A DNA stretch of 64,000 nt from positions 2,666,001-2,730,000 of the forward strand of contig NZ_VIGB01000003.1 of NCBI RefSeq assembly GCF_006636205.1. The letters are read 5' to 3'. This stretch comes from Kitasatospora acidiphila (GTDB lineage: Bacteria; Actinomycetota; Actinomycetes; Streptomycetales; Streptomycetaceae). Below are positions 1 to 64,000 of the stretch, piece after piece. Every line of letters begins with the position of its first letter. Positions within the stretch are counted from its first letter, which is position 1. The notes beneath the pieces were generated by a model. The model saw nothing but the letters and a program-made list of their open reading frames with translations. It was not told the DNA's origin and made no database searches. The position numbers and the translations under genes were made by a program.

Positions 1-449
1 GTCACACGCAAGGTCCTGCTGTCGTTCACCAAGGACGAGCTCCAGCGGTTCAAACTCATGCTGGGGACCGTGAAGGACGGCCGACTGACCTGGGACGACC
101 CGGCCACCGAGACGCCCGTCCTGGGCGCCACGGAGATCTGGGAGATCTACACCACCATGGGGGCACGCACCCCATCCACCTCCACCTCGTCGAGTTCGAG
201 GTGCTCGGCCGGTGGCCCTTCACCGCGGAGGTGAAGGACGACGGTTCCCTCACGGACATCAAGGTGGACGAGGCCCACGGACAGGAGCCGTTCCCGACCG
301 AACGCGGCCCCAAGGACACCGTGCAGGTGCCCAAGGGCATGGTCACCAGGGTCAAGGCCACCTTCGACAAGCCGGGTATGTACATGTGGCACTGCCACAT
401 CCTCGAACACGAGGACCACGAGATGATCCGGCCGTTGGAAGTCCACTGA
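1..449 (+). pseudogene. Multicopper oxidase 3' end, frameshifted
   Basis: The 3' end of a multicopper oxidase (bilirubin oxidase/CotA-like), which oxidises phenolics or metals at a T1/T2/T3 copper site, usually outside the cytoplasm. Frame 1 runs from the window edge to about 156 and ends in a typical WEIYTT stretch. The next conserved part, HPIHLHLVEFEVLGRW, is only readable in frame 3 from about 159. The terminal copper motif HCHILEHEDHEM (about 387-425) continues in that frame to the stop. The break lies in a G-run at 157-163 and one missing base would explain it. Everything else is well conserved, so this is either a recent frameshift or a base-calling error. The 5' part is outside the window. 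Confidence 0.8.
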
Positions 450-532
450 CCTACGCACCAATCGCACATCCCCGACCCCGCGTCCCGGACCTCGGGCCTC
501 GGAACTCGGGCCTCCCCGAAAGGACTTCCCGC

Positions 533-793
533 ATGCGTAGGCTCATCAGCGCATTCGCCACCGCCGGGTGCACCGCCGCCCTGATGCTGCTGCCGGCCGC
601 AACGGCCCATGCCACGCCGGCCGGCTGCGTCTACAGCGACTCCACGGCGATCACTGCGGCCGACCCGACGGCCGTCACCAGCCTCACCTTCCCCGAAGGC
701 GCCATCAACCCCGAGGGCCAGGTCTGCCACCACGGCACCTGGGTGGGCCCCAGCATCGACGACGGCAGCTACGACAGTGGCACCGGCGCCTGA
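533..793 (+). CDS. Small secreted protein
   Basis: An 86-residue protein of unknown function. It starts with a clear Sec signal peptide: MRRL, a hydrophobic stretch rich in A/L, and a likely cleavage after ATAHA (about residue 27). The mature part is about 59 residues with two cysteines (in GCVYSD and VCHHGTW), so one disulfide is possible. AAAGGA sits 8-13 nt before the ATG. It lies about 85 bp downstream of the oxidase remnant on the same strand; a shared transcript is possible but not shown. No known domain was recognised. Confidence 0.7.
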   Translation: MRRLISAFATAGCTAALMLLPAATAHATPAGCVYSDSTAITAADPTAVTSLTFPEGAINPEGQVCHHGTWVGPSIDDGSYDSGTGA

Positions 794-858
794 CCGCCAC
801 TGACACCTGCGATGCAGGGCACTCTCGCCGGGTGGACTGGGTGACCTGCATCACCTCT

Positions 859-885
859 CGTCACAACCCTTGCTGCTGCGGTGTC
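859..885 (+). promoter_or_regulatory. Candidate ECF41-type promoter for doxX-like gene
   Basis: CGTCACA at 859-865 is followed, after 16 nt, by TGTC at 882-885. The family signature as I recall it is TGTCACA then CGTC, so each half has one mismatch. It lies about 35 nt before the DoxX start, and the ECF41 sigma gene is immediately downstream of doxX. This is inference from sequence and family context. Confidence 0.4.
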
Positions 886-920
886 TTGAGGCCGACCCCT
901 TGGAAGCGAAGGAGCGCCTC

Positions 921-1286
921 ATGAACCTCGCACTCTGGATCGCCGCCGGCCTGCTCGCCCTGGTCGCCCTGGCCGGCGGCGTCAGCAAGACCTTCGTGCC
1001 GAAGGCGAAGCTGGCCAAGGCCCATGGCGGGGAATGGGCCGGGGACGCCGGCACCGGCTTCGTCAAAACCCCGGGGATCCTCGAACTCCTCGCCGCAGTC
1101 GGCCTGGTGGCGCCCGCCGCGCTCCACATCGCGCCGGCCATGGTGCCGGTGACCGCCGTCTGCTGGGTCCTGCTGATGGTCGGCGCGATCATCACCCACC
1201 GCCGCTACGACGGGCAGGCCAAGTTCGTCGCGCTGAACCTGAGCTACCTCGTCCTCGCGGCATTCATCGCCCTCGGCCGCTCCTGA
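921..1286 (+). CDS. DoxX family membrane protein
   Basis: A 121-residue integral membrane protein of the DoxX family with four hydrophobic segments (from LALWIAAGLLAL to LSYLVLAAFIAL). DoxX-like proteins are linked to redox or thiol-stress responses; the reaction here is unknown. The start at 921 is chosen because AAGGAG precedes it by 6-7 nt, whereas the longer reading from 870 adds a non-conserved charged stretch. The ECF41 sigma gene starts 114 bp downstream. ECF41 sigma factors usually sit next to small oxidoreductase, carboxymuconolactone decarboxylase or DoxX-type genes that they control, so this is the likely target. Confidence 0.85.
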   Translation: MNLALWIAAGLLALVALAGGVSKTFVPKAKLAKAHGGEWAGDAGTGFVKTPGILELLAAVGLVAPAALHIAPAMVPVTAVCWVLLMVGAIITHRRYDGQAKFVALNLSYLVLAAFIALGRS

Positions 1287-1400
1287 CCCGCGCCCGATCC
1301 GCCAACTGCGCCAACCACCGCAGAGCCAACGCACCAAGGCACCCGCCGCCGCAATGGCAGCATGGGCGCAACAGCGATCATGAGGGGGATTGACCGAAGA

Positions 1401-2300
1401 ATGGGCACCCACGCCACCTCCGACCCGGCCACCGACGCCTTCGTGGCCCACCGCAACCTGCTCTTCACCGTCGCCTACGAGATGCTCGGCTCGGCGGCCG
1501 ATGCCGAAGACGTCCTCCAGGAAACCTGGTTGAGGTGGGTCAAGGTCGACCTGGCACAAGTGCGGGAGCACCGCGCCTACCTGGTGCGGATCACCACCCG
1601 CCAGTCGCTCAACCGGCTGCGCACCATGACGCGCCGCAAGGAGGCGTACGTCGGCCCATGGCTGCCCGAACCCATGCTCACCGCGCCCGACGTGGCCGAG
1701 GACGTCGAACTGGCGGAGAGCATGTCGATGGCGCTGATGCTCGTCCTCGAAACGCTGTCGCCGACCGAGCGCGCCGTCTTCGTGCTGCGCGAGGTCTTCG
1801 ACGTCGGCTACGACGAGATCGCGGCCGCCGTCGACAAGAGCCCCGCGGCCGTCCGCCAGATCGCACACCGCGCCCGCCGGCACGTCGATGCGCGCCGGCC
1901 TCGCGAGACGGTCTCCGCGAGCAGGACCAAGGCTGCCCTTGAGTCGTTCCAACACGCGCTCGCCACCGGCGACTTGCAGGGCTTCCTCGACGTGCTCGCC
2001 CCCGAGGTCGTCATGATGAGCGACGGCGGCGGCATCAAGCAGGCCGTGCCGCGCCCGATCACCGGCGCCGACAAGGTGGCCCGCCTCATCATCGGCGGCA
2101 CCGCCAAGTCCCATGCCACGCTCACCACTTCGCTCACCATGGTCAACGGCAGCCCCGCTCTCGCCCTGCACCTGGACGGCGAGCTCGACGGCGTGATGGC
2201 GGTCCGGCTGGACGGCGACCGCATCAGCGGCCTCTACTACGTCCGCAACCCGGAGAAGCTGACCCGCGTCGGAACGGAGACCGCGCTCTCCCTGCGCTGA
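1401..2300 (+). CDS. ECF41-type RNA polymerase sigma factor
   Basis: A 299-residue ECF sigma factor with the fused C-terminal SnoaL-like domain of group ECF41. Region 2 covers about residues 15-85 (DAEDVLQETWLRW). Region 4 covers about 110-165 (LSPTERAVFVLREVF, then the YDEIAAAVDKSPAAVRQ helix-turn-helix). The extension carries the two ECF41 hallmarks: a DGGG-K motif (SDGGGIKQA) and an NPDKL-like motif (NPEKL) near the end. The extension replaces a separate anti-sigma factor. An in-frame ATG exists at 1362, but 1401 matches the usual family N-terminus. Its likely target is the DoxX gene upstream. Confidence 0.9.
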   Translation: MGTHATSDPATDAFVAHRNLLFTVAYEMLGSAADAEDVLQETWLRWVKVDLAQVREHRAYLVRITTRQSLNRLRTMTRRKEAYVGPWLPEPMLTAPDVAEDVELAESMSMALMLVLETLSPTERAVFVLREVFDVGYDEIAAAVDKSPAAVRQIAHRARRHVDARRPRETVSASRTKAALESFQHALATGDLQGFLDVLAPEVVMMSDGGGIKQAVPRPITGADKVARLIIGGTAKSHATLTTSLTMVNGSPALALHLDGELDGVMAVRLDGDRISGLYYVRNPEKLTRVGTETALSLR

Positions 2301-2306
2301 ACGCGA

Positions 2307-2349
2307 AGGCGGGGTAACTCCGGAACCTCTCCGCAGAGTTGCCCCGCCT
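2307..2349. terminator. Bidirectional terminator hairpin
   Basis: Arms 2307-2320 and 2336-2349 pair over 14 positions (AGGCGGGG with CCCCGCCT, one G-U pair, then AACTC with GAGTT). It lies between the convergent ECF41 and VOC genes. Confidence 0.8.
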
Positions 2350-2364
2350 CCCCATCTCCGCCTC

Positions 2365-2838
2365 TCACTCCTCGGCGATGAAGTCGCCCTGGAGGTTCTC
2401 CTTGGCCCACGCCTTGGCCTGCTCCGCCTCGGCCTCACGCTGTGCGGTGATGATCACCCGGTTCCCATCGGGGTCGTCGATGGTCACATCAGTGGTGAAC
2501 CACAGCGTGTCCGTGGGACCTTCAATGCGGGCACCCTCCGGAGCGGCGGCCCGGAGCGCGGTCGCCAGCGCTGCCACGTCCTGGCCGCCGGCGTTGAAGC
2601 TCACCGTCACGCTGCCGCGCGACGCCGTGCCGGGGACGAGCAGGATGTCCTGGTACTTCATCCGCCGCAGGTGCACCAGCGCGGGGACCCCCTCCGGGCC
2701 CGGAATGGTCGCGATGGAGACGAACCCGACGGCGTGGTAGAACGCCTCGGCCGCCAGGATGTCCGCAACCTTGAAGCTGGCGAACATCGGCATGGGGTAG
2801 ATGGTCCGGTCGACAACCGGTGCAGTGGTATCGGTCAT
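2365..2838 (-). CDS. VOC family (glyoxalase/bleomycin-resistance) protein
   Basis: A 157-residue VOC-superfamily protein, probably a metal- or drug-binding beta-alpha-beta-beta-beta protein (dihydroxybiphenyl dioxygenase, glyoxalase or resistance type); the substrate is unknown. Features are FASFKVADILAAEAFYHAVGF near the N-terminus and the usual C-terminal DPDGNRVIITAQRE. The start at 2838 (MTDTTAPV) coincides with the predicted transcription start of a MerR-type promoter 7 nt upstream, so the mRNA is probably leaderless. The longer reading to 2919 would run through that promoter and is rejected. No merR gene is visible nearby. Confidence 0.85.
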   Translation of the reverse strand: MTDTTAPVVDRTIYPMPMFASFKVADILAAEAFYHAVGFVSIATIPGPEGVPALVHLRRMKYQDILLVPGTASRGSVTVSFNAGGQDVAALATALRAAAPEGARIEGPTDTLWFTTDVTIDDPDGNRVIITAQREAEAEQAKAWAKENLQGDFIAEE

Positions 2839-2845
2839 GCCCCGG

Positions 2846-2876
2846 AACGTATGACCTGACGCTACGTCAGGGTCAA
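2846..2876 (-). promoter_or_regulatory. MerR-type promoter/operator of the VOC gene
   Basis: On the minus strand a -35 TTGACC (2876-2871) and a -10 TACGTT (2851-2846) are separated by 19 bp, the overlong spacing typical of MerR-activated promoters. The spacer holds a 7-bp perfect inverted repeat, CCTGACG-CTA-CGTCAGG (2855-2871). The -10 ends 7 nt before the ATG at 2838. Confidence 0.65.
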
Positions 2877-2937
2877 AGCCCACCACCCCACGCAACGCCT
2901 CCGCGCTCCCTGGCCCCAAAGCGGCTGCCCCGCCCCG

Positions 2938-3618
2938 TCACGCCACCCGCGGTTCCCGCTTCCGCCCCCGCCCACGGCGCGCGCGGCGTTCGCGGGTCGG
3001 GTGCTCCGCGGCCGACGGAGCCACCTGGATCCGCAGCTCGAGTGGCAGCTCGCCGCCCACCGCGGCGCACGCGTGCGCCAGTGGCCCGTCCCGGAAGGCC
3101 GTCACCGCTGCCGAGGGGTCGCTGCCCGGCTCCAGGAGCAGCTGTGCCCGCAGGCGGGCCCGGTGGGGGCTCCCGAACAGGCGGACCCGGGCTGCCGTCA
3201 CCTCCGGCAGGTGCAGCGCTGCGTCCTGCACCGCGCTGGCCAGCGCCGCGCCCCGCAGGCGCAGCCGCAGGACGGGTCCCCCACCAGGCCCACTCCCGCC
3301 GCCACCCGTCGGCAGCTCGAACTCGGCGGGCGTGGACTGCCGCAGTTGCGCGGCCAGCCAGCAGACCGACAGCACCACCAGCAGCGCGAGGCCCGCCACC
3401 ACCGCCGGCCACCACCAGCCGCGGTCGCGCCAGCGGGTGCGGGAGGCGTTGCTGAGCAGCGGCTGGTGCGGCGAGGTGAGCGGCCACCAGGAGGGCGGGG
3501 TGACCCCCAGCCGGTGGTAGGCGTCGAAGCCCCCGGCCAGCACCAGCAGCGCGCCGACCAGCAGCACCAGACCGACCACCGCGAGCAGCACGCGGTTCAC
3601 CGTGGTCCGATTCACCAT
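2938..3618 (-). CDS. AmaP-like alkaline shock membrane anchor
   Basis: A 226-residue membrane protein resembling AmaP, the anchor that ties Asp23-family proteins to the membrane. Two hydrophobic segments lie near residues 8-30 and 68-90. A cytoplasmic domain with an Asp23-like fold follows, with the usual VRLFGSP and LRAQLLLEPG-type strands. The C-terminus is a run of arginine and lysine. It is the last gene of a five-gene minus-strand cluster (5231 to 2938), 17 bp after the DUF6286 gene. The role is inferred to be envelope stress or cell-wall homeostasis. Confidence 0.75.
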   Translation of the reverse strand: MVNRTTVNRVLLAVVGLVLLVGALLVLAGGFDAYHRLGVTPPSWWPLTSPHQPLLSNASRTRWRDRGWWWPAVVAGLALLVVLSVCWLAAQLRQSTPAEFELPTGGGGSGPGGGPVLRLRLRGAALASAVQDAALHLPEVTAARVRLFGSPHRARLRAQLLLEPGSDPSAAVTAFRDGPLAHACAAVGGELPLELRIQVAPSAAEHPTRERRARRGRGRKREPRVA

Positions 3619-3635
3619 CAACCTCCAGCCGTCGG

Positions 3636-4172
3636 TCAGTGCATGTGCGGCCGGTGCCGGGCCCGCCGCCCGCGCACCGTCAGAGCGGGCGGCCGCACCA
3701 GGCCGATCCGGTCCAGCTCCTCGTTCAGCACCACGCGCGCCCGGTCCAGGTCGGCGCTGCCGTGCACGGTGACCCGGGCCCGCCGCCGGCCCACCCGGAC
3801 CCGGGCGGACGCCACCATGGGCTCCGCGCAGACCCGCCGCTCCAGCAGTGCGGCGACGCCGAGCCGGTCGACCGCCGAGCCGGGGGCCTGGCGCAGCGGC
3901 AGCCAGCGCCGCTCCCCCGGTGCCACGGCCAGCACCAGCAGCCACAGGCCGAGCGCGGCCACCACCGCGGCGCCGGCCAGCGCCCAGGGCGAGTCCAGGT
4001 GGCGGGTGGACAGCTGGTGGGCGAGCCAGTGGCGCCAGCTGCCGGTGTGGTGGCCGGTCCACTCCGACACCGCGTCATAGAGCAGCGCCCCGGCCCCGGC
4101 CAGTACCGCCAGCGCGACCAGCGCCGACACCCGGGTGCGGGGGGAACGCGGACGGCCCGCCTCACCTGGCAC
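3636..4172 (-). CDS. DUF6286 family membrane protein
   Basis: A 178-residue protein with two hydrophobic segments (about residues 15-35 and 62-85), followed by an Asp23-like soluble domain (VRVGRRRARVTVHGSAD and a short C-terminal basic tail). This DUF6286-type protein is regularly found in actinobacterial Asp23 clusters; its biochemical function is unknown. Its start overlaps the end of the preceding Asp23 gene by 11 nt, so the two are translationally coupled. It ends in an unusual HRPHMH tail. Confidence 0.75.
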   Translation of the reverse strand: MPGEAGRPRSPRTRVSALVALAVLAGAGALLYDAVSEWTGHHTGSWRHWLAHQLSTRHLDSPWALAGAAVVAALGLWLLVLAVAPGERRWLPLRQAPGSAVDRLGVAALLERRVCAEPMVASARVRVGRRRARVTVHGSADLDRARVVLNEELDRIGLVRPPALTVRGRRARHRPHMH

Positions 4173-4533
4173 TGGACGGCTCCACGGGCACCAGGTGCTC
4201 CACCACCACGTCCACCTCCCGCACCTCGATCCCGGTCAGCCCGCCCACCCGCTCGCCCACCTGCGCCCGCACCCGCTCGGCCCAGGCCGCCAGGTCACCG
4301 GGGAACGGCAGGTCCAGCCCGACCCACACCCGGGCGCCGCCGCCGAGCACGGCCACCGAGACCCGCGGGTGGCCGCCGACCGGGTCGGGCCCGAGCGCCT
4401 CCCGCGCGGCGACCTCGGCGATCCGCTGCAGCACCCGGTCGGCGATCCGCAGTCGGCCGCGTCGGGCGGGCGCGGTGTCCGGGCCGGTGTTCCGCCCCCA
4501 GGCGGCCCGCAGGAGCGAGTCCCCCGTCGCCAT
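4162..4533 (-). CDS. Asp23/Gls24 family protein (short paralogue)
   Basis: A 123-residue Asp23/Gls24-family protein. The core covers about residues 28-115: RIADRVLQRIAEVAAREALG, then VSVAVLGGGARVWVGLDL, then the ERVGGLTGIEVREVDVVVEHL strand that is diagnostic for the family. It is shorter and more divergent than the paralogue at 4758. It overlaps the DUF2273 gene by one base (TGATG) and the DUF6286 gene by 11 nt, so it lies inside a tightly coupled operon. Confidence 0.8.
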   Translation of the reverse strand: MATGDSLLRAAWGRNTGPDTAPARRGRLRIADRVLQRIAEVAAREALGPDPVGGHPRVSVAVLGGGARVWVGLDLPFPGDLAAWAERVRAQVGERVGGLTGIEVREVDVVVEHLVPVEPSSAR

Positions 4534-4724
4534 CAGCGGCGCCGGTCGTGGCTGCGCAGCAGGTCGCCGAGGTCACCCAGGTCGATGTCGCTCTCCATCA
4601 GCCGCCCGACCACGAAGCCGACGGCTCCGAGGGCGAGGACCAGCAGGAAGGCGGCGAACCCGCCGAAGTAGCCGGCGAACCCCAGGGCCATGCCGATCAG
4701 CAGGCCGAGATGGGCGAGATTCAT
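4533..4724 (-). CDS. DUF2273-like small membrane protein
   Basis: A 63-residue protein with two transmembrane helices (about residues 5-22 and 25-43) and a charged tail with MESDIDLGDLGDLL and RRR. It resembles the DUF2273 proteins that accompany Asp23 and AmaP. GGGAG stands about 8 nt before the ATG. It overlaps the next gene by one base. Confidence 0.7.
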   Translation of the reverse strand: MNLAHLGLLIGMALGFAGYFGGFAAFLLVLALGAVGFVVGRLMESDIDLGDLGDLLRSHDRRR

Positions 4725-4757
4725 CAGGTACTCCCGAGGGCTCTGAATGTGTGGCAG

Positions 4758-5231
4758 TTACTGGACCCGGCCCCGCCGTTCGGAGGAGATCAGCTCCTCT
4801 TCCTCCTCGGACTCGTCCGGCAGGTGGACGTCGTTGACCGCGATGTTGACCTCGACCACTTCGAGGCCGGTGAGCCGCTCCACCGCGCTGATGATGTTGC
4901 GCCGCACCGCGGCCACCAGCTCGGGGATCACCGCCCCGTACTCGACGATCAGGGCGATGTCGATCGCGGTCTGCCGCTCCCCCACCTCGGCCTTGATCCC
5001 GCGCGAGACGCTGGTCCGGCCGCCGGAGGCCCGGTCCCGCATCGCGCCGAGGGTGCGGGCCAGGCCCGAGCCGAGCGCGTGGATCCCGGGCACCTCGCGG
5101 GCGGCCATGCCCGCGATCTTCTCGACGACGCCGTCGGCCATCACCGTGCGGCCGCGCTGCTCGGCTCCGGTGTTGCCGTGCGGCGCGTGCGACTTGGTGA
5201 TCAGATCGGACGGTTTGGGGGTCTCGGGCAT
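4758..5231 (-). CDS. Asp23/Gls24 family envelope stress protein
   Basis: A 157-residue Asp23/Gls24 protein, first gene of the cluster. After a basic, flexible N-terminus (to about residue 28), the family core follows: MADGVVEKIAGMAAREVPG, GIKAEVGERQTAIDIALIVEYG, then ERLTGLEVVEVNIAVNDVHLP. The tail is acidic (DESEEEEE). In Firmicutes, Asp23 coats the membrane through AmaP and responds to cell-wall stress; a similar role is inferred here. The 113-bp gap to the MFS gene should hold the operon promoter. No clear operator was seen. Confidence 0.85.
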   Translation of the reverse strand: MPETPKPSDLITKSHAPHGNTGAEQRGRTVMADGVVEKIAGMAAREVPGIHALGSGLARTLGAMRDRASGGRTSVSRGIKAEVGERQTAIDIALIVEYGAVIPELVAAVRRNIISAVERLTGLEVVEVNIAVNDVHLPDESEEEEELISSERRGRVQ

Positions 5232-5344
5232 GGGGGTGCCTCCAGCGGTGTGGCTCCAGCTATACCGTAATCAGCACTAACTCTGACATTTCGCCACGAA
5301 ACGTGCCCCTGGAAGAGTCCACTCGCACACGAACAGCCTCCCGG

Positions 5345-6835
5345 TCACCGGACCTCCTGGTACTCCGGGAGAGCGACGGGCGTACTCCGGGTCGCGGGGC
5401 GCATGGTCAGGACGAGCACGGCCAGCCCGGCGAAGATCAGGGCGGCGACCAGGCCGGTGACGTGCAGGCCCGCGGTGAAGGCGGCCCGCGCGGTGTGCAG
5501 CAGGGCCGCGCCCTGACCGGCCGGCAGGCGGTGGGCGGCGGCGAGCGCGCCGGCCAGCGAGTCGGAGGTGCCGTGCGCCCGGTGGCGGTAGACCACCGCA
5601 GCCAGCACACCTAGCAGCGCGAAGCCCAGCGAGCCACCGAAGTAGTTGCCCGTCTCCGACATCGCTGCCGCCGAGCCGGCGCGCTCCGGCGGCACGGATC
5701 CGACCACCAGCCCGGTGCCGAGCGCGAACAGCGGGCCGGTGCCCAGCGCCAGCACGGCGATGCCGGTCATCACCAGCGGGAGCGCCCCGGCACCGTCGGC
5801 GCCGGCCAGCAGCAGGCCGCCCAGCGCCGACACCGCGAGCCCGCCGGCGATCGCGGTGGTCTGCTTCATCCGGCGGACCAGTTGCGGCGCGGTCATGGTG
5901 CCGACCGCCACGCCCAGACCCATCGGCGCGAACAGCACCGCCGAGGCCAGCGGCGAGTGGCCCAGCACGCCCTGCAGGTACTGGGTGACCAGCAGGCCGG
6001 TGCCGGCCATGGCGATGCCGGCGAACACCAGCGCGACGATGACGGCCGTGAACGGCCGCCCGCGGAACAGTCGAAGGTCCAACAGCGGCGTCTCCAACCG
6101 AAGTTGACGACGCACGAAGAGGGCCCCGAGGGCCGCGCCGAGGACCAGCGCCAGCGCCGGGACGGTCGGCGCGCTCGCCACGGCCAGCTGCTTGACGCCG
6201 TAGAACACCAGCAGCACCGCCAGCAGCGACTGCCCGACGCCGACCGGGTCCAGCCGCCCGGCCCGGTCGCTGCGGAACTCCGGCAGCAGCACCGGCCCGG
6301 CGAGCAGCAGCACCGCCATCGCCGGCACGGCGGCCAGGAACACCGATCCCCACCAGAAGTGCTGGAGCAGCAGCCCGGCGAGCACGGGCCCGAGCGCACC
6401 ACCGGCGAACTGGCAGGTCGCCCAGATCGCGATGGCCTGCCCGCGCTGCCGTTCGTCGCGGAACATGGTGGTGATCAGGGCGAGGGTCGACGGGGCCAGG
6501 GTGGCGCCGGCGACGCCCAGCAGCGCCCGCACGACGATCAGCATCAGCGGGCTGACCGCGAACGCGGCCGGCACCGACAGCACGGCGAACGCCGCGGCAC
6601 CGATCAGCAGCAGGCGTCGGCGGCCGATCCGGTCACCGAGCGTCCCCATCGTGATGACCAGGCCGGCCACCATGAGTCCGTAGCTGTCGCTGATCCACAG
6701 CTGCTGGACGCTGCCGGCACCCAGCTCGGCGCTCAACCGCGGCAGCGCGAGCAGCAGCGCCGTCGTGTCGATCGCGACCAGCAGTGTCGGCAGGCAGAGG
6801 ACGGCCAGTCCCAGCCACGCCCGGTTGGCTCGCAT
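5345..6835 (-). CDS. MFS drug/proton antiporter (DHA2 type)
   Basis: A 496-residue 14-helix MFS exporter of the EmrB/QacA (SmvA-like) type. Motif A is GTLGDRIGRRRLLLIG in the loop after helix 2, and motif C (GGALGPVLAG) is in helix 5. An intrahelical acidic residue lies in VAIDTTALLLALP. It probably exports cationic or lipophilic toxins. The ATG at 6835 (MRANRAW, with GGAG upstream) is chosen because the longer reading from 6922 would begin inside the -35 box. The promoter matches that of the divergent YCII-ECF42 operon, so ECF42 control is likely. Confidence 0.88.
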   Translation of the reverse strand: MRANRAWLGLAVLCLPTLLVAIDTTALLLALPRLSAELGAGSVQQLWISDSYGLMVAGLVITMGTLGDRIGRRRLLLIGAAAFAVLSVPAAFAVSPLMLIVVRALLGVAGATLAPSTLALITTMFRDERQRGQAIAIWATCQFAGGALGPVLAGLLLQHFWWGSVFLAAVPAMAVLLLAGPVLLPEFRSDRAGRLDPVGVGQSLLAVLLVFYGVKQLAVASAPTVPALALVLGAALGALFVRRQLRLETPLLDLRLFRGRPFTAVIVALVFAGIAMAGTGLLVTQYLQGVLGHSPLASAVLFAPMGLGVAVGTMTAPQLVRRMKQTTAIAGGLAVSALGGLLLAGADGAGALPLVMTGIAVLALGTGPLFALGTGLVVGSVPPERAGSAAAMSETGNYFGGSLGFALLGVLAAVVYRHRAHGTSDSLAGALAAAHRLPAGQGAALLHTARAAFTAGLHVTGLVAALIFAGLAVLVLTMRPATRSTPVALPEYQEVR

Positions 6836-6893
6836 CTCGAAGGCTCCGGTTTCTCTCGGGGTTTCGCCGGCTTCTCCCGGCGCTTCGCCGACC

Positions 6894-6921
6894 GGTCGGA
6901 GCGGGCGGGCGCGTCTTGACA
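6894..6921 (-). promoter_or_regulatory. ECF42-type promoter of the MFS gene
   Basis: On the minus strand TGTCAA (6921-6916), 16 nt, then CCGACC (6899-6894). The -35 region lies in a 14-bp arm (6912-6925) that is perfectly inverted at 6978-6991. The arrangement is identical to the promoter of the divergent operon, and the predicted leader is about 50 nt. Confidence 0.65.
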
Positions 6922-6981
6922 TCCCCTGCCGGGAATCCGCCGGAAAACCGGAGAAGCTCGTGCGAGATTTCCGCCGAGGGA

Positions 6982-7009
6982 TGTCAAGACGAGGGCGGCG
7001 GCTCCGACC
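6982..7009 (+). promoter_or_regulatory. ECF42-type promoter of the YCII-sigma operon
   Basis: TGTCAA at 6982-6987, a 16-nt spacer, then CCGACC at 7004-7009. The bases after the -35 (GACG) and before the -10 (GCT) are the same as in the divergent MFS promoter. The shared elements imply one sigma factor for both, most simply the ECF42 protein encoded at 7425. Confidence 0.65.
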
Positions 7010-7056
7010 ACCGGTCGAAGGGGCCCGGCGGGCCCACTGCCCATGAGGAGGACGAG

Positions 7057-7428
7057 ATGCAGTTCCTGATCAGCCTGCACATCAACCCGGCCGTGCTGGA
7101 TGCGTTGACCGACGAGGAGAAGGCGGCGATCGGCAGCGGCCACGGCGCGTTCATCGCGGAGCTCAAGGAGTCCGGCGAGCTGATCACCACCCAGGCGCTG
7201 GTCGACCCGTCGCAGGCCGTCGTGGTGTCCGTCGTGGGCGGCCAGCCGGTGGTGACCGACGGCCCGTTCCTGGAGGCCAAGGAGTTCCTGGGCGGCTTCT
7301 ACCTGGTCGACTGCGAGAACAAGGAGCGCGCGATCGAGCTGGCGGCGCGGATTCCGGACGCCGCGATCACGGGCCTGGGCGTCGAGGTGCGGCAAGTGAT
7401 GTTCGCTGACGGACAATTGGAGGCATGA
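7057..7428 (+). CDS. YCII/DGPF-domain protein
   Basis: A 123-residue YCII-related protein with the signature TDGPFLEAKEFLGGFYLVDC (about residues 67-86). DGPF proteins nearly always accompany ECF42 sigma factors and are their regulated partners. The molecular function is unknown; ferredoxin-like small-molecule binding has been proposed from the fold. A strong GAGGAGGA precedes the ATG. The stop overlaps the sigma start as ATGA, giving translational coupling. Confidence 0.9.
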   Translation: MQFLISLHINPAVLDALTDEEKAAIGSGHGAFIAELKESGELITTQALVDPSQAVVVSVVGGQPVVTDGPFLEAKEFLGGFYLVDCENKERAIELAARIPDAAITGLGVEVRQVMFADGQLEA

Positions 7429-8636
7429 CAGGAGCGGACTTCGAGGGCCTGCTGCGCGAGCTCGCGCCGCAGGTCCTCGGCACCTTGGTACGGCGGTACG
7501 GCCAGTTCGAGGGGTGCGAGGACGCCGTCCAGGAGGCGCTGCTGGCCGCCAGCGTGCAGTGGCCGGGCGAGGGTGTGCCGGACAACCCGCGCGGCTGGCT
7601 GGTGACCGTCGCGTCCCGGCGGCTCATCGACCAGTTGCGCAGCGATCACGCGCGTCGGGAGCGGGAGTCGGCGACGGCCGCCGAGGTGGTGCCCGAGGAG
7701 GTGCCGGGCACCGACGACACCCTCGTGCTGCTGTTCCTGTGCTGCCATCCGACGCTGACGGCGGCCTCCCAGACCGCGCTGACCCTGCGGGCGGTCGGCG
7801 GCCTGACCACGGCCGAGATCGCCCGTGCGTTCCTGGTGCCGGAGGGCACCATGGCGGCCAGGATCAGCCGGGCCAAGCAGCGCATCAAGGCGGCCGGCAG
7901 CTCGTTCCGCCTGCCCGACGGCGGGGAGCGCGAGGAACGGCTCCGGGTCGTGCTGCAGGTGCTCTATCTGATCTTCAACGAGGGCTACACCGCCTCCTCC
8001 GGCGGGGAGTTGGACCGCGCCGACCTCGCACGGGAGGCGATCCGGCTGACCCGGATGGTGCACGCGCAGCTGCCCGAGGACGGTGAGGTGGCCGGGCTGC
8101 TGGCCCTGATGCTGCTGACCCACGCCCGCCGGGCGGCCCGGACCACGCCAGCCGGTGACCTGGTGCCGCTGGACGAGCAGGACCGCACCGCGTGGGACCG
8201 CGCGCTGATCGACGAGGGCATAGGGCTGGCCAAGGCGTCGCTGGCCCGGCCGGTGCTGGGGCCGTACCAGCTGCAGGCCGCGATCGCCGCCACGCACGCC
8301 GACGCGACCACCGCCGAGGAGACCAACTGGCCGCAGGTGCACGCCCTTTACCTGGTCCTGGAGCGGATCGCGCCGAACCCGATGGTCACCCTCAACCGGG
8401 CGGTCGCGCTCGCCGAGACCGCGGGCCCGGCAGCCGGGCTGGCCCTGCTGTCCACTTTGGACGGCGACGAGCGGATGGCCGGGCACCACCGGCTGCTGTC
8501 GGTGCGGGCGCACCTGCTGGAGAAGAGCGGCGACCCGGCCGGCGCGTACCAGCACTACCGGCGGGCCGCGAAAGCCACCGCCAGCATCGCCGAGCAGCGC
8601 TATCTCCAGGCCCGGGCCGCGCGGGTGAAACCCTGA
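7425..8636 (+). CDS. ECF42 sigma factor with TPR-like C-terminal domain
   Basis: A 403-residue ECF sigma factor. Region 2 is at about residues 5-75 (CEDAVQEALLAA, NPRGWLVTVASRRLIDQLR). Region 4 is at about 105-160 (LTLRAVGGLTTAEIARAFLVPEGTMAARISRAKQRIK). A long alpha-helical C-terminal domain follows with NEGYTASSG, LLALMLLTHARRAAR and NPMVTLNRAVALAE, which is the ECF42 hallmark and replaces an anti-sigma factor. It probably drives its own YCII-sigma operon and the divergent MFS exporter, forming a small detoxification regulon. The last codons lie in the first unit of a 35-bp tandem repeat that continues past the stop. Confidence 0.92.
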   Translation: MTGADFEGLLRELAPQVLGTLVRRYGQFEGCEDAVQEALLAASVQWPGEGVPDNPRGWLVTVASRRLIDQLRSDHARRERESATAAEVVPEEVPGTDDTLVLLFLCCHPTLTAASQTALTLRAVGGLTTAEIARAFLVPEGTMAARISRAKQRIKAAGSSFRLPDGGEREERLRVVLQVLYLIFNEGYTASSGGELDRADLAREAIRLTRMVHAQLPEDGEVAGLLALMLLTHARRAARTTPAGDLVPLDEQDRTAWDRALIDEGIGLAKASLARPVLGPYQLQAAIAATHADATTAEETNWPQVHALYLVLERIAPNPMVTLNRAVALAETAGPAAGLALLSTLDGDERMAGHHRLLSVRAHLLEKSGDPAGAYQHYRRAAKATASIAEQRYLQARAARVKP

Positions 8637-8776
8637 TCCTTCAGGCCCGGGCCCCGCGGGTGAAGCCCTGATCCTTCAGGCCCGGGCCGCGCGGGTGAAG
8701 CCCTGATCCTTCAGGCCCGGGCCCCGCGGGTGAAGCCCTGATCCTTCAGGCCCGGGCCGCGCGGGTGAAGCGCTAG
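8605..8776. repeat. 35-bp tandem repeat, about five copies, starting inside the sigma gene
   Basis: A 35-bp unit containing the palindrome GGCCCGGGCC and ending GCGGGTGAAG begins in the last codons of the sigma gene. It repeats four more times into the intergenic region. The units alternate between GCCGCGC and GCCCCGC, so the higher-order period is 70 bp. Each copy carries an in-phase copy of the gene's stop region. It separates convergent genes and the palindromes could act as terminators. Confidence 0.9.
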
Positions 8777-8802
8777 GTGCGGCCCGGGCCGCCGCGTCGG
8801 CG

Positions 8803-9612
8803 TCAGTCGCCGATCCCGGCCAGGTCGCGCAGGCGGCGCGCCTGGGCCGCCCGCTCGGCGGCGATCTGCTCCTGGTAGCTGCGGTCGGCGGCGCCCTGGA
8901 GCAGCGCCTTGGTCTCGATCACCGCGTTGCGCGGCGCGGCCAGCAGGGCGGCGGCCAGGTCGCGGGCGGCCGCCTCCAGCTCGGCGGCGGGCACCACCAG
9001 GTTGGCCAGGCCCAGTTCGGCGGCCTCCTTGCCGTACACCCAGCGGCCGGTGGCGCAGATCTCCAGCGCGCGGGAGTAGCCGACCAACTCGGTGAGCGGC
9101 TTGGTGCCGGTCAGGTCGGGGACCAGGCCGAGCGAGGTCTCGCGCATCGCGAACTGCACGTCCTCGGCGCAGACCCGCAGGTCACAGGCGAGCGCCAACT
9201 GGAAGCCGGCGCCCACCGCGTGGCCCTGTACCGCCGCGATGGTGATCACGTCGGGGCGGCGCCACCAGCTGAAGGCGTCCTGGTAGCCGGCGATCGCGGC
9301 GTCCAGCTCCTGGTCGCTGGAGCCGGCCAGCGCAAGGAAGTTGGGCTCGCCGGGGATGCCCTCCGGGGTGAACATGGCGCGGTCGAGGCCGGCCGAGAAG
9401 GAGACGCCCTCGGCGCGCAGCAGCACCACCCGGACGGCGCCGGGCAGCTCCCGCCCGATCGCGGTCAGGGCGCGCCACATCGCGGGGCTCTGGGCGTTGC
9501 GCCGCTTGGGCTGGCAGAGGGTGACCACGGCGAGTTCGCCCTCGACCTCCAGCCGGACGCCGGCCGCCTCCCAGTCGGCAGGGCTGGCAGGGGTGGGTAC
9601 GGGCGCGGTCAT
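8803..9612 (-). CDS. Enoyl-CoA hydratase/isomerase family protein
   Basis: A 269-residue crotonase-fold protein. The CoA-binding segment is at about residues 40-85 (AGLDRAMF), and the oxyanion-hole glycine is in QGHAVGAGFQLALACD (about 127-142). The helix with MRETSLGLVPDLTGT follows. The usual hydratase glutamates are not both evident, so hydratase, isomerase or another CoA-thioester reaction are all possible. The start at 9612 (MTAPVPT) has GGAGGT 5 nt upstream; the longer form to 9657 lacks a ribosome site. Promoter elements are presumably in 9613-9800. Confidence 0.85.
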   Translation of the reverse strand: MTAPVPTPASPADWEAAGVRLEVEGELAVVTLCQPKRRNAQSPAMWRALTAIGRELPGAVRVVLLRAEGVSFSAGLDRAMFTPEGIPGEPNFLALAGSSDQELDAAIAGYQDAFSWWRRPDVITIAAVQGHAVGAGFQLALACDLRVCAEDVQFAMRETSLGLVPDLTGTKPLTELVGYSRALEICATGRWVYGKEAAELGLANLVVPAAELEAAARDLAAALLAAPRNAVIETKALLQGAADRSYQEQIAAERAAQARRLRDLAGIGD

Positions 9613-9721
9613 GGGCACCTCCGGCGAGTTCAGGGCAGGCCAGGACGCGCTGCCCACGGTTCTACCGGAGAGTAACTTATTGGCCCGGGCTTCTGAACCC
9701 CACCCGGCCGGCCCAGCGGAA

Positions 9722-9731
9722 CGAACGTTCG
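9722..9731. promoter_or_regulatory. CGAACGTTCG palindrome, candidate operator
   Basis: A perfect 10-bp palindrome inside AACGAACGTTCGGT, about 110 bp upstream of the enoyl-CoA hydratase. It resembles TetR-family operators in fatty-acid and acyl-CoA genes. The rest of 9613-9922 shows no gene. Confidence 0.35.
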
Positions 9732-9922
9732 GTCAGCCGACACGGAACAGTTGAGCGAACATGACGATCGGCGGCCGGATGAAGACGCCTCCCACCCATG
9801 GCGGAGGTGCCTGTCACGGTCGCCGATGCGTCGCGCGGAACTGACGGTCCGTCGGATCCAGTGGTGCCGCCTGGAGGGTCGTCCGCCGCTGCGGAAGCCG
9901 GCTCGTGGAGTCTGACGCGTCG

Positions 9923-10204
9923 TCAGGATCCAGCGGCAGCAGTCGCCTTGGCCTTGCCGCGCGTGGCACCACCGCGACCCCGGAGGTTCACCCCGGTCTC
10001 GCTCAGCATGCGGTGCACGAAGCCGTACGAACGGCCGGTCTCCTCCGCCAGAGCGCGAATGCTCGCCCCGGAGTCGTACTTCTTCTTCAACTCGGCCGCG
10101 AGCTTCTCACGCGCGGCACCAGTCACCCGGCTGCCCTTTTTCAGAGTCTCGGCCACCCGTGCCTCCTCGTAGCTGTGCTCGGTCAGATTCCCATGATCAC
10201 CCAT
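9923..10204 (-). CDS. Small helix-turn-helix protein
   Basis: A 93-residue DNA-binding protein common in Streptomyces. Its core is KKKYDSGASIRALAEETGRSYGFVHRML (about residues 42-69), a resolvase-like helix-turn-helix. The C-terminus is basic and Gly/Ala-rich (RGRGGATRGK). The start MGDHGN at 10204 is preferred because AGGAG lies 7 nt upstream and it fits the family N-terminus; an in-frame ATG exists at 10222. Targets are unknown. Confidence 0.85.
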   Translation of the reverse strand: MGDHGNLTEHSYEEARVAETLKKGSRVTGAAREKLAAELKKKYDSGASIRALAEETGRSYGFVHRMLSETGVNLRGRGGATRGKAKATAAAGS

Positions 10205-10605
10205 CCCCTGGCTCCTGGCCACCCATTCGACAAGGTCTGTCCGGGGAAAGGAGCGCGCATGGGGCGTATCGCCAGCGCATCGGGGCGCTCACCCTGGGTG
10301 TTTGCGCCCCAGCGGGAATCGGGCGCCCAGAGAGAAAGTGCTGATCAGCCGGGTCGCCCGGGCCGAACGCGCAATGGATCCGATTAAAACGGAATCTGAG
10401 ACCCCCGCATTCCCGGATCGCCTCGGCTGATGAGATCGCATCGGCCGGATGCAGGAGCGTGTGTCTACCGAAGGTGAGCGGCCGGGTTGATCGTGTGACT
10501 GCCCGGGGCCGCCGGACGAGCAACGGGCGGCCCCGGCCTGAGCCGGGACCGCCCTCGCGGAAGCAATGGGCCGCCGACGCACGCGCGGCGGCGGTCGACG
10601 AAACG
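10205..10605. other. Intergenic region without recognisable gene
   Basis: No convincing coding sequence was found here. It contains a terminator hairpin (10503-10536) for the ABC-F gene. It also has an AT-richer stretch around 10380-10395 that may be part of the promoter for the small HTH gene. Confidence 0.5.
10503..10536 (-). terminator. Terminator hairpin downstream of ABC-F gene
   Basis: An 11-bp perfect stem CCGGGGCCGCC / GGCGGCCCCGG (10503-10513 and 10526-10536) with a 12-nt loop, 70 bp after the ABC-F stop. Confidence 0.75.
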
Positions 10606-12204
<1,599 letters not shown>

Positions 12205-12419
12205 GGCTGGTGGAGACTCCTGTGACGGGAAGCGGCGGGCGACAGATCGGACGGGCGGGTGCCGCCGCTAATACAGAGCGATAACAGCCATGCGGGCCAG
12301 TCTACCGGGCACGCCGAGGGTGCCCGGATGAATTATCCGGAGGTCCCGACCGGCTGCCGGGCGCGGTACCGGTCGGGGCCGGGCCGCCGGCGCGGGGTCG
12401 GTGCGCCGGCGGCCCGCCG

Positions 12420-13316
12420 TCAGTGCGTGGGCTGCTGGGCCGGGCTCGGGCAGCCGCCGGCCGCCGGCTCGGCCGCGAACGGCGCCGAGGCGCTGCCGCA
12501 CGGGATCTCGGTGATGCCGGTGTCGGCGTCCACCACCCGGCTGCCGAGCAGCGGGCCGTCGTTCAGCCGGACCCGGTGGCCGTCCAGCCGGATCAGCTCC
12601 ACGGCGGGGCCGGTGTTGAGCACGAAGCTGTGGTCGATCAGCTTGAAGCCGGTCACCGAGCCGGGCAGCTGCCGACCCGAGCCGGTGGTGCCGGTGCAGG
12701 CGCGCGGCAGCAGCACGGCGTCGTCCGTGCTCACGGCGCGCTGCGGGTCGTAGAGGCAGCCGGCCTGCGGGCGGGAGTTGAACCTGAGGTCGCCGTCACG
12801 GTCGCGGAAGCCCATGGTCAGCCCCGGGGTGAGCACCTGCACCCACGGCTCCGGGCCGAGCACGGTCTGCACCGCGGAAGCCGCCCGCTCCAGCTCCAGC
12901 TCCTTGCGCTGCACGTCGGTGCGCTGGGCGCCGCCCGGATCGTTGTCGCCGTGCAGCCAATCGGACAGGCCGGGCACCGAGCGGTGCCAGCGGACCTGGT
13001 GGTCGGCGACCCGCAGCGAGGTGACCATGCCGTCGTCCCAGACCACGACCGCGCTCTGCTCCGGCGAGCCGTTCTGTCCCAGCATCGACACGTGCAGCGC
13101 GGTGGCACCGTCCCGCCGGTACGACCAAAGGAGTGAACCGGTCGACGGGTCGTAGGCCTCCAGACCGGGACCGATCCGGAAGTCCGGAGTGACCGGGTCG
13201 GCCGACTGGGCGCTCACCGGGCTGGCCTCCGCCTTGCCGGGTGCGGAGACCTGATCCCCGAACGGCACCGGGCGGTTGGCATGGGCTGCCGCACCGGCGC
13301 CGAGGATCAGCAGCAC
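12420..13316 (-). CDS. Secreted beta-propeller-like (PQQ-type) protein
   Basis: A roughly 298-residue exported protein. The N-terminus is hydrophobic and ends in AAAHA, a signal peptide. Repeats typical of BamB/PQQ-like propellers follow (LEAYDPSTGSLLWSYRRDG, DDGMVTSLRVADHQVRWHR). Four cysteines suggest disulfides. Function is unknown. The GTG at 13316 leaves only a short signal sequence. Reading 17 codons further to a CTG at 13367 gives a normal n-region (EAVSNPDPRSALPALA) and has GGAGGT 3 nt upstream, so a non-standard CTG start is possible. Confidence 0.65.
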   Translation of the reverse strand: MLLILGAGAAAHANRPVPFGDQVSAPGKAEASPVSAQSADPVTPDFRIGPGLEAYDPSTGSLLWSYRRDGATALHVSMLGQNGSPEQSAVVVWDDGMVTSLRVADHQVRWHRSVPGLSDWLHGDNDPGGAQRTDVQRKELELERAASAVQTVLGPEPWVQVLTPGLTMGFRDRDGDLRFNSRPQAGCLYDPQRAVSTDDAVLLPRACTGTTGSGRQLPGSVTGFKLIDHSFVLNTGPAVELIRLDGHRVRLNDGPLLGSRVVDADTGITEIPCGSASAPFAAEPAAGGCPSPAQQPTH

Positions 13317-13367
13317 CGCCAGCGCGGGCAGGGCGGACCGGGGGTCAGGGTTCGAAACGGCTTCCAG

Positions 13368-13689
13368 GACACCTCCGGAGGGTACCTGGCCCGTCCGTCA
13401 GCGTCAGCACGGCGGGTCTGCCCCGCACAGTGGCGGGAGGCGAACCGGACAATCCCAGGTCAGCTCTGGGCACCCACGCCAAGCAGGCCCGACCCGATCA
13501 ATATCGGACGAGTGAGGCGCTGACAATGGACCACAGTCGTGTCTTTTTCCAACCGGATTAGTCCAGACTCGCTGAATGTGTCCACTTTAGAGTGACATTC
13601 GGCTTTTCCAGCACTTCGTCCCCTTACTGTCTGTGTCACCGCACACACGGTGCGCGCCCGCACGTCGCGGCCGGACCAGAGGAGAGACG
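13368..13689. other. Divergent promoter region
   Basis: About 320 bp between the propeller-like gene and the GH26-like gene. No gene was recognised. The part near 13490-13600 is AT-richer and is the likely place for the promoter of the GH26-like gene. No clear operator was identified. Confidence 0.4.
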
Positions 13690-15063
13690 ATGCGCATCGG
13701 CCGCGTGGCCCTGGCCGGGTCCGCACTGCTGCTACTCACCACCGCGGGCATCTCCAGCAGCACCGACCCGCTCAGCACCGCCGACCGCGGGCTCGCGAGC
13801 GGCGCCCGCGACAGCGGTGCGGAGCCGGCCTCGCGCCCCGGAGTGCCCAAGCCCAACACCCGGCGGCTCGACCACAAGGTGCCGTTCGGTGCCTTCGTCG
13901 GCTCCTGGGACAACTACATCCCGCAGATCGCGCGGATGTCGGCCTGGCTGCACGGCGCCGACATGCAGGTCGGCCACACATATCTGGCCGGAAACAACTG
14001 GAACGACGTCGAGGGCGACAACCGGGTCCTCGCGCTCTGGGCGCAGTGGCGACTGGCCGACCGCAGCCGCACCCTGGTGCTGAATGTGCCGATGCTCACA
14101 CCCAACGAGGGCAACGTGCCCGACGACCAGGTGGCCGACCTGCTCGGCCAGGGCGCCCGCGGCGCGTTCGACCAGCACTACCTGCGGCTGGCCCGCAAGC
14201 TGGTGGCACTCGGCGGCGGCGACACCGTGATCGTGCTCGGCTGGGAGATGAACGGCATCACCTACACCGGCCGCTGCCGCCCCGACCCGGCCGCCTGGAA
14301 GACCTACTGGCGCCGGATCGTCGACCTGATGCGCTCGGTGCCGGGGCAGCGCTTCCGGTTCGACTTCACCCCCAGCCGGGGCCTGGACGACATCGCCTGG
14401 ACCAAGTGCTACCCGGGCGACGACGTGGTGGACATCATCGGCACCGACAGCTACGACCAGCCGTCCGGCGCCACCTTCGACGACATGGTCAACGAGCCCT
14501 ACGGCCTCGAGGAGCAGGTGGAGTTCGCCGCCAAGCGCGGCAAGCCGGTCTCGTACCCGGAGTGGGGACTGTTCCGCAACGGGGACGACCCCGAGTACGT
14601 CCGGCGGATGGTCGACTGGATGCGCACCCACGACACCGCCTACCAGACCGTCACCGACTACTGCCCGCACGGCTTCTGGGAGTGCCACGACAACCCGCAG
14701 GCCAGCGCCGTCTACCGGGCTCTGCTGAGCGGTGGCCAGGAGGCGGCGGCCGGGCCCGACGACGACACCGCGGCGCGCCCGCCCCGGCCGCACCCCTCCA
14801 TCGACGCCGAGACGCCGACCCGCCCGCACCCGCACCCCCACCCGCATCCCGACTCGGACGACACCCCGGCGGCGACCCGCGTCCCCTCCTCGGCCCCCAA
14901 GCCGGCGAGGCCGTCCGCGACTCCGACGGCCCCGCTGATGCCGGACCTGTCGATGCTGCCCAACCTGCTGCCCAGCATCCCGTCCGGCCTCACCGACCTG
15001 TCCGGCCTGGTCCCCGACCTGTCCAAGCTCCCGCGGGTGAGCCTGCGTCCGGGGAACGGCTGA
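13690..15063 (+). CDS. Secreted GH26-like glycoside hydrolase
   Basis: A 457-residue exported hydrolase, probably of the GH26 (beta-mannanase) clan. The signal peptide spans about residues 1-25. The catalytic domain runs from about 55 to 350, with VPFGAFVGSWDN at its start. The putative acid/base glutamate is in GWEMNG and the nucleophile glutamate is in YPEWGLF. The tail (about 360-457) is a Pro/Thr/His-rich linker with HPHPHPHP, followed by a Leu/Pro-rich stretch (MLPNLLPSIPSGL, LVPDLSKLP). It faces the exopolysaccharide operon tail to tail, so trimming or release of that polymer is a plausible role. Confidence 0.8.
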   Translation: MRIGRVALAGSALLLLTTAGISSSTDPLSTADRGLASGARDSGAEPASRPGVPKPNTRRLDHKVPFGAFVGSWDNYIPQIARMSAWLHGADMQVGHTYLAGNNWNDVEGDNRVLALWAQWRLADRSRTLVLNVPMLTPNEGNVPDDQVADLLGQGARGAFDQHYLRLARKLVALGGGDTVIVLGWEMNGITYTGRCRPDPAAWKTYWRRIVDLMRSVPGQRFRFDFTPSRGLDDIAWTKCYPGDDVVDIIGTDSYDQPSGATFDDMVNEPYGLEEQVEFAAKRGKPVSYPEWGLFRNGDDPEYVRRMVDWMRTHDTAYQTVTDYCPHGFWECHDNPQASAVYRALLSGGQEAAAGPDDDTAARPPRPHPSIDAETPTRPHPHPHPHPDSDDTPAATRVPSSAPKPARPSATPTAPLMPDLSMLPNLLPSIPSGLTDLSGLVPDLSKLPRVSLRPGNG

Positions 15064-15067
15064 CATC

Positions 15068-15108
15068 GCGCCGCTGAGCCCGGGCGGCCCGCCCGGGCTC
15101 AGCGGCGC
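15068..15108. terminator. Bidirectional terminator, 18-bp perfect stem
   Basis: Arms 15068-15085 and 15091-15108 are perfectly complementary with a 5-nt loop. It lies between the GH26-like gene and the convergent end of the exopolysaccharide operon, and overlaps the last codons of the latter. Confidence 0.85.
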
Positions 15109-16265
15109 AACAGGGCCCGCAGCCGCCGGACCGGTCCGCGCAGGTGCGGCGCCAGTGCCACCCGGCTGCGGACCACGGCCAGCCGCAGGGTCAGCCTGAC
15201 CGCGCACCGGCGCGGGCCGAGCAGCAGCCGCAGGTTGCGCTCACGGTCCGGCCGCCACCGCTCCTTGTACGGCTCCTCACCGCGCATCAGGCTGAGCTCC
15301 GGAACGCCCGCCTGGACCGCCTCCTGCAGTGATGTCCCGAACAGCAGTCCGGCGATGTCCAAGCGCTCGCGCAACCCCGGATGCGCGCCGTACAGGTAGA
15401 GCCCGGCGAGCCTGGGGCAGAGCATCAGCAGGTCCACCGCCATCAGCTCACCGCCGAGGTAGTAGCGGTAGACCACCGCCTGGCCGGACCGGGCCAGCCG
15501 CCCCGTCGACTCCACCAGGTGCGCCCGGAAGTGCTCGCTCAGGTGCTCGGGGGTGACGCGGCGGCTCTGCCACTGCAAGGCGTGCAGGCGCAGCAGGTCC
15601 GCCATCGCCGCCCCGGCCTCGGCGGCCGGCACCCGGCGCGCCTCGACGCCGGTGTCCGCCAGCTTGCGCTGCTTGGCCCGGCTGCGCTGGGCGGTCCGCC
15701 CGGGCAGCCGGGTCATGAGCTGCTCCATCGGCACAGCTGGAAGGTACTGGCACACCGAGTCCGCCAGTTGGTGCCGCCGCCCGGTCCAGGCGGCGTACAG
15801 CAGGTGCGCGGCCGAGCCGGCCCGCACCTCGCGCAACTCCAGCGCCTGCCACGGCCGGCGCACCGGCAGCGCGGCGGCCAGTCGGCTGGCCGCCTCAGCG
15901 GCGTGCTCGTCGTCCAGCAGCACATCGGTGTAGTCGATCAGGCCGCCGCCGAGCCCGGTGAGCGTGCCGGTGCGGGTACGGTGCAGGGCGACGGCCCCGA
16001 CCAGCACGCCCTCCCGGCGCACCAGCACCACTCGCAGCGCGCCGGGCCGGCCGTACGCGCGCCACCAGGACGCCTGCCAGCCGACCGCTTGGAACGGCGT
16101 GGCGCTGCGGCAGCGGGCGGCCAACACGTCCCACTCCTCGGCCAGTTCGTCCAGCGCGGCGTCGTCGCAGCGCAGTTCGGTCTGCCAGTCGGTCGCCGAG
16201 CGGGCCGGTTCGGACAGCGGCAGCGGGCGGCGGCGCAGCGGGTGCGGCGGGTGCAGCGAGGTCAC
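15099..16265 (-). CDS. GNAT-fold acyltransferase, CelD/BcsL-like
   Basis: A 388-residue cytosolic protein of the GNAT/FemAB-like group often annotated as cellulose biosynthesis protein CelD. Conserved parts are TPFQAVGWQASWWRAYG near residue 60, the basic segment RTAQRSRAKQRKL, and the C-terminal acyltransferase core (VYRYYLGGELMAVDLLMLC, GLYLYGAHPGLRE, LSLMRGEEPYKERW). It probably adds an acyl or aminoacyl group to a precursor. It is the last gene of the exopolysaccharide operon and overlaps the chain-length gene by 4 nt (ATGA). Confidence 0.8.
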   Translation of the reverse strand: MTSLHPPHPLRRRPLPLSEPARSATDWQTELRCDDAALDELAEEWDVLAARCRSATPFQAVGWQASWWRAYGRPGALRVVLVRREGVLVGAVALHRTRTGTLTGLGGGLIDYTDVLLDDEHAAEAASRLAAALPVRRPWQALELREVRAGSAAHLLYAAWTGRRHQLADSVCQYLPAVPMEQLMTRLPGRTAQRSRAKQRKLADTGVEARRVPAAEAGAAMADLLRLHALQWQSRRVTPEHLSEHFRAHLVESTGRLARSGQAVVYRYYLGGELMAVDLLMLCPRLAGLYLYGAHPGLRERLDIAGLLFGTSLQEAVQAGVPELSLMRGEEPYKERWRPDRERNLRLLLGPRRCAVRLTLRLAVVRSRVALAPHLRGPVRRLRALLRR

Positions 16266-17452
16266 GGGGTTCTCCCGGCCGGCTCCTCGGTCCGCATGGC
16301 GGGCTCGTCCGCCCGGGCGGCCGGCTCGTCCTGCTTCGCGGCCGGCTTGGCCTCCTTGGCGCTCGGCCTGGTCTCCTTCGCGCTCGGCCTGCCGGCGTGC
16401 CTGCCCGACGGCCGGAGCGCCGACTTCGCGGTGCCGGCCTGCTGCCTGGCCGGCTTCGCGGCGGCGGGCTGCGGCTGCTGGGGCGGCTGCTCGTCCTTGG
16501 CCGGTTGCTCCTTCGCCGGCCGCTCCTTCGCCGGTTGCTCCCTGACCGGTTGTTCCTTGATCAGTTGTTCCGTGGCCGGCTGCTCCTTCGCCGGTTGCTC
16601 CTTGCGCGGCTGGTCATTGGCCCGTTGTTCTTTGGCCGGCGCAGGGACCACGGCGGTCTCGGGTGCCGGGGCCGGGAGCACGGCGGTCTCGGGTACCGGC
16701 GCAGGGAGCACGGCGGTCTCGGGTACCGGCGCAGGGACCACGGCGGTCTCGGGTACCGGCGCAGGGACCACGGCGGTCTCGGGTGCCGGCGCAGGGACCA
16801 CGGCGGTCTCGGGTGCCGGGGCCGGGAGCACGGCCGCCACCGGCGCCGGGGCCGGCACCGCGGTGGCGGGCTCGGGGGTCACCGGTGTACCGTCCGCGGA
16901 CCGCCGACGGACCATCAGCGCCAGCGAGCCGAGCAGCACCCCGGCAGCGGCGCCGACCGCGACGTCCAGCGCGCCGGTGGGGCTGGTCGGCTTGTCGGGC
17001 GCGGCGGCGGGCGCCAGCGGGACCAGACGCACCCCGGTGTCCCTGCTGGTGCCGTTGGCGAAGGCGATCAGCGCCCGGGCCACCGCGTCGGCCGTCCGAA
17101 CCGCGTCCTTGGGGCGCGTGCCGGTGCCGTCGATCTCGATCACCGGGGCATCGGGCGAGGTGGTGGCGCTCACCAGGCTGGTCAGTTCGGCCGGGGTCTG
17201 CCCGGCGTCGCCGGCGGCCAGCGCCAGCACCTGCGGCTGACCGGCCAAACGCCCGTACGCCTGAGCGAAGTTGACCGCCTGGGTAGCCTCGGTGGCGGTC
17301 TCGGGGACCACCACCACATAGGAGTTGGCCGTGTACTGGGGCGTTGCCATGACGGCGTAGCCGCCGCCGACCAGCGCGCCCAGCGGAACGGCCGCGACCA
17401 GTGGCCACAGACGGCGAACCGAGCCGTGGATGAGGTGTGTTCGGTCGAACAT
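16262..17452 (-). CDS. Wzz-like chain-length protein with long repeat tail
   Basis: A 396-residue membrane protein. The N-terminal half is Wzz-like: TM1 about residues 15-35 (LVAAVPLGALVGGGYAVM), an extracytoplasmic domain (YTANSYVVVVPE), and TM2 near 165-185. The C-terminal half is low-complexity and cytoplasmic: about seven repeats of PETAVVPAPA/V, KEQPAKEQP-type repeats, then Lys/Arg/Ala-rich sequence. No tyrosine-kinase domain is present. It should control polymer length in a Wzx/Wzy-type pathway. The start MFDRTHL is 1 nt after the upstream glycosyltransferase stop. Confidence 0.8.
   Translation of the reverse strand: MFDRTHLIHGSVRRLWPLVAAVPLGALVGGGYAVMATPQYTANSYVVVVPETATEATQAVNFAQAYGRLAGQPQVLALAAGDAGQTPAELTSLVSATTSPDAPVIEIDGTGTRPKDAVRTADAVARALIAFANGTSRDTGVRLVPLAPAAAPDKPTSPTGALDVAVGAAAGVLLGSLALMVRRRSADGTPVTPEPATAVPAPAPVAAVLPAPAPETAVVPAPAPETAVVPAPVPETAVVPAPVPETAVLPAPVPETAVLPAPAPETAVVPAPAKEQRANDQPRKEQPAKEQPATEQLIKEQPVREQPAKERPAKEQPAKDEQPPQQPQPAAAKPARQQAGTAKSALRPSGRHAGRPSAKETRPSAKEAKPAAKQDEPAARADEPAMRTEEPAGRTP
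16635..16840. repeat. 30-bp in-frame tandem repeats in the Wzz-like gene
   Basis: CGGCGGTCTCGGGT recurs at exactly 30-bp spacing (16651, 16681, 16711, 16741, 16771, 16801), with variable flanks at the edges. Each unit encodes ten residues of the PETAVVPAP type, so copy-number changes would keep the frame. Confidence 0.95.
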
Positions 17453-17453
17453 C

Positions 17454-18578
17454 TCAGATCTCCCTCTCCGCCAGGGCCGGCGCCCCGCGCCGACCGAGCC
17501 GCTGGTACAGCTCACCCAGGCGGGCCGCTGTGTGGACGATGTCGTAGTGGGCCACGGCCGGTGGGCGCGGCAGCGGGCCGACCGGGCGGGCGGTGGCGAG
17601 GTCGAGCAGCGCCTCGCGGTAGGCGTCGGCGGTCGAGGCCAGCTTCCGGGCGCCGGGGGCCGCGTCGGCGGGCAGTTCCTCCAGGGCCGGGCAGCCGCTG
17701 TGCAGCACCGGCAGTCCCGCCGCCAGCCCCTCCAGGACGGCCAGCCCGAAGGTCTCCTCCACCGAGGGCGCGGCCAGCACGTCCATGGCGGTCAACAGCT
17801 CGGGCACATCGGCCCGTTCACCGGTGAGGACGGCTCTCGGGCCGGCCGCTCGGGTCAGCCGGTCCCGTTCCGGGCCCTCCCCCACCACCAGCAGCCGCAC
17901 CTGGTCCGGCAGTCGGGTCAGCGCCTCGGCCAGCACCTCGAAGCGCTTGCCGGGAACCAGCCTGCCGACCGCGCCGACCACGAACGCCTGCTCGGGCAGC
18001 CCGAGTTCGCGGCGCAACCGGGCCCGCAGCGCGGACCGCTCGGGCTCGTCGTGCCGCAGCCGCCCGGCCTCGATGCCGTTCGGCAGCACCGCCACCCGCT
18101 GCCCGGGCACGCCCCAGTCGGCGAGGGTGCCGGCGACCTGCCGGGACACCGCCACCGTGGTGCTGCCGAGCCGTTCCGCCGCCAGGTAGAGGGACTTGAC
18201 GCCGGCGCTGACCGGTCGGCCCTCGATGGTCCCGGCATGCAGCGAGTGCTCGGTGGCCAGCACCACCCGGACTCCGGCCAGCCGGGCGGCAAGACGGCCG
18301 TAGAGCCCGGCCCGGTAGAGGTGGGTGTGCACCGCGTCGTAACGACCGTGCCGGATCAACCGGATGAGCCGGGGCAGCACCCCGAGGTCGCGGTTGCCGC
18401 GCATCGCCAGGTGGTGCACCCGCACGCCCTCCGCACGCAGCGCCGCCGCCACGCTGCCCGGGTTGCTGAGGGTGGCCACCTCGCAGTCGATGCCGGGCGG
18501 CAAGTGGCGGATCGTCAGCAGCAGTTGCTGCTCGGCCCCGCCGGCCGCCAGGCCGGTGATGATGTGCAGCACTCTCAT
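17454..18578 (-). CDS. GT4-family glycosyltransferase
   Basis: A 374-residue GT-B glycosyltransferase, probably GT4. The N-terminal domain begins MRVLHIITGLAAGGAEQQLL, with a Gly-rich acceptor loop. The donor domain has GAVGRLVPGKRFEVL and the EX7E-type motif APSVEETFGLAVLEGLAAG (about residues 290-308). It transfers a sugar from a nucleotide donor to the growing lipid-linked repeat unit; donor and acceptor are unknown. It overlaps the deacetylase gene by 4 nt. Confidence 0.9.
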   Translation of the reverse strand: MRVLHIITGLAAGGAEQQLLLTIRHLPPGIDCEVATLSNPGSVAAALRAEGVRVHHLAMRGNRDLGVLPRLIRLIRHGRYDAVHTHLYRAGLYGRLAARLAGVRVVLATEHSLHAGTIEGRPVSAGVKSLYLAAERLGSTTVAVSRQVAGTLADWGVPGQRVAVLPNGIEAGRLRHDEPERSALRARLRRELGLPEQAFVVGAVGRLVPGKRFEVLAEALTRLPDQVRLLVVGEGPERDRLTRAAGPRAVLTGERADVPELLTAMDVLAAPSVEETFGLAVLEGLAAGLPVLHSGCPALEELPADAAPGARKLASTADAYREALLDLATARPVGPLPRPPAVAHYDIVHTAARLGELYQRLGRRGAPALAEREI

Positions 18579-19372
18579 TCGGCCGCCCCCCGTCTGCGCA
18601 GGTCGGCGATGACCTCGCGCAGCCCGTGCCGCCCACGCTTGGCGCGCAGCCGCCAGGCCCCGTCCCGGTCGCCGACGTAGCAGCGGGGCAGGGCGTAGCG
18701 GCCGGCCAGCGCACTGTGCCGGATCGCCACCGCATAGTCGTAGCCGGCCCGTTGCACCGCCCGGATGGCGGCGGCGTCCAGCGCGCCGTACGGGTAGCAG
18801 AAGCCGCGCACCGGCTCGCCGAGCAGCTCGGTCAGCAGCGTCCGGCTGCCTTCCACCTCAGCCCTCAGCACCCCGGGCGGCACTTCGGGCAGCGCCAGGT
18901 GGCTCATGCCGTGCGAGCCGATCTCCCAGCCTGCGGCAGCGAGTTCACAAACCTGACGCTCCGTCAGCAGAGGTTTGCGCGGCCCCTCTGCGTCCCAGCA
19001 GTTGACATCGCCGAGTCGTTCGGTGACCACGAAGGCGGTGGCCGTGAAGCCGTGTTCGGAGAGCACCGGGACCACGTGCCCGGCGAAGTCCGCGTAGCCG
19101 TCGTCGAAGGTCAGGCCGACCAGCCGCTCGCGCCGACCGGCCGCCCTGGCGGCGAGCAGTTCGCGCACGCTCACGCCGCGCCAGCCGCGCACGGCCAGCC
19201 AGCGCATCTGCTGGGCGAACCGCCCGGGGCTGACGGTGAGCAGGTACGGATCCTCCTCCTCGTCGGCCACCGAGTGGTACATCAGGATCCACGGCATCGC
19301 TGGTCGGCGACCGTTCCCGGAGGGACCGCCCTGTTGGGGCAGATACGTGCGGCCCGTGAGTTCAGCGACCAT
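18575..19372 (-). CDS. Polysaccharide deacetylase (NodB homology)
   Basis: A 265-residue carbohydrate esterase 4 protein. Motif 1 is LTFDDGYAD (about residue 87; the two Asp are base and metal ligand). Motif 2 is GSHGMSH (H-x3-H metal ligands, about residue 152). Motif 3 is CYPYGALD. No signal peptide is evident, so it may act on the lipid-linked unit in the cytoplasm. The start at 19372 has GAAGGAA about 10 nt upstream and overlaps the flippase gene by 11 nt; MPWILMYHS at 19297 is the alternative. Confidence 0.88.
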   Translation of the reverse strand: MVAELTGRTYLPQQGGPSGNGRRPAMPWILMYHSVADEEEDPYLLTVSPGRFAQQMRWLAVRGWRGVSVRELLAARAAGRRERLVGLTFDDGYADFAGHVVPVLSEHGFTATAFVVTERLGDVNCWDAEGPRKPLLTERQVCELAAAGWEIGSHGMSHLALPEVPPGVLRAEVEGSRTLLTELLGEPVRGFCYPYGALDAAAIRAVQRAGYDYAVAIRHSALAGRYALPRCYVGDRDGAWRLRAKRGRHGLREVIADLRRRGAAE

Positions 19373-21065
19373 CGCGCAGCGTTCCTTCCTGCAGACGTGG
19401 CGCCGGCCCGGCGCCCTCGGGGCCCCTGTTCAGGCGCAGCAGAGCCCGAACCCGGTTGGCCGGGCCGGTCAGCTCGCGCGCGCCGAGCAGCGCGCCGAGC
19501 ACGAGATAGGCCGCCAGCACGGCGGCGCCGCCGGCCAGCACCGCGGGCAGGCCGGTGCCGACCGCGTCGCAGGCGGCGAGGCCGGCCGCGGTGGCACCGG
19601 CGGCGGCCAGGATCAGGCGGGCCTGGCCGATCAGCACCCGGCGGGTACGCAGCGCGATCCCGCGCAGCGCCAGGCCGCGCAGCAGCAGCACGGCGGTGGT
19701 GGTGATGCCCGCCGCATTGCCGCCCGCCACGCCGAGCGCCCCGAACCGGGCCGCGCAGGCCAGGCCGACCAGCGTGGTGACGGCCAGGCCGAGCACCATC
19801 GCGGCTACCGGGAACCAGTCGAACAGCCGCCCGCCGCCGCCGTCGTCGCGCGGGTCGTCGGCCCGCCGCACCGCCGGGCGCATCGAGAAGAACGGCCGGA
19901 CCATCACCCCGATCAGGGCCTGGGCGAGCAGGCCGAAGCTGTAGACCCGGATCACCTGGGCGGTGGCGGCGGTGTCGGCGAAGCCGAACGCGCCGCGCTG
20001 GAAGAGCAGGTCGACCACGGCGGGCGCGCAGGCGAACAGGAAGGCCATGCCCGCCAGCACCACGGCCGCCGCGTGGCCGAGGTCCTTCTCCACCCGGTCC
20101 CGGGCCGCGGTCAGGTCGCCGGCGGCCAGCGCCCTGGCCACCAGCGGAAAGGTCACGGTGCAGATCAGGATGGCGGTGGTCATGGCGAGTTGGGAGACCT
20201 TGGCCGCGTAGTTGAGGTGCGAGATGGTGCCGGGCGGCAGCGCCGAGCCGAGGTAGCGCTCGATGAAGACCTGGGACTGCCGGGTCAGGGTGAACGCCGC
20301 AACCGGCAGCAGCGCCAGGGGACTCAGCAGCAGCGGGCGGCCGCCGCCGTCCTTGCCGCGGTGGCCGGCCCGGCCGCGGTGCAGCATCCTGGCGAACGGC
20401 CCGACCAGCACGCCGGCCATCAGCAGGCTGCCGAACGCCACTCCGAGCGCGGCCGACCGCACGCCGAGCAGGCTGTGGCAGACCGCCAGGACCGCCAGGA
20501 TGCCCACGTTGTAGGCGACGTAGATGGCGGCCGGCGCGCTGAACCGGTGGTGGGCCCGCAGCGCCGCGGCGAAGTAGCCGGCCAGCCCGAACGGCACGAT
20601 GGTGACGGCGGTGAACCGGGTGCAGGTGACCGCCAGCCGCGGACTGGCGAGCCCCGGGGCCAGCACGTGCACCAGCTGCGGCGCCCACAGCATGGTGGCG
20701 CCGGAGAGGCCGCAGAGCGCGGCGATCAGCCAGGGCAGGGTGGCCCCGGTGAGCTGCCGCACCGGGTCGGGCCCGTCGGGCCGCTCCTCGCGCAGCACCA
20801 GGGCCAGGCTGAACGCGGGCACCATGAGGAAGGCCATGGCGTCCTCGATCAGCAGCGGCGCGGCGGTCTCCGGCACCGTCCAGGACACCAGGAAGGCGTC
20901 GGTGCCCTTGTCCGCGCCGAAGTACCGGGCGAGCAGCAGGTCGCGTAGCAGCCCGAGCCCGGAGCCGGCCGCACTGAGCACTGCGGTGATGCCGAACGCC
21001 TTTGCCAAGAAGGATGGTTGACGGTCGGCCCGGGGTGCCGTGGCCAGCCGTTCGGTGGTGGTCAC
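19362..21065 (-). CDS. MurJ/MviN-type lipid-linked oligosaccharide flippase
   Basis: A 567-residue protein of the MOP superfamily with about 14 transmembrane helices, of MurJ/MviN type. Typical segments are LARYFGADKGTDAFLVSW near the N-terminus and RQSQVFIERYLGSALPPGTISHLNYA in the middle. In this context it most likely works as the Wzx-like flippase moving undecaprenyl-linked repeat units outward, not as the essential lipid II flippase. It overlaps the polymerase gene by 4 nt (ATGA). Confidence 0.88.
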   Translation of the reverse strand: MTTTERLATAPRADRQPSFLAKAFGITAVLSAAGSGLGLLRDLLLARYFGADKGTDAFLVSWTVPETAAPLLIEDAMAFLMVPAFSLALVLREERPDGPDPVRQLTGATLPWLIAALCGLSGATMLWAPQLVHVLAPGLASPRLAVTCTRFTAVTIVPFGLAGYFAAALRAHHRFSAPAAIYVAYNVGILAVLAVCHSLLGVRSAALGVAFGSLLMAGVLVGPFARMLHRGRAGHRGKDGGGRPLLLSPLALLPVAAFTLTRQSQVFIERYLGSALPPGTISHLNYAAKVSQLAMTTAILICTVTFPLVARALAAGDLTAARDRVEKDLGHAAAVVLAGMAFLFACAPAVVDLLFQRGAFGFADTAATAQVIRVYSFGLLAQALIGVMVRPFFSMRPAVRRADDPRDDGGGGRLFDWFPVAAMVLGLAVTTLVGLACAARFGALGVAGGNAAGITTTAVLLLRGLALRGIALRTRRVLIGQARLILAAAGATAAGLAACDAVGTGLPAVLAGGAAVLAAYLVLGALLGARELTGPANRVRALLRLNRGPEGAGPAPRLQEGTLRDGR

Positions 21066-22456
21066 GCAGTCGCCTCCAGGGCCGGCGCACGGTCCTGCCC
21101 CGCCTGGTCGGCGGGCAGTGCCGACCAGGCGGCCAGGCCCAGGATCACCGAGGTGAGCACGGTGGTGGTGCCGCCGATGTCGGCGTAGAGGAAGTCCACC
21201 AGCACCCAGCAGAGCAGGCCGGCCACGACCGGCCCGGCCGGACCGCGGCGGCGCAGGCAGCCGAGCAGCAGCACCAGGAACAGCGTGCCGTAGGCGGTGA
21301 AGCCGAGCAGCCCCTGGTCGCTGAGCACCAGGAGGTACATGTTGTGCGGGGAAAGCAGCGGTTCGCGCTGGAAGCCGGAGCCGGCGCCGGCCGTGTCGCT
21401 GCCGGAGGAGAGCCTCAACGGGGCGTGGGAGTCACGCAGTTGGTAGAAGCTCTTCGGTCCGGCACCGGTGGCCGGGTGGTCGGCCCAGATGGCGCGGGCG
21501 GTGGCCCACAGGTCGTACCGGTCGCTGACCGAGTGGTCCTCGTTGCCGCCGGAGACCGTGCCGATGCTGCTGAGGCGCTTGGCGATCCCGCCGCCACCCG
21601 CGCCCACGCCGCCCGCGCCGGAGGCACCCGTGCCCGACGCGCCGAACAGCACGACGGCTGCGGCCAGTCCGACCCCGGCCCAGCGCAGCGCCAGCTTGGC
21701 ATCCGCCTTGAGCAGCAGCACGGTGACACCGACGGCGGTGGCGATCCAGCTGCCTCGGCTGAACGAGACCGCCAGCGGGAACGCCAGGAACGCCGTCGAC
21801 GCCAGCAACACCCTGCTGAGCCAGGCACTCTGACGTTCGATCAGACTGAGTCCCAACGCCGCGAGCAGTCCGAAGCTGACCACACCGGACATCGCCATCA
21901 CGTCCAGCACCCCGAACGTGCCGACGGCGCGGATCGGTTGGCCGGTGTAGGAGGCGCCGGTCCTGGTGAGGTACTGCTCGGCGCCCACCGCGCCCTCGAT
22001 CAGCGCGGCCAGCACGAACGAGCCGAGCACCAGCCGCAGATCGGTGCGGTCGCGCAGCGCGGCCAGCACCGCGAGCGGCACCAGCACGAAGATCTGCACC
22101 TGCCGGACGAAACCGCTGACGCTGAACTGCGGATCGATCGAGGTGATCGTCGCCACCGCACCGGCCACCGTGACGGCGCCGAACAGCACGGCGGCCGAGC
22201 GGCTCAGTTCGATCCGCCGCCCCCGCGCCACGTCGACGGCGAGCAGCAGCACCAGCAGACCCGACGCGACGTCGGCCGCCGTGATGTGGACGGCCGCCGA
22301 CACGTCCTTCTCGCCGGTCGGCACGCAGACCAGCAGGATGGTCGCGGCGGCGACCAGGCTGGGCCGCCGCAGCAGCCCCACCGCCGGATGCGCCGACGCG
22401 CGGGCCCACGCGGGGCGTTGCGCGACCGGGGCGCGGTAGGGCAGGGACAGGACCAC
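21062..22456 (-). CDS. O-antigen ligase/Wzy-like polymerase
   Basis: A 464-residue polytopic membrane protein of the Wzy_C/WaaL type. About 10-12 hydrophobic segments flank a large extracytoplasmic loop (about residues 300-390) with ATGAGPKSFYQLRDSHAP and PHNMYLLVLSDQGLLG, which matches the conserved loop of ligases and polymerases. It should polymerise or ligate the flipped repeat units on the outer face of the membrane. A Gly-rich stretch (GVGAGGGG) is a local oddity. Confidence 0.87.
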   Translation of the reverse strand: MVLSLPYRAPVAQRPAWARASAHPAVGLLRRPSLVAAATILLVCVPTGEKDVSAAVHITAADVASGLLVLLLAVDVARGRRIELSRSAAVLFGAVTVAGAVATITSIDPQFSVSGFVRQVQIFVLVPLAVLAALRDRTDLRLVLGSFVLAALIEGAVGAEQYLTRTGASYTGQPIRAVGTFGVLDVMAMSGVVSFGLLAALGLSLIERQSAWLSRVLLASTAFLAFPLAVSFSRGSWIATAVGVTVLLLKADAKLALRWAGVGLAAAVVLFGASGTGASGAGGVGAGGGGIAKRLSSIGTVSGGNEDHSVSDRYDLWATARAIWADHPATGAGPKSFYQLRDSHAPLRLSSGSDTAGAGSGFQREPLLSPHNMYLLVLSDQGLLGFTAYGTLFLVLLLGCLRRRGPAGPVVAGLLCWVLVDFLYADIGGTTTVLTSVILGLAAWSALPADQAGQDRAPALEATA

Positions 22457-22462
22457 GGCGTG

Positions 22463-24010
22463 TCAGCTCCCGTCGGGTCGGAGCATCAGGGCCGCGGTGC
22501 GCAGCAGGATCTTGACGTCCTGCCACAGGCTCCAGCTCTCGATGTAGCGGTTGTCGAAGCGGGCCCGGTCCTCGATCGAGGTGTCCCCGCGCAGCCCGTT
22601 CACCTGGGCCAGGCCGGTCAGCCCGACCGGCACCCGGTGCCGGTCGGCGTACTCCGGGTCGGTCTTGCTGAACCGAATGACGAAGTACGGCCGTTCGGGG
22701 CGCGGCCCGACCAGCGTCATGTCGCCGCGCAGCACGTTCCACAGCTGCGGCAGCTCGTCCAGCGAGCTGCGGCGCAGCAGGCGGCCGATCCGGCTCATCC
22801 GCTCGTCCTGCGCGATGTTCCAGTGGGTGGCCGACTCGTGCTCGTCGGCGGGGCGCAGGGTGCGGAACTTCAGCAGTGTGAAGCCCTGGCCGTCGAGGCC
22901 GGTGCGCTGCTGACGGAAGAGCACGCCCGGGCCGGTGTCCAGCCGCACGGCGAGCGCGCAGACGGCCAGCACCGGCGAGATCAGCAGCAGGCCGGTGCCG
23001 GCGGCGAGCACGTCCAGCGCCCGCTTGGCCACCCAGCCGGGCCGGCGCATCGCCGGCCGGGGCAGCCGCAGACAGGGGTACCCCCAGAGGTGGTCGACGC
23101 CGCCGCGCAGGCCGACGGCCAGCCCGCCGTGCTCGCGCAGCCCGGGGACCAGCCAGACCTGGCAGCCGAGCCGGACCGCGGCGCGCAGGGTGGCGACCGT
23201 CTCCTGGTCGTCGGTGGACTCGGTGGTGACCAGCACCCGTCGCACCCCGTGCCGCCGCACCGCACGGGCGAGCATCGCGCGCCCGCCGAGCACCGGCACC
23301 GGGGAGTCGGCCGGCAGCCGGACCGGGTCGGGGTCGAGGAAGCCGACCGGCCGCATCCCGTACTCCGCCCGGTCGCGCAGCGCGGCGGCGATCCGCTGGC
23401 CGAGCGCCCCGGCGCCGAGCAGCAGCACGGGTACCGGCCGGCGGCGGTGGATCCGGCGGAACAGCCCGTAGAGCACGCTGCGGCCGAGCAGGGCCGACAG
23501 CACCAGCACGCCGAGCAGGAGCAGCAGTCGGATCCCGCCGGACGGGCCGCCGATCGGCCAGGGCGCGGGCAGGCAGAGGGCCGGCAGGCAGGTGGCGGGC
23601 AGGCATGCGCCCAGGGTGACCGCGAAGGCCAGCGCGACGGCGGCCCGCCCAAGCAGGGTGGGGAGTTCGTCCAGCGCCGAGGGGGTCATCCGGGTGCGGT
23701 AGAGGCCGGCGGCCAGGTTGAGCGGGAGTAGCACCGGCAGCAGCATGGCCGCGTCGGCGAACGGGCGGGCCGGGTCGACGGCGCAGCAGACCGACCCCGC
23801 GGCGACCGCCAGCAGGTCGACCACGAGCAGGCCGGCGGGCAGCGCGGCCCGGGAGCCCAGTCCCCGGCGGTGCCGCCGCCCGAGCTGCGCACCGGGGCGG
23901 ATGCGGGACAGCGTGGGCCGGTTGGTCCGGTCGAGGAGCTCGATCCCGAGCCACCGACCGCCGGCCCCGGGTTGCCCCGGCCTCGGCACACTCTCGTGGT
24001 CAATGGTCAT
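22463..24010 (-). CDS. Initiating polyprenyl glycosylphosphotransferase
   Basis: A 515-residue WbaP/CpsE-type enzyme that moves a sugar-1-phosphate to undecaprenyl phosphate, the first step of repeat-unit assembly. The N-terminal half holds hydrophobic helices and a Rossmann-like CoA-binding-type domain (LLLGAGALGQRIAAALRD). The catalytic C-terminal domain begins with WVAKRALDVLAAGTGLLL and contains FRQQRTGLDGQGFTLLKFRT and RRSSLDELPQLWNVLRGDM, then VGPRPE. MTIDHESV at 24010 with GGGGAG upstream is taken as start. It is the first gene of a seven-gene operon. Confidence 0.88.
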   Translation of the reverse strand: MTIDHESVPRPGQPGAGGRWLGIELLDRTNRPTLSRIRPGAQLGRRHRRGLGSRAALPAGLLVVDLLAVAAGSVCCAVDPARPFADAAMLLPVLLPLNLAAGLYRTRMTPSALDELPTLLGRAAVALAFAVTLGACLPATCLPALCLPAPWPIGGPSGGIRLLLLLGVLVLSALLGRSVLYGLFRRIHRRRPVPVLLLGAGALGQRIAAALRDRAEYGMRPVGFLDPDPVRLPADSPVPVLGGRAMLARAVRRHGVRRVLVTTESTDDQETVATLRAAVRLGCQVWLVPGLREHGGLAVGLRGGVDHLWGYPCLRLPRPAMRRPGWVAKRALDVLAAGTGLLLISPVLAVCALAVRLDTGPGVLFRQQRTGLDGQGFTLLKFRTLRPADEHESATHWNIAQDERMSRIGRLLRRSSLDELPQLWNVLRGDMTLVGPRPERPYFVIRFSKTDPEYADRHRVPVGLTGLAQVNGLRGDTSIEDRARFDNRYIESWSLWQDVKILLRTAALMLRPDGS

Positions 24011-24412
24011 CTGCTCACGAACTCCCCTGGTGTGATGGGCGGCGCTCGTTCCATTCGCACAAGGGTCCGAGGCGAAATCGCGTACGCCATGTCGCGTGCT
24101 GGGTCGCACGCCGTTCCGCACGACGTGTTGCACGCTGTCTCGCACGTTCTCCCGCACTTTTCTCGCACTTTGGGAACGAAGCAGGCAAAGTCAGACGCTA
24201 CCGAACGTGAGCCGGATTTCCGGAAGCTGACTTGCCATCATCATTCTGCTTGCCCATTAATATGAATAACCGATCTGATTCCGAGCCAGGGTCAGCGCGG
24301 GCCGTCACCCCGACCCTCCGACCCGGGTTCGCCGACCGCCGATCGCGGTGGTGGGTCCGGAATCTGTGAAGGTCCGGTGGGGATCTCGTCGGCTTCACTG
24401 CCTGAGAAACGA
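24011..24412 (-). promoter_or_regulatory. Promoter region of the exopolysaccharide operon
   Basis: A 400-bp stretch without a convincing gene, upstream of the operon read on the minus strand. It contains a locally AT-rich core at about 24235-24290 with a TATTAAT-like -10. Between this core and the start codon lies a 12-bp phased repeat (24082-24168). The stretch also carries the 3' flank of the next glycosyltransferase gene. Confidence 0.5.
24082..24168. repeat. Degenerate 12-bp phased repeat (GCAC array)
   Basis: GCAC occurs at 24106, 24118, 24130, 24142, 24154 and 24165; GCGT at 24094 and GTAC at 24082 continue the phase. Spacing is 12 bp except the last (11). On the minus strand the units read GTGCGNNNNNNN and could be translated as a VRxx tetrapeptide repeat ahead of the glycosylphosphotransferase. 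Confidence 0.75.
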
Positions 24413-25579
24413 TCAGCTGCGCGCGGGGACACGGGAAGTCACGTGGTCGGACTCGATCGACTCGATCGAGTCCCGGTAGAGCTTCGACACTCGCGCGATC
24501 ACTGTCGAAATGTCGTGCCGCTCGCACACCCAGACCCGGGCCGCCGCGCCGCGCCTGGCGCACTCCAGCGGATCGGCCAGCGCCGCCGCCAGCGCGTTGG
24601 TGAGGGCCGCCGGGTCGTTCGCCGGGATCAGCCCCACCTGGTGGTCGCCCGGCGGCAGCTGCTCGCGGGCCCCGGGGACGTCGGTGAGCAGCACCGGCCG
24701 GCCTGTCGCCATCGCCTCCAGTGGCGCCAGGGCCATGCCCTCCCAGCGCGACGGGAGCACCACCAGGTCCGCCGCGGCCAGCCACGGGCGCGGATCCGGC
24801 ACATCGCCTGCCAGCCGCACCCGGTACGGCTCCGGCAGCGCCCGCGCCTGGGCCGCCAGCACCGGCGCGTCCGGCCCGCCGCCGACCAGTGCCAGCCGGG
24901 CCCCGGGCACCCGTCGCGCCACCGCCGGCCAGGCTGCCAGCAGCAGGTCCTGGCCCTTCTGACGGCAGAGCCGCCCGACGCAGACGGCCAGCGGTTCATT
25001 CAGGTCAAGGCCGAGCGAGAGGCGGGCGGCGCGGCGCTCGGCGCGTTCGGCGAGGGTGTAGTGGGCCAGGTCGACGCCGTTGGGGATGACGGTGTAGTCG
25101 GCATTAATACGGGCCATTAGGCCGTCGGCGCGCTCCTGCTCGCTGACGCAGAGCACACTGGTAGCCCAGCGCGTCGCATACCGCTCCCAGCGGGTGCTGG
25201 CATCCGCCAACACGCCGGTGGCGGCGGCGAAGGACCAGGCGTGCGGCTGGAAGACGGTGGGGACGCGCCCGCGCACCGCCAGCCGCCCGGCCAGGCCCGC
25301 CTTGGCGCTGTGCAGGTGGACGACGTCCGGGCCGGCCTTGCGCACCAGGCGGCGCAGCGCCGCCGCCTCGGTGAGCACCGACGGCCCCGGCGAGCGCCGG
25401 GCCGGCCAGTCGAGCAGCTCCGCCCCGGCGGCCATCGCCTCGCGCGAGAGCCGACCGGTCGACGGGCAGGCGAGCACCACCCGGTGCCCCGCGGCGCGCT
25501 GCCCGCGCACCAGGTCGGTCACCACCCGCGCGACGCCGCCGTCCACCGGCTGGGATACGTGAAGGATCGTCAGATGCAC
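24413..25579 (-). CDS. GT4-family glycosyltransferase
   Basis: A 388-residue GT-B glycosyltransferase. The N-terminal domain has LHVSQPVDGGVARVVTDLV. The donor domain has AVCVGRLCRQKGQDLLL and the EX7E motif PSRWEGMALAPLEAMATG. It stands apart from the operon, 402 bp upstream of the glycosylphosphotransferase start and on the same strand, and probably adds another sugar to the same polymer. Its promoter region includes the six-copy TAATG-N5-CATTA array about 150-260 bp upstream of the start. Confidence 0.88.
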   Translation of the reverse strand: MHLTILHVSQPVDGGVARVVTDLVRGQRAAGHRVVLACPSTGRLSREAMAAGAELLDWPARRSPGPSVLTEAAALRRLVRKAGPDVVHLHSAKAGLAGRLAVRGRVPTVFQPHAWSFAAATGVLADASTRWERYATRWATSVLCVSEQERADGLMARINADYTVIPNGVDLAHYTLAERAERRAARLSLGLDLNEPLAVCVGRLCRQKGQDLLLAAWPAVARRVPGARLALVGGGPDAPVLAAQARALPEPYRVRLAGDVPDPRPWLAAADLVVLPSRWEGMALAPLEAMATGRPVLLTDVPGAREQLPPGDHQVGLIPANDPAALTNALAAALADPLECARRGAAARVWVCERHDISTVIARVSKLYRDSIESIESDHVTSRVPARS

Positions 25580-25724
25580 GGCGGCGAGCCTAGGGTGACG
25601 GGGCGCTACGCACCGTGCACCGTCACCCCGGGGTGGCCGGGGTCCACTCGTACGGGGTGCTCGCTCGCACGGGCGTCCGGGGTGCCCCGGGTGCCCCGGG
25701 TGTGCCGAGGTGCCCGGCAGCGGT

Positions 25725-25842
25725 TAATACTGCCGATTAGTTAATGCCAGCCATTAGTTAATGCTGCTCATTAGTAATGCCGCCCATTACTCCAGGCGGC
25801 CGGCAGCAGCTAATGCTGCCCATTACTTAATGCCGACCATTA
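25725..25842. repeat. Array of six 15-bp palindromes TAATG-N5-CATTA
   Basis: Units at 25725-25739 (TAATA/GATTA variant), 25742-25756, 25759-25773, 25775-25789, 25811-25825 and 25828-25842. Start-to-start spacing is 17, 17, 16, 36 and 17 bp. The arms are invariant in five units while the 5-bp centre varies (CCAGC, CTGCT, CCGCC, CTGCC, CCGAC). The array is AT-rich in very GC-rich surroundings. The last unit supplies the TAA stop of the SRPBCC gene. It is a likely multi-site protein-binding array. Confidence 0.93.
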
Positions 25843-26280
25843 CTTCAGGTGACCGGCGAGGCGGGCCAGCACCTCGTCGTGGATCCGGTTGAGGCCCTTG
25901 GGTGCGAAGGTGCGCTCGAAGAAGCCGCCGATACCGGTGGCGCCCTGCCAGGTGGTGTCGATCGCCACGGTGGTCTGCCCGGCGCCCGCCGCGGTCACCG
26001 TCCAGGTGATCACCATCGAGGAGTTGCCGTCGGTCTCCACCAGGGTGCCCGGCTTGGGCGCGCTGACCGTGAACAGGCAGTCGCGAACCCGCTTCTCGGT
26101 CGCCTGCAGCTTCCAGTGCACCTGGGTGCCCGCACCGATCCCGCCGGCCCGCACCTCGTACTCGCTGTACTGCGTGGGCAGCAGCTGCGGGCGGACGGTG
26201 TTGTAGTCGGCGATCGCCTCGTACACCTGCTCGGGCGTGGCGGTGTACGTCCGCTCGGTACGGGCGTGGACCTGGGCCAT
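25840..26280 (-). CDS. SRPBCC family protein
   Basis: A 146-residue START/Bet v1-like (SRPBCC) protein that should bind a hydrophobic ligand in a central cavity. Family features are RTYTATPEQVYEAIADYNTVRPQLLP near the N-terminus and the C-terminal helix GFFERTFAPKGLNRIHDEVLARLAGHL. The start MAQVHART has GAGGAG 8 nt upstream. Its stop codon lies in the final unit of the palindrome array. It is divergent from the HipA-like gene with 73 bp between starts. Confidence 0.85.
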   Translation of the reverse strand: MAQVHARTERTYTATPEQVYEAIADYNTVRPQLLPTQYSEYEVRAGGIGAGTQVHWKLQATEKRVRDCLFTVSAPKPGTLVETDGNSSMVITWTVTAAGAGQTTVAIDTTWQGATGIGGFFERTFAPKGLNRIHDEVLARLAGHLK

Positions 26281-26353
26281 GGCGCTCTGCTCCTCGTGGT
26301 TGACGGCGGGCCCTCTGGGCCCGCGTGGCGGTGCCAAGCTTAGGCTGGTCCCT

Positions 26354-27211
26354 GTGCTGAACCAGGTGAAGGCCCTCCACTACCTGACCCCGCTGCGCGC
26401 CGGCGGTTCGGTTCCCGCGATCGTCGAGACCGACGACCTCGGCACGTACGTGGTGAAGTTCGTCGGCGCCGCCCAAGGGCGCAAGGCGCTGGTGGCCGAG
26501 GTCATCGTGGGCGAGCTGGCACGGCGGTTGGGGCTGCGGGTGCCGGAGCTGGTGGTCGTCGACTTCGACCCGGCGGTGGCCGCGCACGAGCCGGACACGG
26601 AGATCCAGGACCTGCTGCAGGCCAGCGCCGGGCTGAACTTGGGGATGGACTACCTGCCGGGGTCGACGGATTTCCGCCCTGGGCAGGCGGTTCCGATGTC
26701 GCCGTTGGAGGCAGGCGCGGTGGTGTGGTTGGACGCGCTGACCGCCAATGTGGACCGCACCCGGGCCAACCCCAACATGGTCGTCTGGCATGGCAAGTTG
26801 TGGCTGATCGACAACGGGGCGGGGCTGGTCTTCCACCACCGCTGGTCGACGGCACTGACGGCCGTGGACCGGGCGTACGACATGAGCAACCATGCGCTGG
26901 GCGGCTACTCGCCTGATGTCGCGGGCGCGGACCGGGAGTTGGCGGGCCGGGTGACGGAGCAGCTGGTGCGCGAGGTGGTTGCGCTGGTGCCGGGCGAGTG
27001 GCTGGAGTTGGAGGACTTCGCGTCACTCGACGCCGTGCGCGAGGCGTACGTTCGCCACCTGGTCGCCCGGGTGGCGGCGTCGGACCGCTGGCTGCCACGG
27101 GAGTTCGCGAGCGAGGAGCAGCTGCGGGCGGCGGAGGCGGCGGCAAGGGCGCGCAGCCAGGCAGGGCGGCCGGCCTGGCTGCAGCAAGTGCCGGATCTGC
27201 ACGGGCGTTAG
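26354..27211 (+). CDS. HipA-like kinase
   Basis: A 285-residue protein of the HipA kinase family found widely in actinobacteria. The N-terminus has LVETDDLGTYVVKFVGA-type sequence (here AIVETDDLGTYVVKF) with the nucleotide-binding lysine. A catalytic-like loop follows (ALTANVDRTRANPNMV), then KLWLIDNGAGLVFH with the metal-binding Asp. No HipB-like antitoxin gene is adjacent, so this is probably a solitary member and not a toxin-antitoxin module. The GTG start is 7 nt after TAGGCT (26341-26346), which suggests leaderless transcription. Confidence 0.8.
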   Translation: MLNQVKALHYLTPLRAGGSVPAIVETDDLGTYVVKFVGAAQGRKALVAEVIVGELARRLGLRVPELVVVDFDPAVAAHEPDTEIQDLLQASAGLNLGMDYLPGSTDFRPGQAVPMSPLEAGAVVWLDALTANVDRTRANPNMVVWHGKLWLIDNGAGLVFHHRWSTALTAVDRAYDMSNHALGGYSPDVAGADRELAGRVTEQLVREVVALVPGEWLELEDFASLDAVREAYVRHLVARVAASDRWLPREFASEEQLRAAEAAARARSQAGRPAWLQQVPDLHGR

Positions 27212-27366
27212 AGCGCCTCCCGCTTTGCGTTCTGACACCGCGGGCACCGGCAGGGCGGGTACTCCATGCTGAGCGGGCGAGTGTAGGGCTCGCCGTTGCG
27301 GATGACCTGGATGCCGAGCACGACCGTGGTGCCATCGGCGGCGATCCGGTAGACGTGCATCGTCAT
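27208..27366 (-). CDS. Small Cys-motif protein
   Basis: A 52-residue protein with N-terminal MTMHVYRIAADG and C-terminal YPPCRCPRCQNAK, a possible metal-binding Cys cluster. Such short proteins commonly sit beside XRE/DUF397 modules in Streptomyces. Function is unknown. It ends in a 4-nt tail overlap with the HipA-like gene. Confidence 0.6.
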   Translation of the reverse strand: MTMHVYRIAADGTTVVLGIQVIRNGEPYTRPLSMEYPPCRCPRCQNAKREAL

Positions 27367-27401
27367 CACGCTGTCCGGGGGGTCTCTTCGCTCCGCACGT
27401 C

Positions 27402-27635
27402 TCACTGCTCCTGGGCGGTGATTCCGGCGAGGAGCAAGTCCGCGATCCGCAGCACCACGTCCGCCCGCGCCCGGCCAAGCTCGACAAGGACCGTCCCGGT
27501 GGTGAACGACGGGCCGGCGAGCCCGCAGGAGGGGAGCGCCAGCCCGTCCAGTGCGAGGGTGGTCCGGAGGTGATCGAGCGCGAACTCGGCGTCGGCGCGC
27601 TGGGGGGCGATGTGGGCCTGGTACCGGGAAGTCAT
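27402..27635 (-). CDS. Small conserved protein next to XRE/DUF397 pair
   Basis: A 77-residue protein starting MTSRYQAHIAP and ending LRIADLLLAGITAQEQ. It resembles short Streptomyces proteins that precede XRE regulators in divergent orientation. No catalytic motif is visible. An ATG nine bases further upstream (27644) is possible. Confidence 0.6.
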   Translation of the reverse strand: MTSRYQAHIAPQRADAEFALDHLRTTLALDGLALPSCGLAGPSFTTGTVLVELGRARADVVLRIADLLLAGITAQEQ

Positions 27636-27680
27636 GGAAGGCACCTCTCTTGAATGGTTTCACCGAGTGTGCCTCCAGCG

Positions 27681-27709
27681 TTGCTCCATGCAACTACGAT
27701 TGCTAGAGG
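27681..27709 (+). promoter_or_regulatory. Promoter of the XRE regulator
   Basis: TTGCTC at 27681-27686, a 17-bp spacer, then TAGAGG at 27704-27709. It lies 41 bp before the XRE start codon. Confidence 0.5.
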
Positions 27710-27750
27710 GGACCGCTTACTCTTCCTGCCGTAAAGCGAGAACTGAACTG

Positions 27751-28590
27751 ATGAGCGAAGCAATTGATCCGAAGTCATCTCTCGCGGCCCTCTTCGCCGA
27801 CCGCGCCCGCCGAGCGAGGGCGCGAAGAGGCATGACGCAGGTCCAGTCCGGCCGCGAGCTGCACACAGCGGGGAGCAGGGTCAACCAGATCGAACGCATG
27901 ACGGGCAGCAAGCCGACCCTGCCGCTGGCTCGGGCGATGGACCAGACCTACGACACCGACGAGCTGTTCGAGGACTTGTGGTATCACGTGGACCGGGAAC
28001 AGTACCCGGACTACGTGCAGGCGTTCATGAGCTATGAAGCGAAGGCCGTCGACATCCGGGAGTTCACTGGGTTCGTGATCCCAGGGCTGCTCCAAACCCG
28101 AGCGTATGCCCGGGCCGTCCTGCACGCCGCCCAACTCCCCCATGCCAAGCACAACGTCGAGGCTCTCCTTGCCGCTCGAATGAGCCGCCAGAAGCTGATC
28201 CTCCGCCCCAACGGGACCAAGTGGGAAGTAGTGCTGGACGAAGCAGTGATCATGCGAGAGGTTGGCGGACCACAAGTGATGCGCGCCCAACTCGCTCGCA
28301 TCCTCAGGGCGGCTGAACGCCCCAACATCACCGTGCAGGTACTGCCGTTCAACGCAGGCGAGCACTACGCAATGGGCGCCTCGCTAACCCTCCACACGCT
28401 CGCCAACGGCAACCGAGTCGCATACATCGAAGGTTCCCGCCGTGGGCAGATCTACGACGACCCAGCCCAGGTCAGGCACTGCACAGAGGTCTACGATGAC
28501 CTCCGAGCGAAGGCCTTGCCACCGATCATGTCCCTCGACATGATCCGATCTGTGCTGGAGGGTATCTACCGTGACCCAAGACTTCCTTAG
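27751..28590 (+). CDS. XRE-family regulator with DUF5753
   Basis: A 279-residue regulator. The helix-turn-helix is at about residues 10-65 (RRARARRGMTQVQSGRELHTAGSRVNQIER). The DUF5753 ligand-binding-like domain is at about 95-270 (GFVIPGLLQTRAYARAVL, ITVQVLPFNAGEHYAMGASLTL, YIEGSRRGQIYDD). Together with DUF397 these form the Scr1/Scr2-like pairs that modulate development and antibiotic production. The DUF397 gene overlaps its end by 20 nt. The 3' end is partly duplicated at 29449-29483. Confidence 0.88.
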   Translation: MSEAIDPKSSLAALFADRARRARARRGMTQVQSGRELHTAGSRVNQIERMTGSKPTLPLARAMDQTYDTDELFEDLWYHVDREQYPDYVQAFMSYEAKAVDIREFTGFVIPGLLQTRAYARAVLHAAQLPHAKHNVEALLAARMSRQKLILRPNGTKWEVVLDEAVIMREVGGPQVMRAQLARILRAAERPNITVQVLPFNAGEHYAMGASLTLHTLANGNRVAYIEGSRRGQIYDDPAQVRHCTEVYDDLRAKALPPIMSLDMIRSVLEGIYRDPRLP

Positions 28591-28786
28591 CGCCTCTGAC
28601 GCCCCCTCCTGGCGCAAGTCCAGCTACAGCAACGGAACCGGTGGCAACTGCGTCGAGGTCGCCACCAACCACCCCACCCACACCCCCATCCGCGACAGCA
28701 AGGACCCCCACGGCCCGGCCCTCACTTTCCCCGCCCCTGCCCTCACCGCCTTCCTCACCGCACTGCGCACCAGCACCCTCAACTGA
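28571..28786 (+). CDS. DUF397 domain protein
   Basis: A 71-residue DUF397 protein, the usual partner of an XRE/DUF5753 regulator. The signature is WRKSSYSNGTGGNCVEVA, followed by IRDSKDPHGPALTF. The GTG start overlaps the end of the XRE gene by 20 nt, which implies coupled translation. Confidence 0.88.
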   Translation: MTQDFLSASDAPSWRKSSYSNGTGGNCVEVATNHPTHTPIRDSKDPHGPALTFPAPALTAFLTALRTSTLN

Positions 28787-28849
28787 CCGTCCCCCAAGGC
28801 CCCTGCACGATCCACGCCATGCTGGAACGAGTCGCGCACCCGCGCTGAG

Positions 28850-29278
28850 CTACCCACCAGACCCGAGCGGCGGAAGTACGCCGATCTGCTGCAGCAGGCC
28901 GAGTTCGTCCTTGTCAGACCACTTCTCGGCCAGCTTCCCGCCTTCGATGCGGTGGATCACCACGGCCGTCATCTTCATCTGGTTCCCCGTAGCCGGCGCA
29001 CCCGGGAGATCGCCCCGGTGAACTCCCGTCGCGGTCAGCCGAGTCACCACCTTGTCGCCTTCGGCGATCTGGTCCTCGATCTGATGACTTCCGGGCGTCG
29101 CATCCCAGAACAGCCGGAACGCCTCCTTGAGCCCATCCCGCCCAGGTGAGACCGGAAACGGCGGCGGATGGTGATCGACGTAATTCTCGGCGACAAGCTC
29201 GTCCATCGCATCGAGGTTGCCCGCGTCAATCTCCGCATAGAAGCGCCGAACCAGCGCCTTGTTGTCATCAGTGGACAT
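28850..29278 (-). CDS. SnoaL-like ester cyclase family protein
   Basis: A 142-residue SnoaL-like (NTF2-fold) protein with the conserved NYVDHHPPPFPVSPGRDGLKEAFRLFW and VIHRIEGGKLAEKWSDKDELGLLQQIG. Such stand-alone proteins are often annotated as ester cyclases or nuclear-transport-factor-2 proteins; the substrate is unknown. The start MSTDDNK at 29278 is favoured over the upstream ATG at 29296. Confidence 0.82.
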   Translation of the reverse strand: MSTDDNKALVRRFYAEIDAGNLDAMDELVAENYVDHHPPPFPVSPGRDGLKEAFRLFWDATPGSHQIEDQIAEGDKVVTRLTATGVHRGDLPGAPATGNQMKMTAVVIHRIEGGKLAEKWSDKDELGLLQQIGVLPPLGSGG

Positions 29279-29448
29279 GGCAGAAAGTCTTCCCACTCAA
29301 GCCCCGCCGGTCGACCCGGCACGCTTGGCCACCCCGCCAACTTCACTCGCAAGCACTGGAGCCGCCCGTCACCATTGCCTTACCTGGCCATCAGATGGCG
29401 TAGCTGCAACGCTCGATGCCGACCAGCGATCACGGCGCTGGCCCCTGA

Positions 29449-29483
29449 CAAAGTCCGATCTGTGCCAGAGGGCATCTACCGTG
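29449..29483 (+). pseudogene. Remnant of an XRE/DUF397 junction
   Basis: About 35 bp closely match the XRE 3' end/DUF397 start at 28541-28576: CCGATCTGTGC, then GAGGG-ATCTACCGTG. Both encode R-S-V-x-E-G-I-Y-R. The neighbouring sequence no longer encodes either protein, so this is debris from a second, lost module. Confidence 0.7.
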
Positions 29484-29488
29484 GCTCA

Positions 29489-29908
29489 TCAGATGAACGG
29501 TCCGCTGAGCACCTCGTACTCGCAAGAGGTGCCGATGACGTACTGCTTCGAGTACTCGCCCTGCTGCCCCACCTGAGTGGCAAGCCACTCATCCGGCCCC
29601 GGATCGAGATCGAGCACGCACCGCTCGTCCGTGCAGTCCAGCTTCAGCCCATCCGAGAGAACGAAGTACGAGTACTGCCTGCTGCACGGGAACTCGTATT
29701 CGTAGACGCCCCCGACCGTGATCTGTACGAGGCGCCAATCGTTGCCGGCTGCTCCGTCCATCGCCTGGATGTCGAACGACGCAGTCCACCCGGCGCTGGG
29801 TCCCCTGGGGATGTGGAGTCGAATTCCGGTGATCACGCCGTCTTCGAAGCAGGAGAACCTCTCGAGGAACCGCCTTTGGTCATGGGAGGAGACTGCTGTG
29901 GTGTTCAT
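29489..29908 (-). CDS. Hypothetical protein
   Basis: A 139-residue protein without a recognised domain. It is predicted to be mostly beta-strand, with several Cys and many aromatics (SRQYSYFVLSDGLKLDC, EYSKQYVIGTSCEYEVL). No signal peptide or membrane segment. The start MNTTAVSS has GGGGGA 8 nt upstream; MGEHLMNTT at 29923 is an alternative. It lies between module debris, so it may be a passenger gene of a mobile patch. Confidence 0.55.
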   Translation of the reverse strand: MNTTAVSSHDQRRFLERFSCFEDGVITGIRLHIPRGPSAGWTASFDIQAMDGAAGNDWRLVQITVGGVYEYEFPCSRQYSYFVLSDGLKLDCTDERCVLDLDPGPDEWLATQVGQQGEYSKQYVIGTSCEYEVLSGPFI

Positions 29909-29923
29909 CAGATGTTCCCCCAT

Positions 29924-30222
29924 GAGTGGGCTATAGCTTCCAACCGCACGGAACCTTCGTCTCCGGGATTCCTTGAAGACCTCGTCCGAGTAAAGCAGTT
30001 CGGCCACCGCAGCCTGCCAGCGGCCGCCCACCCGGCGCAGCAGCGACGACGACTAGGGCGCGTGTCTGGTCGTAGTAGAGGTCTGGCCGTGGCAGATAGC
30101 GATCGGGGTAGGCGGCCAGGATGTCGGCATCGGCAGGCGTCCCGAAGGTGGCGAGGGCAACGCAGACCGTAGCGTTTGCATAACCCTCTTGCCTCGATGA
30201 CTGGCTCGGTGATCACAGTCAT
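29924..30222 (-). pseudogene. Truncated ABC ATPase start fused to DUF6000-like fragments
   Basis: The reading frame begins at 30222 with MTVITEPVIEARGLCKRYG, a normal ABC-transporter ATPase N-terminus, and overlaps the GntR stop as ATGA. After about 19 codons the similarity stops. The following sequence reads, in other frames, as pieces of a DUF6000-type protein: ALATFGTPADADILAAY and RYLPRPDLYYDQ, then GGRWQAAVAELLYSDEV. The pieces are in the reverse of their normal order. Walker motifs are absent, so the ATPase is not functional. The DUF6000 assignment is from memory of the family. Confidence 0.65.
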
Positions 30223-30614
30223 ATCCCTTTCGCTGCTCCGGTGTTGGTACGAATGGTGTCGAGGAAGAGGGCTTTGATGCTCTCCTCGTCCAGTCCGGCG
30301 CCCCGGGCCTTTGCCAGCCAGCGCTGCAACTCCACTCGCAGCGGCTCGCGCTGGGATGAACCCGGATCGCCGAGGGTGCCGGTGACGAAGGTGCCGACCC
30401 CGGGCTTCGGAGAGACCAGGCCCTCGTTCTCCAGCTGCCGATAAGCCTTCAGCACGGTGTTGGGGTTGATCGCGACCTTGGCCGCGACCTCCTTGACCTT
30501 CGGCAGGCGGTCGCCTTCGGAGAGCAGGCCCAACCTCAGGGCCTGGCGGACCTGGTGGACCAGCTGCATGTAGGGCGCGACACCGGACCGGGCCTCGATG
30601 TGAAACTCGATCAC
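30219..30614 (-). CDS. GntR-family regulator (YtrA type)
   Basis: A 131-residue YtrA-subfamily GntR regulator. The winged helix-turn-helix is at about residues 10-78 (PYMQLVHQVRQAL, LPKVKEVAAKVAINPNTVLKAYRQLENEGLV), followed by a short dimerisation tail. YtrA-type genes normally lead an operon with an ABC transporter, and the downstream ABC start is present but truncated. The region 30620-30675 holds CTAG-N4-CTAG and a TATAGT box, a likely autoregulated promoter, with TTGACA 20 bp further upstream. It may now be an orphan regulator. Confidence 0.88.
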   Translation of the reverse strand: MIEFHIEARSGVAPYMQLVHQVRQALRLGLLSEGDRLPKVKEVAAKVAINPNTVLKAYRQLENEGLVSPKPGVGTFVTGTLGDPGSSQREPLRVELQRWLAKARGAGLDEESIKALFLDTIRTNTGAAKGI

Positions 30615-30784
30615 CGTAACCTCATTTATCTAGCTTCCTAGCACTATAGGACTACGCCGCTGATGCAGTGTCAAGCGTGATGATCAACGCCGAGGCAGCA
30701 AACGCCAGTTCACCCCTGAGTCGGCCCCGCAAGGGGTTGGTCGGCGCCCGAAGACGCAGACCTCGCCATGGCAGAATGACGGCC

Positions 30785-32029
30785 ATGTCCGAGGACGGCT
30801 CCCAGCAGCCCCGCATGGCGTCAGGCAGCACCAGCAACTCGCTGTCGGAGAGCACGGTCAATGGCCCAGTCCTGCAGGTGGGAGCGCTGAACGGCGACGT
30901 CCACGTCCACAGTCAGCCGGCGCCCCGCGCACCGGGGCCGGAGGCGGTGGAGATCCTGGTCGAGCAGCGGGATCCCGTGGGACGCTTGATACTTCTCCCG
31001 GCTCTCGACGACGCGCTGAGCGATCCGCCCGTTCCCGCGCCCGGGGCCCTCACGGGCAGCGAGGACATCGTGGGCTGGGCGCGAGCCCATGGGGGTGTCG
31101 ACTTCGGCATCACGCTGCTGTTTGTGACGGTGACCAATCGCTCGGACACTCACCTCACCCTGCGGGCCATCCGCGCGCTCATCCTCGATCGCAGTGAGCC
31201 GATGACGGGAGCGTTGGTCAACAGGCAGACGGCGGGCAGCAGCGCCGTTCCCGAGCTGATCGTCGACCTCGATAGGGATGAGCCGGATCTGGTGCAGGTC
31301 GACGAGTTCACCCGCCAACCCGTCGGCGCCCGCCCGTACTTCGACCGCACCCACGTGCGGTTGGCGCCGGACGAGTCGGAGAAGTTCATCATCACGGCGG
31401 AGATCCACCGCTCGTGCTGCACCTGGCAGTTGGGGCTGATCTTCCATCCTGACGGCGGCCAGGAGTTCCTGGTCCAGCCGCCGGACCGGTTCCGCACCAC
31501 CGGCCTACCGATGCAGGGCCTGGCCCCCGTCCTCACCTGGCAATGGCACTTGAAGCCTCCCCGGTTCGTCCCCCGGGAGTGGCAACTCGACTGGTGCCGG
31601 CTGGGCGCCGCAGAGCCGCAGCCGCTGCCGCCGCTGCCGGAGGGCGTCGAACTGCCGTCCTGGGCGGCGCACCCCAAGGTCGCCCCGTTCCTACCGGCGC
31701 TCAATCACTTCCTCACCGCCGGCACCCTCGACCCCGAGGCGGACTGGCGGCTCGCGGCCGCCTTGGAGGCGCGGAAGGCCATCCAGACCGCCGCGCGCGC
31801 CACGGCAGACGGGTCGATGGATGGGGTGCGAGCGGTGCGCGCCGCCGTGCAGGACCAGGCCCATCCAGCCGTGCTGGAGCAGGCCACGGTCCTGATGGTG
31901 CTGTGCCACGGGCTATCCGAAGGGCGGCTACCGGCCCCAGTGCACGACGGTCTGCGCACTTACATCGAGCGGACGCCCGCCGCGAACGTCCTGCGCCCGG
32001 CGCTCGCCTCGATCGAGCGGGACGCCTGA
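30785..32029 (+). CDS. Uncharacterised protein with a short GP-VQ-GDVH motif
   Basis: A 414-residue cytosolic protein of unknown function. Near the N-terminus (about residues 26-45) it has VNGPVLQVGALNGDVHVH. This resembles the short G-x-VxQ-x-x-x-I-x-G-x-VH motif seen at the start of many actinobacterial NTPase, protease and effector-associated proteins thought to take part in conflict or signalling systems. The middle is beta-rich. The C-terminal part (about 325-414) is helical. A CAGAAT box (30772-30777) ends 7 nt before the ATG, suggesting leaderless transcription; ATG 30776 is an alternative start. Confidence 0.6.
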   Translation: MSEDGSQQPRMASGSTSNSLSESTVNGPVLQVGALNGDVHVHSQPAPRAPGPEAVEILVEQRDPVGRLILLPALDDALSDPPVPAPGALTGSEDIVGWARAHGGVDFGITLLFVTVTNRSDTHLTLRAIRALILDRSEPMTGALVNRQTAGSSAVPELIVDLDRDEPDLVQVDEFTRQPVGARPYFDRTHVRLAPDESEKFIITAEIHRSCCTWQLGLIFHPDGGQEFLVQPPDRFRTTGLPMQGLAPVLTWQWHLKPPRFVPREWQLDWCRLGAAEPQPLPPLPEGVELPSWAAHPKVAPFLPALNHFLTAGTLDPEADWRLAAALEARKAIQTAARATADGSMDGVRAVRAAVQDQAHPAVLEQATVLMVLCHGLSEGRLPAPVHDGLRTYIERTPAANVLRPALASIERDA

Positions 32030-32042
32030 CTGCTCGGGTGGC

Positions 32043-32075
32043 GCGGGGCCGCACTCTCGGAGAGTACGGCCCCGC
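32043..32075. terminator. Terminator hairpin between convergent genes
   Basis: A GC-rich stem (GCGGGGCCG with CGGCCCCGC) extended by ACTC/GAGT, between the stops at 32029 and 32082. Confidence 0.7.
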
Positions 32076-32081
32076 AGTGGG

Positions 32082-32588
32082 TCAGTTGGCCGGGTTCTCG
32101 GCGATCCAGCGGGCCAGCGACACCAAGGTGGCCTCGACGCTGCCGGTCATGAGGTCGCGCATGTTGTCCACGTCGGCGCGGGTCTTGCCCAGCACCGGGT
32201 CGGTGCGCAGCAGTTGCCAGGTCTGGCGGACCTCGCAGCCGCTGCCGGACTCCTGGAAGGTCCACTCCCACTGCACGATGCCGTTGTCGACACCGGCCAC
32301 CACGTAGCCGAAGCCAACGCCCGGCTCGGCCCGGCTCACCTGGGAGCGGCTGGTCCAGCGGGCGTCACCGGCCTCGTTGTGGCCCGTGAACCAGTCGCCC
32401 TCGCGGGGACCGGCGCCCTCGTCGTAGACCGCATCGGCAACGTTCGGGCTCCACTTGCTGACGTTCCCGACGTTGCTGATCAGCTCATAGGCGGCAGCGG
32501 GCGTCGCGTTGACCCAGGTAACTCGGCTGAACCGGTAGGGCTTCGGGTCGATCTGGTCGATGCTGTCGTCGGGGTGGGCGATCGACAT
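32082..32588 (-). CDS. SRPBCC family protein
   Basis: A 168-residue SRPBCC/polyketide-cyclase-like protein. Key segments are RVTWVNATPAAAYELISNVGNVSKWSPNV, VQWEWTFQESGSGCEVRQTWQLL and the C-terminal amphipathic helix VEATLVSLARWIAENPA. It probably binds a hydrophobic small molecule; the ligand is unknown. It is divergent from the lanthipeptide locus with 357 bp between starts. No evidence ties it to lanthipeptide maturation. Confidence 0.85.
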   Translation of the reverse strand: MSIAHPDDSIDQIDPKPYRFSRVTWVNATPAAAYELISNVGNVSKWSPNVADAVYDEGAGPREGDWFTGHNEAGDARWTSRSQVSRAEPGVGFGYVVAGVDNGIVQWEWTFQESGSGCEVRQTWQLLRTDPVLGKTRADVDNMRDLMTGSVEATLVSLARWIAENPAN

Positions 32589-32945
32589 GTGAGGTCTCCT
32601 GAGAAGCGTCCGTTTTGCTGCTCAGGCTAACTTCGTATGCAGCAGCACAAGATATGTGACGGCCCGTCACATGGATCACGTCATGTTCCCGGCACCGCGA
32701 CGCAGCCCCTCCACACGGCAGGCGACGGGGTCAGTGGTCAGCCCTGTTCTGCAGCACCCTTGCCCCTGACGGCCGGCAACTCATCGGCCCGCGCGTCGAG
32801 CGGGCGCACACGGAGCAGGCCTGTCCTGATGTTGTGAAGTCCCGGTGAAACTAAGGCCGTCACACCCCTATGACAGGGATAGGGCGGCGTCTAGCATGGA
32901 TGAACCAGAAGGCATCATTAGCCAAGGTGAATGGGAGACCTCCTC
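32589..32945. other. Promoter region upstream of the lanthipeptide precursor
   Basis: A 357-bp stretch without another gene. The proximal part carries the putative precursor promoter (32870-32897). Nothing else was recognised. Confidence 0.5.
32870..32897 (+). promoter_or_regulatory. Putative promoter of the lanthipeptide precursor
   Basis: ATGACA at 32870-32875, a 16-bp spacer, then TAGCAT at 32892-32897. It would give a leader of about 40 nt before the ATG at 32946. Confidence 0.45.
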
Positions 32946-33113
32946 ATGACCACCCAAGTCCTGGACATCCGCGACGCCGGCCCGCTGGACATCAACGACG
33001 ACCTGATCGCGTTCGAGGACGAGTTCGACGCCGCCCTGACCCCGGCGGCGTGCCTCCGCGACCCCTACGTCACCTGGGTGCCGACGCACTTCCCCTGCAA
33101 CGGCGACATCTGA
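32946..33113 (+). CDS. Class IV lanthipeptide precursor peptide
   Basis: A 55-residue peptide directly upstream of the LanL gene. The leader (about residues 1-29) is acidic: VLDIRD, then NDDLIAFEDEFDA. The core (about 30-55) contains Thr32, Cys36, Thr43, Thr47 and Cys51. T32-PAA-C36 and T47-HFP-C51 are both T-x3-C, which would give two same-size methyllanthionine rings; there is no Ser in the core. Thr43 could remain as dehydrobutyrine. GGGAG is 8 nt before the ATG; ATG at 32931 adds only MGDLL. There is no Gly-Gly cleavage site, and no protease or exporter gene is adjacent. Confidence 0.82.
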   Translation: MTTQVLDIRDAGPLDINDDLIAFEDEFDAALTPAACLRDPYVTWVPTHFPCNGDI

Positions 33114-33135
33114 TCCGCTCACCGGACGTGAGCCA

Positions 33136-33177
33136 GGGCGGCGGACTCGCGGCTTCCCGACCGCAGAGCCGCCGCCC
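33136..33177 (+). terminator. Attenuator-like hairpin between precursor and synthetase
   Basis: Outer stem GGGCGGCGG (33136-33144) with CCGCCGCCC (33169-33177), and an inner GCGG/CCGC stem. Its position suggests partial termination that makes precursor mRNA more abundant than synthetase mRNA. Confidence 0.6.
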
Positions 33178-33218
33178 GTGCACACCCGCGAGTTCCTAGC
33201 ATGGGAGGTCGTCGACTC

Positions 33219-35795
33219 ATGGCCCCAGCGGCACCGATCCCCGGTAGTGCCGAGGATCTGCTGGCCCGGATCACCGAACGGGTGAAGTCATCAACCTCCA
33301 GGCGAGGCCTTCTCGTTGACGACACTTGGTTGTATCTGCGGAACCCTGACATGCCGGTGCTGGAGCACGGCTGGAAGTTGCACATCTCGGCCCGGCCCGA
33401 GCAACTCCCCGAGCTGGTCGACCTGGTGCTCCCGGTGCTGCTGCGCCACCCCTGCGACGCCAAATTCGCCGCCGGCGCACAAATGCTGCGTTCGATGAAC
33501 AGCGGTGTGCTGAGCGCCGCCGCCGTCGGCAAGGCCGTCACCGTCTACCCGGCACCCGAAGCCCTGGTCACCGTCGGGCTGGAGCTGGCCGCCGCGCTGG
33601 CCGGTCGACCCGGGCCGCGGGTGGTGAGCGATCGACGACTGCGGCCGGATGCCCCGGTCTACTACCGGTACGGCCCGTTCCACGTTGCCAACGGGGACAC
33701 CGAACCCGTCATCGCCGGCCCGGGCGGTGCGACGTTCGCGGGCGCGGCAACGGAGCGCTACCGCCAACCCGCCTGGGTGACCGACCCGTTCGGCCATCAG
33801 GCCGCACCTGCGGGCGGGAGCGTCCAATTGGGCGACGGCCGGTACCGGATCACCGCCGGAATCACCCGGTCGCCGAACGGCCATGTGTACCGTGCGGTCG
33901 AGACCGCCACGGGACGCCCGGTGGTGATCAAGCAGGCGCGGGCCTTTGTTGCCGAGGACAGCAACGGAGTTGACGCGCGGGGCCGCCTCCGGCATGAACG
34001 GCAGGTACTGTCCGCGCTGGCGGGCCTACCCGAAGTACCGGAGCTGGTGGACCACTTCAGGCACGGCGAGGACGAGTACTTGGTGACCGGCGACCGTGGG
34101 CCACGGGACTTGCGACGGGACGTGCTGACTCGTGGACCGTACCGGGCGGTTGCGGACGCCGAGCGCGACGGGTGGGCGCTGGCGCGCGCACTGCTACGGG
34201 TGCTGGACGCAGTGCATGCGCGCGGGGTGGTGGTCTGCGACCTCAAGCCGGCCAATGTCGTACTCGACGACGCGGGGCGGTGTTCGCTGGTGGACTTCGG
34301 CGTCAGCGCCTTGGCCGGCGAACGGCCTGAAGGGGTCACCCCGGGCTATGCGGTGCCGAGTCGGCATCCCGTCCAACTCGCGGACGACTACTACTCCTTG
34401 GGAACAACCCTGCACTATGCGCTCACCGGTCTGGATCCCGTGGTACTCGACTCGGATCCGGCCGTGAACCGTGATCGCACCCTGGCTTGCCTAGCAGGCG
34501 CGCTCCCTGCACCAGGGCACCCGGCCGTCGAATTGGTGGCAGGGTTACTGAGCTTCGACACCGAGGAGCGGACTGCGGCCGCAGCCGAACTTCGATGCGG
34601 GCAGGCCGCAGTGCGTTCACGCAGCTGCCCGCGGCCACCCACCGTCGACGCCCGACTGGTCGCCGCCATCGTCGACCACACCGTGACCACCTGCGTGCAG
34701 ATGGCCCACGAACTGGTCACCGCGCCCCGCCGCAGCGGCCTACCCCACACGCTCCTCTCCCTCTACAACGGCAGCGCCGGCCTGGGCCTCGAACTGCTGC
34801 AGCATGCCGACCGCCCGGACGCCCGGGAGGCCGCGGCCGCCCTGGCCCGTTGGACGACCGCCCATCCCGACCTCGACCGCCTCACCCTCGGCCTGTACGA
34901 CGGCCGCACGGGCGTGGACCTCTTCGTGACCGAGGCCGCCGATCTCCTGGGCACCGAACTACCGCCTGAGTACCTGACGTTGACGGCGTCGACCGCCAGT
35001 GCCCCGGCCATCACCGACGGGCCGGTCGACAGTCGCCGGACGGATCAGATCTCCGGCCTGGCCGGTATCGGCACCGGCCAGTTGCTTCTGGCCCGCCGAG
35101 CTCAGACGGCCGGCCGGCACGCGGACGCCCGGCACCACGTCGCACTCGCGGCCTCGTGCGCGCGCGACCTGGTCGCCGAACCGCCCGGCCCCCTCCCCGA
35201 GGAGCCCAATCCGGGCACGGCGGCGCTGGCTGAAGGCTTCGCGCACGGCCAGGCCGGGCTCGCGCACTTCCTCATCGAGGTGCCCGCCTCACAGTCCGTG
35301 GCCAGGCGGCTGGTTGACGGCCTCGCCGCCGAACTCCCCCGCATCATCGCCGACGCCACCCGCCCCGGCGCCACTCGGCGCTACGCCTCCTGGTGCCGCG
35401 GCCTGGCCGGCATCGGCGCCGTCCTTGTCCAAGCGGGTCACCGCTGGCAGGACGAGCAGTTCGTCAAGCTGGCCGCCGATGCGGCTGACGCCTGCCGCAC
35501 CCTCGCACCGCACATGGGCCTCGCCGTCCAATGCTGCGGTCTGGCCGGAGTCGGCGAGTTGTTCGTCGACCTGGCCGTGACCACCGGGGAGGATCGGCAT
35601 TGGCGCGCAGCCGAGGAGATCGCCGCACTGATCCTCACGCGCAGCGCTGGACCGATCGAGCAACCGCGCTTTCCCGGCAAGGCAGTTGACGGAGAGTCGG
35701 CTGCCTGGGCACTCGGAACCCCGGGTGTTCTCTCCCTCTTCCGCCGACTCCACCGCCGGGGCGGGCCACGGCTGGGCCTACTCGGACTCGACTGA
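33219..35795 (+). CDS. Class IV lanthipeptide synthetase LanL
   Basis: An 858-residue trifunctional enzyme. The lyase domain (about residues 1-180) has the LanKC/LanL sequence GWKLHISARPEQLPELV and RHPCDAKFA. The Ser/Thr kinase domain (about 205-470) has Lys238 (VVIKQ), catalytic Asp341 (CDLKPANVVL) and DFG Asp359. The LanC-like cyclase (about 490-858) has His676 in FAHGQAGLA, Cys726 in SWCRG and Cys772-Cys773 in CCGLAGVGE. The zinc-ligand set, with CCG instead of CHG, separates it from class III LanKC enzymes. Codon 443 is TTA (34545-34547). The start at 33219 follows GGGAGG by 10 nt. Confidence 0.9.
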   Translation: MAPAAPIPGSAEDLLARITERVKSSTSRRGLLVDDTWLYLRNPDMPVLEHGWKLHISARPEQLPELVDLVLPVLLRHPCDAKFAAGAQMLRSMNSGVLSAAAVGKAVTVYPAPEALVTVGLELAAALAGRPGPRVVSDRRLRPDAPVYYRYGPFHVANGDTEPVIAGPGGATFAGAATERYRQPAWVTDPFGHQAAPAGGSVQLGDGRYRITAGITRSPNGHVYRAVETATGRPVVIKQARAFVAEDSNGVDARGRLRHERQVLSALAGLPEVPELVDHFRHGEDEYLVTGDRGPRDLRRDVLTRGPYRAVADAERDGWALARALLRVLDAVHARGVVVCDLKPANVVLDDAGRCSLVDFGVSALAGERPEGVTPGYAVPSRHPVQLADDYYSLGTTLHYALTGLDPVVLDSDPAVNRDRTLACLAGALPAPGHPAVELVAGLLSFDTEERTAAAAELRCGQAAVRSRSCPRPPTVDARLVAAIVDHTVTTCVQMAHELVTAPRRSGLPHTLLSLYNGSAGLGLELLQHADRPDAREAAAALARWTTAHPDLDRLTLGLYDGRTGVDLFVTEAADLLGTELPPEYLTLTASTASAPAITDGPVDSRRTDQISGLAGIGTGQLLLARRAQTAGRHADARHHVALAASCARDLVAEPPGPLPEEPNPGTAALAEGFAHGQAGLAHFLIEVPASQSVARRLVDGLAAELPRIIADATRPGATRRYASWCRGLAGIGAVLVQAGHRWQDEQFVKLAADAADACRTLAPHMGLAVQCCGLAGVGELFVDLAVTTGEDRHWRAAEEIAALILTRSAGPIEQPRFPGKAVDGESAAWALGTPGVLSLFRRLHRRGGPRLGLLGLD
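34545..34547 (+). promoter_or_regulatory. TTA codon in lanL (possible bldA control)
   Basis: An in-frame TTA (Leu443) in the kinase-cyclase linker region. In Streptomyces, TTA codons depend on the bldA tRNA, which ties translation to development. Confidence 0.85.
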
Positions 35796-36560
35796 ACCCG
35801 CGGCAGCTGCCCGCAGCATCAAGAACGGTGGTAGCCCGGCGCGTTGGGGTTGTTGGGCTGCCACCGCGGCGGTCGGGGACGGTTCGGCGGCGTACTCCAG
35901 TGCGTAGCCGTGCCGCAGCAGCGCCCTCAAGTAGCCGGTGAGCGTGCGGTGATGGTTGCCCGCGCGGCGGACGGCCTCGGGGTTGGTGGAGCGCCAGAAG
36001 CCTTCCGCGAGGTAGTCGCCCACCACCCGGCGGGCGGTGCCGTCGGCGGCCTGTGCCCTACTGTCGTGCGTCCAACTGGCTTGCGGCGCCTCGAAACAGG
36101 GATGCGGGACGGTGAAGACCAGGCTGCCGGCCGGTCGCAGCACCCGCCGTACCGCGAGCAGGGCGGCGTCGAGGTCGGGCACGTTGTTGAGGGCGAGGCC
36201 GGCGATGACCCAGTGCATCGAGTCGTCGGCCACGGTGGCGAGCACGCAGGCATCGTCCACGGAGTAGGCCACGCTGCCGGGTTCCACTCCCCCGCCTGAC
36301 CGGGCGTGCTCGATCATGCGGGGCGAGGGGTCGATGCCCAGCACGGCGGCGCCGCGGGCGGCGACCGCGCGGGTGATGATGCCTTCTCCGCAGCCGAGGT
36401 CGAGGACCCGTTGGTCCGTCAGGTCGGCGGGAAGCTGGTCGAGCAGGATGTCACGATTGAAGTCGTTCAACGCGGACCCCGCGCGCAGGAGATCGACGTA
36501 CCAGTCGGCGATGCTGTCCCAGGTGTCGGTGTTCTCGGCGCTCTCGCTGTTCTCATTCAT
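35778..36560 (-). CDS. Class I SAM-dependent methyltransferase
   Basis: A 260-residue methyltransferase with a Rossmann-fold SAM site: VLDLGCGEGIITRAVAARG (motif I, about residue 50), then VLGIDPSPRMIEHAR. Its stop overlaps the end of lanL by 18 nt in convergent orientation. The target may be a small molecule; tailoring of the lanthipeptide is possible but unproven. The start MNENSES at 36560 is favoured over the longer reading to 36635. Confidence 0.82.
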   Translation of the reverse strand: MNENSESAENTDTWDSIADWYVDLLRAGSALNDFNRDILLDQLPADLTDQRVLDLGCGEGIITRAVAARGAAVLGIDPSPRMIEHARSGGGVEPGSVAYSVDDACVLATVADDSMHWVIAGLALNNVPDLDAALLAVRRVLRPAGSLVFTVPHPCFEAPQASWTHDSRAQAADGTARRVVGDYLAEGFWRSTNPEAVRRAGNHHRTLTGYLRALLRHGYALEYAAEPSPTAAVAAQQPQRAGLPPFLMLRAAAAGSVESE

Positions 36561-36790
36561 CAAAGTAGGGACGTTAGCGGTCGGCCCGGCACCGAACCAG
36601 CGACTTTCAGGCCTCGCCTGGGGCTGGCACCACATTCCGTGGTGTAGCTAGGTACACCTGAGAGATGGGGGTCAGCGCCATCGTGGCGGCCATTGCCTGC
36701 GGGATAGCGTCGTTGGTGTCGCCAGCCGCGGTGGGTGGCGAGCATCGAGTCATCGAAATCGTCGAGATTCTCTTCAAGGTGGGAAGCGCC

Positions 36791-37528
36791 ATGCAGCACA
36801 GACTCCGTTACCTCGGGGCCCTCGCCATCGCCGGGGCTGCGCTGAGCGTGCTCACGGCCTACGACCTCGGCCTGGGGCCCCATCACGAGCTCCACGACGA
36901 CGCCGCGGTCTCGGGGCAGATCACCGCCGTGCGGCTGGACAGCGGCTCGGGCAGTGTCACGCTCAACGGGCAGGCGGGGGCAACCACGGTCTCCGTGCAC
37001 CGCGACGTCGACTACCAGGGCGGCCGACCGACCGCGCCGACGACCCAGGTGGACAACGGCGTGCTGGTGCTCCACGGCTGCGGGCAGCACTGCTCGGTGT
37101 CGTACACGGTCGCGCTGCCGGCGGGGCTTCCGGTCGGCGGGCAGACCTCGAACGGCGAGATCTCGCTCTCCCAGGTCGGCAATGTCCAGGTGTCCACGTC
37201 CAACGGGAGCATCACGTTGAACGGTGTGAACGGCACGGTGGATGCGCACAGTTCCAATGGGACGATCACCGGCCGCGGGCTGAACGGCACCCGGGTGCAG
37301 GCGCAGACCTCGAACGGCGAGATCGACCTCGCGCCGAGCAAGGCACAGGACGTGCATGCGAGCACCGACAACGGCGCGATCACCGTGGTCGCCCCCGCCG
37401 CCAGCTACAAGGTCTCCAGCCAAAGCGACAGCGGTGGAACGAACATCAGCGTTCCCAACGATCCGTCAGGGCAGTTCCTGATAGACCTGCGAACCGGCAA
37501 CGGGCAGATCGCCGTCAAGTCCGCCTGA
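36791..37528 (+). CDS. DUF4097-like beta-helical adhesin domain protein
   Basis: A 245-residue protein with an N-terminal hydrophobic segment (GALAIAGAALSVLTAYDL) that acts as a signal or anchor. It is followed by a series of short strands in a DUF4097-type beta solenoid: SNGEISLSQVGNVQV, SNGSITLNGVNGTVDA, SNGTITGRGLNGTRV, SNGEIDLAPSKAQDV, DNGAITV. The SNG-x-I repeat has a period of about 19-20 residues. It is probably extracytoplasmic. The start MQHRLRYL at 36791 has GGTGGGA upstream; the longer reading from 36665 is unlikely. Confidence 0.8.
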   Translation: MQHRLRYLGALAIAGAALSVLTAYDLGLGPHHELHDDAAVSGQITAVRLDSGSGSVTLNGQAGATTVSVHRDVDYQGGRPTAPTTQVDNGVLVLHGCGQHCSVSYTVALPAGLPVGGQTSNGEISLSQVGNVQVSTSNGSITLNGVNGTVDAHSSNGTITGRGLNGTRVQAQTSNGEIDLAPSKAQDVHASTDNGAITVVAPAASYKVSSQSDSGGTNISVPNDPSGQFLIDLRTGNGQIAVKSA

Positions 37529-37638
37529 GGCGCCGTCGCCCACGGAGGCCGCAGGAGTGGCGGGAACTGCGAGAACTGCGGGAGCTGCGGGAGCTGGGGG
37601 GAGCTACGGGAGCTGGGGAGCCACAGGGGCTGTGAAGG

Positions 37639-38421
37639 CTATGGGAGTGCGAGCAGCGCCGTCAGGTCGGCGATCTCCTGGATACCGGCTTCCGCGGCAG
37701 TGCGGGATTCGGGGCAGGGGCCAAGGCGGTTGAGCCAGCAGGCCTGGAGGCCGGCCGCCCGGGCGGCGACCGCGTCATGGGCCAGGTGGTCGCCGACGTG
37801 CAGCACCTGGCCCGGGTCGACACCGAGGCGCTCGGCGGTGCGGTGGAACATCCGCGGGTCGGGCTTCTGGTAACCGCTCTCGTTCGCGGAGGTGACGCAG
37901 CTGAAGTAGTCCAGCCCCACCCTTGCCGGGTCGGTGTTGCCGTTGGTGGTGACCGCCAGCGGGTAGCGCTCGGCCAGCGCACCGAGTACCTCAACCACTT
38001 CCGGGAACGGCTTCATGGCAGCCCAGCGGGTCTCGTTGTAGGTGGTGAACATCTCGGCGATCCGCTCCGGGTCCGCCGGCTGTCCGCACTCCTCCAGGGC
38101 CAGCGTGAACGACGCCTTGCGGATCACCTCCAGTCCGGTGCCGGGCTCGGCGGCGGCCTCGGCGACCGTCCACAGCTCGGCCAGCCACTCCCCCGTCACC
38201 GACCCGCTGGGGCGGCGCAGGCCCTCCGCCCGGAGCCGCTCCGCCGTCGCAGAGATCGCTACGGCGAAGGACGCGCCGAAGTCCCACAGGGTGTCGTCGG
38301 CGTCGAAGGAGATCGCGGCGATCGGCGGGAGGGGGGAGAGCTGGGGCGTCGCGGCTTGGGCAGGCGTGACGGGTATCGCAGGCACGGGAACCATGGAGGG
38401 CGTTGGAGGCACGGTAGGCAT
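37639..38421 (-). CDS. HAD-superfamily hydrolase
   Basis: A 260-residue HAD hydrolase, probably a phosphatase. Motif I is FDADDTLW (about residue 45), motif II is in AVTTNGNTD, motif III is Lys in GYQKPDPRMF, and motif IV is HVGDHLAHD. The C1 cap is helical. The N-terminus is an unusual Pro/Ala-rich extension of about 40 residues (MPTVPPTPSMVPVPAIP), so the true start may be nearer IAAISFDADD. Between its end and the DUF4097-like gene are imperfect GCGGGAGCTG repeats. Confidence 0.82.
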   Translation of the reverse strand: MPTVPPTPSMVPVPAIPVTPAQAATPQLSPLPPIAAISFDADDTLWDFGASFAVAISATAERLRAEGLRRPSGSVTGEWLAELWTVAEAAAEPGTGLEVIRKASFTLALEECGQPADPERIAEMFTTYNETRWAAMKPFPEVVEVLGALAERYPLAVTTNGNTDPARVGLDYFSCVTSANESGYQKPDPRMFHRTAERLGVDPGQVLHVGDHLAHDAVAARAAGLQACWLNRLGPCPESRTAAEAGIQEIADLTALLALP

Positions 38422-38695
38422 GCGAGCGACTCTAGGGCCCGCACGTCCGAGCTGTCGCACCCCATCCAGTGGGCGCCGCCGACGGCCTGGACCACTTCGT
38501 GCCACAGCCGGTGAGCGGAGCGGGTGCCGAGGATGTGCCTGCCCGGGCTTTGGCCAAGCGCCTGCTCAGCCGCCAAGGGGCAGCCAACGCGCCCGGCGAG
38601 ATGGTGTGATCAGCATTTCGTCATCCACGATCGACCTTGATCGGCTAGCTTTCGCTTCTGTTGCTGTAGTCCCAGGCGTGGAAGGACGTGACAGG

Positions 38696-39583
38696 GTGGA
38701 CGAGCGTGACTGGCTGGCCGCGCAGTTCGAGGAGCACCGGCCGCGACTGCGGGCGATCGCCTACCGCATCCTCGGTTCGCTGAGCGAGGCCGATGACGCC
38801 GTGCAGGACACATGGCTGCGGTTGAACCGCACTGACGCCCAGACCGTGGAGAACCTGGGCGGCTGGCTGACCACGGTGGTGTCCCGGGTCTGCCTCAACG
38901 CACTGCGCTCACGTGAGCACCGCCGCGAGGACCCGCTCGATGCGGTCGTGGAGCGGGACGGCCTCGACGACCGCCGCGAGCGCGGCATCGACCCCGAGGA
39001 GGAGGCGCTGCTCGCGGACTCCGTCGGACTGGCGCTGCTGGTGGTGCTCGACACCCTCTCGCCCGCCGAGCGAGTGGCCTTCGTGCTGCACGACATGTTC
39101 GCGGTGCCGTTCGAGGAGATCGGTCCGCTGATCGACCGCACCCCCGCCACCACGCGCCAACTCGCCAGCCGCGCCCGGCGCCGGGTGAAGGGCAACCCGC
39201 CACCGGAGTCCGACCTCGTACGGCAGCGGAAGGTGGTCAGCGCCTATCTGGCTGCCACCCGCGCCGGCGACTTCGACGCACTGCTCGCGCTGCTCGACCC
39301 CCAGGTGGTGCTTCGCGCGGACACAGCTGTCGGCCCCAGCCCCACCCCGATCCTGCTGCGCGGCGCCCAGACCGTGGCCAAGGCCGCCCTGGCCTCCACC
39401 GGCCGCGCCCTCACCACCCAACTCGCCCTGCTCGACGGCTCGGTGGGCCTCGTCATGGCCCCGCACGGCCGCTTGGCACTGGTGCTCGCGTTCACCATGG
39501 CGGACGGGAAGATCACCGAGATCGACGTCATCGCCGAGCCCGAGCGCCTGCCGGAAGTGGAGCTGGCAGTACTGGAGGACTGA
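38696..39583 (+). CDS. ECF sigma factor with SnoaL-like C-terminal domain
   Basis: A 295-residue SigJ-like ECF sigma factor. Region 2 is at about residues 8-75 (AIAYRILGSLSEADDAVQDTWLR). Region 4 is at about 125-175 (LSPAERVAFVLHDMFAVPFEEIGPLIDRTPATTRQLASRARRR). The SnoaL-like extension ends VAEP-like (IDVIAEPERL). It lacks the DGGG-K and NPDKL marks of ECF41, so it belongs to a related SnoaL-bearing group. The GTG at 38696 follows GAAGGA by 9 nt; GTG at 38678 is an alternative. No obvious target gene is adjacent. Confidence 0.85.
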   Translation: MDERDWLAAQFEEHRPRLRAIAYRILGSLSEADDAVQDTWLRLNRTDAQTVENLGGWLTTVVSRVCLNALRSREHRREDPLDAVVERDGLDDRRERGIDPEEEALLADSVGLALLVVLDTLSPAERVAFVLHDMFAVPFEEIGPLIDRTPATTRQLASRARRRVKGNPPPESDLVRQRKVVSAYLAATRAGDFDALLALLDPQVVLRADTAVGPSPTPILLRGAQTVAKAALASTGRALTTQLALLDGSVGLVMAPHGRLALVLAFTMADGKITEIDVIAEPERLPEVELAVLED

Positions 39584-39924
39584 GGCCATCTCAGGGCCGG
39601 CTCCCTGTCCGGCCCGCAGCCTGCTCGGCCCCACCCCACCTCGGTCCAGCCCTACCCCAGCCCGGCCCGGCCCGGCCCGCGCAGTGCGCTGCGCTGCGCG
39701 AGCCGGGCCCTGACGCATCGTCGGCCGCTGCCGCCCCGACGGGCCACCGCATTTGTGGTGGCCCGTCGGGCACCGCCTTCGCGGTCCGCATAGCGGCAGG
39801 GCGGAGTCAGCGCCGGCTGGGGCCCGGTCGCCGCCGTCATGGGTGGACTGCGCAAGCACCACCGGGCTCAGGGGGACCAACCAGCCGGGGCATTCACCTG
39901 GCCGCCTTTGCAATAGCCCCTTTG
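39584..39924. other. Intergenic region between convergent genes
   Basis: About 340 bp without a recognised gene. It contains CCCGG micro-repeats near 39660-39680, short self-complementary GCGC tracts, and a strong terminator (39735-39770). Confidence 0.5.
39735..39770. terminator. Terminator, 14-bp perfect stem
   Basis: Arms 39735-39748 and 39757-39770 (CCCGACGGGCCACC / GGTGGCCCGTCGGG) with an 8-nt loop, between the sigma gene and the convergent TetR gene. Confidence 0.85.
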
Positions 39925-40548
39925 CTACAGCCCCTCGGAGGTTCGCGCATCGGGGAAGAGCCGGCCGAGGTGGTAGTGCAGGACGGCAGCAGCGTCGTCC
40001 GCCGTCCGCTGCCCGAGCAGGACGCTGAGGCCGAGGCCGGCTGAGACCGCCAGGAGGACGACGGCCTCTTGGCGGGCGTCCAGGCACGGGTCGGTATCAC
40101 CAGCCTGCTGGGCGGCGGCCAGTTGGCCGACCAGGAAGCCCTCCATCTCGTTGGGTGCCGCGAGGAACGACTGGCCGGCGAGTGCGGGGTCAGTGACGGA
40201 GAGCACCGCGTACTCGGTGTAGACGAGGTGGAAGGTCCGGCTCTCCTCGTCGGTCGGTATGGCTTCGAGCAGGACCGCCTCGATGATGTCGCGCGGAGCC
40301 GTCGAGGATCCGGCCGCTCTGACCCGGTCGCGGACCCGCTCGCCCATGCGCACGGCCAGGCGCGTGAGTGCGGCGAGGAGTAGTTGCTCCTTGGTGTCGA
40401 AGTAGTACTGCACGAGCCGCACCGAGACGCCCGCCTCGATCGCCACGGACCGCATGGTGACGGCGTGCAGTCCGCTGTCCGCCGCCGTGCGGAGCAGCGC
40501 GTCGATGATGTGGGCTCGCCGCTCCTCGTGGTCCACCAGCTTCGGCAT
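39925..40548 (-). CDS. TetR-family repressor
   Basis: A 207-residue TetR regulator. The DNA-binding domain covers about residues 10-55 (HIIDALLRTAADSGLHAVTMRSVAIEAGVSVRLVQYYFDTKEQLL). The C-terminal domain is helical and ligand-binding. It is divergent from an alpha/beta hydrolase gene with 73 bp between starts. That gap holds one clear inverted repeat (40571-40588), so it probably represses itself and the hydrolase. Confidence 0.9.
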   Translation of the reverse strand: MPKLVDHEERRAHIIDALLRTAADSGLHAVTMRSVAIEAGVSVRLVQYYFDTKEQLLLAALTRLAVRMGERVRDRVRAAGSSTAPRDIIEAVLLEAIPTDEESRTFHLVYTEYAVLSVTDPALAGQSFLAAPNEMEGFLVGQLAAAQQAGDTDPCLDARQEAVVLLAVSAGLGLSVLLGQRTADDAAAVLHYHLGRLFPDARTSEGL

Positions 40549-40570
40549 CAGGTTCCCTTCGAACGTTTTT

Positions 40571-40588
40571 ATGGTACAAACATACCAT
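40571..40588. promoter_or_regulatory. TetR operator, ATGGTA-N6-TACCAT
   Basis: A perfect 6-bp inverted repeat with a 6-bp spacer (CAAACA) in an AT-rich island between the divergent TetR and hydrolase genes, 23 bp from the TetR start and 34 bp from the hydrolase start. Confidence 0.75.
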
Positions 40589-40621
40589 CAAGTGCTGCGG
40601 CTTCATGCACCGGGAGGGATC

Positions 40622-41521
40622 ATGACCAGGACCAGCGTCGGACACTTCGTCAGCGAGGAGGCCCGAGCGAAGTTCCTTGCGGCATACGACCGCGCGATGG
40701 AGCTGTGGCCGAGCCCGCGCCGGGAACTCGATGTCGAAACCGCCTACGGCACCGTCCACGTCCACCACTACGGGCCGCAGACCGGCGAGCCGATCGTGCT
40801 GCTGCACGGGCACGCCGGGCACGCGTCCAACTGGTACCCCCAGATCGCCGCCCTGGGCGAGAATCACCCGGTCTACGCGATCGACACCTTGGACGACCCC
40901 GGTCGCAGCGTTCAACGCGCCGTCGCCACCGGCTCCGAGGAGAACGCCGCCTGGCTCAGCGAGGTCTTCGCCGGCCTCGGACTGGAACGGATCCATCTGG
41001 TCGGCCTGTCCTATGGTGGCTGGCTGACCCTCAACCAGGCCATCCACGCGCCCGAGCGCCTCGCATCGATCGCGCCGCTGGACCCTGGCGGCATCGAGAA
41101 GGTCCCCGCCCGGTTCTACGCGCACATGATCGGCGGCCTCTTCGGAATGCTCGCCCCGCGGCCGCTCCGTCCGGCGTTGGGACGGCTGCTCGCCAACCCC
41201 GCGCTCAGCTCACCCCCCGAGATGATCGCTCCCCTGATGCTGGGCATGCGCACCTACAAGCCGAACGCCCGCCCCGCGGCCAGGCCGTTCACCGACGAGG
41301 AACTGGGCTCCATCACACTGCCCACCCTCGTCCTGCTGGGAAGCCGAAGCGCCCTGGTCCGCCCGCGCCAGGCACTGAAGAGAGTCACCGCGCTGATCCC
41401 GGGGGTCCAGGCCGAGATCGTGCACCGGGCCGGCCACGGACTCAACTTGGAGCGCCCCGACCTGGTCAATGAGCGCCTGCTGCGGTTCGTCGCCTCGCGC
41501 CGGCAGGAGGCACGGAGCTGA
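40622..41521 (+). CDS. Alpha/beta hydrolase
   Basis: A 299-residue alpha/beta hydrolase. The oxyanion-hole loop is LLHGHAGHASNW (about residue 60), the nucleophile Ser is in GLSYGGW (about residue 135), and the catalytic His is in HRAGHGLNLERPD near the C-terminus. The substrate is unknown; an ester, lactone or epoxide is likely. GGGAGGG is close to the ATG. It is divergent from the TetR gene that probably controls it. Confidence 0.88.
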   Translation: MTRTSVGHFVSEEARAKFLAAYDRAMELWPSPRRELDVETAYGTVHVHHYGPQTGEPIVLLHGHAGHASNWYPQIAALGENHPVYAIDTLDDPGRSVQRAVATGSEENAAWLSEVFAGLGLERIHLVGLSYGGWLTLNQAIHAPERLASIAPLDPGGIEKVPARFYAHMIGGLFGMLAPRPLRPALGRLLANPALSSPPEMIAPLMLGMRTYKPNARPAARPFTDEELGSITLPTLVLLGSRSALVRPRQALKRVTALIPGVQAEIVHRAGHGLNLERPDLVNERLLRFVASRRQEARS

Positions 41522-41530
41522 GCGACAGCC

Positions 41531-41582
41531 CGCACGAGAAACCGCATGACAGGCCGCAAGCCAAGCCGCACGAGAAACCGCA
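41531..41582. repeat. Direct repeat CGCACGAGAAACCGCA
   Basis: The 16-mer occurs at 41531-41546 and 41567-41582 in a CCGCA-rich tract right after the hydrolase stop. In one frame the tract reads PHEKPH / PHEKPHAKP. Confidence 0.8.
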
Positions 41583-41644
41583 CGCCAAGCCGCAGACCAG
41601 CCGCTTGAGAGGCCGCCCGGCCGGCGCTCGCCGTCACCCCGCGG

Positions 41645-42151
41645 TCAGGCCACCGGGAACCGCGCCACGTACTCCGCGAAGGGCGGGATACCGACCTCGG
41701 CGCGGCGGTCGTCCAGGCGATCCGGGTCCTCGCACGGGAACGGGACGGGGGCGCCGTCACGGATGCCGGCGATCTGGGTGCCGTAGATCTGCGGGCGACC
41801 CTCGTTGACCAGGGTGCGGTCGCGCAGGAAGGCGAGGTCCCGGGGGCTGGCGGCGCCCTCCGTGACGGCGGCGGTCATCAGGGCCAAGGCCCGCCGCTGG
41901 ACGTCGAGTTGGCGGTCCGCGTGCTGGGCGATCAGCCAGGCGGCGCGGGCGCCGTCCGCACCGACCAGGGCCTCGGTGGGCCAGCCGTGCTCGTCCATGA
42001 TCTCGGTGAGGCGGTCGGCGTGCTGGGCGGTGAGGCGACGCCAGGCGAGTTGGGCGGCCGGGTCCTCGCCGTGCGCCTGGGCCGCGCCCTGGTGATCGGC
42101 GGCGGCCATCTCGGTGAGTTCGGCGGCAAGGCCGGCCAGAGCAACGTCCAC
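41645..42151 (-). CDS. DUF6624-like protein
   Basis: A 168-residue protein resembling DUF6624. Family-like features are HGWPTEALVGADGARAAWLIAQHADRQ, SPRDLAFLRDRTLVNEGRPQIYGTQ and a C-terminal DRRAEVGIPPFAEYVARF. Function is unknown. The GTG start at 42151 is chosen because GGAG lies 7 nt upstream; the reading to 42220 lacks a ribosome site. Confidence 0.75.
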   Translation of the reverse strand: MDVALAGLAAELTEMAAADHQGAAQAHGEDPAAQLAWRRLTAQHADRLTEIMDEHGWPTEALVGADGARAAWLIAQHADRQLDVQRRALALMTAAVTEGAASPRDLAFLRDRTLVNEGRPQIYGTQIAGIRDGAPVPFPCEDPDRLDDRRAEVGIPPFAEYVARFPVA

Positions 42152-42281
42152 TGATGACTCCAAGGGAGAGGCGGGATATGACCCTGCCAACCTAAGGCCA
42201 GCAGCGATACTCAAGATCATTCCGAAGGACGGTGACAGAGGCCCTGTTCCATGGGGATAATGGATCTACGGCGAAACGCAG

Positions 42282-42316
42282 AGCGGGGGAAGTCGGCCCC
42301 GCCGACCTCCCCCGCT
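42282..42316 (-). terminator. Terminator downstream of the S8 protease gene
   Basis: AGCGGGGGA (42282-42290) pairs with TCCCCCGCT (42308-42316), extended by GTCGG/CCGAC. It lies about 54 bp after the protease stop. Confidence 0.75.
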
Positions 42317-42369
42317 ACGTGCACCAGCTACGGGCACCAGCGAGTACCTGCCGAGTACCCGGCGCCTAC

Positions 42370-43854
42370 CTAGAGCCGCACCGCCGCGTTGGCGTCCACG
42401 AGCCCATGACCGTAGAAGCCGTTGTCGAGCGGCGAGCCCTCGCAGGTGGCCGCCCAGGCCCCGGTGCCGCCGGGGTTGAAGGGACCGGTGGGGCAGGCGA
42501 TCGGGTGAGCCTCGGCGGTGAGCAGCGCGGTCAACTCCGCCGGGCTCGCGCCGGGGTGGGCACTGGCGAGCAGTGCGACCACGCCGGTGGCATGCGGGGT
42601 GGCCATCGAAGTCCCCTGCATGTAGCCGTACTTGTTGCCGGGCAGGGTGGAGAGCACCCGCCCGTTGCGGTCCGGGGTGTCGGGGATCTGGAACTGCGCG
42701 TCGCCGCCCGGCGCCGCCACCGTGACCACGCCCGCGCCATAGCTGGAGTAGTAGGACTTCACGCCCTGGCTGCCCACCGCCGACACCGCGATCACGCCCG
42801 GCAGTTCGGCCGGAAGCTCAAGGCAGCTGTCGTCGACGGGCCGGCTCACCGGGGTGGTGTCGTCGGGGCTCAGGGCGTCCGTGGTCTTGTGGGCCAGGTC
42901 GGTGTTGTAGTTGCCGGCCGCCGCGACGTTCAGCACACCGTTGCCCTGGGAGTACTCGACCGCGCGCCGCACCGCCGTGACGATGGCGGCCTGGTCCGGG
43001 TCGCCCTGGCAGTTGTAGAGCCAAGGGTCGATGAAGTAGCTGCTGTTGGTCACCTGGAAGTGGTGCTCGGCCGCCCAGACGAAGCCGCAGACCGCGTACT
43101 CCGGGTAGATGAAGCCGCCGTTGTCCACCACCTTCACCGCCGCCAGCCGCACGTCGGGCGCGATGCCGACGATGCCCTTGCCGTTCTTGGCCGCGGCGAT
43201 GGTGCCGGCGACGTGCGTGCCGTGCGGGCTGCTGGTGGGCTGCCACGACTGCCAACTGGTGTCCGGAGCACCGCCGTTGATGCATGAGGCGGAGAGCGAC
43301 GAGTCCACGTTGGCGGCCAGGTCCTCATGGGTGGCGTCGATCCCGGAGTCCAGCACCCCGACCACCACGTCACGGCTGCCGAGGGTGACCTGGTGCGCCT
43401 TGTCGGCGCCGATCTCGCGCAGGTCCCACTGCTCGGCCTGCAACGGCTCGCTGCCGTCGGCGGGCGCGGCGGCGGGCGGAGTGGTGACCTCGGCGGTCTC
43501 CACATCACCCTGCGGGATGCCGGCGGTACGGGTGGCGCCGACCGAGTCAATGCCGTTGAGGCCACGGAGCGTCGTGGCGAAGGCGGTGTTGGTCGAGCGG
43601 GCGATGATCACGCCGATCTGCTCGTAGGCATAGACCACGGTGCCGCCGGCCGCGGTGATCTCCCGTTCGGCCTTCTGCACCTGGCCGTGGTTGGCCTTGG
43701 TGTTGACCAGGTAGCTGAGCAGCGGCCCGGTGCTGCCCGCGGGCGCCGGGGTTGCCGCCGAGGCGACTCCGGCGGGCAGGGCGAGGGCGACCGCGGTGGC
43801 CAGGGCGAGCCCGGCGGCGGCACCGCGCACCTTGCGTATTCGACGAACTCCCAT
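42370..43854 (-). CDS. Secreted subtilisin-like S8 protease
   Basis: A 494-residue exported serine peptidase. A signal peptide (about residues 1-34, ending VASA) is followed by an I9-like propeptide (about 40-110; LLSYLVNTKANHGQVQKAE). The catalytic domain follows with Asp in VLDSGID, His in PHGTHVAGTIAA and Ser in GTSMATPHATG. The oxyanion Asn is in NVAAAGNYN. Insertions with Cys pairs (around CVINGG-like and NCQGDP segments) suggest disulfide stabilisation. It probably degrades extracellular protein. Confidence 0.92.
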   Translation of the reverse strand: MGVRRIRKVRGAAAGLALATAVALALPAGVASAATPAPAGSTGPLLSYLVNTKANHGQVQKAEREITAAGGTVVYAYEQIGVIIARSTNTAFATTLRGLNGIDSVGATRTAGIPQGDVETAEVTTPPAAAPADGSEPLQAEQWDLREIGADKAHQVTLGSRDVVVGVLDSGIDATHEDLAANVDSSLSASCINGGAPDTSWQSWQPTSSPHGTHVAGTIAAAKNGKGIVGIAPDVRLAAVKVVDNGGFIYPEYAVCGFVWAAEHHFQVTNSSYFIDPWLYNCQGDPDQAAIVTAVRRAVEYSQGNGVLNVAAAGNYNTDLAHKTTDALSPDDTTPVSRPVDDSCLELPAELPGVIAVSAVGSQGVKSYYSSYGAGVVTVAAPGGDAQFQIPDTPDRNGRVLSTLPGNKYGYMQGTSMATPHATGVVALLASAHPGASPAELTALLTAEAHPIACPTGPFNPGGTGAWAATCEGSPLDNGFYGHGLVDANAAVRL

Positions 43855-44018
43855 AGGGATTTGCCCCTCCCGGTTGCGTCGGCGCGACGGCTGTGGCCGC
43901 CGTGCTTAGGTAGCCGAAAGGTAATGACCCAGCAATGAGCAGCACAAGGGCTGGGACTGATGGGAGTTCGGTAAACCCGTGAGAAATCCGGCCAGTTTGG
44001 CTGGAGTTGAACGATCGG

Positions 44019-44825
44019 TCAGACCTGCGGACCGATCGGATCCTGCGGGACCGGCCCACCCGGCGCCGGAACGCCCGACGCGACGGGCACCGAGTCGAAG
44101 CCGCCCGACAGCGCCAGCGGGTCGATCCGGACCAGGTGCGACGGCGCGTAGTAGTGGTACTCGTAGTGCCGACGGGCCCGGTTGTGGGCGTCGACGGTGG
44201 GCTCGGCGCTGCCGTCCTGCGCGGTCACCACCAGGCCGGTGTGGCTCCTGGTGCCGCCGGGGCCGGCGTAGGTGACGACCACGTCGCCCGGGCGGGCCCG
44301 CCCGGGTTGGTCGCCGACGTCGCTGCCGAGGCGGCTGTCCATCAGATAGTCGTAGAGGGTGTGGTACGGCGGGAGATCGCTGATCAGCAGCAGGTCATAG
44401 GTGGTGCCGCTGGGCGCGGTGTAGTGGAAGTAGGAGTCCTGCGGATCGTCCGCTCGCAGCCCGGGAACCAGGCCGGCCGCGGCGAGGGCCCTGGCGACGT
44501 ACTCGGCGCACTGGTACTTCGGCTGGTCGGCGCCGAACGCCACCGGGGTGGGGTCGTTCCACTCGGTGTCGGCCCAGTGCTGCTCAGCCCACTCGACCTC
44601 GACCGCCCGCAGCAGGCCACCCTGCACTGCAACGGAAGCCGGCACGGCAACGCCACCCGGCGCGGCAGCCGAAACCGGCAGGGCAACGGCACCCGCCACG
44701 GCAACCCCAGCCGGCGCGGCCGCGAAAGCGGGAGTGGCGGCGAATTCCGGAGTGGCGGCACCGGCGAGCACGAGCACCAGAGCAGCGCCGAATACGCGAG
44801 AAGCATGTAGCTGACGCACAGTCAC
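44019..44825 (-). CDS. Secreted amidase-domain protein (Amidase_6 type)
   Basis: A 268-residue exported protein. The signal peptide (about residues 1-30) is followed by an Ala/Val/Pro-rich low-complexity stretch. The C-terminal domain has features of the Amidase_6 (NlpC/P60-like) family: the Cys in KYQCAEYVARALAAAG, GDVVVTYAGPGGTRSHTGLV with the His, and AHNRARRHYEYHYYAP. It is probably a cell-wall or peptide amidase, or a CHAP-like hydrolase. The start codon is GTG (44825, or 44819 two codons in), with GGAGG upstream. Confidence 0.75.
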   Translation of the reverse strand: MTVRQLHASRVFGAALVLVLAGAATPEFAATPAFAAAPAGVAVAGAVALPVSAAAPGGVAVPASVAVQGGLLRAVEVEWAEQHWADTEWNDPTPVAFGADQPKYQCAEYVARALAAAGLVPGLRADDPQDSYFHYTAPSGTTYDLLLISDLPPYHTLYDYLMDSRLGSDVGDQPGRARPGDVVVTYAGPGGTRSHTGLVVTAQDGSAEPTVDAHNRARRHYEYHYYAPSHLVRIDPLALSGGFDSVPVASGVPAPGGPVPQDPIGPQV

Positions 44826-44844
44826 ATTCCTTCCTCCCAAGCGA

Positions 44845-45963
44845 CTATGGAAGGTGATAGAGCTCCCGCGCGTTCTCCTCGGCGAGCAGCAGGGCGAGGC
44901 GCTCGCCGTCGACCGCGGTACAGGCACCGGCGCGCCGCCACTGCCAGGTGAGGTCGGCGACGGCGTGGTGGAACTGGGCGGCGCCGGCCAGGTGGAGTTC
45001 GGGCAGGCCGTACCCGTCGGTGGAGGCGAGCACCTTGCCGAACGGGGCCAGCTCCAGCAGTTCGCCGAGCACGGTGGTGGCGCGCGGACCGACGTGGTTC
45101 AGGGTGAGGCCGGTGTCGGCGTAGACGTGCGGGAAGACCTGCGCCAGGTAGCCGGCCTGTCGGTGGTACGGATAGCAGTGCAGCAGCACCAGGGGGACGC
45201 CGGTGGGCTCGACGGCTCGGATGAACGGGGTGAGCAGCGCCGGATCGGCGCGGTGGAGCGTCAAGTCCGGGTCGCCGAAGCCGGTGTGGAACTGGATCGG
45301 CAGCGCGGGGCGGCGCTCGGCGCAGAGGTCGACGGCGGTCCAGAGCAGCTGGCGCAGCAGCACCTGGTCGGTGAGCCGGGCCGGCTGGTCCACCAGGAAC
45401 CGACCGGCGGCCTCGATCACCTCAGCGGGGCTCGGCCGCTCGGCGGGTATGTCCAGGCCGTGGCGGTAGGCGAGCACCGACTTCACGGCCAGGGCTCCGG
45501 CCAGTTCGGCGGTGAGCGCCTCGGTGAGGGCGGCTGACCAGTCGGCGGCCGCGGGCGCCCGGGCGGCGAGCCGCTCGGCGACGCTCTCCAGCCGGACCAC
45601 CTGGTGCACCGGGGCGCCGGCCAGCGCGCTCAGTTCGGGCAGCGGCAGCAGCGGGTGGCCGGCGGCGGCAACCAGGCCGGTGTCCACCAGCAGGGTGCTG
45701 AGGCCGGCGGCGCCGAGCAGCCGTTTGGTGGCCTCAGCGGGGCCGAGGGCTCGTCGGCGGGACAGATAGGCGTCGGCCGTGGCGTGCTCCGACAGCCCCA
45801 GGGCGGGCGGGCACCAGCGGCGCACGGCCAAACCGAGGGCGCTGTCAAAGGGGTCTGCAACGGGTGCCCGGTCGGACTCGGTGAGCAGGGAGCGGAAGGC
45901 GTCGGGGGTGAGGTCGGCGATCACCACGCTGTGCGTGTGGTGGTCGATGAGTGGTGGGAGCAC
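44845..45963 (-). CDS. Amidohydrolase, FluG N-terminal-like
   Basis: A 372-residue TIM-barrel amidohydrolase. Metal-site motifs are LIDHHTHSVV near the N-terminus, IQFHTGFGDPD and LLHCYPYHRQAG in the middle, and ASTDGYGLPELH near the C-terminus. It resembles the amidohydrolase half of fungal FluG and of bacterial amidohydrolase plus glutamine-synthetase-like pairs. The GTG at 45963 has GGAGG 7 nt upstream. It follows the glutamine-synthetase-like gene by 41 bp on the same strand. Hydrolysis of a gamma-glutamyl or related amide is plausible; the substrate is unknown. Confidence 0.85.
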   Translation of the reverse strand: MLPPLIDHHTHSVVIADLTPDAFRSLLTESDRAPVADPFDSALGLAVRRWCPPALGLSEHATADAYLSRRRALGPAEATKRLLGAAGLSTLLVDTGLVAAAGHPLLPLPELSALAGAPVHQVVRLESVAERLAARAPAAADWSAALTEALTAELAGALAVKSVLAYRHGLDIPAERPSPAEVIEAAGRFLVDQPARLTDQVLLRQLLWTAVDLCAERRPALPIQFHTGFGDPDLTLHRADPALLTPFIRAVEPTGVPLVLLHCYPYHRQAGYLAQVFPHVYADTGLTLNHVGPRATTVLGELLELAPFGKVLASTDGYGLPELHLAGAAQFHHAVADLTWQWRRAGACTAVDGERLALLLAEENARELYHLP

Positions 45964-46004
45964 GTCGGTACCTCCAGATGTCAGCCCCTCCGGTCTGCTG
46001 CGCG

Positions 46005-47483
46005 TCAGTACCGCCAGCGGGTGGCCGCCGCCAGTTCGTCGGGCGTGTGGCGGGCGAAGAGCTCCAGCTCGGCTTGCCGAACCGCACCGACGGCCTCGAA
46101 GAGCGGCTCCCCCAGGGCCTCGCGCAGCAGGCCCGAGGTGCGGAACTCGGCGAGCGAGGCGGCCAGGCTGCCGGGAAGCCGGGGGATCTCGCCCTCTGGT
46201 CGGACGGCCGGGTCTTCGGGCACCTCGGTGGGGAGCGAGCGGCGGGCGTCGATCCCGGCCAGCCCGGCGGCCAGCACGCCGCCGATCAGCAGATAGGGGT
46301 TGGCGGTGAGGTCGAAGCACTTGAGCTCGGCGTTGGCGCTGCCCGCTCCCTCCCCCGCCGGGCCGGGGATCAGGCGCAGCGCCGCCTCCCGGTTCTCCCG
46401 GCCCCAGCACTGGAACGACCCGGCCCAGTGCTGCGGGACCAGCCGCAGGTAGCTGGCGGGGCTGGGGGCGCCGAGCGCGAGCAGCGCCGGCAACTCGGCC
46501 AGCACACCGGCCAGGAAGGATTCGTTCTCGCCGGTGAGCCCGTAGGGCCCGGGGCCGCCCTTGCCGAGGTTCTGCCCGTTGCGCCAGAGGGAGAGGTGCA
46601 GATGGCCGCCGTTGCCGACGCCGCCGGCCTCGACGGCGGGGGCGAAGGAGGTGCGCAGGCCGTGCCGGGCGCCGACCGCGCGGACGGTCTGGCGGACCAG
46701 CACGCTGGTGTCGGCGGCGCCGAGCGGGTCCTCCGGGGCGGTGGAGACCTCGAACTGGCCGGTGGTGTACTCGGGATGGAGCTGCAGCACGGGCAGGCCC
46801 TGTTCGTCCAGGGCGTGCAGCAGATCGCGGAGGTAGTCGGAGAGGTCGATCAGGCGGTTGAAGCCGTAGGCCGGGCCGTGGGACGGGTAGACCGGCGGTT
46901 CGCTGGGCGGGCCGGCCAGCGCAACCACCCATTCGATCTCGATGCCGGCCCGCAGCTCCAGCCCGCGGGCGGCGGCCGCGGCGATCATGCGCTGGGCGAA
47001 CCGGCGCTGGCAGCCGGGGTGTTCGGAGCCGTCCTGGTCGAACCGGTCGGCGGGCGCCCAGGCCCAGCCGGGCTGGCCGGCCAGCTTGGTGAGCCGGCCG
47101 AGATCGGGGATCAGCCGCAGATCGCCGACCGGACCGCCGATGTGGTGACTGGTGGTGAAGCTGTCGTCGACCAGGACCACGTCGAAGCAGGGGGCGGCGC
47201 CGACCCCCCAGACGGCCGCGTGCTCCAGTCGGCGGACCGGGACGGTCTTCACCCGGGCCAGCCCCGCGTTGTCCACCCAGCTGAGGATCACCCCCTCGAC
47301 ACCCTCCGCGCTGAGCCGGGCGGCCGCGACCCGGGCCCGAGCGGCGCGGTCGGCCCGCGCGTCGGCAGCGGGCAGCCGCTCGGCGATCGGCTCCCCGGCG
47401 GGCCGGCCGTCCGGCAGGCCGGTCGAGCCCGAGCCGTGCGCCGATGCATCGAAGGAGCCCTGCTCAGCGGTGGTGGTACTCAT
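46005..47483 (-). CDS. Glutamine-synthetase-like ligase (FluG C-terminal-like)
   Basis: A 492-residue GSI-fold protein. The beta-grasp domain is at about residues 60-150 (VILSWVDNAGLARVKTVPV). The catalytic domain has EIEWVV and YTTGQFEVST. The ATP/metal segment is GGVGNGGHLHLSLW, and the Arg-containing segment is NREAALRLIPGP. It lacks obvious adenylylation-loop conservation, so it is not the housekeeping GlnA. It likely joins glutamate to an amine (gamma-glutamyl-amine synthetase type). With the downstream amidohydrolase it forms a split FluG-like pair. GGGAGG stands 10 nt before the ATG. Confidence 0.85.
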   Translation of the reverse strand: MSTTTAEQGSFDASAHGSGSTGLPDGRPAGEPIAERLPAADARADRAARARVAAARLSAEGVEGVILSWVDNAGLARVKTVPVRRLEHAAVWGVGAAPCFDVVLVDDSFTTSHHIGGPVGDLRLIPDLGRLTKLAGQPGWAWAPADRFDQDGSEHPGCQRRFAQRMIAAAAARGLELRAGIEIEWVVALAGPPSEPPVYPSHGPAYGFNRLIDLSDYLRDLLHALDEQGLPVLQLHPEYTTGQFEVSTAPEDPLGAADTSVLVRQTVRAVGARHGLRTSFAPAVEAGGVGNGGHLHLSLWRNGQNLGKGGPGPYGLTGENESFLAGVLAELPALLALGAPSPASYLRLVPQHWAGSFQCWGRENREAALRLIPGPAGEGAGSANAELKCFDLTANPYLLIGGVLAAGLAGIDARRSLPTEVPEDPAVRPEGEIPRLPGSLAASLAEFRTSGLLREALGEPLFEAVGAVRQAELELFARHTPDELAAATRWRY

Positions 47484-48186
47484 GCGATCCATCCTCCCGC
47501 TCACCCATTGGCGGAGGAATTACCCGTACGAGTGCATTGGCGAACCGAAAACTGACGGTCGATCAGCTGATAGCACCGCGTCACGTTTTCCCGTCGCCAG
47601 CCTCTTCCTACCTGCCGGTAACTTCGCTACAGTGACCGGCACGCACCACCGCCGGGCTTCGGGAGCCGCACCGGCGGGCGTCGCACGTCTCGCGTGCGGC
47701 CGGGTGTCATCGCACGGTCCGCCGGTGATCCACCGCGTCGGGCCTGCCTTCAGCCGGGGCCGCGTGCCCCGAGTCACGCCACCTCGCGGTCCGGCCAGAG
47801 CGGACTGGCCGCCGTCGAGCGCGTACCAGCACCGAGCACCAAGCGCCGAGCTCCGTCGTCCCAGACACCGCCAAGCGCCCGTCCCGCAAGCCCAGCGCGG
47901 CGCCAAGTGCGCCGGCAGCCAAGCACATCGCCGAGCAAGTGCACCGCGAACCACGTGCACCGCCAAGCGCATCCAGAAAGCGCACCAAGAAAGCGCACCA
48001 GCAAGCGCACCGCCGGCCGCCCCGAGCGCGCGCCGGTGCTCCACGCCTCCCTCACGCGCCACCGCGCCACCACCCGCCCGCCCCGCCCGGCCGTCGCCCC
48101 GGCCGCGTTCGCCGACCCCCTGATCACACCGTGCCCTGATCACACCGTGCTCAGGCCCTTCGGCCTCCCCGAAAGGACCAGCAACG
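47484..48186. other. Long intergenic region with degenerate repeats
   Basis: About 700 bp between divergent genes, without a convincing coding sequence. From about 47880 to 48010 it contains degenerate AAGYGCACC-like repeats with spacings near 16 bp and then 13 bp (for example the AAAGCGCACCA units around 47970-48005). The AT-richer part at 47520-47640 probably holds the promoter of the glutamine-synthetase-like gene. Confidence 0.5.
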
Positions 48187-50010
48187 ATGCAGGCTCCCGA
48201 GACCGCAACCACCGAAAGCGCCGCAACTCCCGAAGGCAGCACCCCCTTCCCCACCGTCGCCGTGGTCGGCGTGGGCACCATGGGTGCCGGAATCGCCGTC
48301 GCCGTGGCCCGCTCCGGCCGCCGGGTGATCGGCATCGAGGCCGACGGTGCGGCCGCCGCCAAGGCCCTGGCCCGGATCGAGGAGGCCACCGCGCACGCCG
48401 TGGCCCGCGAGCGGCTGACCGCCGAGGAGCGCACCGCCGTGCTCGCCCGGATCACCGTCGGCGAGCAGCTGTCCGCCGCCGCCGAGGCCGACCTGGTGAT
48501 CGAGGAGATTCCCGAGCAGCTGGAGCTCAAGCGCGAGCTGTTCGCCGAGCTGGACCGGATCTGCCCGCCGGAGACGGTGCTGGCCACCGGCACCACCTCG
48601 CTCTCGGTGACCCGGATCGCCGCCGCCACCGGCCGCCCGGAGAAGGTGCTGGGCCTGCACTTCTTCAACCCGGTGCACGCGATGAAGCTGGTCGAGGTGG
48701 TGCGCAGCGTCCTCACGTCCCCTCAAGTTGCCGAGCAGGCCGCCGAGTTCGCCCGCGAGCTGGGCAAGGAGCCGGTGGCGGCGGGTGACCGGGCCGGCTT
48801 CGTGGTCAACGGGCTGCTCTTCGCCTACCTCAACCAGGCCGCCGCGATGTTCGAGTCCCGCTACGCCACCCGGGAGGACATCGACGCCGCGATGCGGCTG
48901 GGCTGCGGCCTGCCGATGGGCCCGCTGGCGCTGCTCGACCTGATCGGCCTGGACACCGCCCGCACCGTGCTGGAGGCGATGTACGAGCAGTCCAGGGACC
49001 GGCTGCACGCCCCGGCGCCGATCCTCGGCCAGCTGGTCTCGGCGGGCCTGCTGGGCCGCAAGACCGGCCGCGGTTTCTACAGCTACGAGGCGCCCGGCTC
49101 GTCCCGGGTGGTGGCCGAGCCGAGCAGCGGCGCGGCGGCCCGGGTCGCCGGGCGCCCGGTGCACGGGGTCGGCGTCTGCGGTTCGGGCACCATGGCCACC
49201 GGCATCGCCGAGGTCTTCGCCAAGGCCGGCCACCCGGTCACCCTGGTCGCCCGCAGTCAGGAGAAGGCGGACCGGGCCAAGGCCCAGCTCGCCAAGTCGC
49301 TCGACCGCTCGGTGGCCAAGGGCCGGCTGACCGCGGAGCAGCGCGACACCACCCTGGGCCTGGTCACCGCCAGCGGTTCGCTGGCCGACCTGAACCAGGC
49401 GGACCTGGTGCTGGAGGCCGTGGCCGAGGATCTGGCGGTCAAGCGGGAGCTGTTCGCCACCCTGGACAAGATCGCCAAGCCGGGCGCGGTGCTGGCCACC
49501 ACCACCTCCAGCCTGCCCGTGATCAGCTGCGCCACCGCGACCTCGCGGCCGCAGGACGTGATCGGGATGCACTTCTTCAACCCGGCCCCGGCGATGAAGC
49601 TGGTCGAGGTGGTCTCCACGGTGCTGACCGCCCCGGAGGTCACGTCGACCGTGCTGGAGCTGTGCGGCGGGATCCGCAAGCACCCGGTGGAGTGCGGCGA
49701 CCGGGCCGGGTTCATCGTGAACGCGCTGCTCTTCCCGTACCTGAACGACGCGGTGCGGATGCTGGAGGAGCACTACGCGACGGTGGACGACATCGACACC
49801 GCGATGAAGCTCGGCTGCGGCTACCCGATGGGCCCCTTCGAGCTGCTGGACGTGGTCGGCCTGGACGTCTCGCTGACCATCGAGCGGGTGCTGCACCAGG
49901 AGTTCCGGGAGCCGGGGCTGGCCGCCGCACCGCTGCTGGAGCACCTGGTGGCGGCGGGCTGCCTGGGCCGCAAGACCGGTCGCGGGTTCCGCGACCACGC
50001 CCGCCGGTGA
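48187..50010 (+). CDS. Double-domain 3-hydroxyacyl-CoA dehydrogenase
   Basis: A 607-residue protein made of two complete hydroxybutyryl-CoA dehydrogenase units in tandem (about residues 15-305 and 318-605). Each has an NAD-binding Rossmann motif (VGVGTMGAGIA; CGSGTMATGIA), a catalytic His in HFFNP and a C-terminal domain with CGDRAGF/AGDRAGFVVN and GLGRKTGRGF-like endings. The family unit is normally about 285 residues. In this gene neighbourhood it should reduce acetoacetyl-CoA or oxidise 3-hydroxybutyryl-CoA, feeding crotonyl-CoA into the ethylmalonyl-CoA pathway. AAAGGA precedes the ATG. Confidence 0.92.
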   Translation: MQAPETATTESAATPEGSTPFPTVAVVGVGTMGAGIAVAVARSGRRVIGIEADGAAAAKALARIEEATAHAVARERLTAEERTAVLARITVGEQLSAAAEADLVIEEIPEQLELKRELFAELDRICPPETVLATGTTSLSVTRIAAATGRPEKVLGLHFFNPVHAMKLVEVVRSVLTSPQVAEQAAEFARELGKEPVAAGDRAGFVVNGLLFAYLNQAAAMFESRYATREDIDAAMRLGCGLPMGPLALLDLIGLDTARTVLEAMYEQSRDRLHAPAPILGQLVSAGLLGRKTGRGFYSYEAPGSSRVVAEPSSGAAARVAGRPVHGVGVCGSGTMATGIAEVFAKAGHPVTLVARSQEKADRAKAQLAKSLDRSVAKGRLTAEQRDTTLGLVTASGSLADLNQADLVLEAVAEDLAVKRELFATLDKIAKPGAVLATTTSSLPVISCATATSRPQDVIGMHFFNPAPAMKLVEVVSTVLTAPEVTSTVLELCGGIRKHPVECGDRAGFIVNALLFPYLNDAVRMLEEHYATVDDIDTAMKLGCGYPMGPFELLDVVGLDVSLTIERVLHQEFREPGLAAAPLLEHLVAAGCLGRKTGRGFRDHARR

Positions 50011-50144
50011 GCGGGGGCGGGCCGGCGGGGGTGCCGGCACCTGACTCCGAGCGTCCCCACCCGTTCTGGGTGAACGGCGCCGGGGCCCGACCGCTGCCCC
50101 GGACCGGGGCTGAGCGGGCCCGGGGGGCGTGTAGCGTTCCAGGC

Positions 50145-51017
50145 ATGGACCGGGAACAGTCATCCGCTGAGCAGGACCTCCGTACCGTCGACAACGGGCC
50201 CGGCAGCCGCCGGGCGGCGGCGCAGCGGCAGCAGATGCGCCAGGACCTGGCCACCGCGGCGATGGAGCTGTTCGCCACCCAGGGGTACGAGGAGACGACG
50301 GTCGATCAGATCGCCGCCGCCGCCGGGGTGGCCCGGCGGACCTTCTTCCGGTACTTCCGGTCCAAGGAGGAGGCGATCTTCCCGGACCACGACGACACCC
50401 TGGTGCGGGTGGCCGACCTGCTGGCCAGCGCCGAGCCGGAGGAGCACCCGCTGGACGTGGTGTGCCGCGGCATCAAGGAGGTGCTGCGGATGTACGCCTC
50501 CACGCCCGGGGTCTCGGTGGCCCGTTACCAGTTGATCCGTCAGGTGCCGGCGCTGCGGGAGCGGGAGATCGCGGTGGTGTCCCGCTACGAGCGGCTCTTC
50601 ACCCGCTACCTGCTGGGCCGGTTCGACGCCTCGGACAGCATTCCGCCGGGCTGGCAGCACGGCGGGGACGACGACTCGATGCTGGCCGAGGTATCGGCGG
50701 CGGCCGTGGTCGCGGCCCACAACCACGTGCTGCGGCGCTGGCTGCGGGCCGGCGGGCACGGGGACGTGGAGGCGCAGCTCGACCACTCCTTCGAGGTGAT
50801 CCGCGGGACCTTCTGGGCGACCCCGCCGAGCGGGGTGCGGCGCCGTGGCACTGCTGTGACACCCAGTGCCAGTGGGAATGGCACGCTGCCTGGTGATCTC
50901 GGGGTCGCCAGCGCACTGAGTGCCACCCCTGGCGGTGAGGTGCTCATCACAGTGGCCCGGACCGATGCCCCGCTGGACGTCGTGCTGGACAGCATCAAGG
51001 CCGCCTTCAACCGATAA
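50145..51017 (+). CDS. TetR-family regulator of the ethylmalonyl-CoA cluster
   Basis: A 290-residue TetR regulator. The DNA-binding domain is at about residues 28-75 (DLATAAMELFATQGYEETTVDQIAAAAGVARRTFFRYF). It lies between the dehydrogenase and ccr, the same place as in other Streptomyces clusters, so it probably regulates them. TAGCGT (50132-50137) ends 7 nt before the ATG and there is no ribosome site, so the transcript is probably leaderless. Several TGGCAC/GTGCCA half-sites occur in its 3' end (about 50850-50930) and again before ccr. Confidence 0.9.
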   Translation: MDREQSSAEQDLRTVDNGPGSRRAAAQRQQMRQDLATAAMELFATQGYEETTVDQIAAAAGVARRTFFRYFRSKEEAIFPDHDDTLVRVADLLASAEPEEHPLDVVCRGIKEVLRMYASTPGVSVARYQLIRQVPALREREIAVVSRYERLFTRYLLGRFDASDSIPPGWQHGGDDDSMLAEVSAAAVVAAHNHVLRRWLRAGGHGDVEAQLDHSFEVIRGTFWATPPSGVRRRGTAVTPSASGNGTLPGDLGVASALSATPGGEVLITVARTDAPLDVVLDSIKAAFNR

Positions 51018-51039
51018 GGGCAGCAAAACCGCAGGTCAG

Positions 51040-51070
51040 AAGGCCCGTCACGGCAATCGTGGCGGGCCTT
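51040..51070 (+). terminator. Terminator after the TetR gene
   Basis: AAGGCCCG-T-CACG (51040-51052) pairs with CGTG-G-CGGGCCTT (51058-51070) and is followed by TTCC. It is close to an ideal intrinsic terminator. Confidence 0.85.
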
Positions 51071-51121
51071 TCCGCGTCCCTGCCAACACCCGGAACAGGC
51101 GCGGGAATACGCCAAAAATCA

Positions 51122-51160
51122 TGGCACCCAGTGTCTTTACGAGTGGCACAGGGTGCCAGT
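51122..51160. promoter_or_regulatory. Candidate operator upstream of ccr
   Basis: The inverted repeat AGTGGCAC-AGG-GTGCCAGT (51142-51160, one mismatch in 8-bp arms) has a further TGGCAC half-site at 51122-51127. It lies about 190 bp before ccr. The adjacent TetR protein is the obvious candidate to bind it. Confidence 0.6.
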
Positions 51161-51346
51161 AGCTTGTTACTCACCAGTCGCGGCGCCGCGGCTCCCCACC
51201 TCGGCGCGCCGTCGTCCGGCGTCCCCACACCCCGGGGACGAACCCACCAGGCCAACCCACCCAATCCCACTGCGTAGCCGGTGTCCGCTCCCGGCTCCCC
51301 CAGACGCCCTGTGCGCCCTCACACAGGTACGCCTTCGGAGGCAGCC

Positions 51347-52717
51347 ATGAAGGAAATCCTCGACGCGATCCTCAGCGCCGACAGCACGTCCGCGGACTTC
51401 GCCGCGCTCAAGCTCCCCGAGTCCTACCGGGCGGTCACGCTCCACAAGGACGAGGAGCAGATGTTCGCCGGCCTGGAGAGCCGCGACAAGGACCCGCGCA
51501 AGTCGCTCCACCTGGACGACGTGCCGCTGCCCGAACTCGGCCCCGGCGAGGCCCTGGTGGCCGTGATGGCCAGTGCCGTCAACTACAACACCGTCTGGTC
51601 CTCGATCTTCGAGCCGGTCTCGACCTTCGGCTTCCTGGAGCGCTACGGCCGACTCTCGCCGCTGACCAAGCGCCACGACCTGCCGTACCACGTCGTCGGC
51701 TCCGACCTGGCCGGCGTGGTGCTGCGCACCGGCGCCGGGGTCAACGCCTGGAAGCCGGGCGACGAGGTGGTCGCGCACTGCCTGTCCGTGGAGCTGGAGA
51801 GCCCCGACGGCCACAACGACACCATGATGGACCCGGAGCAGCGGATCTGGGGCTTCGAGACCAACTTCGGCGGCCTCGCCCAGCTGGCGCTGGTGAAGAC
51901 CAACCAGCTGCTGCCCAAGCCCAAGCACCTCACCTGGGAGGAGGCCGCCTCCCCCGGTCTGGTCAACTCCACCGCCTACCGCCAGCTGGTGTCGCGCAAC
52001 GGCGCCGGCATGAAGCAGGGCGACAACGTGCTGATCTGGGGCGCCAGCGGCGGCCTCGGCTCCTACGCCACCCAGTACGCGCTGGCCGGCGGCGCCACCC
52101 CGATCTGTGTGGTCTCCAACGACCAGAAGGCCGAGATCTGCCGCGCCATGGGCGCCGAGGCGATCATCGACCGCAGCGCCGAGGGCTACAAGTTCTGGAA
52201 GGACGAGCACACCCAGGACCCGCGCGAGTGGAAGCGCCTGGGCGCCAGGATCCGCGAGTTCACCGGCGGCGAGGACGTGGACATCGTCTTCGAGCACCCG
52301 GGCCGCGAGACCTTCGGCGCCTCGGTCTACGTGACCCGCAAGGGCGGCACCATCGTCACCTGCGCCTCCACCTCCGGCTACATGCACCAGTACGACAACC
52401 GCTACCTGTGGATGTCGCTCAAGCGGATCGTCGGCTCGCACTTCGCCAACTACCGCGAGGCCTTCGAGGCCAACCGCCTGATCGCCAAGGGCAAGATCCA
52501 CCCGACCGTCTCCAAGGTCTACTCGCTGGAGCAGACCGGCCAGGCGGCCCTGGACGTGCACCACAACAAGCACCAGGGCAAGGTCGGCGTGCTCTGCCTG
52601 GCCCCGCAGGAGGGCCTGGGCGTGCGCGACCACGAGCTGCGCGAGAAGCACCTGCCGGCGATCAACCTGTTCCGCGAGCTTGACGAGCGGACCATCAAGC
52701 CCAGCCGGGACATCTGA
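51347..52717 (+). CDS. ccr: Crotonyl-CoA carboxylase/reductase
   Basis: A 456-residue MDR-superfamily enzyme that reductively carboxylates crotonyl-CoA to (2S)-ethylmalonyl-CoA with NADPH and CO2. Family features are the N-terminal ALKLPESYRAVTLHKDEEQMF, SDLAGVVLRTGAGVNAWKPGD, the nucleotide-binding LIWGASGGLGSYATQYA and the C-terminal KIHPTVSKVYSLEQTGQA. It is the key step of the pathway and also supplies ethylmalonyl-CoA for polyketides. GGAGG precedes the ATG. The mutase gene starts 2 nt after its stop. Its length is normal. Confidence 0.97.
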   Translation: MKEILDAILSADSTSADFAALKLPESYRAVTLHKDEEQMFAGLESRDKDPRKSLHLDDVPLPELGPGEALVAVMASAVNYNTVWSSIFEPVSTFGFLERYGRLSPLTKRHDLPYHVVGSDLAGVVLRTGAGVNAWKPGDEVVAHCLSVELESPDGHNDTMMDPEQRIWGFETNFGGLAQLALVKTNQLLPKPKHLTWEEAASPGLVNSTAYRQLVSRNGAGMKQGDNVLIWGASGGLGSYATQYALAGGATPICVVSNDQKAEICRAMGAEAIIDRSAEGYKFWKDEHTQDPREWKRLGARIREFTGGEDVDIVFEHPGRETFGASVYVTRKGGTIVTCASTSGYMHQYDNRYLWMSLKRIVGSHFANYREAFEANRLIAKGKIHPTVSKVYSLEQTGQAALDVHHNKHQGKVGVLCLAPQEGLGVRDHELREKHLPAINLFRELDERTIKPSRDI

Positions 52718-52718
52718 G

Positions 52719-54743
52719 ATGACGGACCGTCAGAAGCGCGACCGCCCCTGGCTGATGCGCACCTACGCCGGCCACTCCACGGCGGCGGACTCCAACGCGC
52801 TCTACCGGCGCAACCTGGCGAAGGGCCAGACCGGCCTCTCGGTCGCCTTCGACCTGCCCACCCAGACCGGCTACGACTCGGACCACGTGCTGGCCCGCGG
52901 CGAGGTCGGCCGGGTCGGCGTGCCGGTCGGCCACATCGGCGACATGCGGACCCTGTTCGACGGGATCCCGCTGGAGCAGACCAACACCTCGATGACCATC
53001 AACGCCACCGCCATGTGGCTGCTGGCGCTCTACCAGGTGGTCGCCGAGGAGCAGGGCGCGGACATCGCCAAGCTGACCGGCACCACCCAGAACGACATCA
53101 TCAAGGAGTACCTGTCGCGCGGGACGCACGTCTTCCCGCCCGGCCCCTCGGTGCGGCTGATCACCGACATGATCGCCTACACCGTGGCCGGCATCCCCAA
53201 GTGGAACCCGATCAACATCTGCAGCTACCACCTGCAGGAGGCCGGGGCCACTCCGGTGCAGGAGATCGCCTTCGCGATGTGCACGGCGATCACCGTGCTG
53301 GACGCGGTGCGCGACTCCGGCCAGGTGCCGGCCGAGCGGATGGGCGAGGTGGTCGGCCGGATCTCCTTCTTCGTGAACGCGGGCGTCCGGTTCGTCGAGG
53401 AGATGTGCAAGATGCGGGCCTTCGCCCAGCTCTGGGAGAAGGTCACCCGCGAGCGCTACGGCATCAAGGACCCCAAGCAGCGCCGGTTCCGCTACGGCGT
53501 GCAGGTCAACTCCCTCGGCCTGACCGAGGCCCAGCCGGAGAACAACGTCCAGCGGATCGTCCTGGAGATGCTGGCCGTCACCCTCTCCAAGGACGCCCGC
53601 GCCCGCGCCGTCCAACTCCCGGCCTGGAACGAGGCGCTGGGCCTGCCCCGGCCCTGGGACCAGCAGTGGTCGCTGCGCATCCAGCAGGTGCTGGCCTACG
53701 AGTCGGACCTGCTGGAGTACGGCGACATCTTCAACGGCTCCGAGGTGATCGAGGCCAAGACCGCCGAGCTGCTGGCCGGCGCGGAGGCGGAGATCGCCAA
53801 GGTGCTGGAGCAGGGCGGGGTGGTCGCGGCCGTCGAGTCCGGCTACCTGAAGTCCGCACTGGTCGCCTCGCACGCCGAGCGGCGGGCCCGGATCGAGGCC
53901 GGCGAGGACAAGATCGTCGGCGTGAACTGCTTCGACACCACCGAGGAGAGCCCGCTCACCGCCGACCTGGACACCGCCATCATGGTGGTGGACCCGGCCA
54001 GCGAGCAGGCCGTGCTCGACAACCTCAAGCAGTGGCGGGCCGACCGTGACGAGGCGGCGGCGCAGCAGGCGCTGACCGAGCTGAAGCGGATCGCGGCCAC
54101 CGAGCGGAACCTGATGGACGCCACCCTGGCCTGCGCCCGGGCCGGGGTGACCACCGGCGAGTGGGCCTTCGCGCTGCGCGAGGTGTTCGGCGAGTACCGG
54201 GCGCCCACCGGGGTCGGCGGCGCGCCGATCGCGGTGGCCGCCGAGCCGGGCGGCGAGCTGGCCCGGGTGCGGGCCAAGGTCACCGCCACCGCCGCCGAGC
54301 TGGGCACCGCCAAGCTGCGGCTGCTGGTCGGCAAGCCGGGCCTGGACGGGCACTCCAACGGCGCCGAGCAGATCGCGGTGCGAGCCCGCGACGCCGGCTT
54401 CGAGGTGGTCTACCAGGGGATCCGGCTGACGCCGGAGCAGATCGTCTCGGCGGCCGTCGCCGAGGACGTGCACTGCGTGGGGCTGTCGATCCTCTCCGGC
54501 GCCCACCCCGAGCTGGTTCCGGACGTACTGCAGCGGATGAAGCGGGCCGGGGTGGAGGATGTGCCAGTGATCGTCGGTGGCATCATCCCCGCTGCGGACG
54601 CCGAGGCCCTGCGGGCCGCCGGTGTCGCCGCGGTCTTCACCCCGAAGGACTTCGGCATCACCACCATCATCGGCCGGATCGTCGACGAGATCCGCACGGC
54701 CAACCATCTCGGCCCTTACCAGGAAGAGACCCTCGCCCAATGA
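52719..54743 (+). CDS. ecm: Ethylmalonyl-CoA mutase (MeaA-like, B12-dependent)
   Basis: A 674-residue mutase converting (2R)-ethylmalonyl-CoA to methylsuccinyl-CoA with adenosylcobalamin. The large CoA-binding TIM barrel covers about residues 10-520 (KGQTGLSVAFDLPTQTGYDSD, SMTINATAMWLLALY). The C-terminal cobalamin domain has GLDGHSNG (the DxHxxG lower-ligand motif, about residue 543). It belongs to the MeaA group and not to methylmalonyl-CoA mutase. It is translationally coupled to the lyase gene by an ATGA overlap. Its cofactor demand links it to the riboswitch-controlled cobD 9 kb downstream. Confidence 0.96.
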   Translation: MTDRQKRDRPWLMRTYAGHSTAADSNALYRRNLAKGQTGLSVAFDLPTQTGYDSDHVLARGEVGRVGVPVGHIGDMRTLFDGIPLEQTNTSMTINATAMWLLALYQVVAEEQGADIAKLTGTTQNDIIKEYLSRGTHVFPPGPSVRLITDMIAYTVAGIPKWNPINICSYHLQEAGATPVQEIAFAMCTAITVLDAVRDSGQVPAERMGEVVGRISFFVNAGVRFVEEMCKMRAFAQLWEKVTRERYGIKDPKQRRFRYGVQVNSLGLTEAQPENNVQRIVLEMLAVTLSKDARARAVQLPAWNEALGLPRPWDQQWSLRIQQVLAYESDLLEYGDIFNGSEVIEAKTAELLAGAEAEIAKVLEQGGVVAAVESGYLKSALVASHAERRARIEAGEDKIVGVNCFDTTEESPLTADLDTAIMVVDPASEQAVLDNLKQWRADRDEAAAQQALTELKRIAATERNLMDATLACARAGVTTGEWAFALREVFGEYRAPTGVGGAPIAVAAEPGGELARVRAKVTATAAELGTAKLRLLVGKPGLDGHSNGAEQIAVRARDAGFEVVYQGIRLTPEQIVSAAVAEDVHCVGLSILSGAHPELVPDVLQRMKRAGVEDVPVIVGGIIPAADAEALRAAGVAAVFTPKDFGITTIIGRIVDEIRTANHLGPYQEETLAQ

Positions 54744-55753
54744 CGAACGCCCACCCGTCGCCCGCCACCACCCTTGCAACGAGCGGCTCCGCCGCCACCC
54801 CTAATCGCCTTCGCCCCCGCCGCTCCTGCCTGGCGGTGCCGGGCAGCAACCCGCGCTTCCTCGAGAAGGCCCAGGGCCTGCCCGCCGACCAGGTCTTCCT
54901 GGACCTGGAGGACGCCTGCGCCCCCGCCGTCAAGGAGAGCGCCCGGCTCAACATCGTCGACGCGCTGAACAACGGCGACTGGGGCAACAAGACCAAGGTG
55001 GTCCGGGTCAACGACTGGACCACCCACTGGACCTACCGTGACGTGATCACCGTGGTCGAGGGCGCCGGGCCGAACCTGGACTGCATCATGCTGCCCAAGG
55101 TGCAGGACGCCGAGCAGGTCAAGGCGCTGGACCTGCTGCTCACCCAGATCGAGAAGACCATGGGCTTCGAGGTCGGCCGGATCGGCATCGAGGCGCAGAT
55201 CGAGAACGCCAAGGGCCTGATCAACGTCGACGCGATCGCCACCGCCTCGCAGCGCGTGGAGACCATCATCTTCGGCCCGGCCGACTTCATGGCCTCGATC
55301 AACATGAAGTCGCTGGTGGTCGGCGAGCAGCCGCCCGGCTACAACGCCGACGCCTACCACTACATCCTGATGCGCATCCTGATGGCGGCCCGCGCCAACG
55401 ACCTGCAGGCGATCGACGGTCCGTACCTGCAGATCCGCAACCAGGAGGGGTACCGCGAGGTGGCCGGCCGCTCGGCCGCGCTGGGCTTCGACGGCAAGTG
55501 GGTGCTGCACCCGGACCAGGTCGCCGCCGCCAACGAGATCTACTCGCCCTCGCAGGAGGACTACGACCACGCCGAGTTGATCCTGGACGCCTACGACTGG
55601 TGCACCTCGGAGGCCGGCGGCTTCAAGGGCTCGGCGATGCTCGGCGACGAGATGATCGACGAGGCCAGCCGCAAGATGGCGCTGGTGATCTCCGGCAAGG
55701 GCCGCGCCGCGGGCATGCAGCGCACCTCCAAGTTCGAAGCCCCGGAGGCCTGA
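54740..55753 (+). CDS. mcl: CitE-type CoA-ester lyase (malyl/methylmalyl-CoA lyase)
   Basis: A 337-residue HpcH/HpaI-CitE family lyase that cleaves beta-methylmalyl-CoA to glyoxylate and propionyl-CoA, and probably malyl-CoA. Conserved parts are RRSCLAVPGSNPRFLEKA, FLDLEDACAPAVKE (metal-ligand Glu/Asp region), IGIEAQIENAKGLI and GFDGKWVLHPDQ. The first 25 residues (MTNAHPSPATTLATSGSAATPN) are an unconserved extension. Its DNA (54749-54775) matches the 54-bp repeat at 56357. The next gene starts 2 nt after the stop. Confidence 0.93.
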   Translation: MTNAHPSPATTLATSGSAATPNRLRPRRSCLAVPGSNPRFLEKAQGLPADQVFLDLEDACAPAVKESARLNIVDALNNGDWGNKTKVVRVNDWTTHWTYRDVITVVEGAGPNLDCIMLPKVQDAEQVKALDLLLTQIEKTMGFEVGRIGIEAQIENAKGLINVDAIATASQRVETIIFGPADFMASINMKSLVVGEQPPGYNADAYHYILMRILMAARANDLQAIDGPYLQIRNQEGYREVAGRSAALGFDGKWVLHPDQVAAANEIYSPSQEDYDHAELILDAYDWCTSEAGGFKGSAMLGDEMIDEASRKMALVISGKGRAAGMQRTSKFEAPEA

Positions 55754-55755
55754 TC

Positions 55756-56259
55756 ATGCAGTTCGGACGCACCTACGAGGAGTTCGAGGTCGGCGCGGTC
55801 TACAAGCACTGGCCCGGCAAGACGGTCACCGAGTACGACGACCACCTCTTCTGCCTGCTCACCATGAACCACCACCCGCTCCACATGGACGTCAACTATG
55901 CGGAGAACACCACGGACTTCAAGAAGAACGTGGTGGTGGGCAACTACATCTACTCGCTGCTGCTCGGCATGTCCGTCCCGGACGTCTCCGGCAAGGCGAT
56001 CGCCAACCTGGAGATCGAGTCGCTGCGGCACGTGGCGCCGACCTTCCACGGCGACACCATCTACGGCGAGACCACGGTGCTCGACAAGTGGCCCTCCAAG
56101 TCCAAGGACGACCGGGGCATCGTCTACGTCGAGACCAAGGGCTACAAGCAGGACGGCACGGTCGTCTGCATCTTCCGCCGCAAGGTGATGGTGCCGACCG
56201 AGACCTACATCAAGGCGCGGGGCGGCGAGCAGCCGGGCCGCCCGACGCCGCTGTCCTGA
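55756..56259 (+). CDS. mch: MaoC-type mesaconyl-CoA hydratase
   Basis: A 167-residue hot-dog-fold MaoC-like hydratase that interconverts mesaconyl-CoA and beta-methylmalyl-CoA. It has the YEEFEVGAVYKHWPGKTVTEYDDHLFCLLTMNHHPLHMD region with the catalytic Asp/His pair, and EIESLRHVAPTFHGDTIYGET. Compared with the longer two-domain proteobacterial Mch it is a short single-domain form, as usual in Streptomyces. GGAGG lies close to the ATG. Three 54-bp repeats separate it from the dehydrogenase gene. Confidence 0.92.
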   Translation: MQFGRTYEEFEVGAVYKHWPGKTVTEYDDHLFCLLTMNHHPLHMDVNYAENTTDFKKNVVVGNYIYSLLLGMSVPDVSGKAIANLEIESLRHVAPTFHGDTIYGETTVLDKWPSKSKDDRGIVYVETKGYKQDGTVVCIFRRKVMVPTETYIKARGGEQPGRPTPLS

Positions 56260-56356
56260 CCCCTCCGATACCCCCGGGGGCGGGCGCCGTCATCGCCCGA
56301 GCCTCCGGTCACGGGGGCGCTGCGAATGTCACGCTTCGCGGCGCCCCCGGCCCCTC

Positions 56357-56518
56357 GCCCACCCGTCGCCCGCCACCGCCCTTCCAAGGGCGCGCTGCGC
56401 GCGACACCCCGCCCACCCGTCGCCCGCCACCGCCCTTCCAAGGGCGCGCTGCGCGCGACACCCCGCCCACCCGTCGCCCGCCACCGCCCTTCCAAGGGCG
56501 CGCTGCGCGCGACACCCC
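56357..56518. repeat. Three tandem 54-bp repeats with hairpins
   Basis: Units 56357-56410, 56411-56464 and 56465-56518 are identical or nearly so. Each contains CGCCCTT-CC-AAGGGCG, a 7-bp stem. The array lies between mch and the dehydrogenase gene, within the operon. About 21 bp of the unit (starting GCCCACCCGTCGCCC) also occur at 54749-54769 inside the mcl coding region. Confidence 0.95.
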
Positions 56519-56551
56519 GCTTTTTCCCTCAGAGACTTACGGAGCCGCACG

Positions 56552-57754
56552 ATGGGACGCCTCGCACAGACCGACGGCCTCACCGAGATCCAGCGGGACA
56601 TCCTCGCCACCGTGCGGGAGTTCGTCGACAAGGAGATCATCCCGGTCGCCACCGAGCTGGAGCACAAGGACGAGTACCCGACCGCCATCGTCGAGGGCAT
56701 GAAGCAGCTCGGCCTGTTCGGGCTGACCATCCCCGAGGAGTACGGCGGCCTCGGCGAGTCGCTGCTCACCTACGCCCTGGTGGTCGAGGAGATCGCCCGC
56801 GGCTGGATGTCCGTCTCCGGCATCGTCAACACCCACTTCATCGTGGCGCACATGATCAACGCGCACGGCACCCAGGAGCAGAAGGACTACTTCCTGCCCA
56901 AGATGGCGGCCGGCGAGATCCGCGGCGCCTTCTCGATGTCCGAGCCGGCGCTGGGCTCCGATGTCGCCGCGATCTCCACCAAGGGCGTCAAGGACGGGGA
57001 GTTCTACGTCCTCAACGGCCAGAAGATGTGGCTGACCAACGGCGGCAGCTCCACCCTGGTCGCGGTGCTCTGCAAGACCGACGAGGGCGGCAGCACCCCG
57101 TACAAGAACATGACCACCTTCCTGATCGAGAAGACGGCCGGTTTCGGCCCGAACCCGACGGTCCCCGGCCTGACCGTGCCCGGCAAGATCGAGAAGATGG
57201 GTTACAAGGGCGTCGACACCACCGAGCTGGTGCTCCAGGACGTCCGGATCCCGGCGGACCGGATCCTCGGCGGGGTCCCCGGCCGCGGCTTCTACCAGAT
57301 GATGGACGGCGTCGAGGTCGGCCGGGTCAACGTGGCCGCCCGGGGCTGCGGCGTCGCCCGCCGCGCCTTCGAGCTGGGCATCGCCTACGCCCAGCAGCGC
57401 ACCACCTTCGGCAAGAAGATCGCCGAGCACCAGGCGATCCAGTTCAAGCTGGCCGAGATGGCCACCAAGGTCGAGGCCGCCCACCAGATGATGGTGATGG
57501 CAGCCCGCAAGAAGGACAGCGGCCAGCGCAACGACCTCGAGGCGGGCATGGCCAAGTACCTCGCCTCCGAGTACTGCAAGGAGGTCGTGGAGGACGCCTT
57601 CCGGATCCACGGCGGCTACGGCTTCTCCAAGGAGTACGAGATCGAGCGGCTCTACCGGGAGGCCCCGATGCTGCTGATCGGTGAGGGTACGGCGGAGATC
57701 CAGAAGATGATCGTGGGTCGCCGTCTGCTGGAGGAGTACAAGCTGGCCGAGTAG
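56552..57754 (+). CDS. mcd: Methylsuccinyl-CoA dehydrogenase (acyl-CoA dehydrogenase family)
   Basis: A 400-residue FAD-dependent acyl-CoA dehydrogenase, assigned to the oxidation of methylsuccinyl-CoA to mesaconyl-CoA from its cluster. Family features are FSMSEPALGSDVAAI, LNGQKMWLTNGG, RTTFGKKIAEHQAIQFKLA and the C-terminal EDAFRIHGGYGFSKEYEIERLYREAPMLLIGEGTAEIQ with the catalytic Glu in the YREAP-type segment. It is shorter than proteobacterial Mcd, which carries a long N-terminal extension. The start is preceded by GGAG. Confidence 0.92.
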   Translation: MGRLAQTDGLTEIQRDILATVREFVDKEIIPVATELEHKDEYPTAIVEGMKQLGLFGLTIPEEYGGLGESLLTYALVVEEIARGWMSVSGIVNTHFIVAHMINAHGTQEQKDYFLPKMAAGEIRGAFSMSEPALGSDVAAISTKGVKDGEFYVLNGQKMWLTNGGSSTLVAVLCKTDEGGSTPYKNMTTFLIEKTAGFGPNPTVPGLTVPGKIEKMGYKGVDTTELVLQDVRIPADRILGGVPGRGFYQMMDGVEVGRVNVAARGCGVARRAFELGIAYAQQRTTFGKKIAEHQAIQFKLAEMATKVEAAHQMMVMAARKKDSGQRNDLEAGMAKYLASEYCKEVVEDAFRIHGGYGFSKEYEIERLYREAPMLLIGEGTAEIQKMIVGRRLLEEYKLAE

Positions 57755-58075
57755 GCCACATCCGGCCCCTGAGCAGGGCGCCTACGGGTCCCGGCGACGA
57801 CCGCGCCGGGGCCCGTGCGCAGTGCTGGGACAGGGCTGAGAGAAGACTCACTGATCTTGACCGACCCCTTGGGAACCGCTCCGGGGCCCGCTACGGTCGT
57901 ATACATAGCGCGTGCACTCCGGCACGGCAGGAGTCAGTTGAACGAGCAGGCGGGTTGCCCACCCACCACCTGCTCCCGATAGCATCCACCGGGACAGCAG
58001 CTGTCCCCTTCTCACCCGATCCCCGCGGTGGCCACCCTCTCGGTCGGCCATGATCCCCCGCGACGAAGGTCTTCG
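57755..58075. other. Intergenic region before psd
   Basis: About 320 bp without a gene. It contains a terminator hairpin (57784-57816), a TATACA box near 57900, and a palindrome GGGACAG-CAG-CTGTCCC (57991-58007) just downstream of a TTGCCC-19-TAGCAT pair (57955-57985). Confidence 0.5.
57784..57816 (+). terminator. Terminator of the ethylmalonyl-CoA operon
   Basis: ACGGG-T-CCCGGCG pairs with CGCCGGG-GCCCGT, 30 bp after the dehydrogenase stop. Confidence 0.7.
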
Positions 58076-58768
58076 ATGCCCATCAGCCCGTCCCCTCACT
58101 CCTCCGTCACGGAGCGCGATCCCTTCGCTCCCGAGACGGCCGGTCGGCGACCCCGCGTGACCATCGCGCGCGGAGCCACCCCCTGGTTCGTCCCGACCCT
58201 GGCCACCGCCGCCCTGACCACCGCTCTCACCAAGCGGAACGGCAAGTGGGCGCTGGCCGCGGTACCGGCCTGCGCGCTCAGCGCGGGCATGCTGTGGTTC
58301 TTCCGCGACCCGGAGCGTGAGATCGGCACCGGCAGAGTGATCTCGCCGGCCGACGGCGTGGTGCAGAGCATCGACGCCTGGCCGGACGGCCGGACTCGGG
58401 TCGCGATCTTCATGAGCCCGCTGAACGTGCACGTCAACCGGGCCCCGCTGCCCGGCACGGTGACCTCCGTCGAGCACATCGCCGGCGGCTTCGTGCCCGC
58501 CTTCAACAAGGACAGCGACCGCAACGAGCGGGTCGTCTGGCACTTCGACACCGAGATCGGCGACATCGAGATGGTGCAGATCGCGGGCGCCGTGGCGCGC
58601 CGCATCGTGCCGTACGTCCCGGCCGGTACCAAGGTCGAGCAGGGCGAGCGGATCGGTCTGATCCGCTTCGGCTCCCGCGTCGACACCTACCTGCCGGCCG
58701 GCGTCGAGGTGGGCGTCACGGTCGGCCAGAAGACGACGGCGGGGGTGACACGCCTTGACCGTGACTGA
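58076..58768 (+). CDS. psd: Phosphatidylserine decarboxylase
   Basis: A 230-residue PSD-B-like (short, archaetidylserine-type) decarboxylase making phosphatidylethanolamine from phosphatidylserine. A hydrophobic segment (about residues 40-75) is followed by the catalytic domain: ISPADGVVQ, IFMSPLNVHVNRAP and the self-cleavage site FGSR (LIRFGSRVDTYLP), where the Ser becomes the pyruvoyl group. GAAGG stands 7 nt before the ATG. It overlaps pssA by 14 nt, and the two form the normal psd-pssA operon. Confidence 0.94.
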   Translation: MPISPSPHSSVTERDPFAPETAGRRPRVTIARGATPWFVPTLATAALTTALTKRNGKWALAAVPACALSAGMLWFFRDPEREIGTGRVISPADGVVQSIDAWPDGRTRVAIFMSPLNVHVNRAPLPGTVTSVEHIAGGFVPAFNKDSDRNERVVWHFDTEIGDIEMVQIAGAVARRIVPYVPAGTKVEQGERIGLIRFGSRVDTYLPAGVEVGVTVGQKTTAGVTRLDRD

Positions 58769-59642
58769 TCCCGAAACCCTGGTGGGCATCGACGACTCGG
58801 AGGAGACCGAGCTGCGTCGGCGCCGCTGGGCGCGCGACCGCGAGCTGCGCGCGCCCCGTCCGCCGCAGGCCCTGTCCACGGCCGACTTCCTGACCCTGGG
58901 CAATGCGGTCTGCGGCTTCCTGGCGATCTACTCCGTCACCACCAACATGCTGATCCCGCACATCACCGGGAGCAGCAGCGGTGGTGGCACCATGCGGCAC
59001 GGCGCGGCCACCGCGGTGACGCTGCTGCTGCTCGGCGCGATGTGCGACCTGTTCGACGGCCTGGTGGCCCGCAAGCTGCGGGCCTCGGCGCTCGGCGCGG
59101 AGCTGGACAACCTGGCCGACCTGATCAGCTTCGGCATCGCGCCGGCCTACTTCGTCGCGGTCTGGGGCATCGTCTCGCCCGGCTCCAACCAGGGCCTGTC
59201 CGCGTTCATCGCGCTCACGGTGCTGCTAGCGGTGGTGCTGCGGCTGGCCCGGTTCTCGGCCGTCAAGATGCGCCCCGGGGTCTTCCAGGGCATGCCCTGC
59301 CCGATGGGCGCCCTGACGGTGATCGCCATCGTGCTGCTCGACCCGCCGTTCCTGCCCGGTCTGCTGGCGATCTTCGGCGTGGCCTACCTGATGGTCAGCC
59401 AGGTCGAGTACCCCAAGCCGCAGGGTCTGCTGGCCACCGCCACGCTTGGCTGGATCGTGGTCTCGATCGGCTGCCTGGCCGCCTGGGCCGCCGGTCTGCC
59501 CGGCGGCGACGTGCTGATGCACATCGGCGCCTTCGCGCAGATCGCGCTGGCCGCGATGGCACCGCTGCTGGTGATCCGCCGCAAGGTCGGCCAGAAGGTC
59601 GGCGATGTGCGGGCCCGCCGTGCGGAGTCCCGCGGCTGCTGA
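58755..59642 (+). CDS. pssA: CDP-diacylglycerol-serine O-phosphatidyltransferase
   Basis: A 295-residue membrane CDP-alcohol phosphotransferase making phosphatidylserine from CDP-diacylglycerol and serine. The catalytic signature DG-x2-AR-x8-G-x3-D-x3-D is present: DLFDGLVARKL, then GAELDNLADLISFG (about residues 97-122). About six to eight hydrophobic segments follow. The N-terminal 40 residues are charged. The start codon is TTG at 58755 (or GTG at 58761), inside the psd gene, so translation is coupled. Confidence 0.94.
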   Translation: MTVTDPETLVGIDDSEETELRRRRWARDRELRAPRPPQALSTADFLTLGNAVCGFLAIYSVTTNMLIPHITGSSSGGGTMRHGAATAVTLLLLGAMCDLFDGLVARKLRASALGAELDNLADLISFGIAPAYFVAVWGIVSPGSNQGLSAFIALTVLLAVVLRLARFSAVKMRPGVFQGMPCPMGALTVIAIVLLDPPFLPGLLAIFGVAYLMVSQVEYPKPQGLLATATLGWIVVSIGCLAAWAAGLPGGDVLMHIGAFAQIALAAMAPLLVIRRKVGQKVGDVRARRAESRGC

Positions 59643-59658
59643 GCCGCCCGTAGCAAGC

Positions 59659-59696
59659 CCGAGGGCCCCGGAACGATCCCGTTCCGGGGCCCTCGG
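59659..59696. terminator. Terminator, 17-bp perfect stem
   Basis: Arms 59659-59675 and 59680-59696 are perfectly complementary with an ATCC loop, followed by GTGTTTCTC. It closes the psd-pssA operon and faces the convergent gene at 59793. Confidence 0.92.
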
Positions 59697-59792
59697 TGTT
59701 TCTCCGCTCTGATGGGCCGTCAGGCCCCGCCACGGGGCTCGCCTCAGGTCCGGCCGCGGCGCCTGTCGCGGTTCCGCGCAGCGGTGGACGCT

Positions 59793-61292
59793 TCAGGCCC
59801 CACCGCGGTGCACGCTGAACGCCGAGCGGCGGGCCGCCCGGGCGACGGCCGGGTCGGGGTGCACCGAGGAGACGGCGGTGAGCACCGAGGCGGCCCGCGG
59901 GTGCCCCGACTGCCGGGCCCGGGCGAACAGCCGCACCGGGTCGCCCGCACTGGCGCCCTCGACATGGCCGACCAGCAGCTCGGTCTCGCCGTGGTCGAGC
60001 ACCGCCGCGGCGGTGTCCACCCAGAGCCAGGCGGCGTCCTCGGCGCTCAGCACGTCCGAGGGGATCACCCCGCCCTCGTCCAGTTGCTCGGCCAGCCACA
60101 GCAGCGCGTAGGGGCGCAGCACCGGCTCGTCCACGGCGGAGCGCACCACCTGTTCGGCGGTACCGCCGGCCACCCGCAGCGCCTCGAAGGCCAGGCCGCG
60201 CAACAGGGCGTCCTCGCCGCGGGCGACCTCGAGCAGCTCGGCCACCGCGCGGTCCACCGGCCGGGCCGCCACCCAGGCGCGGTACTCGGCCCGGGCCGGG
60301 CCCGGGGTGTAGTTGGCGCAGGCGTCCAGCAGCTCCAGGGCGCTCTGCTCGATGTGCCCGGCAGCGGTCTGGGCGACGGTGCAGATCTCCTCCAGCTTGG
60401 CCCGCACCGCCCAGTGCCCCAGCGGGGAGAGCTCGGCGGCGGCGTCCCGGCGGACCACGGCGCCGACGGCGGTCAGCCCGTCCAGCATCCAGTCCAGCAC
60501 GGCGGCCACGTCGGACACGGACGGCGGGGTGTCGATCTGCGGCTCCCGGCAGGTGCCGCGCACCGCGGAGACGGCCGAGGCGGCGTGCGGGACCGGGGAG
60601 AGCGCGGCGAACTCGCCGCCGCCGCGCCGCCGCTCGTCCAGGCCGCGGCGGAGCAGCTCCATCAGCTCGCCGTCGGCGACCGGACCGTCCACCAGGTGCA
60701 GGAAGGAGAGCAGCTGCGGCGCCTGGTCGACGGCCTGGCCGGCCAGCAGCGCGAAGACCCCGCGCAGCGCGGCCGGCGGCACCGGGGCGAGCAGCGTCCA
60801 GGCGTCGAACAGCGCGGACCAGCCGCGCAGCACCGCCTCGTCGTCGTGCTCCCAGGCGTGCAGCCGCCAGCCCGGGGCGGCGCCGCCGTCCCGGGGCTCG
60901 ATCAGGCCGACCATCAGGGCCTGTCCCCAGGCCTTGGCGGCGGCGCCGACGGTCATGGCGAGGGCCCGCCCGGCGGCCCGGGCGTCGTCGGGCAGCAGCT
61001 CGCCGCGCTTGTCGACGGCTTCGAGCTCGCCGGCCCAGCGGGCGATCCGTACTGCGTCGGCCAGCATCCGGCGGGCCAGCGGCGCCAGCTCGCCGGGGCC
61101 GGGGAAACCGTCGGGCACCGGGACCCGGCCGCGCCCGGGGGCGGGCTTGGGGGTGCGTCGGCGGTTGGCGGAGCGGCCCGGCTGGGCGCCGTCGGCACGG
61201 CGGGCCGTGCCGGGTAGACGGGTCACCGTCGCGCCGGTGCCCGTGGTCGGCGGGAGCGGGGCATCACGGTCGCGCGGATTCCGAGACGTCAC
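59793..61292 (-). CDS. Conserved hypothetical protein with HEAT-like C-terminus
   Basis: A 499-residue mostly helical, Ala/Leu-rich soluble protein. The N-terminal 60 residues are basic and probably disordered (NRRRTPKPAPGRGR). The rest looks like repeated helical pairs, with HEAT-like sequence near the C-terminus (GHPRAASVLTAVSSVHPDPAVARAARRS). No catalytic motif was seen. It appears to be a Streptomyces-conserved protein beside psd-pssA. A protein-interaction role is possible. Confidence 0.75.
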   Translation of the reverse strand: MTSRNPRDRDAPLPPTTGTGATVTRLPGTARRADGAQPGRSANRRRTPKPAPGRGRVPVPDGFPGPGELAPLARRMLADAVRIARWAGELEAVDKRGELLPDDARAAGRALAMTVGAAAKAWGQALMVGLIEPRDGGAAPGWRLHAWEHDDEAVLRGWSALFDAWTLLAPVPPAALRGVFALLAGQAVDQAPQLLSFLHLVDGPVADGELMELLRRGLDERRRGGGEFAALSPVPHAASAVSAVRGTCREPQIDTPPSVSDVAAVLDWMLDGLTAVGAVVRRDAAAELSPLGHWAVRAKLEEICTVAQTAAGHIEQSALELLDACANYTPGPARAEYRAWVAARPVDRAVAELLEVARGEDALLRGLAFEALRVAGGTAEQVVRSAVDEPVLRPYALLWLAEQLDEGGVIPSDVLSAEDAAWLWVDTAAAVLDHGETELLVGHVEGASAGDPVRLFARARQSGHPRAASVLTAVSSVHPDPAVARAARRSAFSVHRGGA

Positions 61293-61527
61293 GCCGTGCA
61301 GTCTTCCCCGTGTACGGGGCGGTTGTCACATCGAGTTCGGCGCGTCTTGTACAGAAGCAGGTTGCGCGGGGCCGTGACTCGGGGCAAGAGCGGCCAAACC
61401 GGGCCTCCCGGCGGCCGGTGATCTGTGCACGACAGTAGTGGGTGGAACCGAACGTGGTCAAGGGGTCACCCAACGCGCGCGGACCGCAGGGGGTTCGGGG
61501 CTCAGCGGCGCGGAGCCGGGACGGGAC

Positions 61528-61575
61528 CCAGCGGATCGGGGCGCAGAGGATCGGGGCTCAGAGGATCGGGGTGAG
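61528..61575. repeat. 15-bp tandem repeat at the hydrolase 3' end
   Basis: The unit AGAGGATCGGGGCTC (variants AGCGGATCGGGGCGC and AGAGGATCGGGGTGA) recurs about three times and overlaps the stop codon of the minus-strand hydrolase gene at 61558. Confidence 0.75.
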
Positions 61576-62682
61576 GAAGCGCCGCAGCAGTTCCTCGTAG
61601 CGGGCCGGATCGGCGTTCCAGAGCCCGGCGTGGCCGGCCCCCGGGAAGGCGTGCAGGGAGACCAGATCGCTTCGGCGGTCGGCCAGCCGCTCGGCGTCCC
61701 GGAACGGCGCCACGCCGTCCTGCGGGCTGGCCAGCAGCAGGGCCGGGGCCGCCAGGTCGGTGCCGTCGGTTATCCGCGCCAGGCCCGCCAGGTCGACGCC
61801 GGTGCGCCCCTGTGCGGCCCAGGCGCCCAGTTGCCCGGCCACCGCCCCGGCGCCCGCCCTGGCCGCCACCCCGCGCACCGAGGCGGCCGGCTCCAGCACC
61901 GGCGAGTCCAGCACCAGGGCGGCCAGGTGCTCCCGGAGGTCGGAGCGGGCGGCGGTCTGCAGCACCGTGGTCGCGCCGACCGACCAGCCGTACAGCACGA
62001 TGCGGCCGGCCCCGGCCTCCTTGGCGAACCGGATCGCCGCGTCCACGTCCCGCCACTCGGTCTCGCCGAAGTGCCCGATGCCGTCCGGCGAGGCGGGCGC
62101 ACCCTGGTCACCCCGGTAGCTGGCCACCAGCGCCGGCAGCCGCAGCCGCTGCAGCACCGGCAGCACCGGGAGGGCCTGCCGGCGGTCGGCCAGCGCGCCG
62201 TGCACCAGGATCACCCAGGTGCCGCGCACCGCCGGCACGTACCAGGCGGGCAGCCCGCCCAGTTCGCCGTCGACCACCACGTCCATGTAGTCCAGGCCGC
62301 AAGCGGAGCCCGGGTCGCCGCGCAGCACCCGGTTGCTGAGCTCCACCTCGGCGCCGTCGGCCGGCGGGCTGCCGGCGGACCGCTCGATGCGGCGGGTGAC
62401 CGTCTGCGGGTCGGTGGCCAGGACGTCGCCGACCACGGCGTGGCCGCCGGGCCAGTCCAGGGCGTAGATGCCGCGCCGGCCGCTGTCCACCGTCCGGGTC
62501 AGGGTCACCTCGTGGGCCGTCATCCGGTGCACCCGCAACGCCGGCTCGGCTATGACCGGCCCGTGCTCTGCCGTCTCCGGACGCAGTGCGAGGTCGGAGA
62601 CCCGGCGGCCGACCAGCAGCACGGCCGCACCCGCTCCGGCGACGACGGTGGCGGCCGCGGCAAGGACGGTTCCCCAACGCAT
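61558..62682 (-). CDS. Membrane-anchored alpha/beta hydrolase
   Basis: A 374-residue alpha/beta hydrolase with an N-terminal signal anchor (VLAAAATVVAGAGAAVLLVG). A beta-rich region of about 100 residues precedes the hydrolase domain. The oxyanion loop follows ILVHGALADRRQ, the nucleophile is Ser in YGWSVGATT, the Asp is in LLASPQDGVAPF, and the His is in FPGAGHAGLWN. It probably acts on an ester or peptide outside the cytoplasm. It faces a 96-bp repeat block upstream of its start. Confidence 0.85.
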   Translation of the reverse strand: MRWGTVLAAAATVVAGAGAAVLLVGRRVSDLALRPETAEHGPVIAEPALRVHRMTAHEVTLTRTVDSGRRGIYALDWPGGHAVVGDVLATDPQTVTRRIERSAGSPPADGAEVELSNRVLRGDPGSACGLDYMDVVVDGELGGLPAWYVPAVRGTWVILVHGALADRRQALPVLPVLQRLRLPALVASYRGDQGAPASPDGIGHFGETEWRDVDAAIRFAKEAGAGRIVLYGWSVGATTVLQTAARSDLREHLAALVLDSPVLEPAASVRGVAARAGAGAVAGQLGAWAAQGRTGVDLAGLARITDGTDLAAPALLLASPQDGVAPFRDAERLADRRSDLVSLHAFPGAGHAGLWNADPARYEELLRRFLTPIL

Positions 62683-63224
62683 GGCTCTCCCCGGTGGTGA
62701 CGACGGCTGCGGACGTCACCAGTTCACCCCGGAGCGCCCGAACCCGCCACCGCAGCACGGCAGCCCGCACGGACCTTGGCATGACGCGCTCCCGCGCCAC
62801 CGGCCGCGATCTCCCCCCCCCGGGCCCGAACAGCCACCCCGGCACCGCCCGTAGCAGTGCCGCCCGCACGGACCTCGGCATGACGCGCTCCCGCGCCACC
62901 GGCCGCGATCTCCCCCCGGGCCCGAACAGCCACCCCGGCACCGCCCGTAGCAGTGCCGCCCGCACGGACCTCGGCATGACGCGCTCCCGCGCCACCGGCC
63001 GCGATCTCCCCACCCAGCCCGAACGGCCACCCCGGCACCCTCGGCCCGGCGCGGCCGTAGCCGTGCCCCCCCGTAACGGTGGCGACCGTCGGCCCGCTGA
63101 TCGCGGCGCCCGGCGCCGGCTTCGCCGTCGGGCCGGCCGGGGCCGCCGATCAAGCAGACCGCATGGCTCGGGCGCGGGCTGCGCCGGGCGGGCGTCGCGG
63201 AGGGCTGGTTGACGCCCGGAGAGC
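62683..63224. other. Intergenic region dominated by repeats
   Basis: About 540 bp between the divergent hydrolase gene and the riboswitch. Most is the 96-bp repeat block (62761-63051) and GC-rich low-complexity sequence. Minus-strand frames through it read as GGAGARHAEVRAGG-type repeats, which I do not accept as a gene. Confidence 0.55.
62761..63051. repeat. Three copies of a 96-99 bp direct repeat
   Basis: Units start at 62761 (99 bp, with a longer C-run), 62860 (96 bp) and 62956 (diverges near its end). Shared core: CCGCACGGACCT-GGCATGACGCGCTCCCGCG in pieces, then CCACCGGCCGCGATCTCC. Confidence 0.92.
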
Positions 63225-63375
63225 GGGCGTGATGGGATCGCTGGGCCATACGGAGGCATAGGAGAGGAAGCCCGGTGCGAATCCGGCGCGGTCCCGCCAC
63301 TGTCACCGGGGCGCGGCAGGTCGGCCGCCCCGGGAGCCAGGAACTCTCGCCCCCGTTACGTCGATCCGGGGCGCG
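63225..63375 (+). ncRNA. Cobalamin (B12) riboswitch
   Basis: The core matches the adenosylcobalamin aptamer: AAGCCCGGTGCGAATCCGG-like sequence at 63268-63287, GCGCGGTCCCGCCACTGT at 63286-63303, and the B12-box-like GCCAGGAACTC at 63335-63345. It sits immediately upstream of cobD. In actinobacteria such elements usually repress translation or cause early termination when cobalamin is plentiful. Boundaries are approximate. Confidence 0.92.
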
Positions 63376-63399
63376 GACCCTGAGTGAGGACACGCTTCG

Positions 63400-64000
63400 A
63401 TGCAGCGCGCCGTCGCTGGCTATGCCTGCGGCGCGGTGGCCGGCTATGCCGCCGACGCCGTGTTCGCCGACCCTCGACGCGGTCACCCGGTGGCCGCGTT
63501 CGGCCGGGCCGCGACCGCCCTGGAACGCGCGCTCTGGCGCGACCACCGCGGCGCCGGCGCCCTGCACACCGCGCTAGCGGTGGGCGCGGTGGCCACCGGG
63601 GCGGCGCTCCTGGAGCGCGGTGCCGGGCCCGCCCGCCGGGCCGCCAATGCCGCGCTGGCCACCTGGACGGTGCTCGGCGGCACCTCGCTGACCCGGGAGG
63701 CCCGCACCATCGGCGGCCATCTGACGGCCGGTGACCTGACGGCGGCCAGGGAGCGGCTGCCGCATCTGTGCGGGCGGGACCCGAGCGGCCTGGACGAGCA
63801 GCAGATCGCCCGCGCGGTGGTGGAGTCGGTGGCCGAGAACACCGCGGACGCCGTGGTCAACGCCCTGGTCTGGGGCGCACTGGCGGGCTCCCCCGGGCTG
63901 CTGGCGTTCCGGGCGGTGAACACCCTGGACGCGATGGTGGGCCACAAGTCGCCGCGCTACCGCCGGTTCGGCTGGGCGGCGGCCCGGCTGGACGATGTCG
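63400..64000 (+). CDS. cobD: Adenosylcobinamide-phosphate synthase (CbiB/CobD), partial
   Basis: The first 200 residues of CobD/CbiB, the membrane enzyme that attaches aminopropanol (phosphate) to adenosylcobyric acid. The N-terminus has AADAVFADPRRGHPVAAFGRA, with the conserved DP-x-x-HPV region. Further on are TSLTREAR, VSRDP-like CGRDPSGLD, VVESVAENTADAVVNALVWGAL and VNTLDAMVGHKSPRYRRFGWAAARLDDV, all typical of the family. GAGGA precedes the ATG by about 10 nt. The 3' end is outside the window. A B12 riboswitch lies directly upstream. Confidence 0.94.
   Translation, partial: MQRAVAGYACGAVAGYAADAVFADPRRGHPVAAFGRAATALERALWRDHRGAGALHTALAVGAVATGAALLERGAGPARRAANAALATWTVLGGTSLTREARTIGGHLTAGDLTAARERLPHLCGRDPSGLDEQQIARAVVESVAENTADAVVNALVWGALAGSPGLLAFRAVNTLDAMVGHKSPRYRRFGWAAARLDDV

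Follow-up and report, generated by a model that had tools for sequence, protein, structure and literature searches.

The window, that is, the whole 64,000-nucleotide stretch of Kitasatospora acidiphila DNA that was analysed, contains a short precursor gene followed directly by a synthetase gene. Judged from sequence, the pair is best explained as a minimal two-gene operon for a class IV lanthipeptide of the SflA family, and the precursor belongs, by its profile match, to this already described family. From the pattern of conserved core residues among family members, we propose with moderate confidence that the product would carry one reverse ring joining C36 to T43 and one normal ring joining T47 to C51. 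The two genes are as follows.

32946 to 33113, forward strand: lanA, 55-residue precursor of the SflA class IV lanthipeptide family, assigned by its NF038148 match and its translation.
33201 to 35795, forward strand: lanL, class IV lanthionine synthetase of 864 residues, with an alternative start at 33219.

Precursor peptide and synthetase

The lanA translation (window 32946-33113, forward strand) is MTTQVLDIRDAGPLDINDDLIAFEDEFDAALTPAACLRDPYVTWVPTHFPCNGDI. A profile search matched this peptide to NF038148 ("SflA family class IV lanthipeptide", NCBIfam) with an E-value of 3.7e-26 and 90.8 bits, above the 25-bit cut-off of the profile, which places it in the SflA family. The leader is acidic and is predicted to span residues ~1-30, with the core at ~31-55. 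The peptide contains exactly two Cys residues (C36 and C51) and no Ser, and both T32/C36 and T47/C51 show a T-x3-C spacing. The sequence-only reading had described a peptide of 55 residues, its leader acidic, upstream of a LanL enzyme, with these two Cys, these two spacings and no Ser, and the translations of 32946-33113 and 33201-35795 agree with it on each of these features. Its ring prediction did not weigh the third core Thr, T43, which is the Thr conserved across the SflA family. It had also put the core forward as matching no familiar class IV product; the exact sequence may indeed be new, but the family already had a name (SflA, NF038148).

lanL starts 87 bases after the lanA stop codon. 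The domain profile search revealed RamC_N, Pkinase and LANC_like domains in the one protein, all over their cut-offs. With 739.9 bits, LanL exceeded the 650-bit cut-off of the class IV LanL equivalog NF038150; for the class III LanKC profile it reached 339 bits, short of the required 575. Zinc ligands in the cyclase domain are absent from class III enzymes; the corresponding ligands C732, C778 and C779 are present in LanL and aligned with those of PDB 8car_A. The score and the zinc ligands together ruled out a class III (LanKC) assignment. Residues 11-860 of LanL matched 8car_A with an E-value of 4.9e-165 and shared its zinc and catalytic motifs. Since almost the whole protein is matched by a relative of solved structure, the fold is settled.

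H61, K111, K244, D347, N352, D365, D615, H682, C732, C778 and C779 were identical at 20 of 20 relative LanL loci, 17 checked by alignment and three, missed by the ORF filter, by tblastn; C778, C779, D347 and N352 were partly pre-selected in the 17, because that filter demanded CCG-like and DLxPxN-like motifs. Their catalytic roles are presumed, in part from the motif. The intact lyase, kinase and zinc/cyclase motifs claimed earlier were all found, with K244, D347, D365, H682, C732, C778 and C779 in place; they had been listed as K238, D341, D359, H676, C726 and C772-C773, six lower than in the 864-residue numbering, because the count began at the internal ATG at 33219. The earlier assignment to class IV is thus upheld by the NF038148 and NF038150 scores, the domains, the 8car_A match and the residues of the relatives.

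Distribution of the SflA family

Among the 199 genomes searched as relatives, the source genome being counted, 41 were matched by the SflA-family profile; a draw of 391 genomes from across the order, overlapping with the 199, gave 18 with a match, and none of 14 control genomes was matched. A LanL sequence adjoins the family peptide at 53 of the 54 places examined. At one locus (L015, genome G011), the LanL beside the peptide lies in three pieces in different frames and is broken or misassembled. The diverged members L042 (G049) and L043 (G045) also adjoin LanL and have the cores CIYNHVTFTPFLTEVWTC and CSNGTFTLLFTHVAC. Similar to the window, a plasmid locus of Kitasatospora sp. NBC_00039 (NZ_CP108290.1) carries the annotation 'SflA family class IV lanthipeptide' next to lanL; its peptide is 47.8% identical to the window peptide over 84%, and its precursor and lanL are annotated as overlapping, unlike the two genes in the window.

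Conservation of the core and proposed rings

Core residues were counted in 54 distinct family peptides (L063 included) after removal of L038, L033 and L065-L068 as repeats of L001, L003, L039-L041 and L044. Where L023, L040, L041 and L044 begin is uncertain, which leaves the core counts unaffected. The second Cys has Thr at -4 in 51 of 52 peptides, so that family conservation gives good support to ring B between T47 and C51, which is probably right. Few core positions vary as much as the one four residues before the first Cys; Ser or Thr stands there in four of 54 peptides, namely Thr in the window peptide, L025 and L035 and Ser in L022. In 16 of the 54, the stretch from FE[DE] to the first Cys lacks Ser and Thr altogether, and 24 of the 54 have Thr at -2 (T-A-C).

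Downstream of the first Cys, Thr was found six or seven residues away in all 54 peptides (+7 in 51 peptides, +6 in L003, L042 and L043), although this conservation is partly circular because the family profile and the extraction pattern select for the region. The first Cys itself was kept in 54 of 54, as the extraction pattern requires. The distance between the two Cys residues was 14 in 40 peptides, 15 in 11 and 17 in one, and the second Cys was absent in two. Among peptides with Thr at +7, the distance was 14 in 39 and 15 in 11, the two main groups. Because the spacings from the first Cys to Thr and from Thr to the second Cys are constant, the extra residue sits between the two conserved Thr residues. 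These spacing counts fit rings in the two constant segments and a linker in the variable stretch. Additionally, Pro occupies +4 of the first Cys in 52 of 54 peptides, which fits a turn inside a putative ring A.

In the proposed pathway, LanL would bind the acidic leader at the IRDAGPLDxxDDxIxFED region, its kinase domain would phosphorylate core Thr residues at the predicted sites, and its lyase domain would eliminate the phosphate to give Dhb. The zinc cyclase domain would then add Cys to Dhb. Ring A would be reversed, C36 adding to the downstream Dhb43 (C-x6-T) and enclosing LRDPYV, and ring B would form in the normal direction from Dhb47 to C51 (T-x3-C), with a WVP linker between the two. 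T32 may stay unaltered or be simply dehydrated. The calculated monoisotopic mass of the complete precursor is 6089.88 Da before modification and 6053.86 Da after the loss of two waters, a value shared by this ring pattern and the T32-C36 plus T47-C51 pattern. A literature search of narrow scope found no paper on lanthipeptides with Cys N-terminal to the dehydroamino acid. Labionin formation was also considered and rejected; the labionin motif is S-x2-S-x3-C, and the core has neither Ser nor this motif.

The Kitasatospora humi orthologue

The peptide of Kitasatospora humi RB6PN24 is 74% identical to the window peptide over residues 1-54, and its LanL is 74% identical to the window LanL, with all checked residues present. 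Upon comparison of the two cores, C36 and T43 were found to be kept, and in K. humi positions 32, 47 and 51 are occupied by Ala, Ser and Arg, respectively. The K. humi peptide contains a single Cys, upstream of which Ser and Thr are represented only by T2 and T3, where the leader begins. Since no core Ser or Thr precedes C36, any core lanthionine in this peptide must join a downstream residue, that is, in the reverse direction. By its sequence the product can hold at most one Cys-derived ring, and we consider this orthologue the best natural test of ring direction.

Alternative ring patterns

The sequence-only reading had placed a DPYVTW segment between two methyllanthionine rings of equal size, T32-C36 and T47-C51, an arrangement which would imply that T32 was gained in the lineage and allows a conventional N-terminal ring. 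Its T47-C51 ring agrees with the family and is retained here; its T32-C36 ring is probably wrong. Both T-x3-C spacings are present in the peptide, the direction would be the conventional one with Cys downstream of Dhb, and L025, L035 and L022 have a comparable residue at -4. However, that residue is found in only the four peptides named above, the nearest orthologue (K. humi) and the paralogue in the same genome both have Ala at this position, and the conserved T43 would be left unexplained, so that we regard the equal-ring pattern as unlikely. Another arrangement, in which ring B alone forms, C36 is left as a free thiol or pairs in a disulfide between molecules, and T43 becomes Dhb or serves unmodified in recognition, appears very improbable to us. 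It would agree with ring B having the most constant geometry and with the 16 peptides in which the first Cys has no nearby upstream partner, but the first Cys was kept throughout (as the pattern requires) where C51 was lost from the K. humi peptide and the orphan paralogue, and the review PMC8358304 reports two rings for SflA.

The reverse ring from C36 to T43 has points against it as well. The conservation of T43 could reflect recognition by the enzyme or a free Dhb, and the clade with Thr at -2 (24 of the 54 peptides) could form a small N-terminal ring. Moreover, the window peptide itself has T32 at -4, and Thr lies at +6 instead of +7 in L003, L042 and L043.

An orphan paralogue in the source genome

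A second family member was found elsewhere in the source genome, which was the only one of the 199 genomes with two SflA-family matches.

C3:8137645-8137809 (L033:7646-7810): orphan SflA-family precursor with one Cys, 76.3 bits to the family profile.

No LanL was found in the 16 kb around the orphan or nearby in the genome-wide LanL-profile search. In the orphan, the residue four before the first Cys is Ala and C51 is lost. A strong terminator-like hairpin lies right after its stop codon (MFE -48.1, z -7.1), and its upstream blocks are related to those of the window lanA. Over the first 36 codons, the orphan and the window copy differ with a dN of 0.15 and a dS of 0.49; dN was below dS in all three pairs of copies (0.15/0.49, 0.08/0.31 and 0.11/0.39, over these 36 leader codons only).

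The orphan may be a trans substrate or a decaying duplicate. A tentative and rather doubtful extension of the first option is that SflA enzymes close ring 1 in reverse, that this ring is both ancestral and indispensable, because C36 and T43 survive where C51 is lost, and that the LanL of the source genome also modifies the orphan in trans to give a one-ring product lacking ring 2. Decay could also be extended to the window locus, which would then be silent or decaying with a product that may no longer matter in the lineage. The eroded cores of K. humi and the orphan, together with the missing LanL partner of the latter, would suit such a history; we nevertheless hold it to be highly unlikely, as the window LanL is complete in length and retains every residue checked, dN of the leader lies well below dS for the three pairs, and the upstream blocks and the hairpin after lanA are kept in the window, K. 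humi and orphan copies.

Other LanL-like genes were observed in the same genome. At C3:6318905-6321480 (L048, L049), a class IV-like synthetase is split over two frames (profile positions 1-367 and 354-851), which indicates a frameshifted or misassembled gene. About 7 kb from it, C3:6328333-6330888 (L045) gave a second and stronger LanL match of 997 bits, 31% identical to the window LanL.

Comparison with known lanthipeptides

The window LanL is of the same enzyme class as SgbL of the venezuelin/globisporin class IV group, which we take to be the protein of PDB 8car/8cav, the entry matched at 4.9e-165. Cores of that group carry overlapping rings. The SflA type, unlike the venezuelin/globisporin group, is described as having non-overlapping rings; modified SflA has two non-interlaced thioether rings according to the review PMC8358304. 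The type member comes from Streptomyces sp. NRRL S-1022 and was characterised in 2020 (Ren et al. 2020, as cited in PMC8358304).

SflA and the window peptide fall into the same NCBIfam precursor family, NF038148, and the SflA family and the window have in common an adjacent LanL, two Cys residues and P-[WYF]-[VP]-T and T-x3-C elements. The SflA cleavage motif is given as PDLLK in a second review, PMC10885120. When this endoprotease site of the SflA leader was looked for, it was absent from the window peptide and found exactly in two of 54 family peptides (L054 and L056), to which SflA is therefore probably very close. The window core reads YVTWVPTHFPC where that of L054/L056 reads WVTATTRFAC, and the Thr before the first Cys stands at -4 in the window peptide and at -2 in L054/L056.

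Ring A of prochlorosin 2.8 joins an N-terminal Cys to a downstream Ser. We compared this peptide as an analogue of the topology proposed here (C36-T43 plus T47-C51) and claim no homology of the precursors; its enzyme is a class II LanM from cyanobacteria, unlike the class IV LanL of the window. Prochlorosin 2.8 has two native rings, both of seven residues, according to PMC11667668.

Candidate regulatory elements and neighbouring genes

Two candidate elements accompany lanA.

32859 to 32897, forward strand: candidate promoter upstream of lanA, with a GTCACACCCCTATG element and a TAGCAT (-10-like) element.
33136 to 33177, forward strand: RNA hairpin with a strong fold between lanA and lanL.

By eye, similar promoter-like blocks, with changes, align at the orphan paralogue, in K. 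humi and at eight other family loci, the first block of L026 being only partly covered. The region 33110-33185 folds with an MFE of -42.3 kcal/mol (z -3.97 against dinucleotide shuffles), and the hairpin is possibly an attenuator favouring the lanA transcript.

Sixteen window ORFs flanking the pair were compared with 12 relative loci, each spanning 18-19 kb. Eight ORFs were matched in K. humi and one (ORF 38909-40087) in L084, with no matches at the other loci; the eight amount to about six genes, two ORFs being the opposite strand of a neighbour. The six K. humi genes, 77-94% identical, are a glycosyltransferase, a HipA-like, a polyketide-cyclase-like and a methyltransferase gene, ORF 37639-38505 and a subtilase gene; the K. 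humi locus gave no match to the window ORFs at ~27.6-32.0 kb or to the DUF4097 and hydrolase genes. lanL was matched at 12 of 12 loci and lanA at 11 of 12, and the twelfth (L086, G049) carries the diverged peptide also seen as L042. From these comparisons, the recurring unit is the lanA-lanL pair; with matches beyond it only in K. humi and, for one ORF, in L084, a larger biosynthetic cluster found no support.

The upstream flank includes a HipA-like kinase domain protein (PF20613; 26237-27211, forward strand) with a 92% identical K. humi counterpart. Between ~27600 and 32000, the ORFs (an XRE/DUF5753 regulator, ORF 29168-30172 and a GntR regulator) are unmatched at K. humi while both flanks are matched, and this segment is a possible lineage-specific insertion. 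The G+C content drops to 63% at 28-30 kb of the window.

In SflA, leader removal is aided by an aminopeptidase encoded outside the cluster, according to PMC8358304. For the window peptide, too, the leader would probably be removed by a peptidase encoded elsewhere, because no protease gene recurs beside lanA-lanL among the relative loci compared. A search for AplP-like leader proteases gave six M1 peptidase matches in the source genome. A subtilase (S8) gene lies at 42370-43854 on the reverse strand, ~6.6 kb downstream of lanL, and is 93.5% identical in K. humi; it was matched in K. humi alone among the 12 loci, and a role as dedicated leader protease is unsupported.

Discussion

Few class IV products have been characterised. 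Class IV chemistry and the SflA family are already known, and this locus adds a member. The family alignment turns what was a guess about the rings into a sharp question of T32 versus T43, and the one-Cys orthologue of K. humi offers a natural case in which only the reverse ring would be possible. The orphan paralogue, in turn, suggests that the source genome may encode a second substrate unlinked to the pair.
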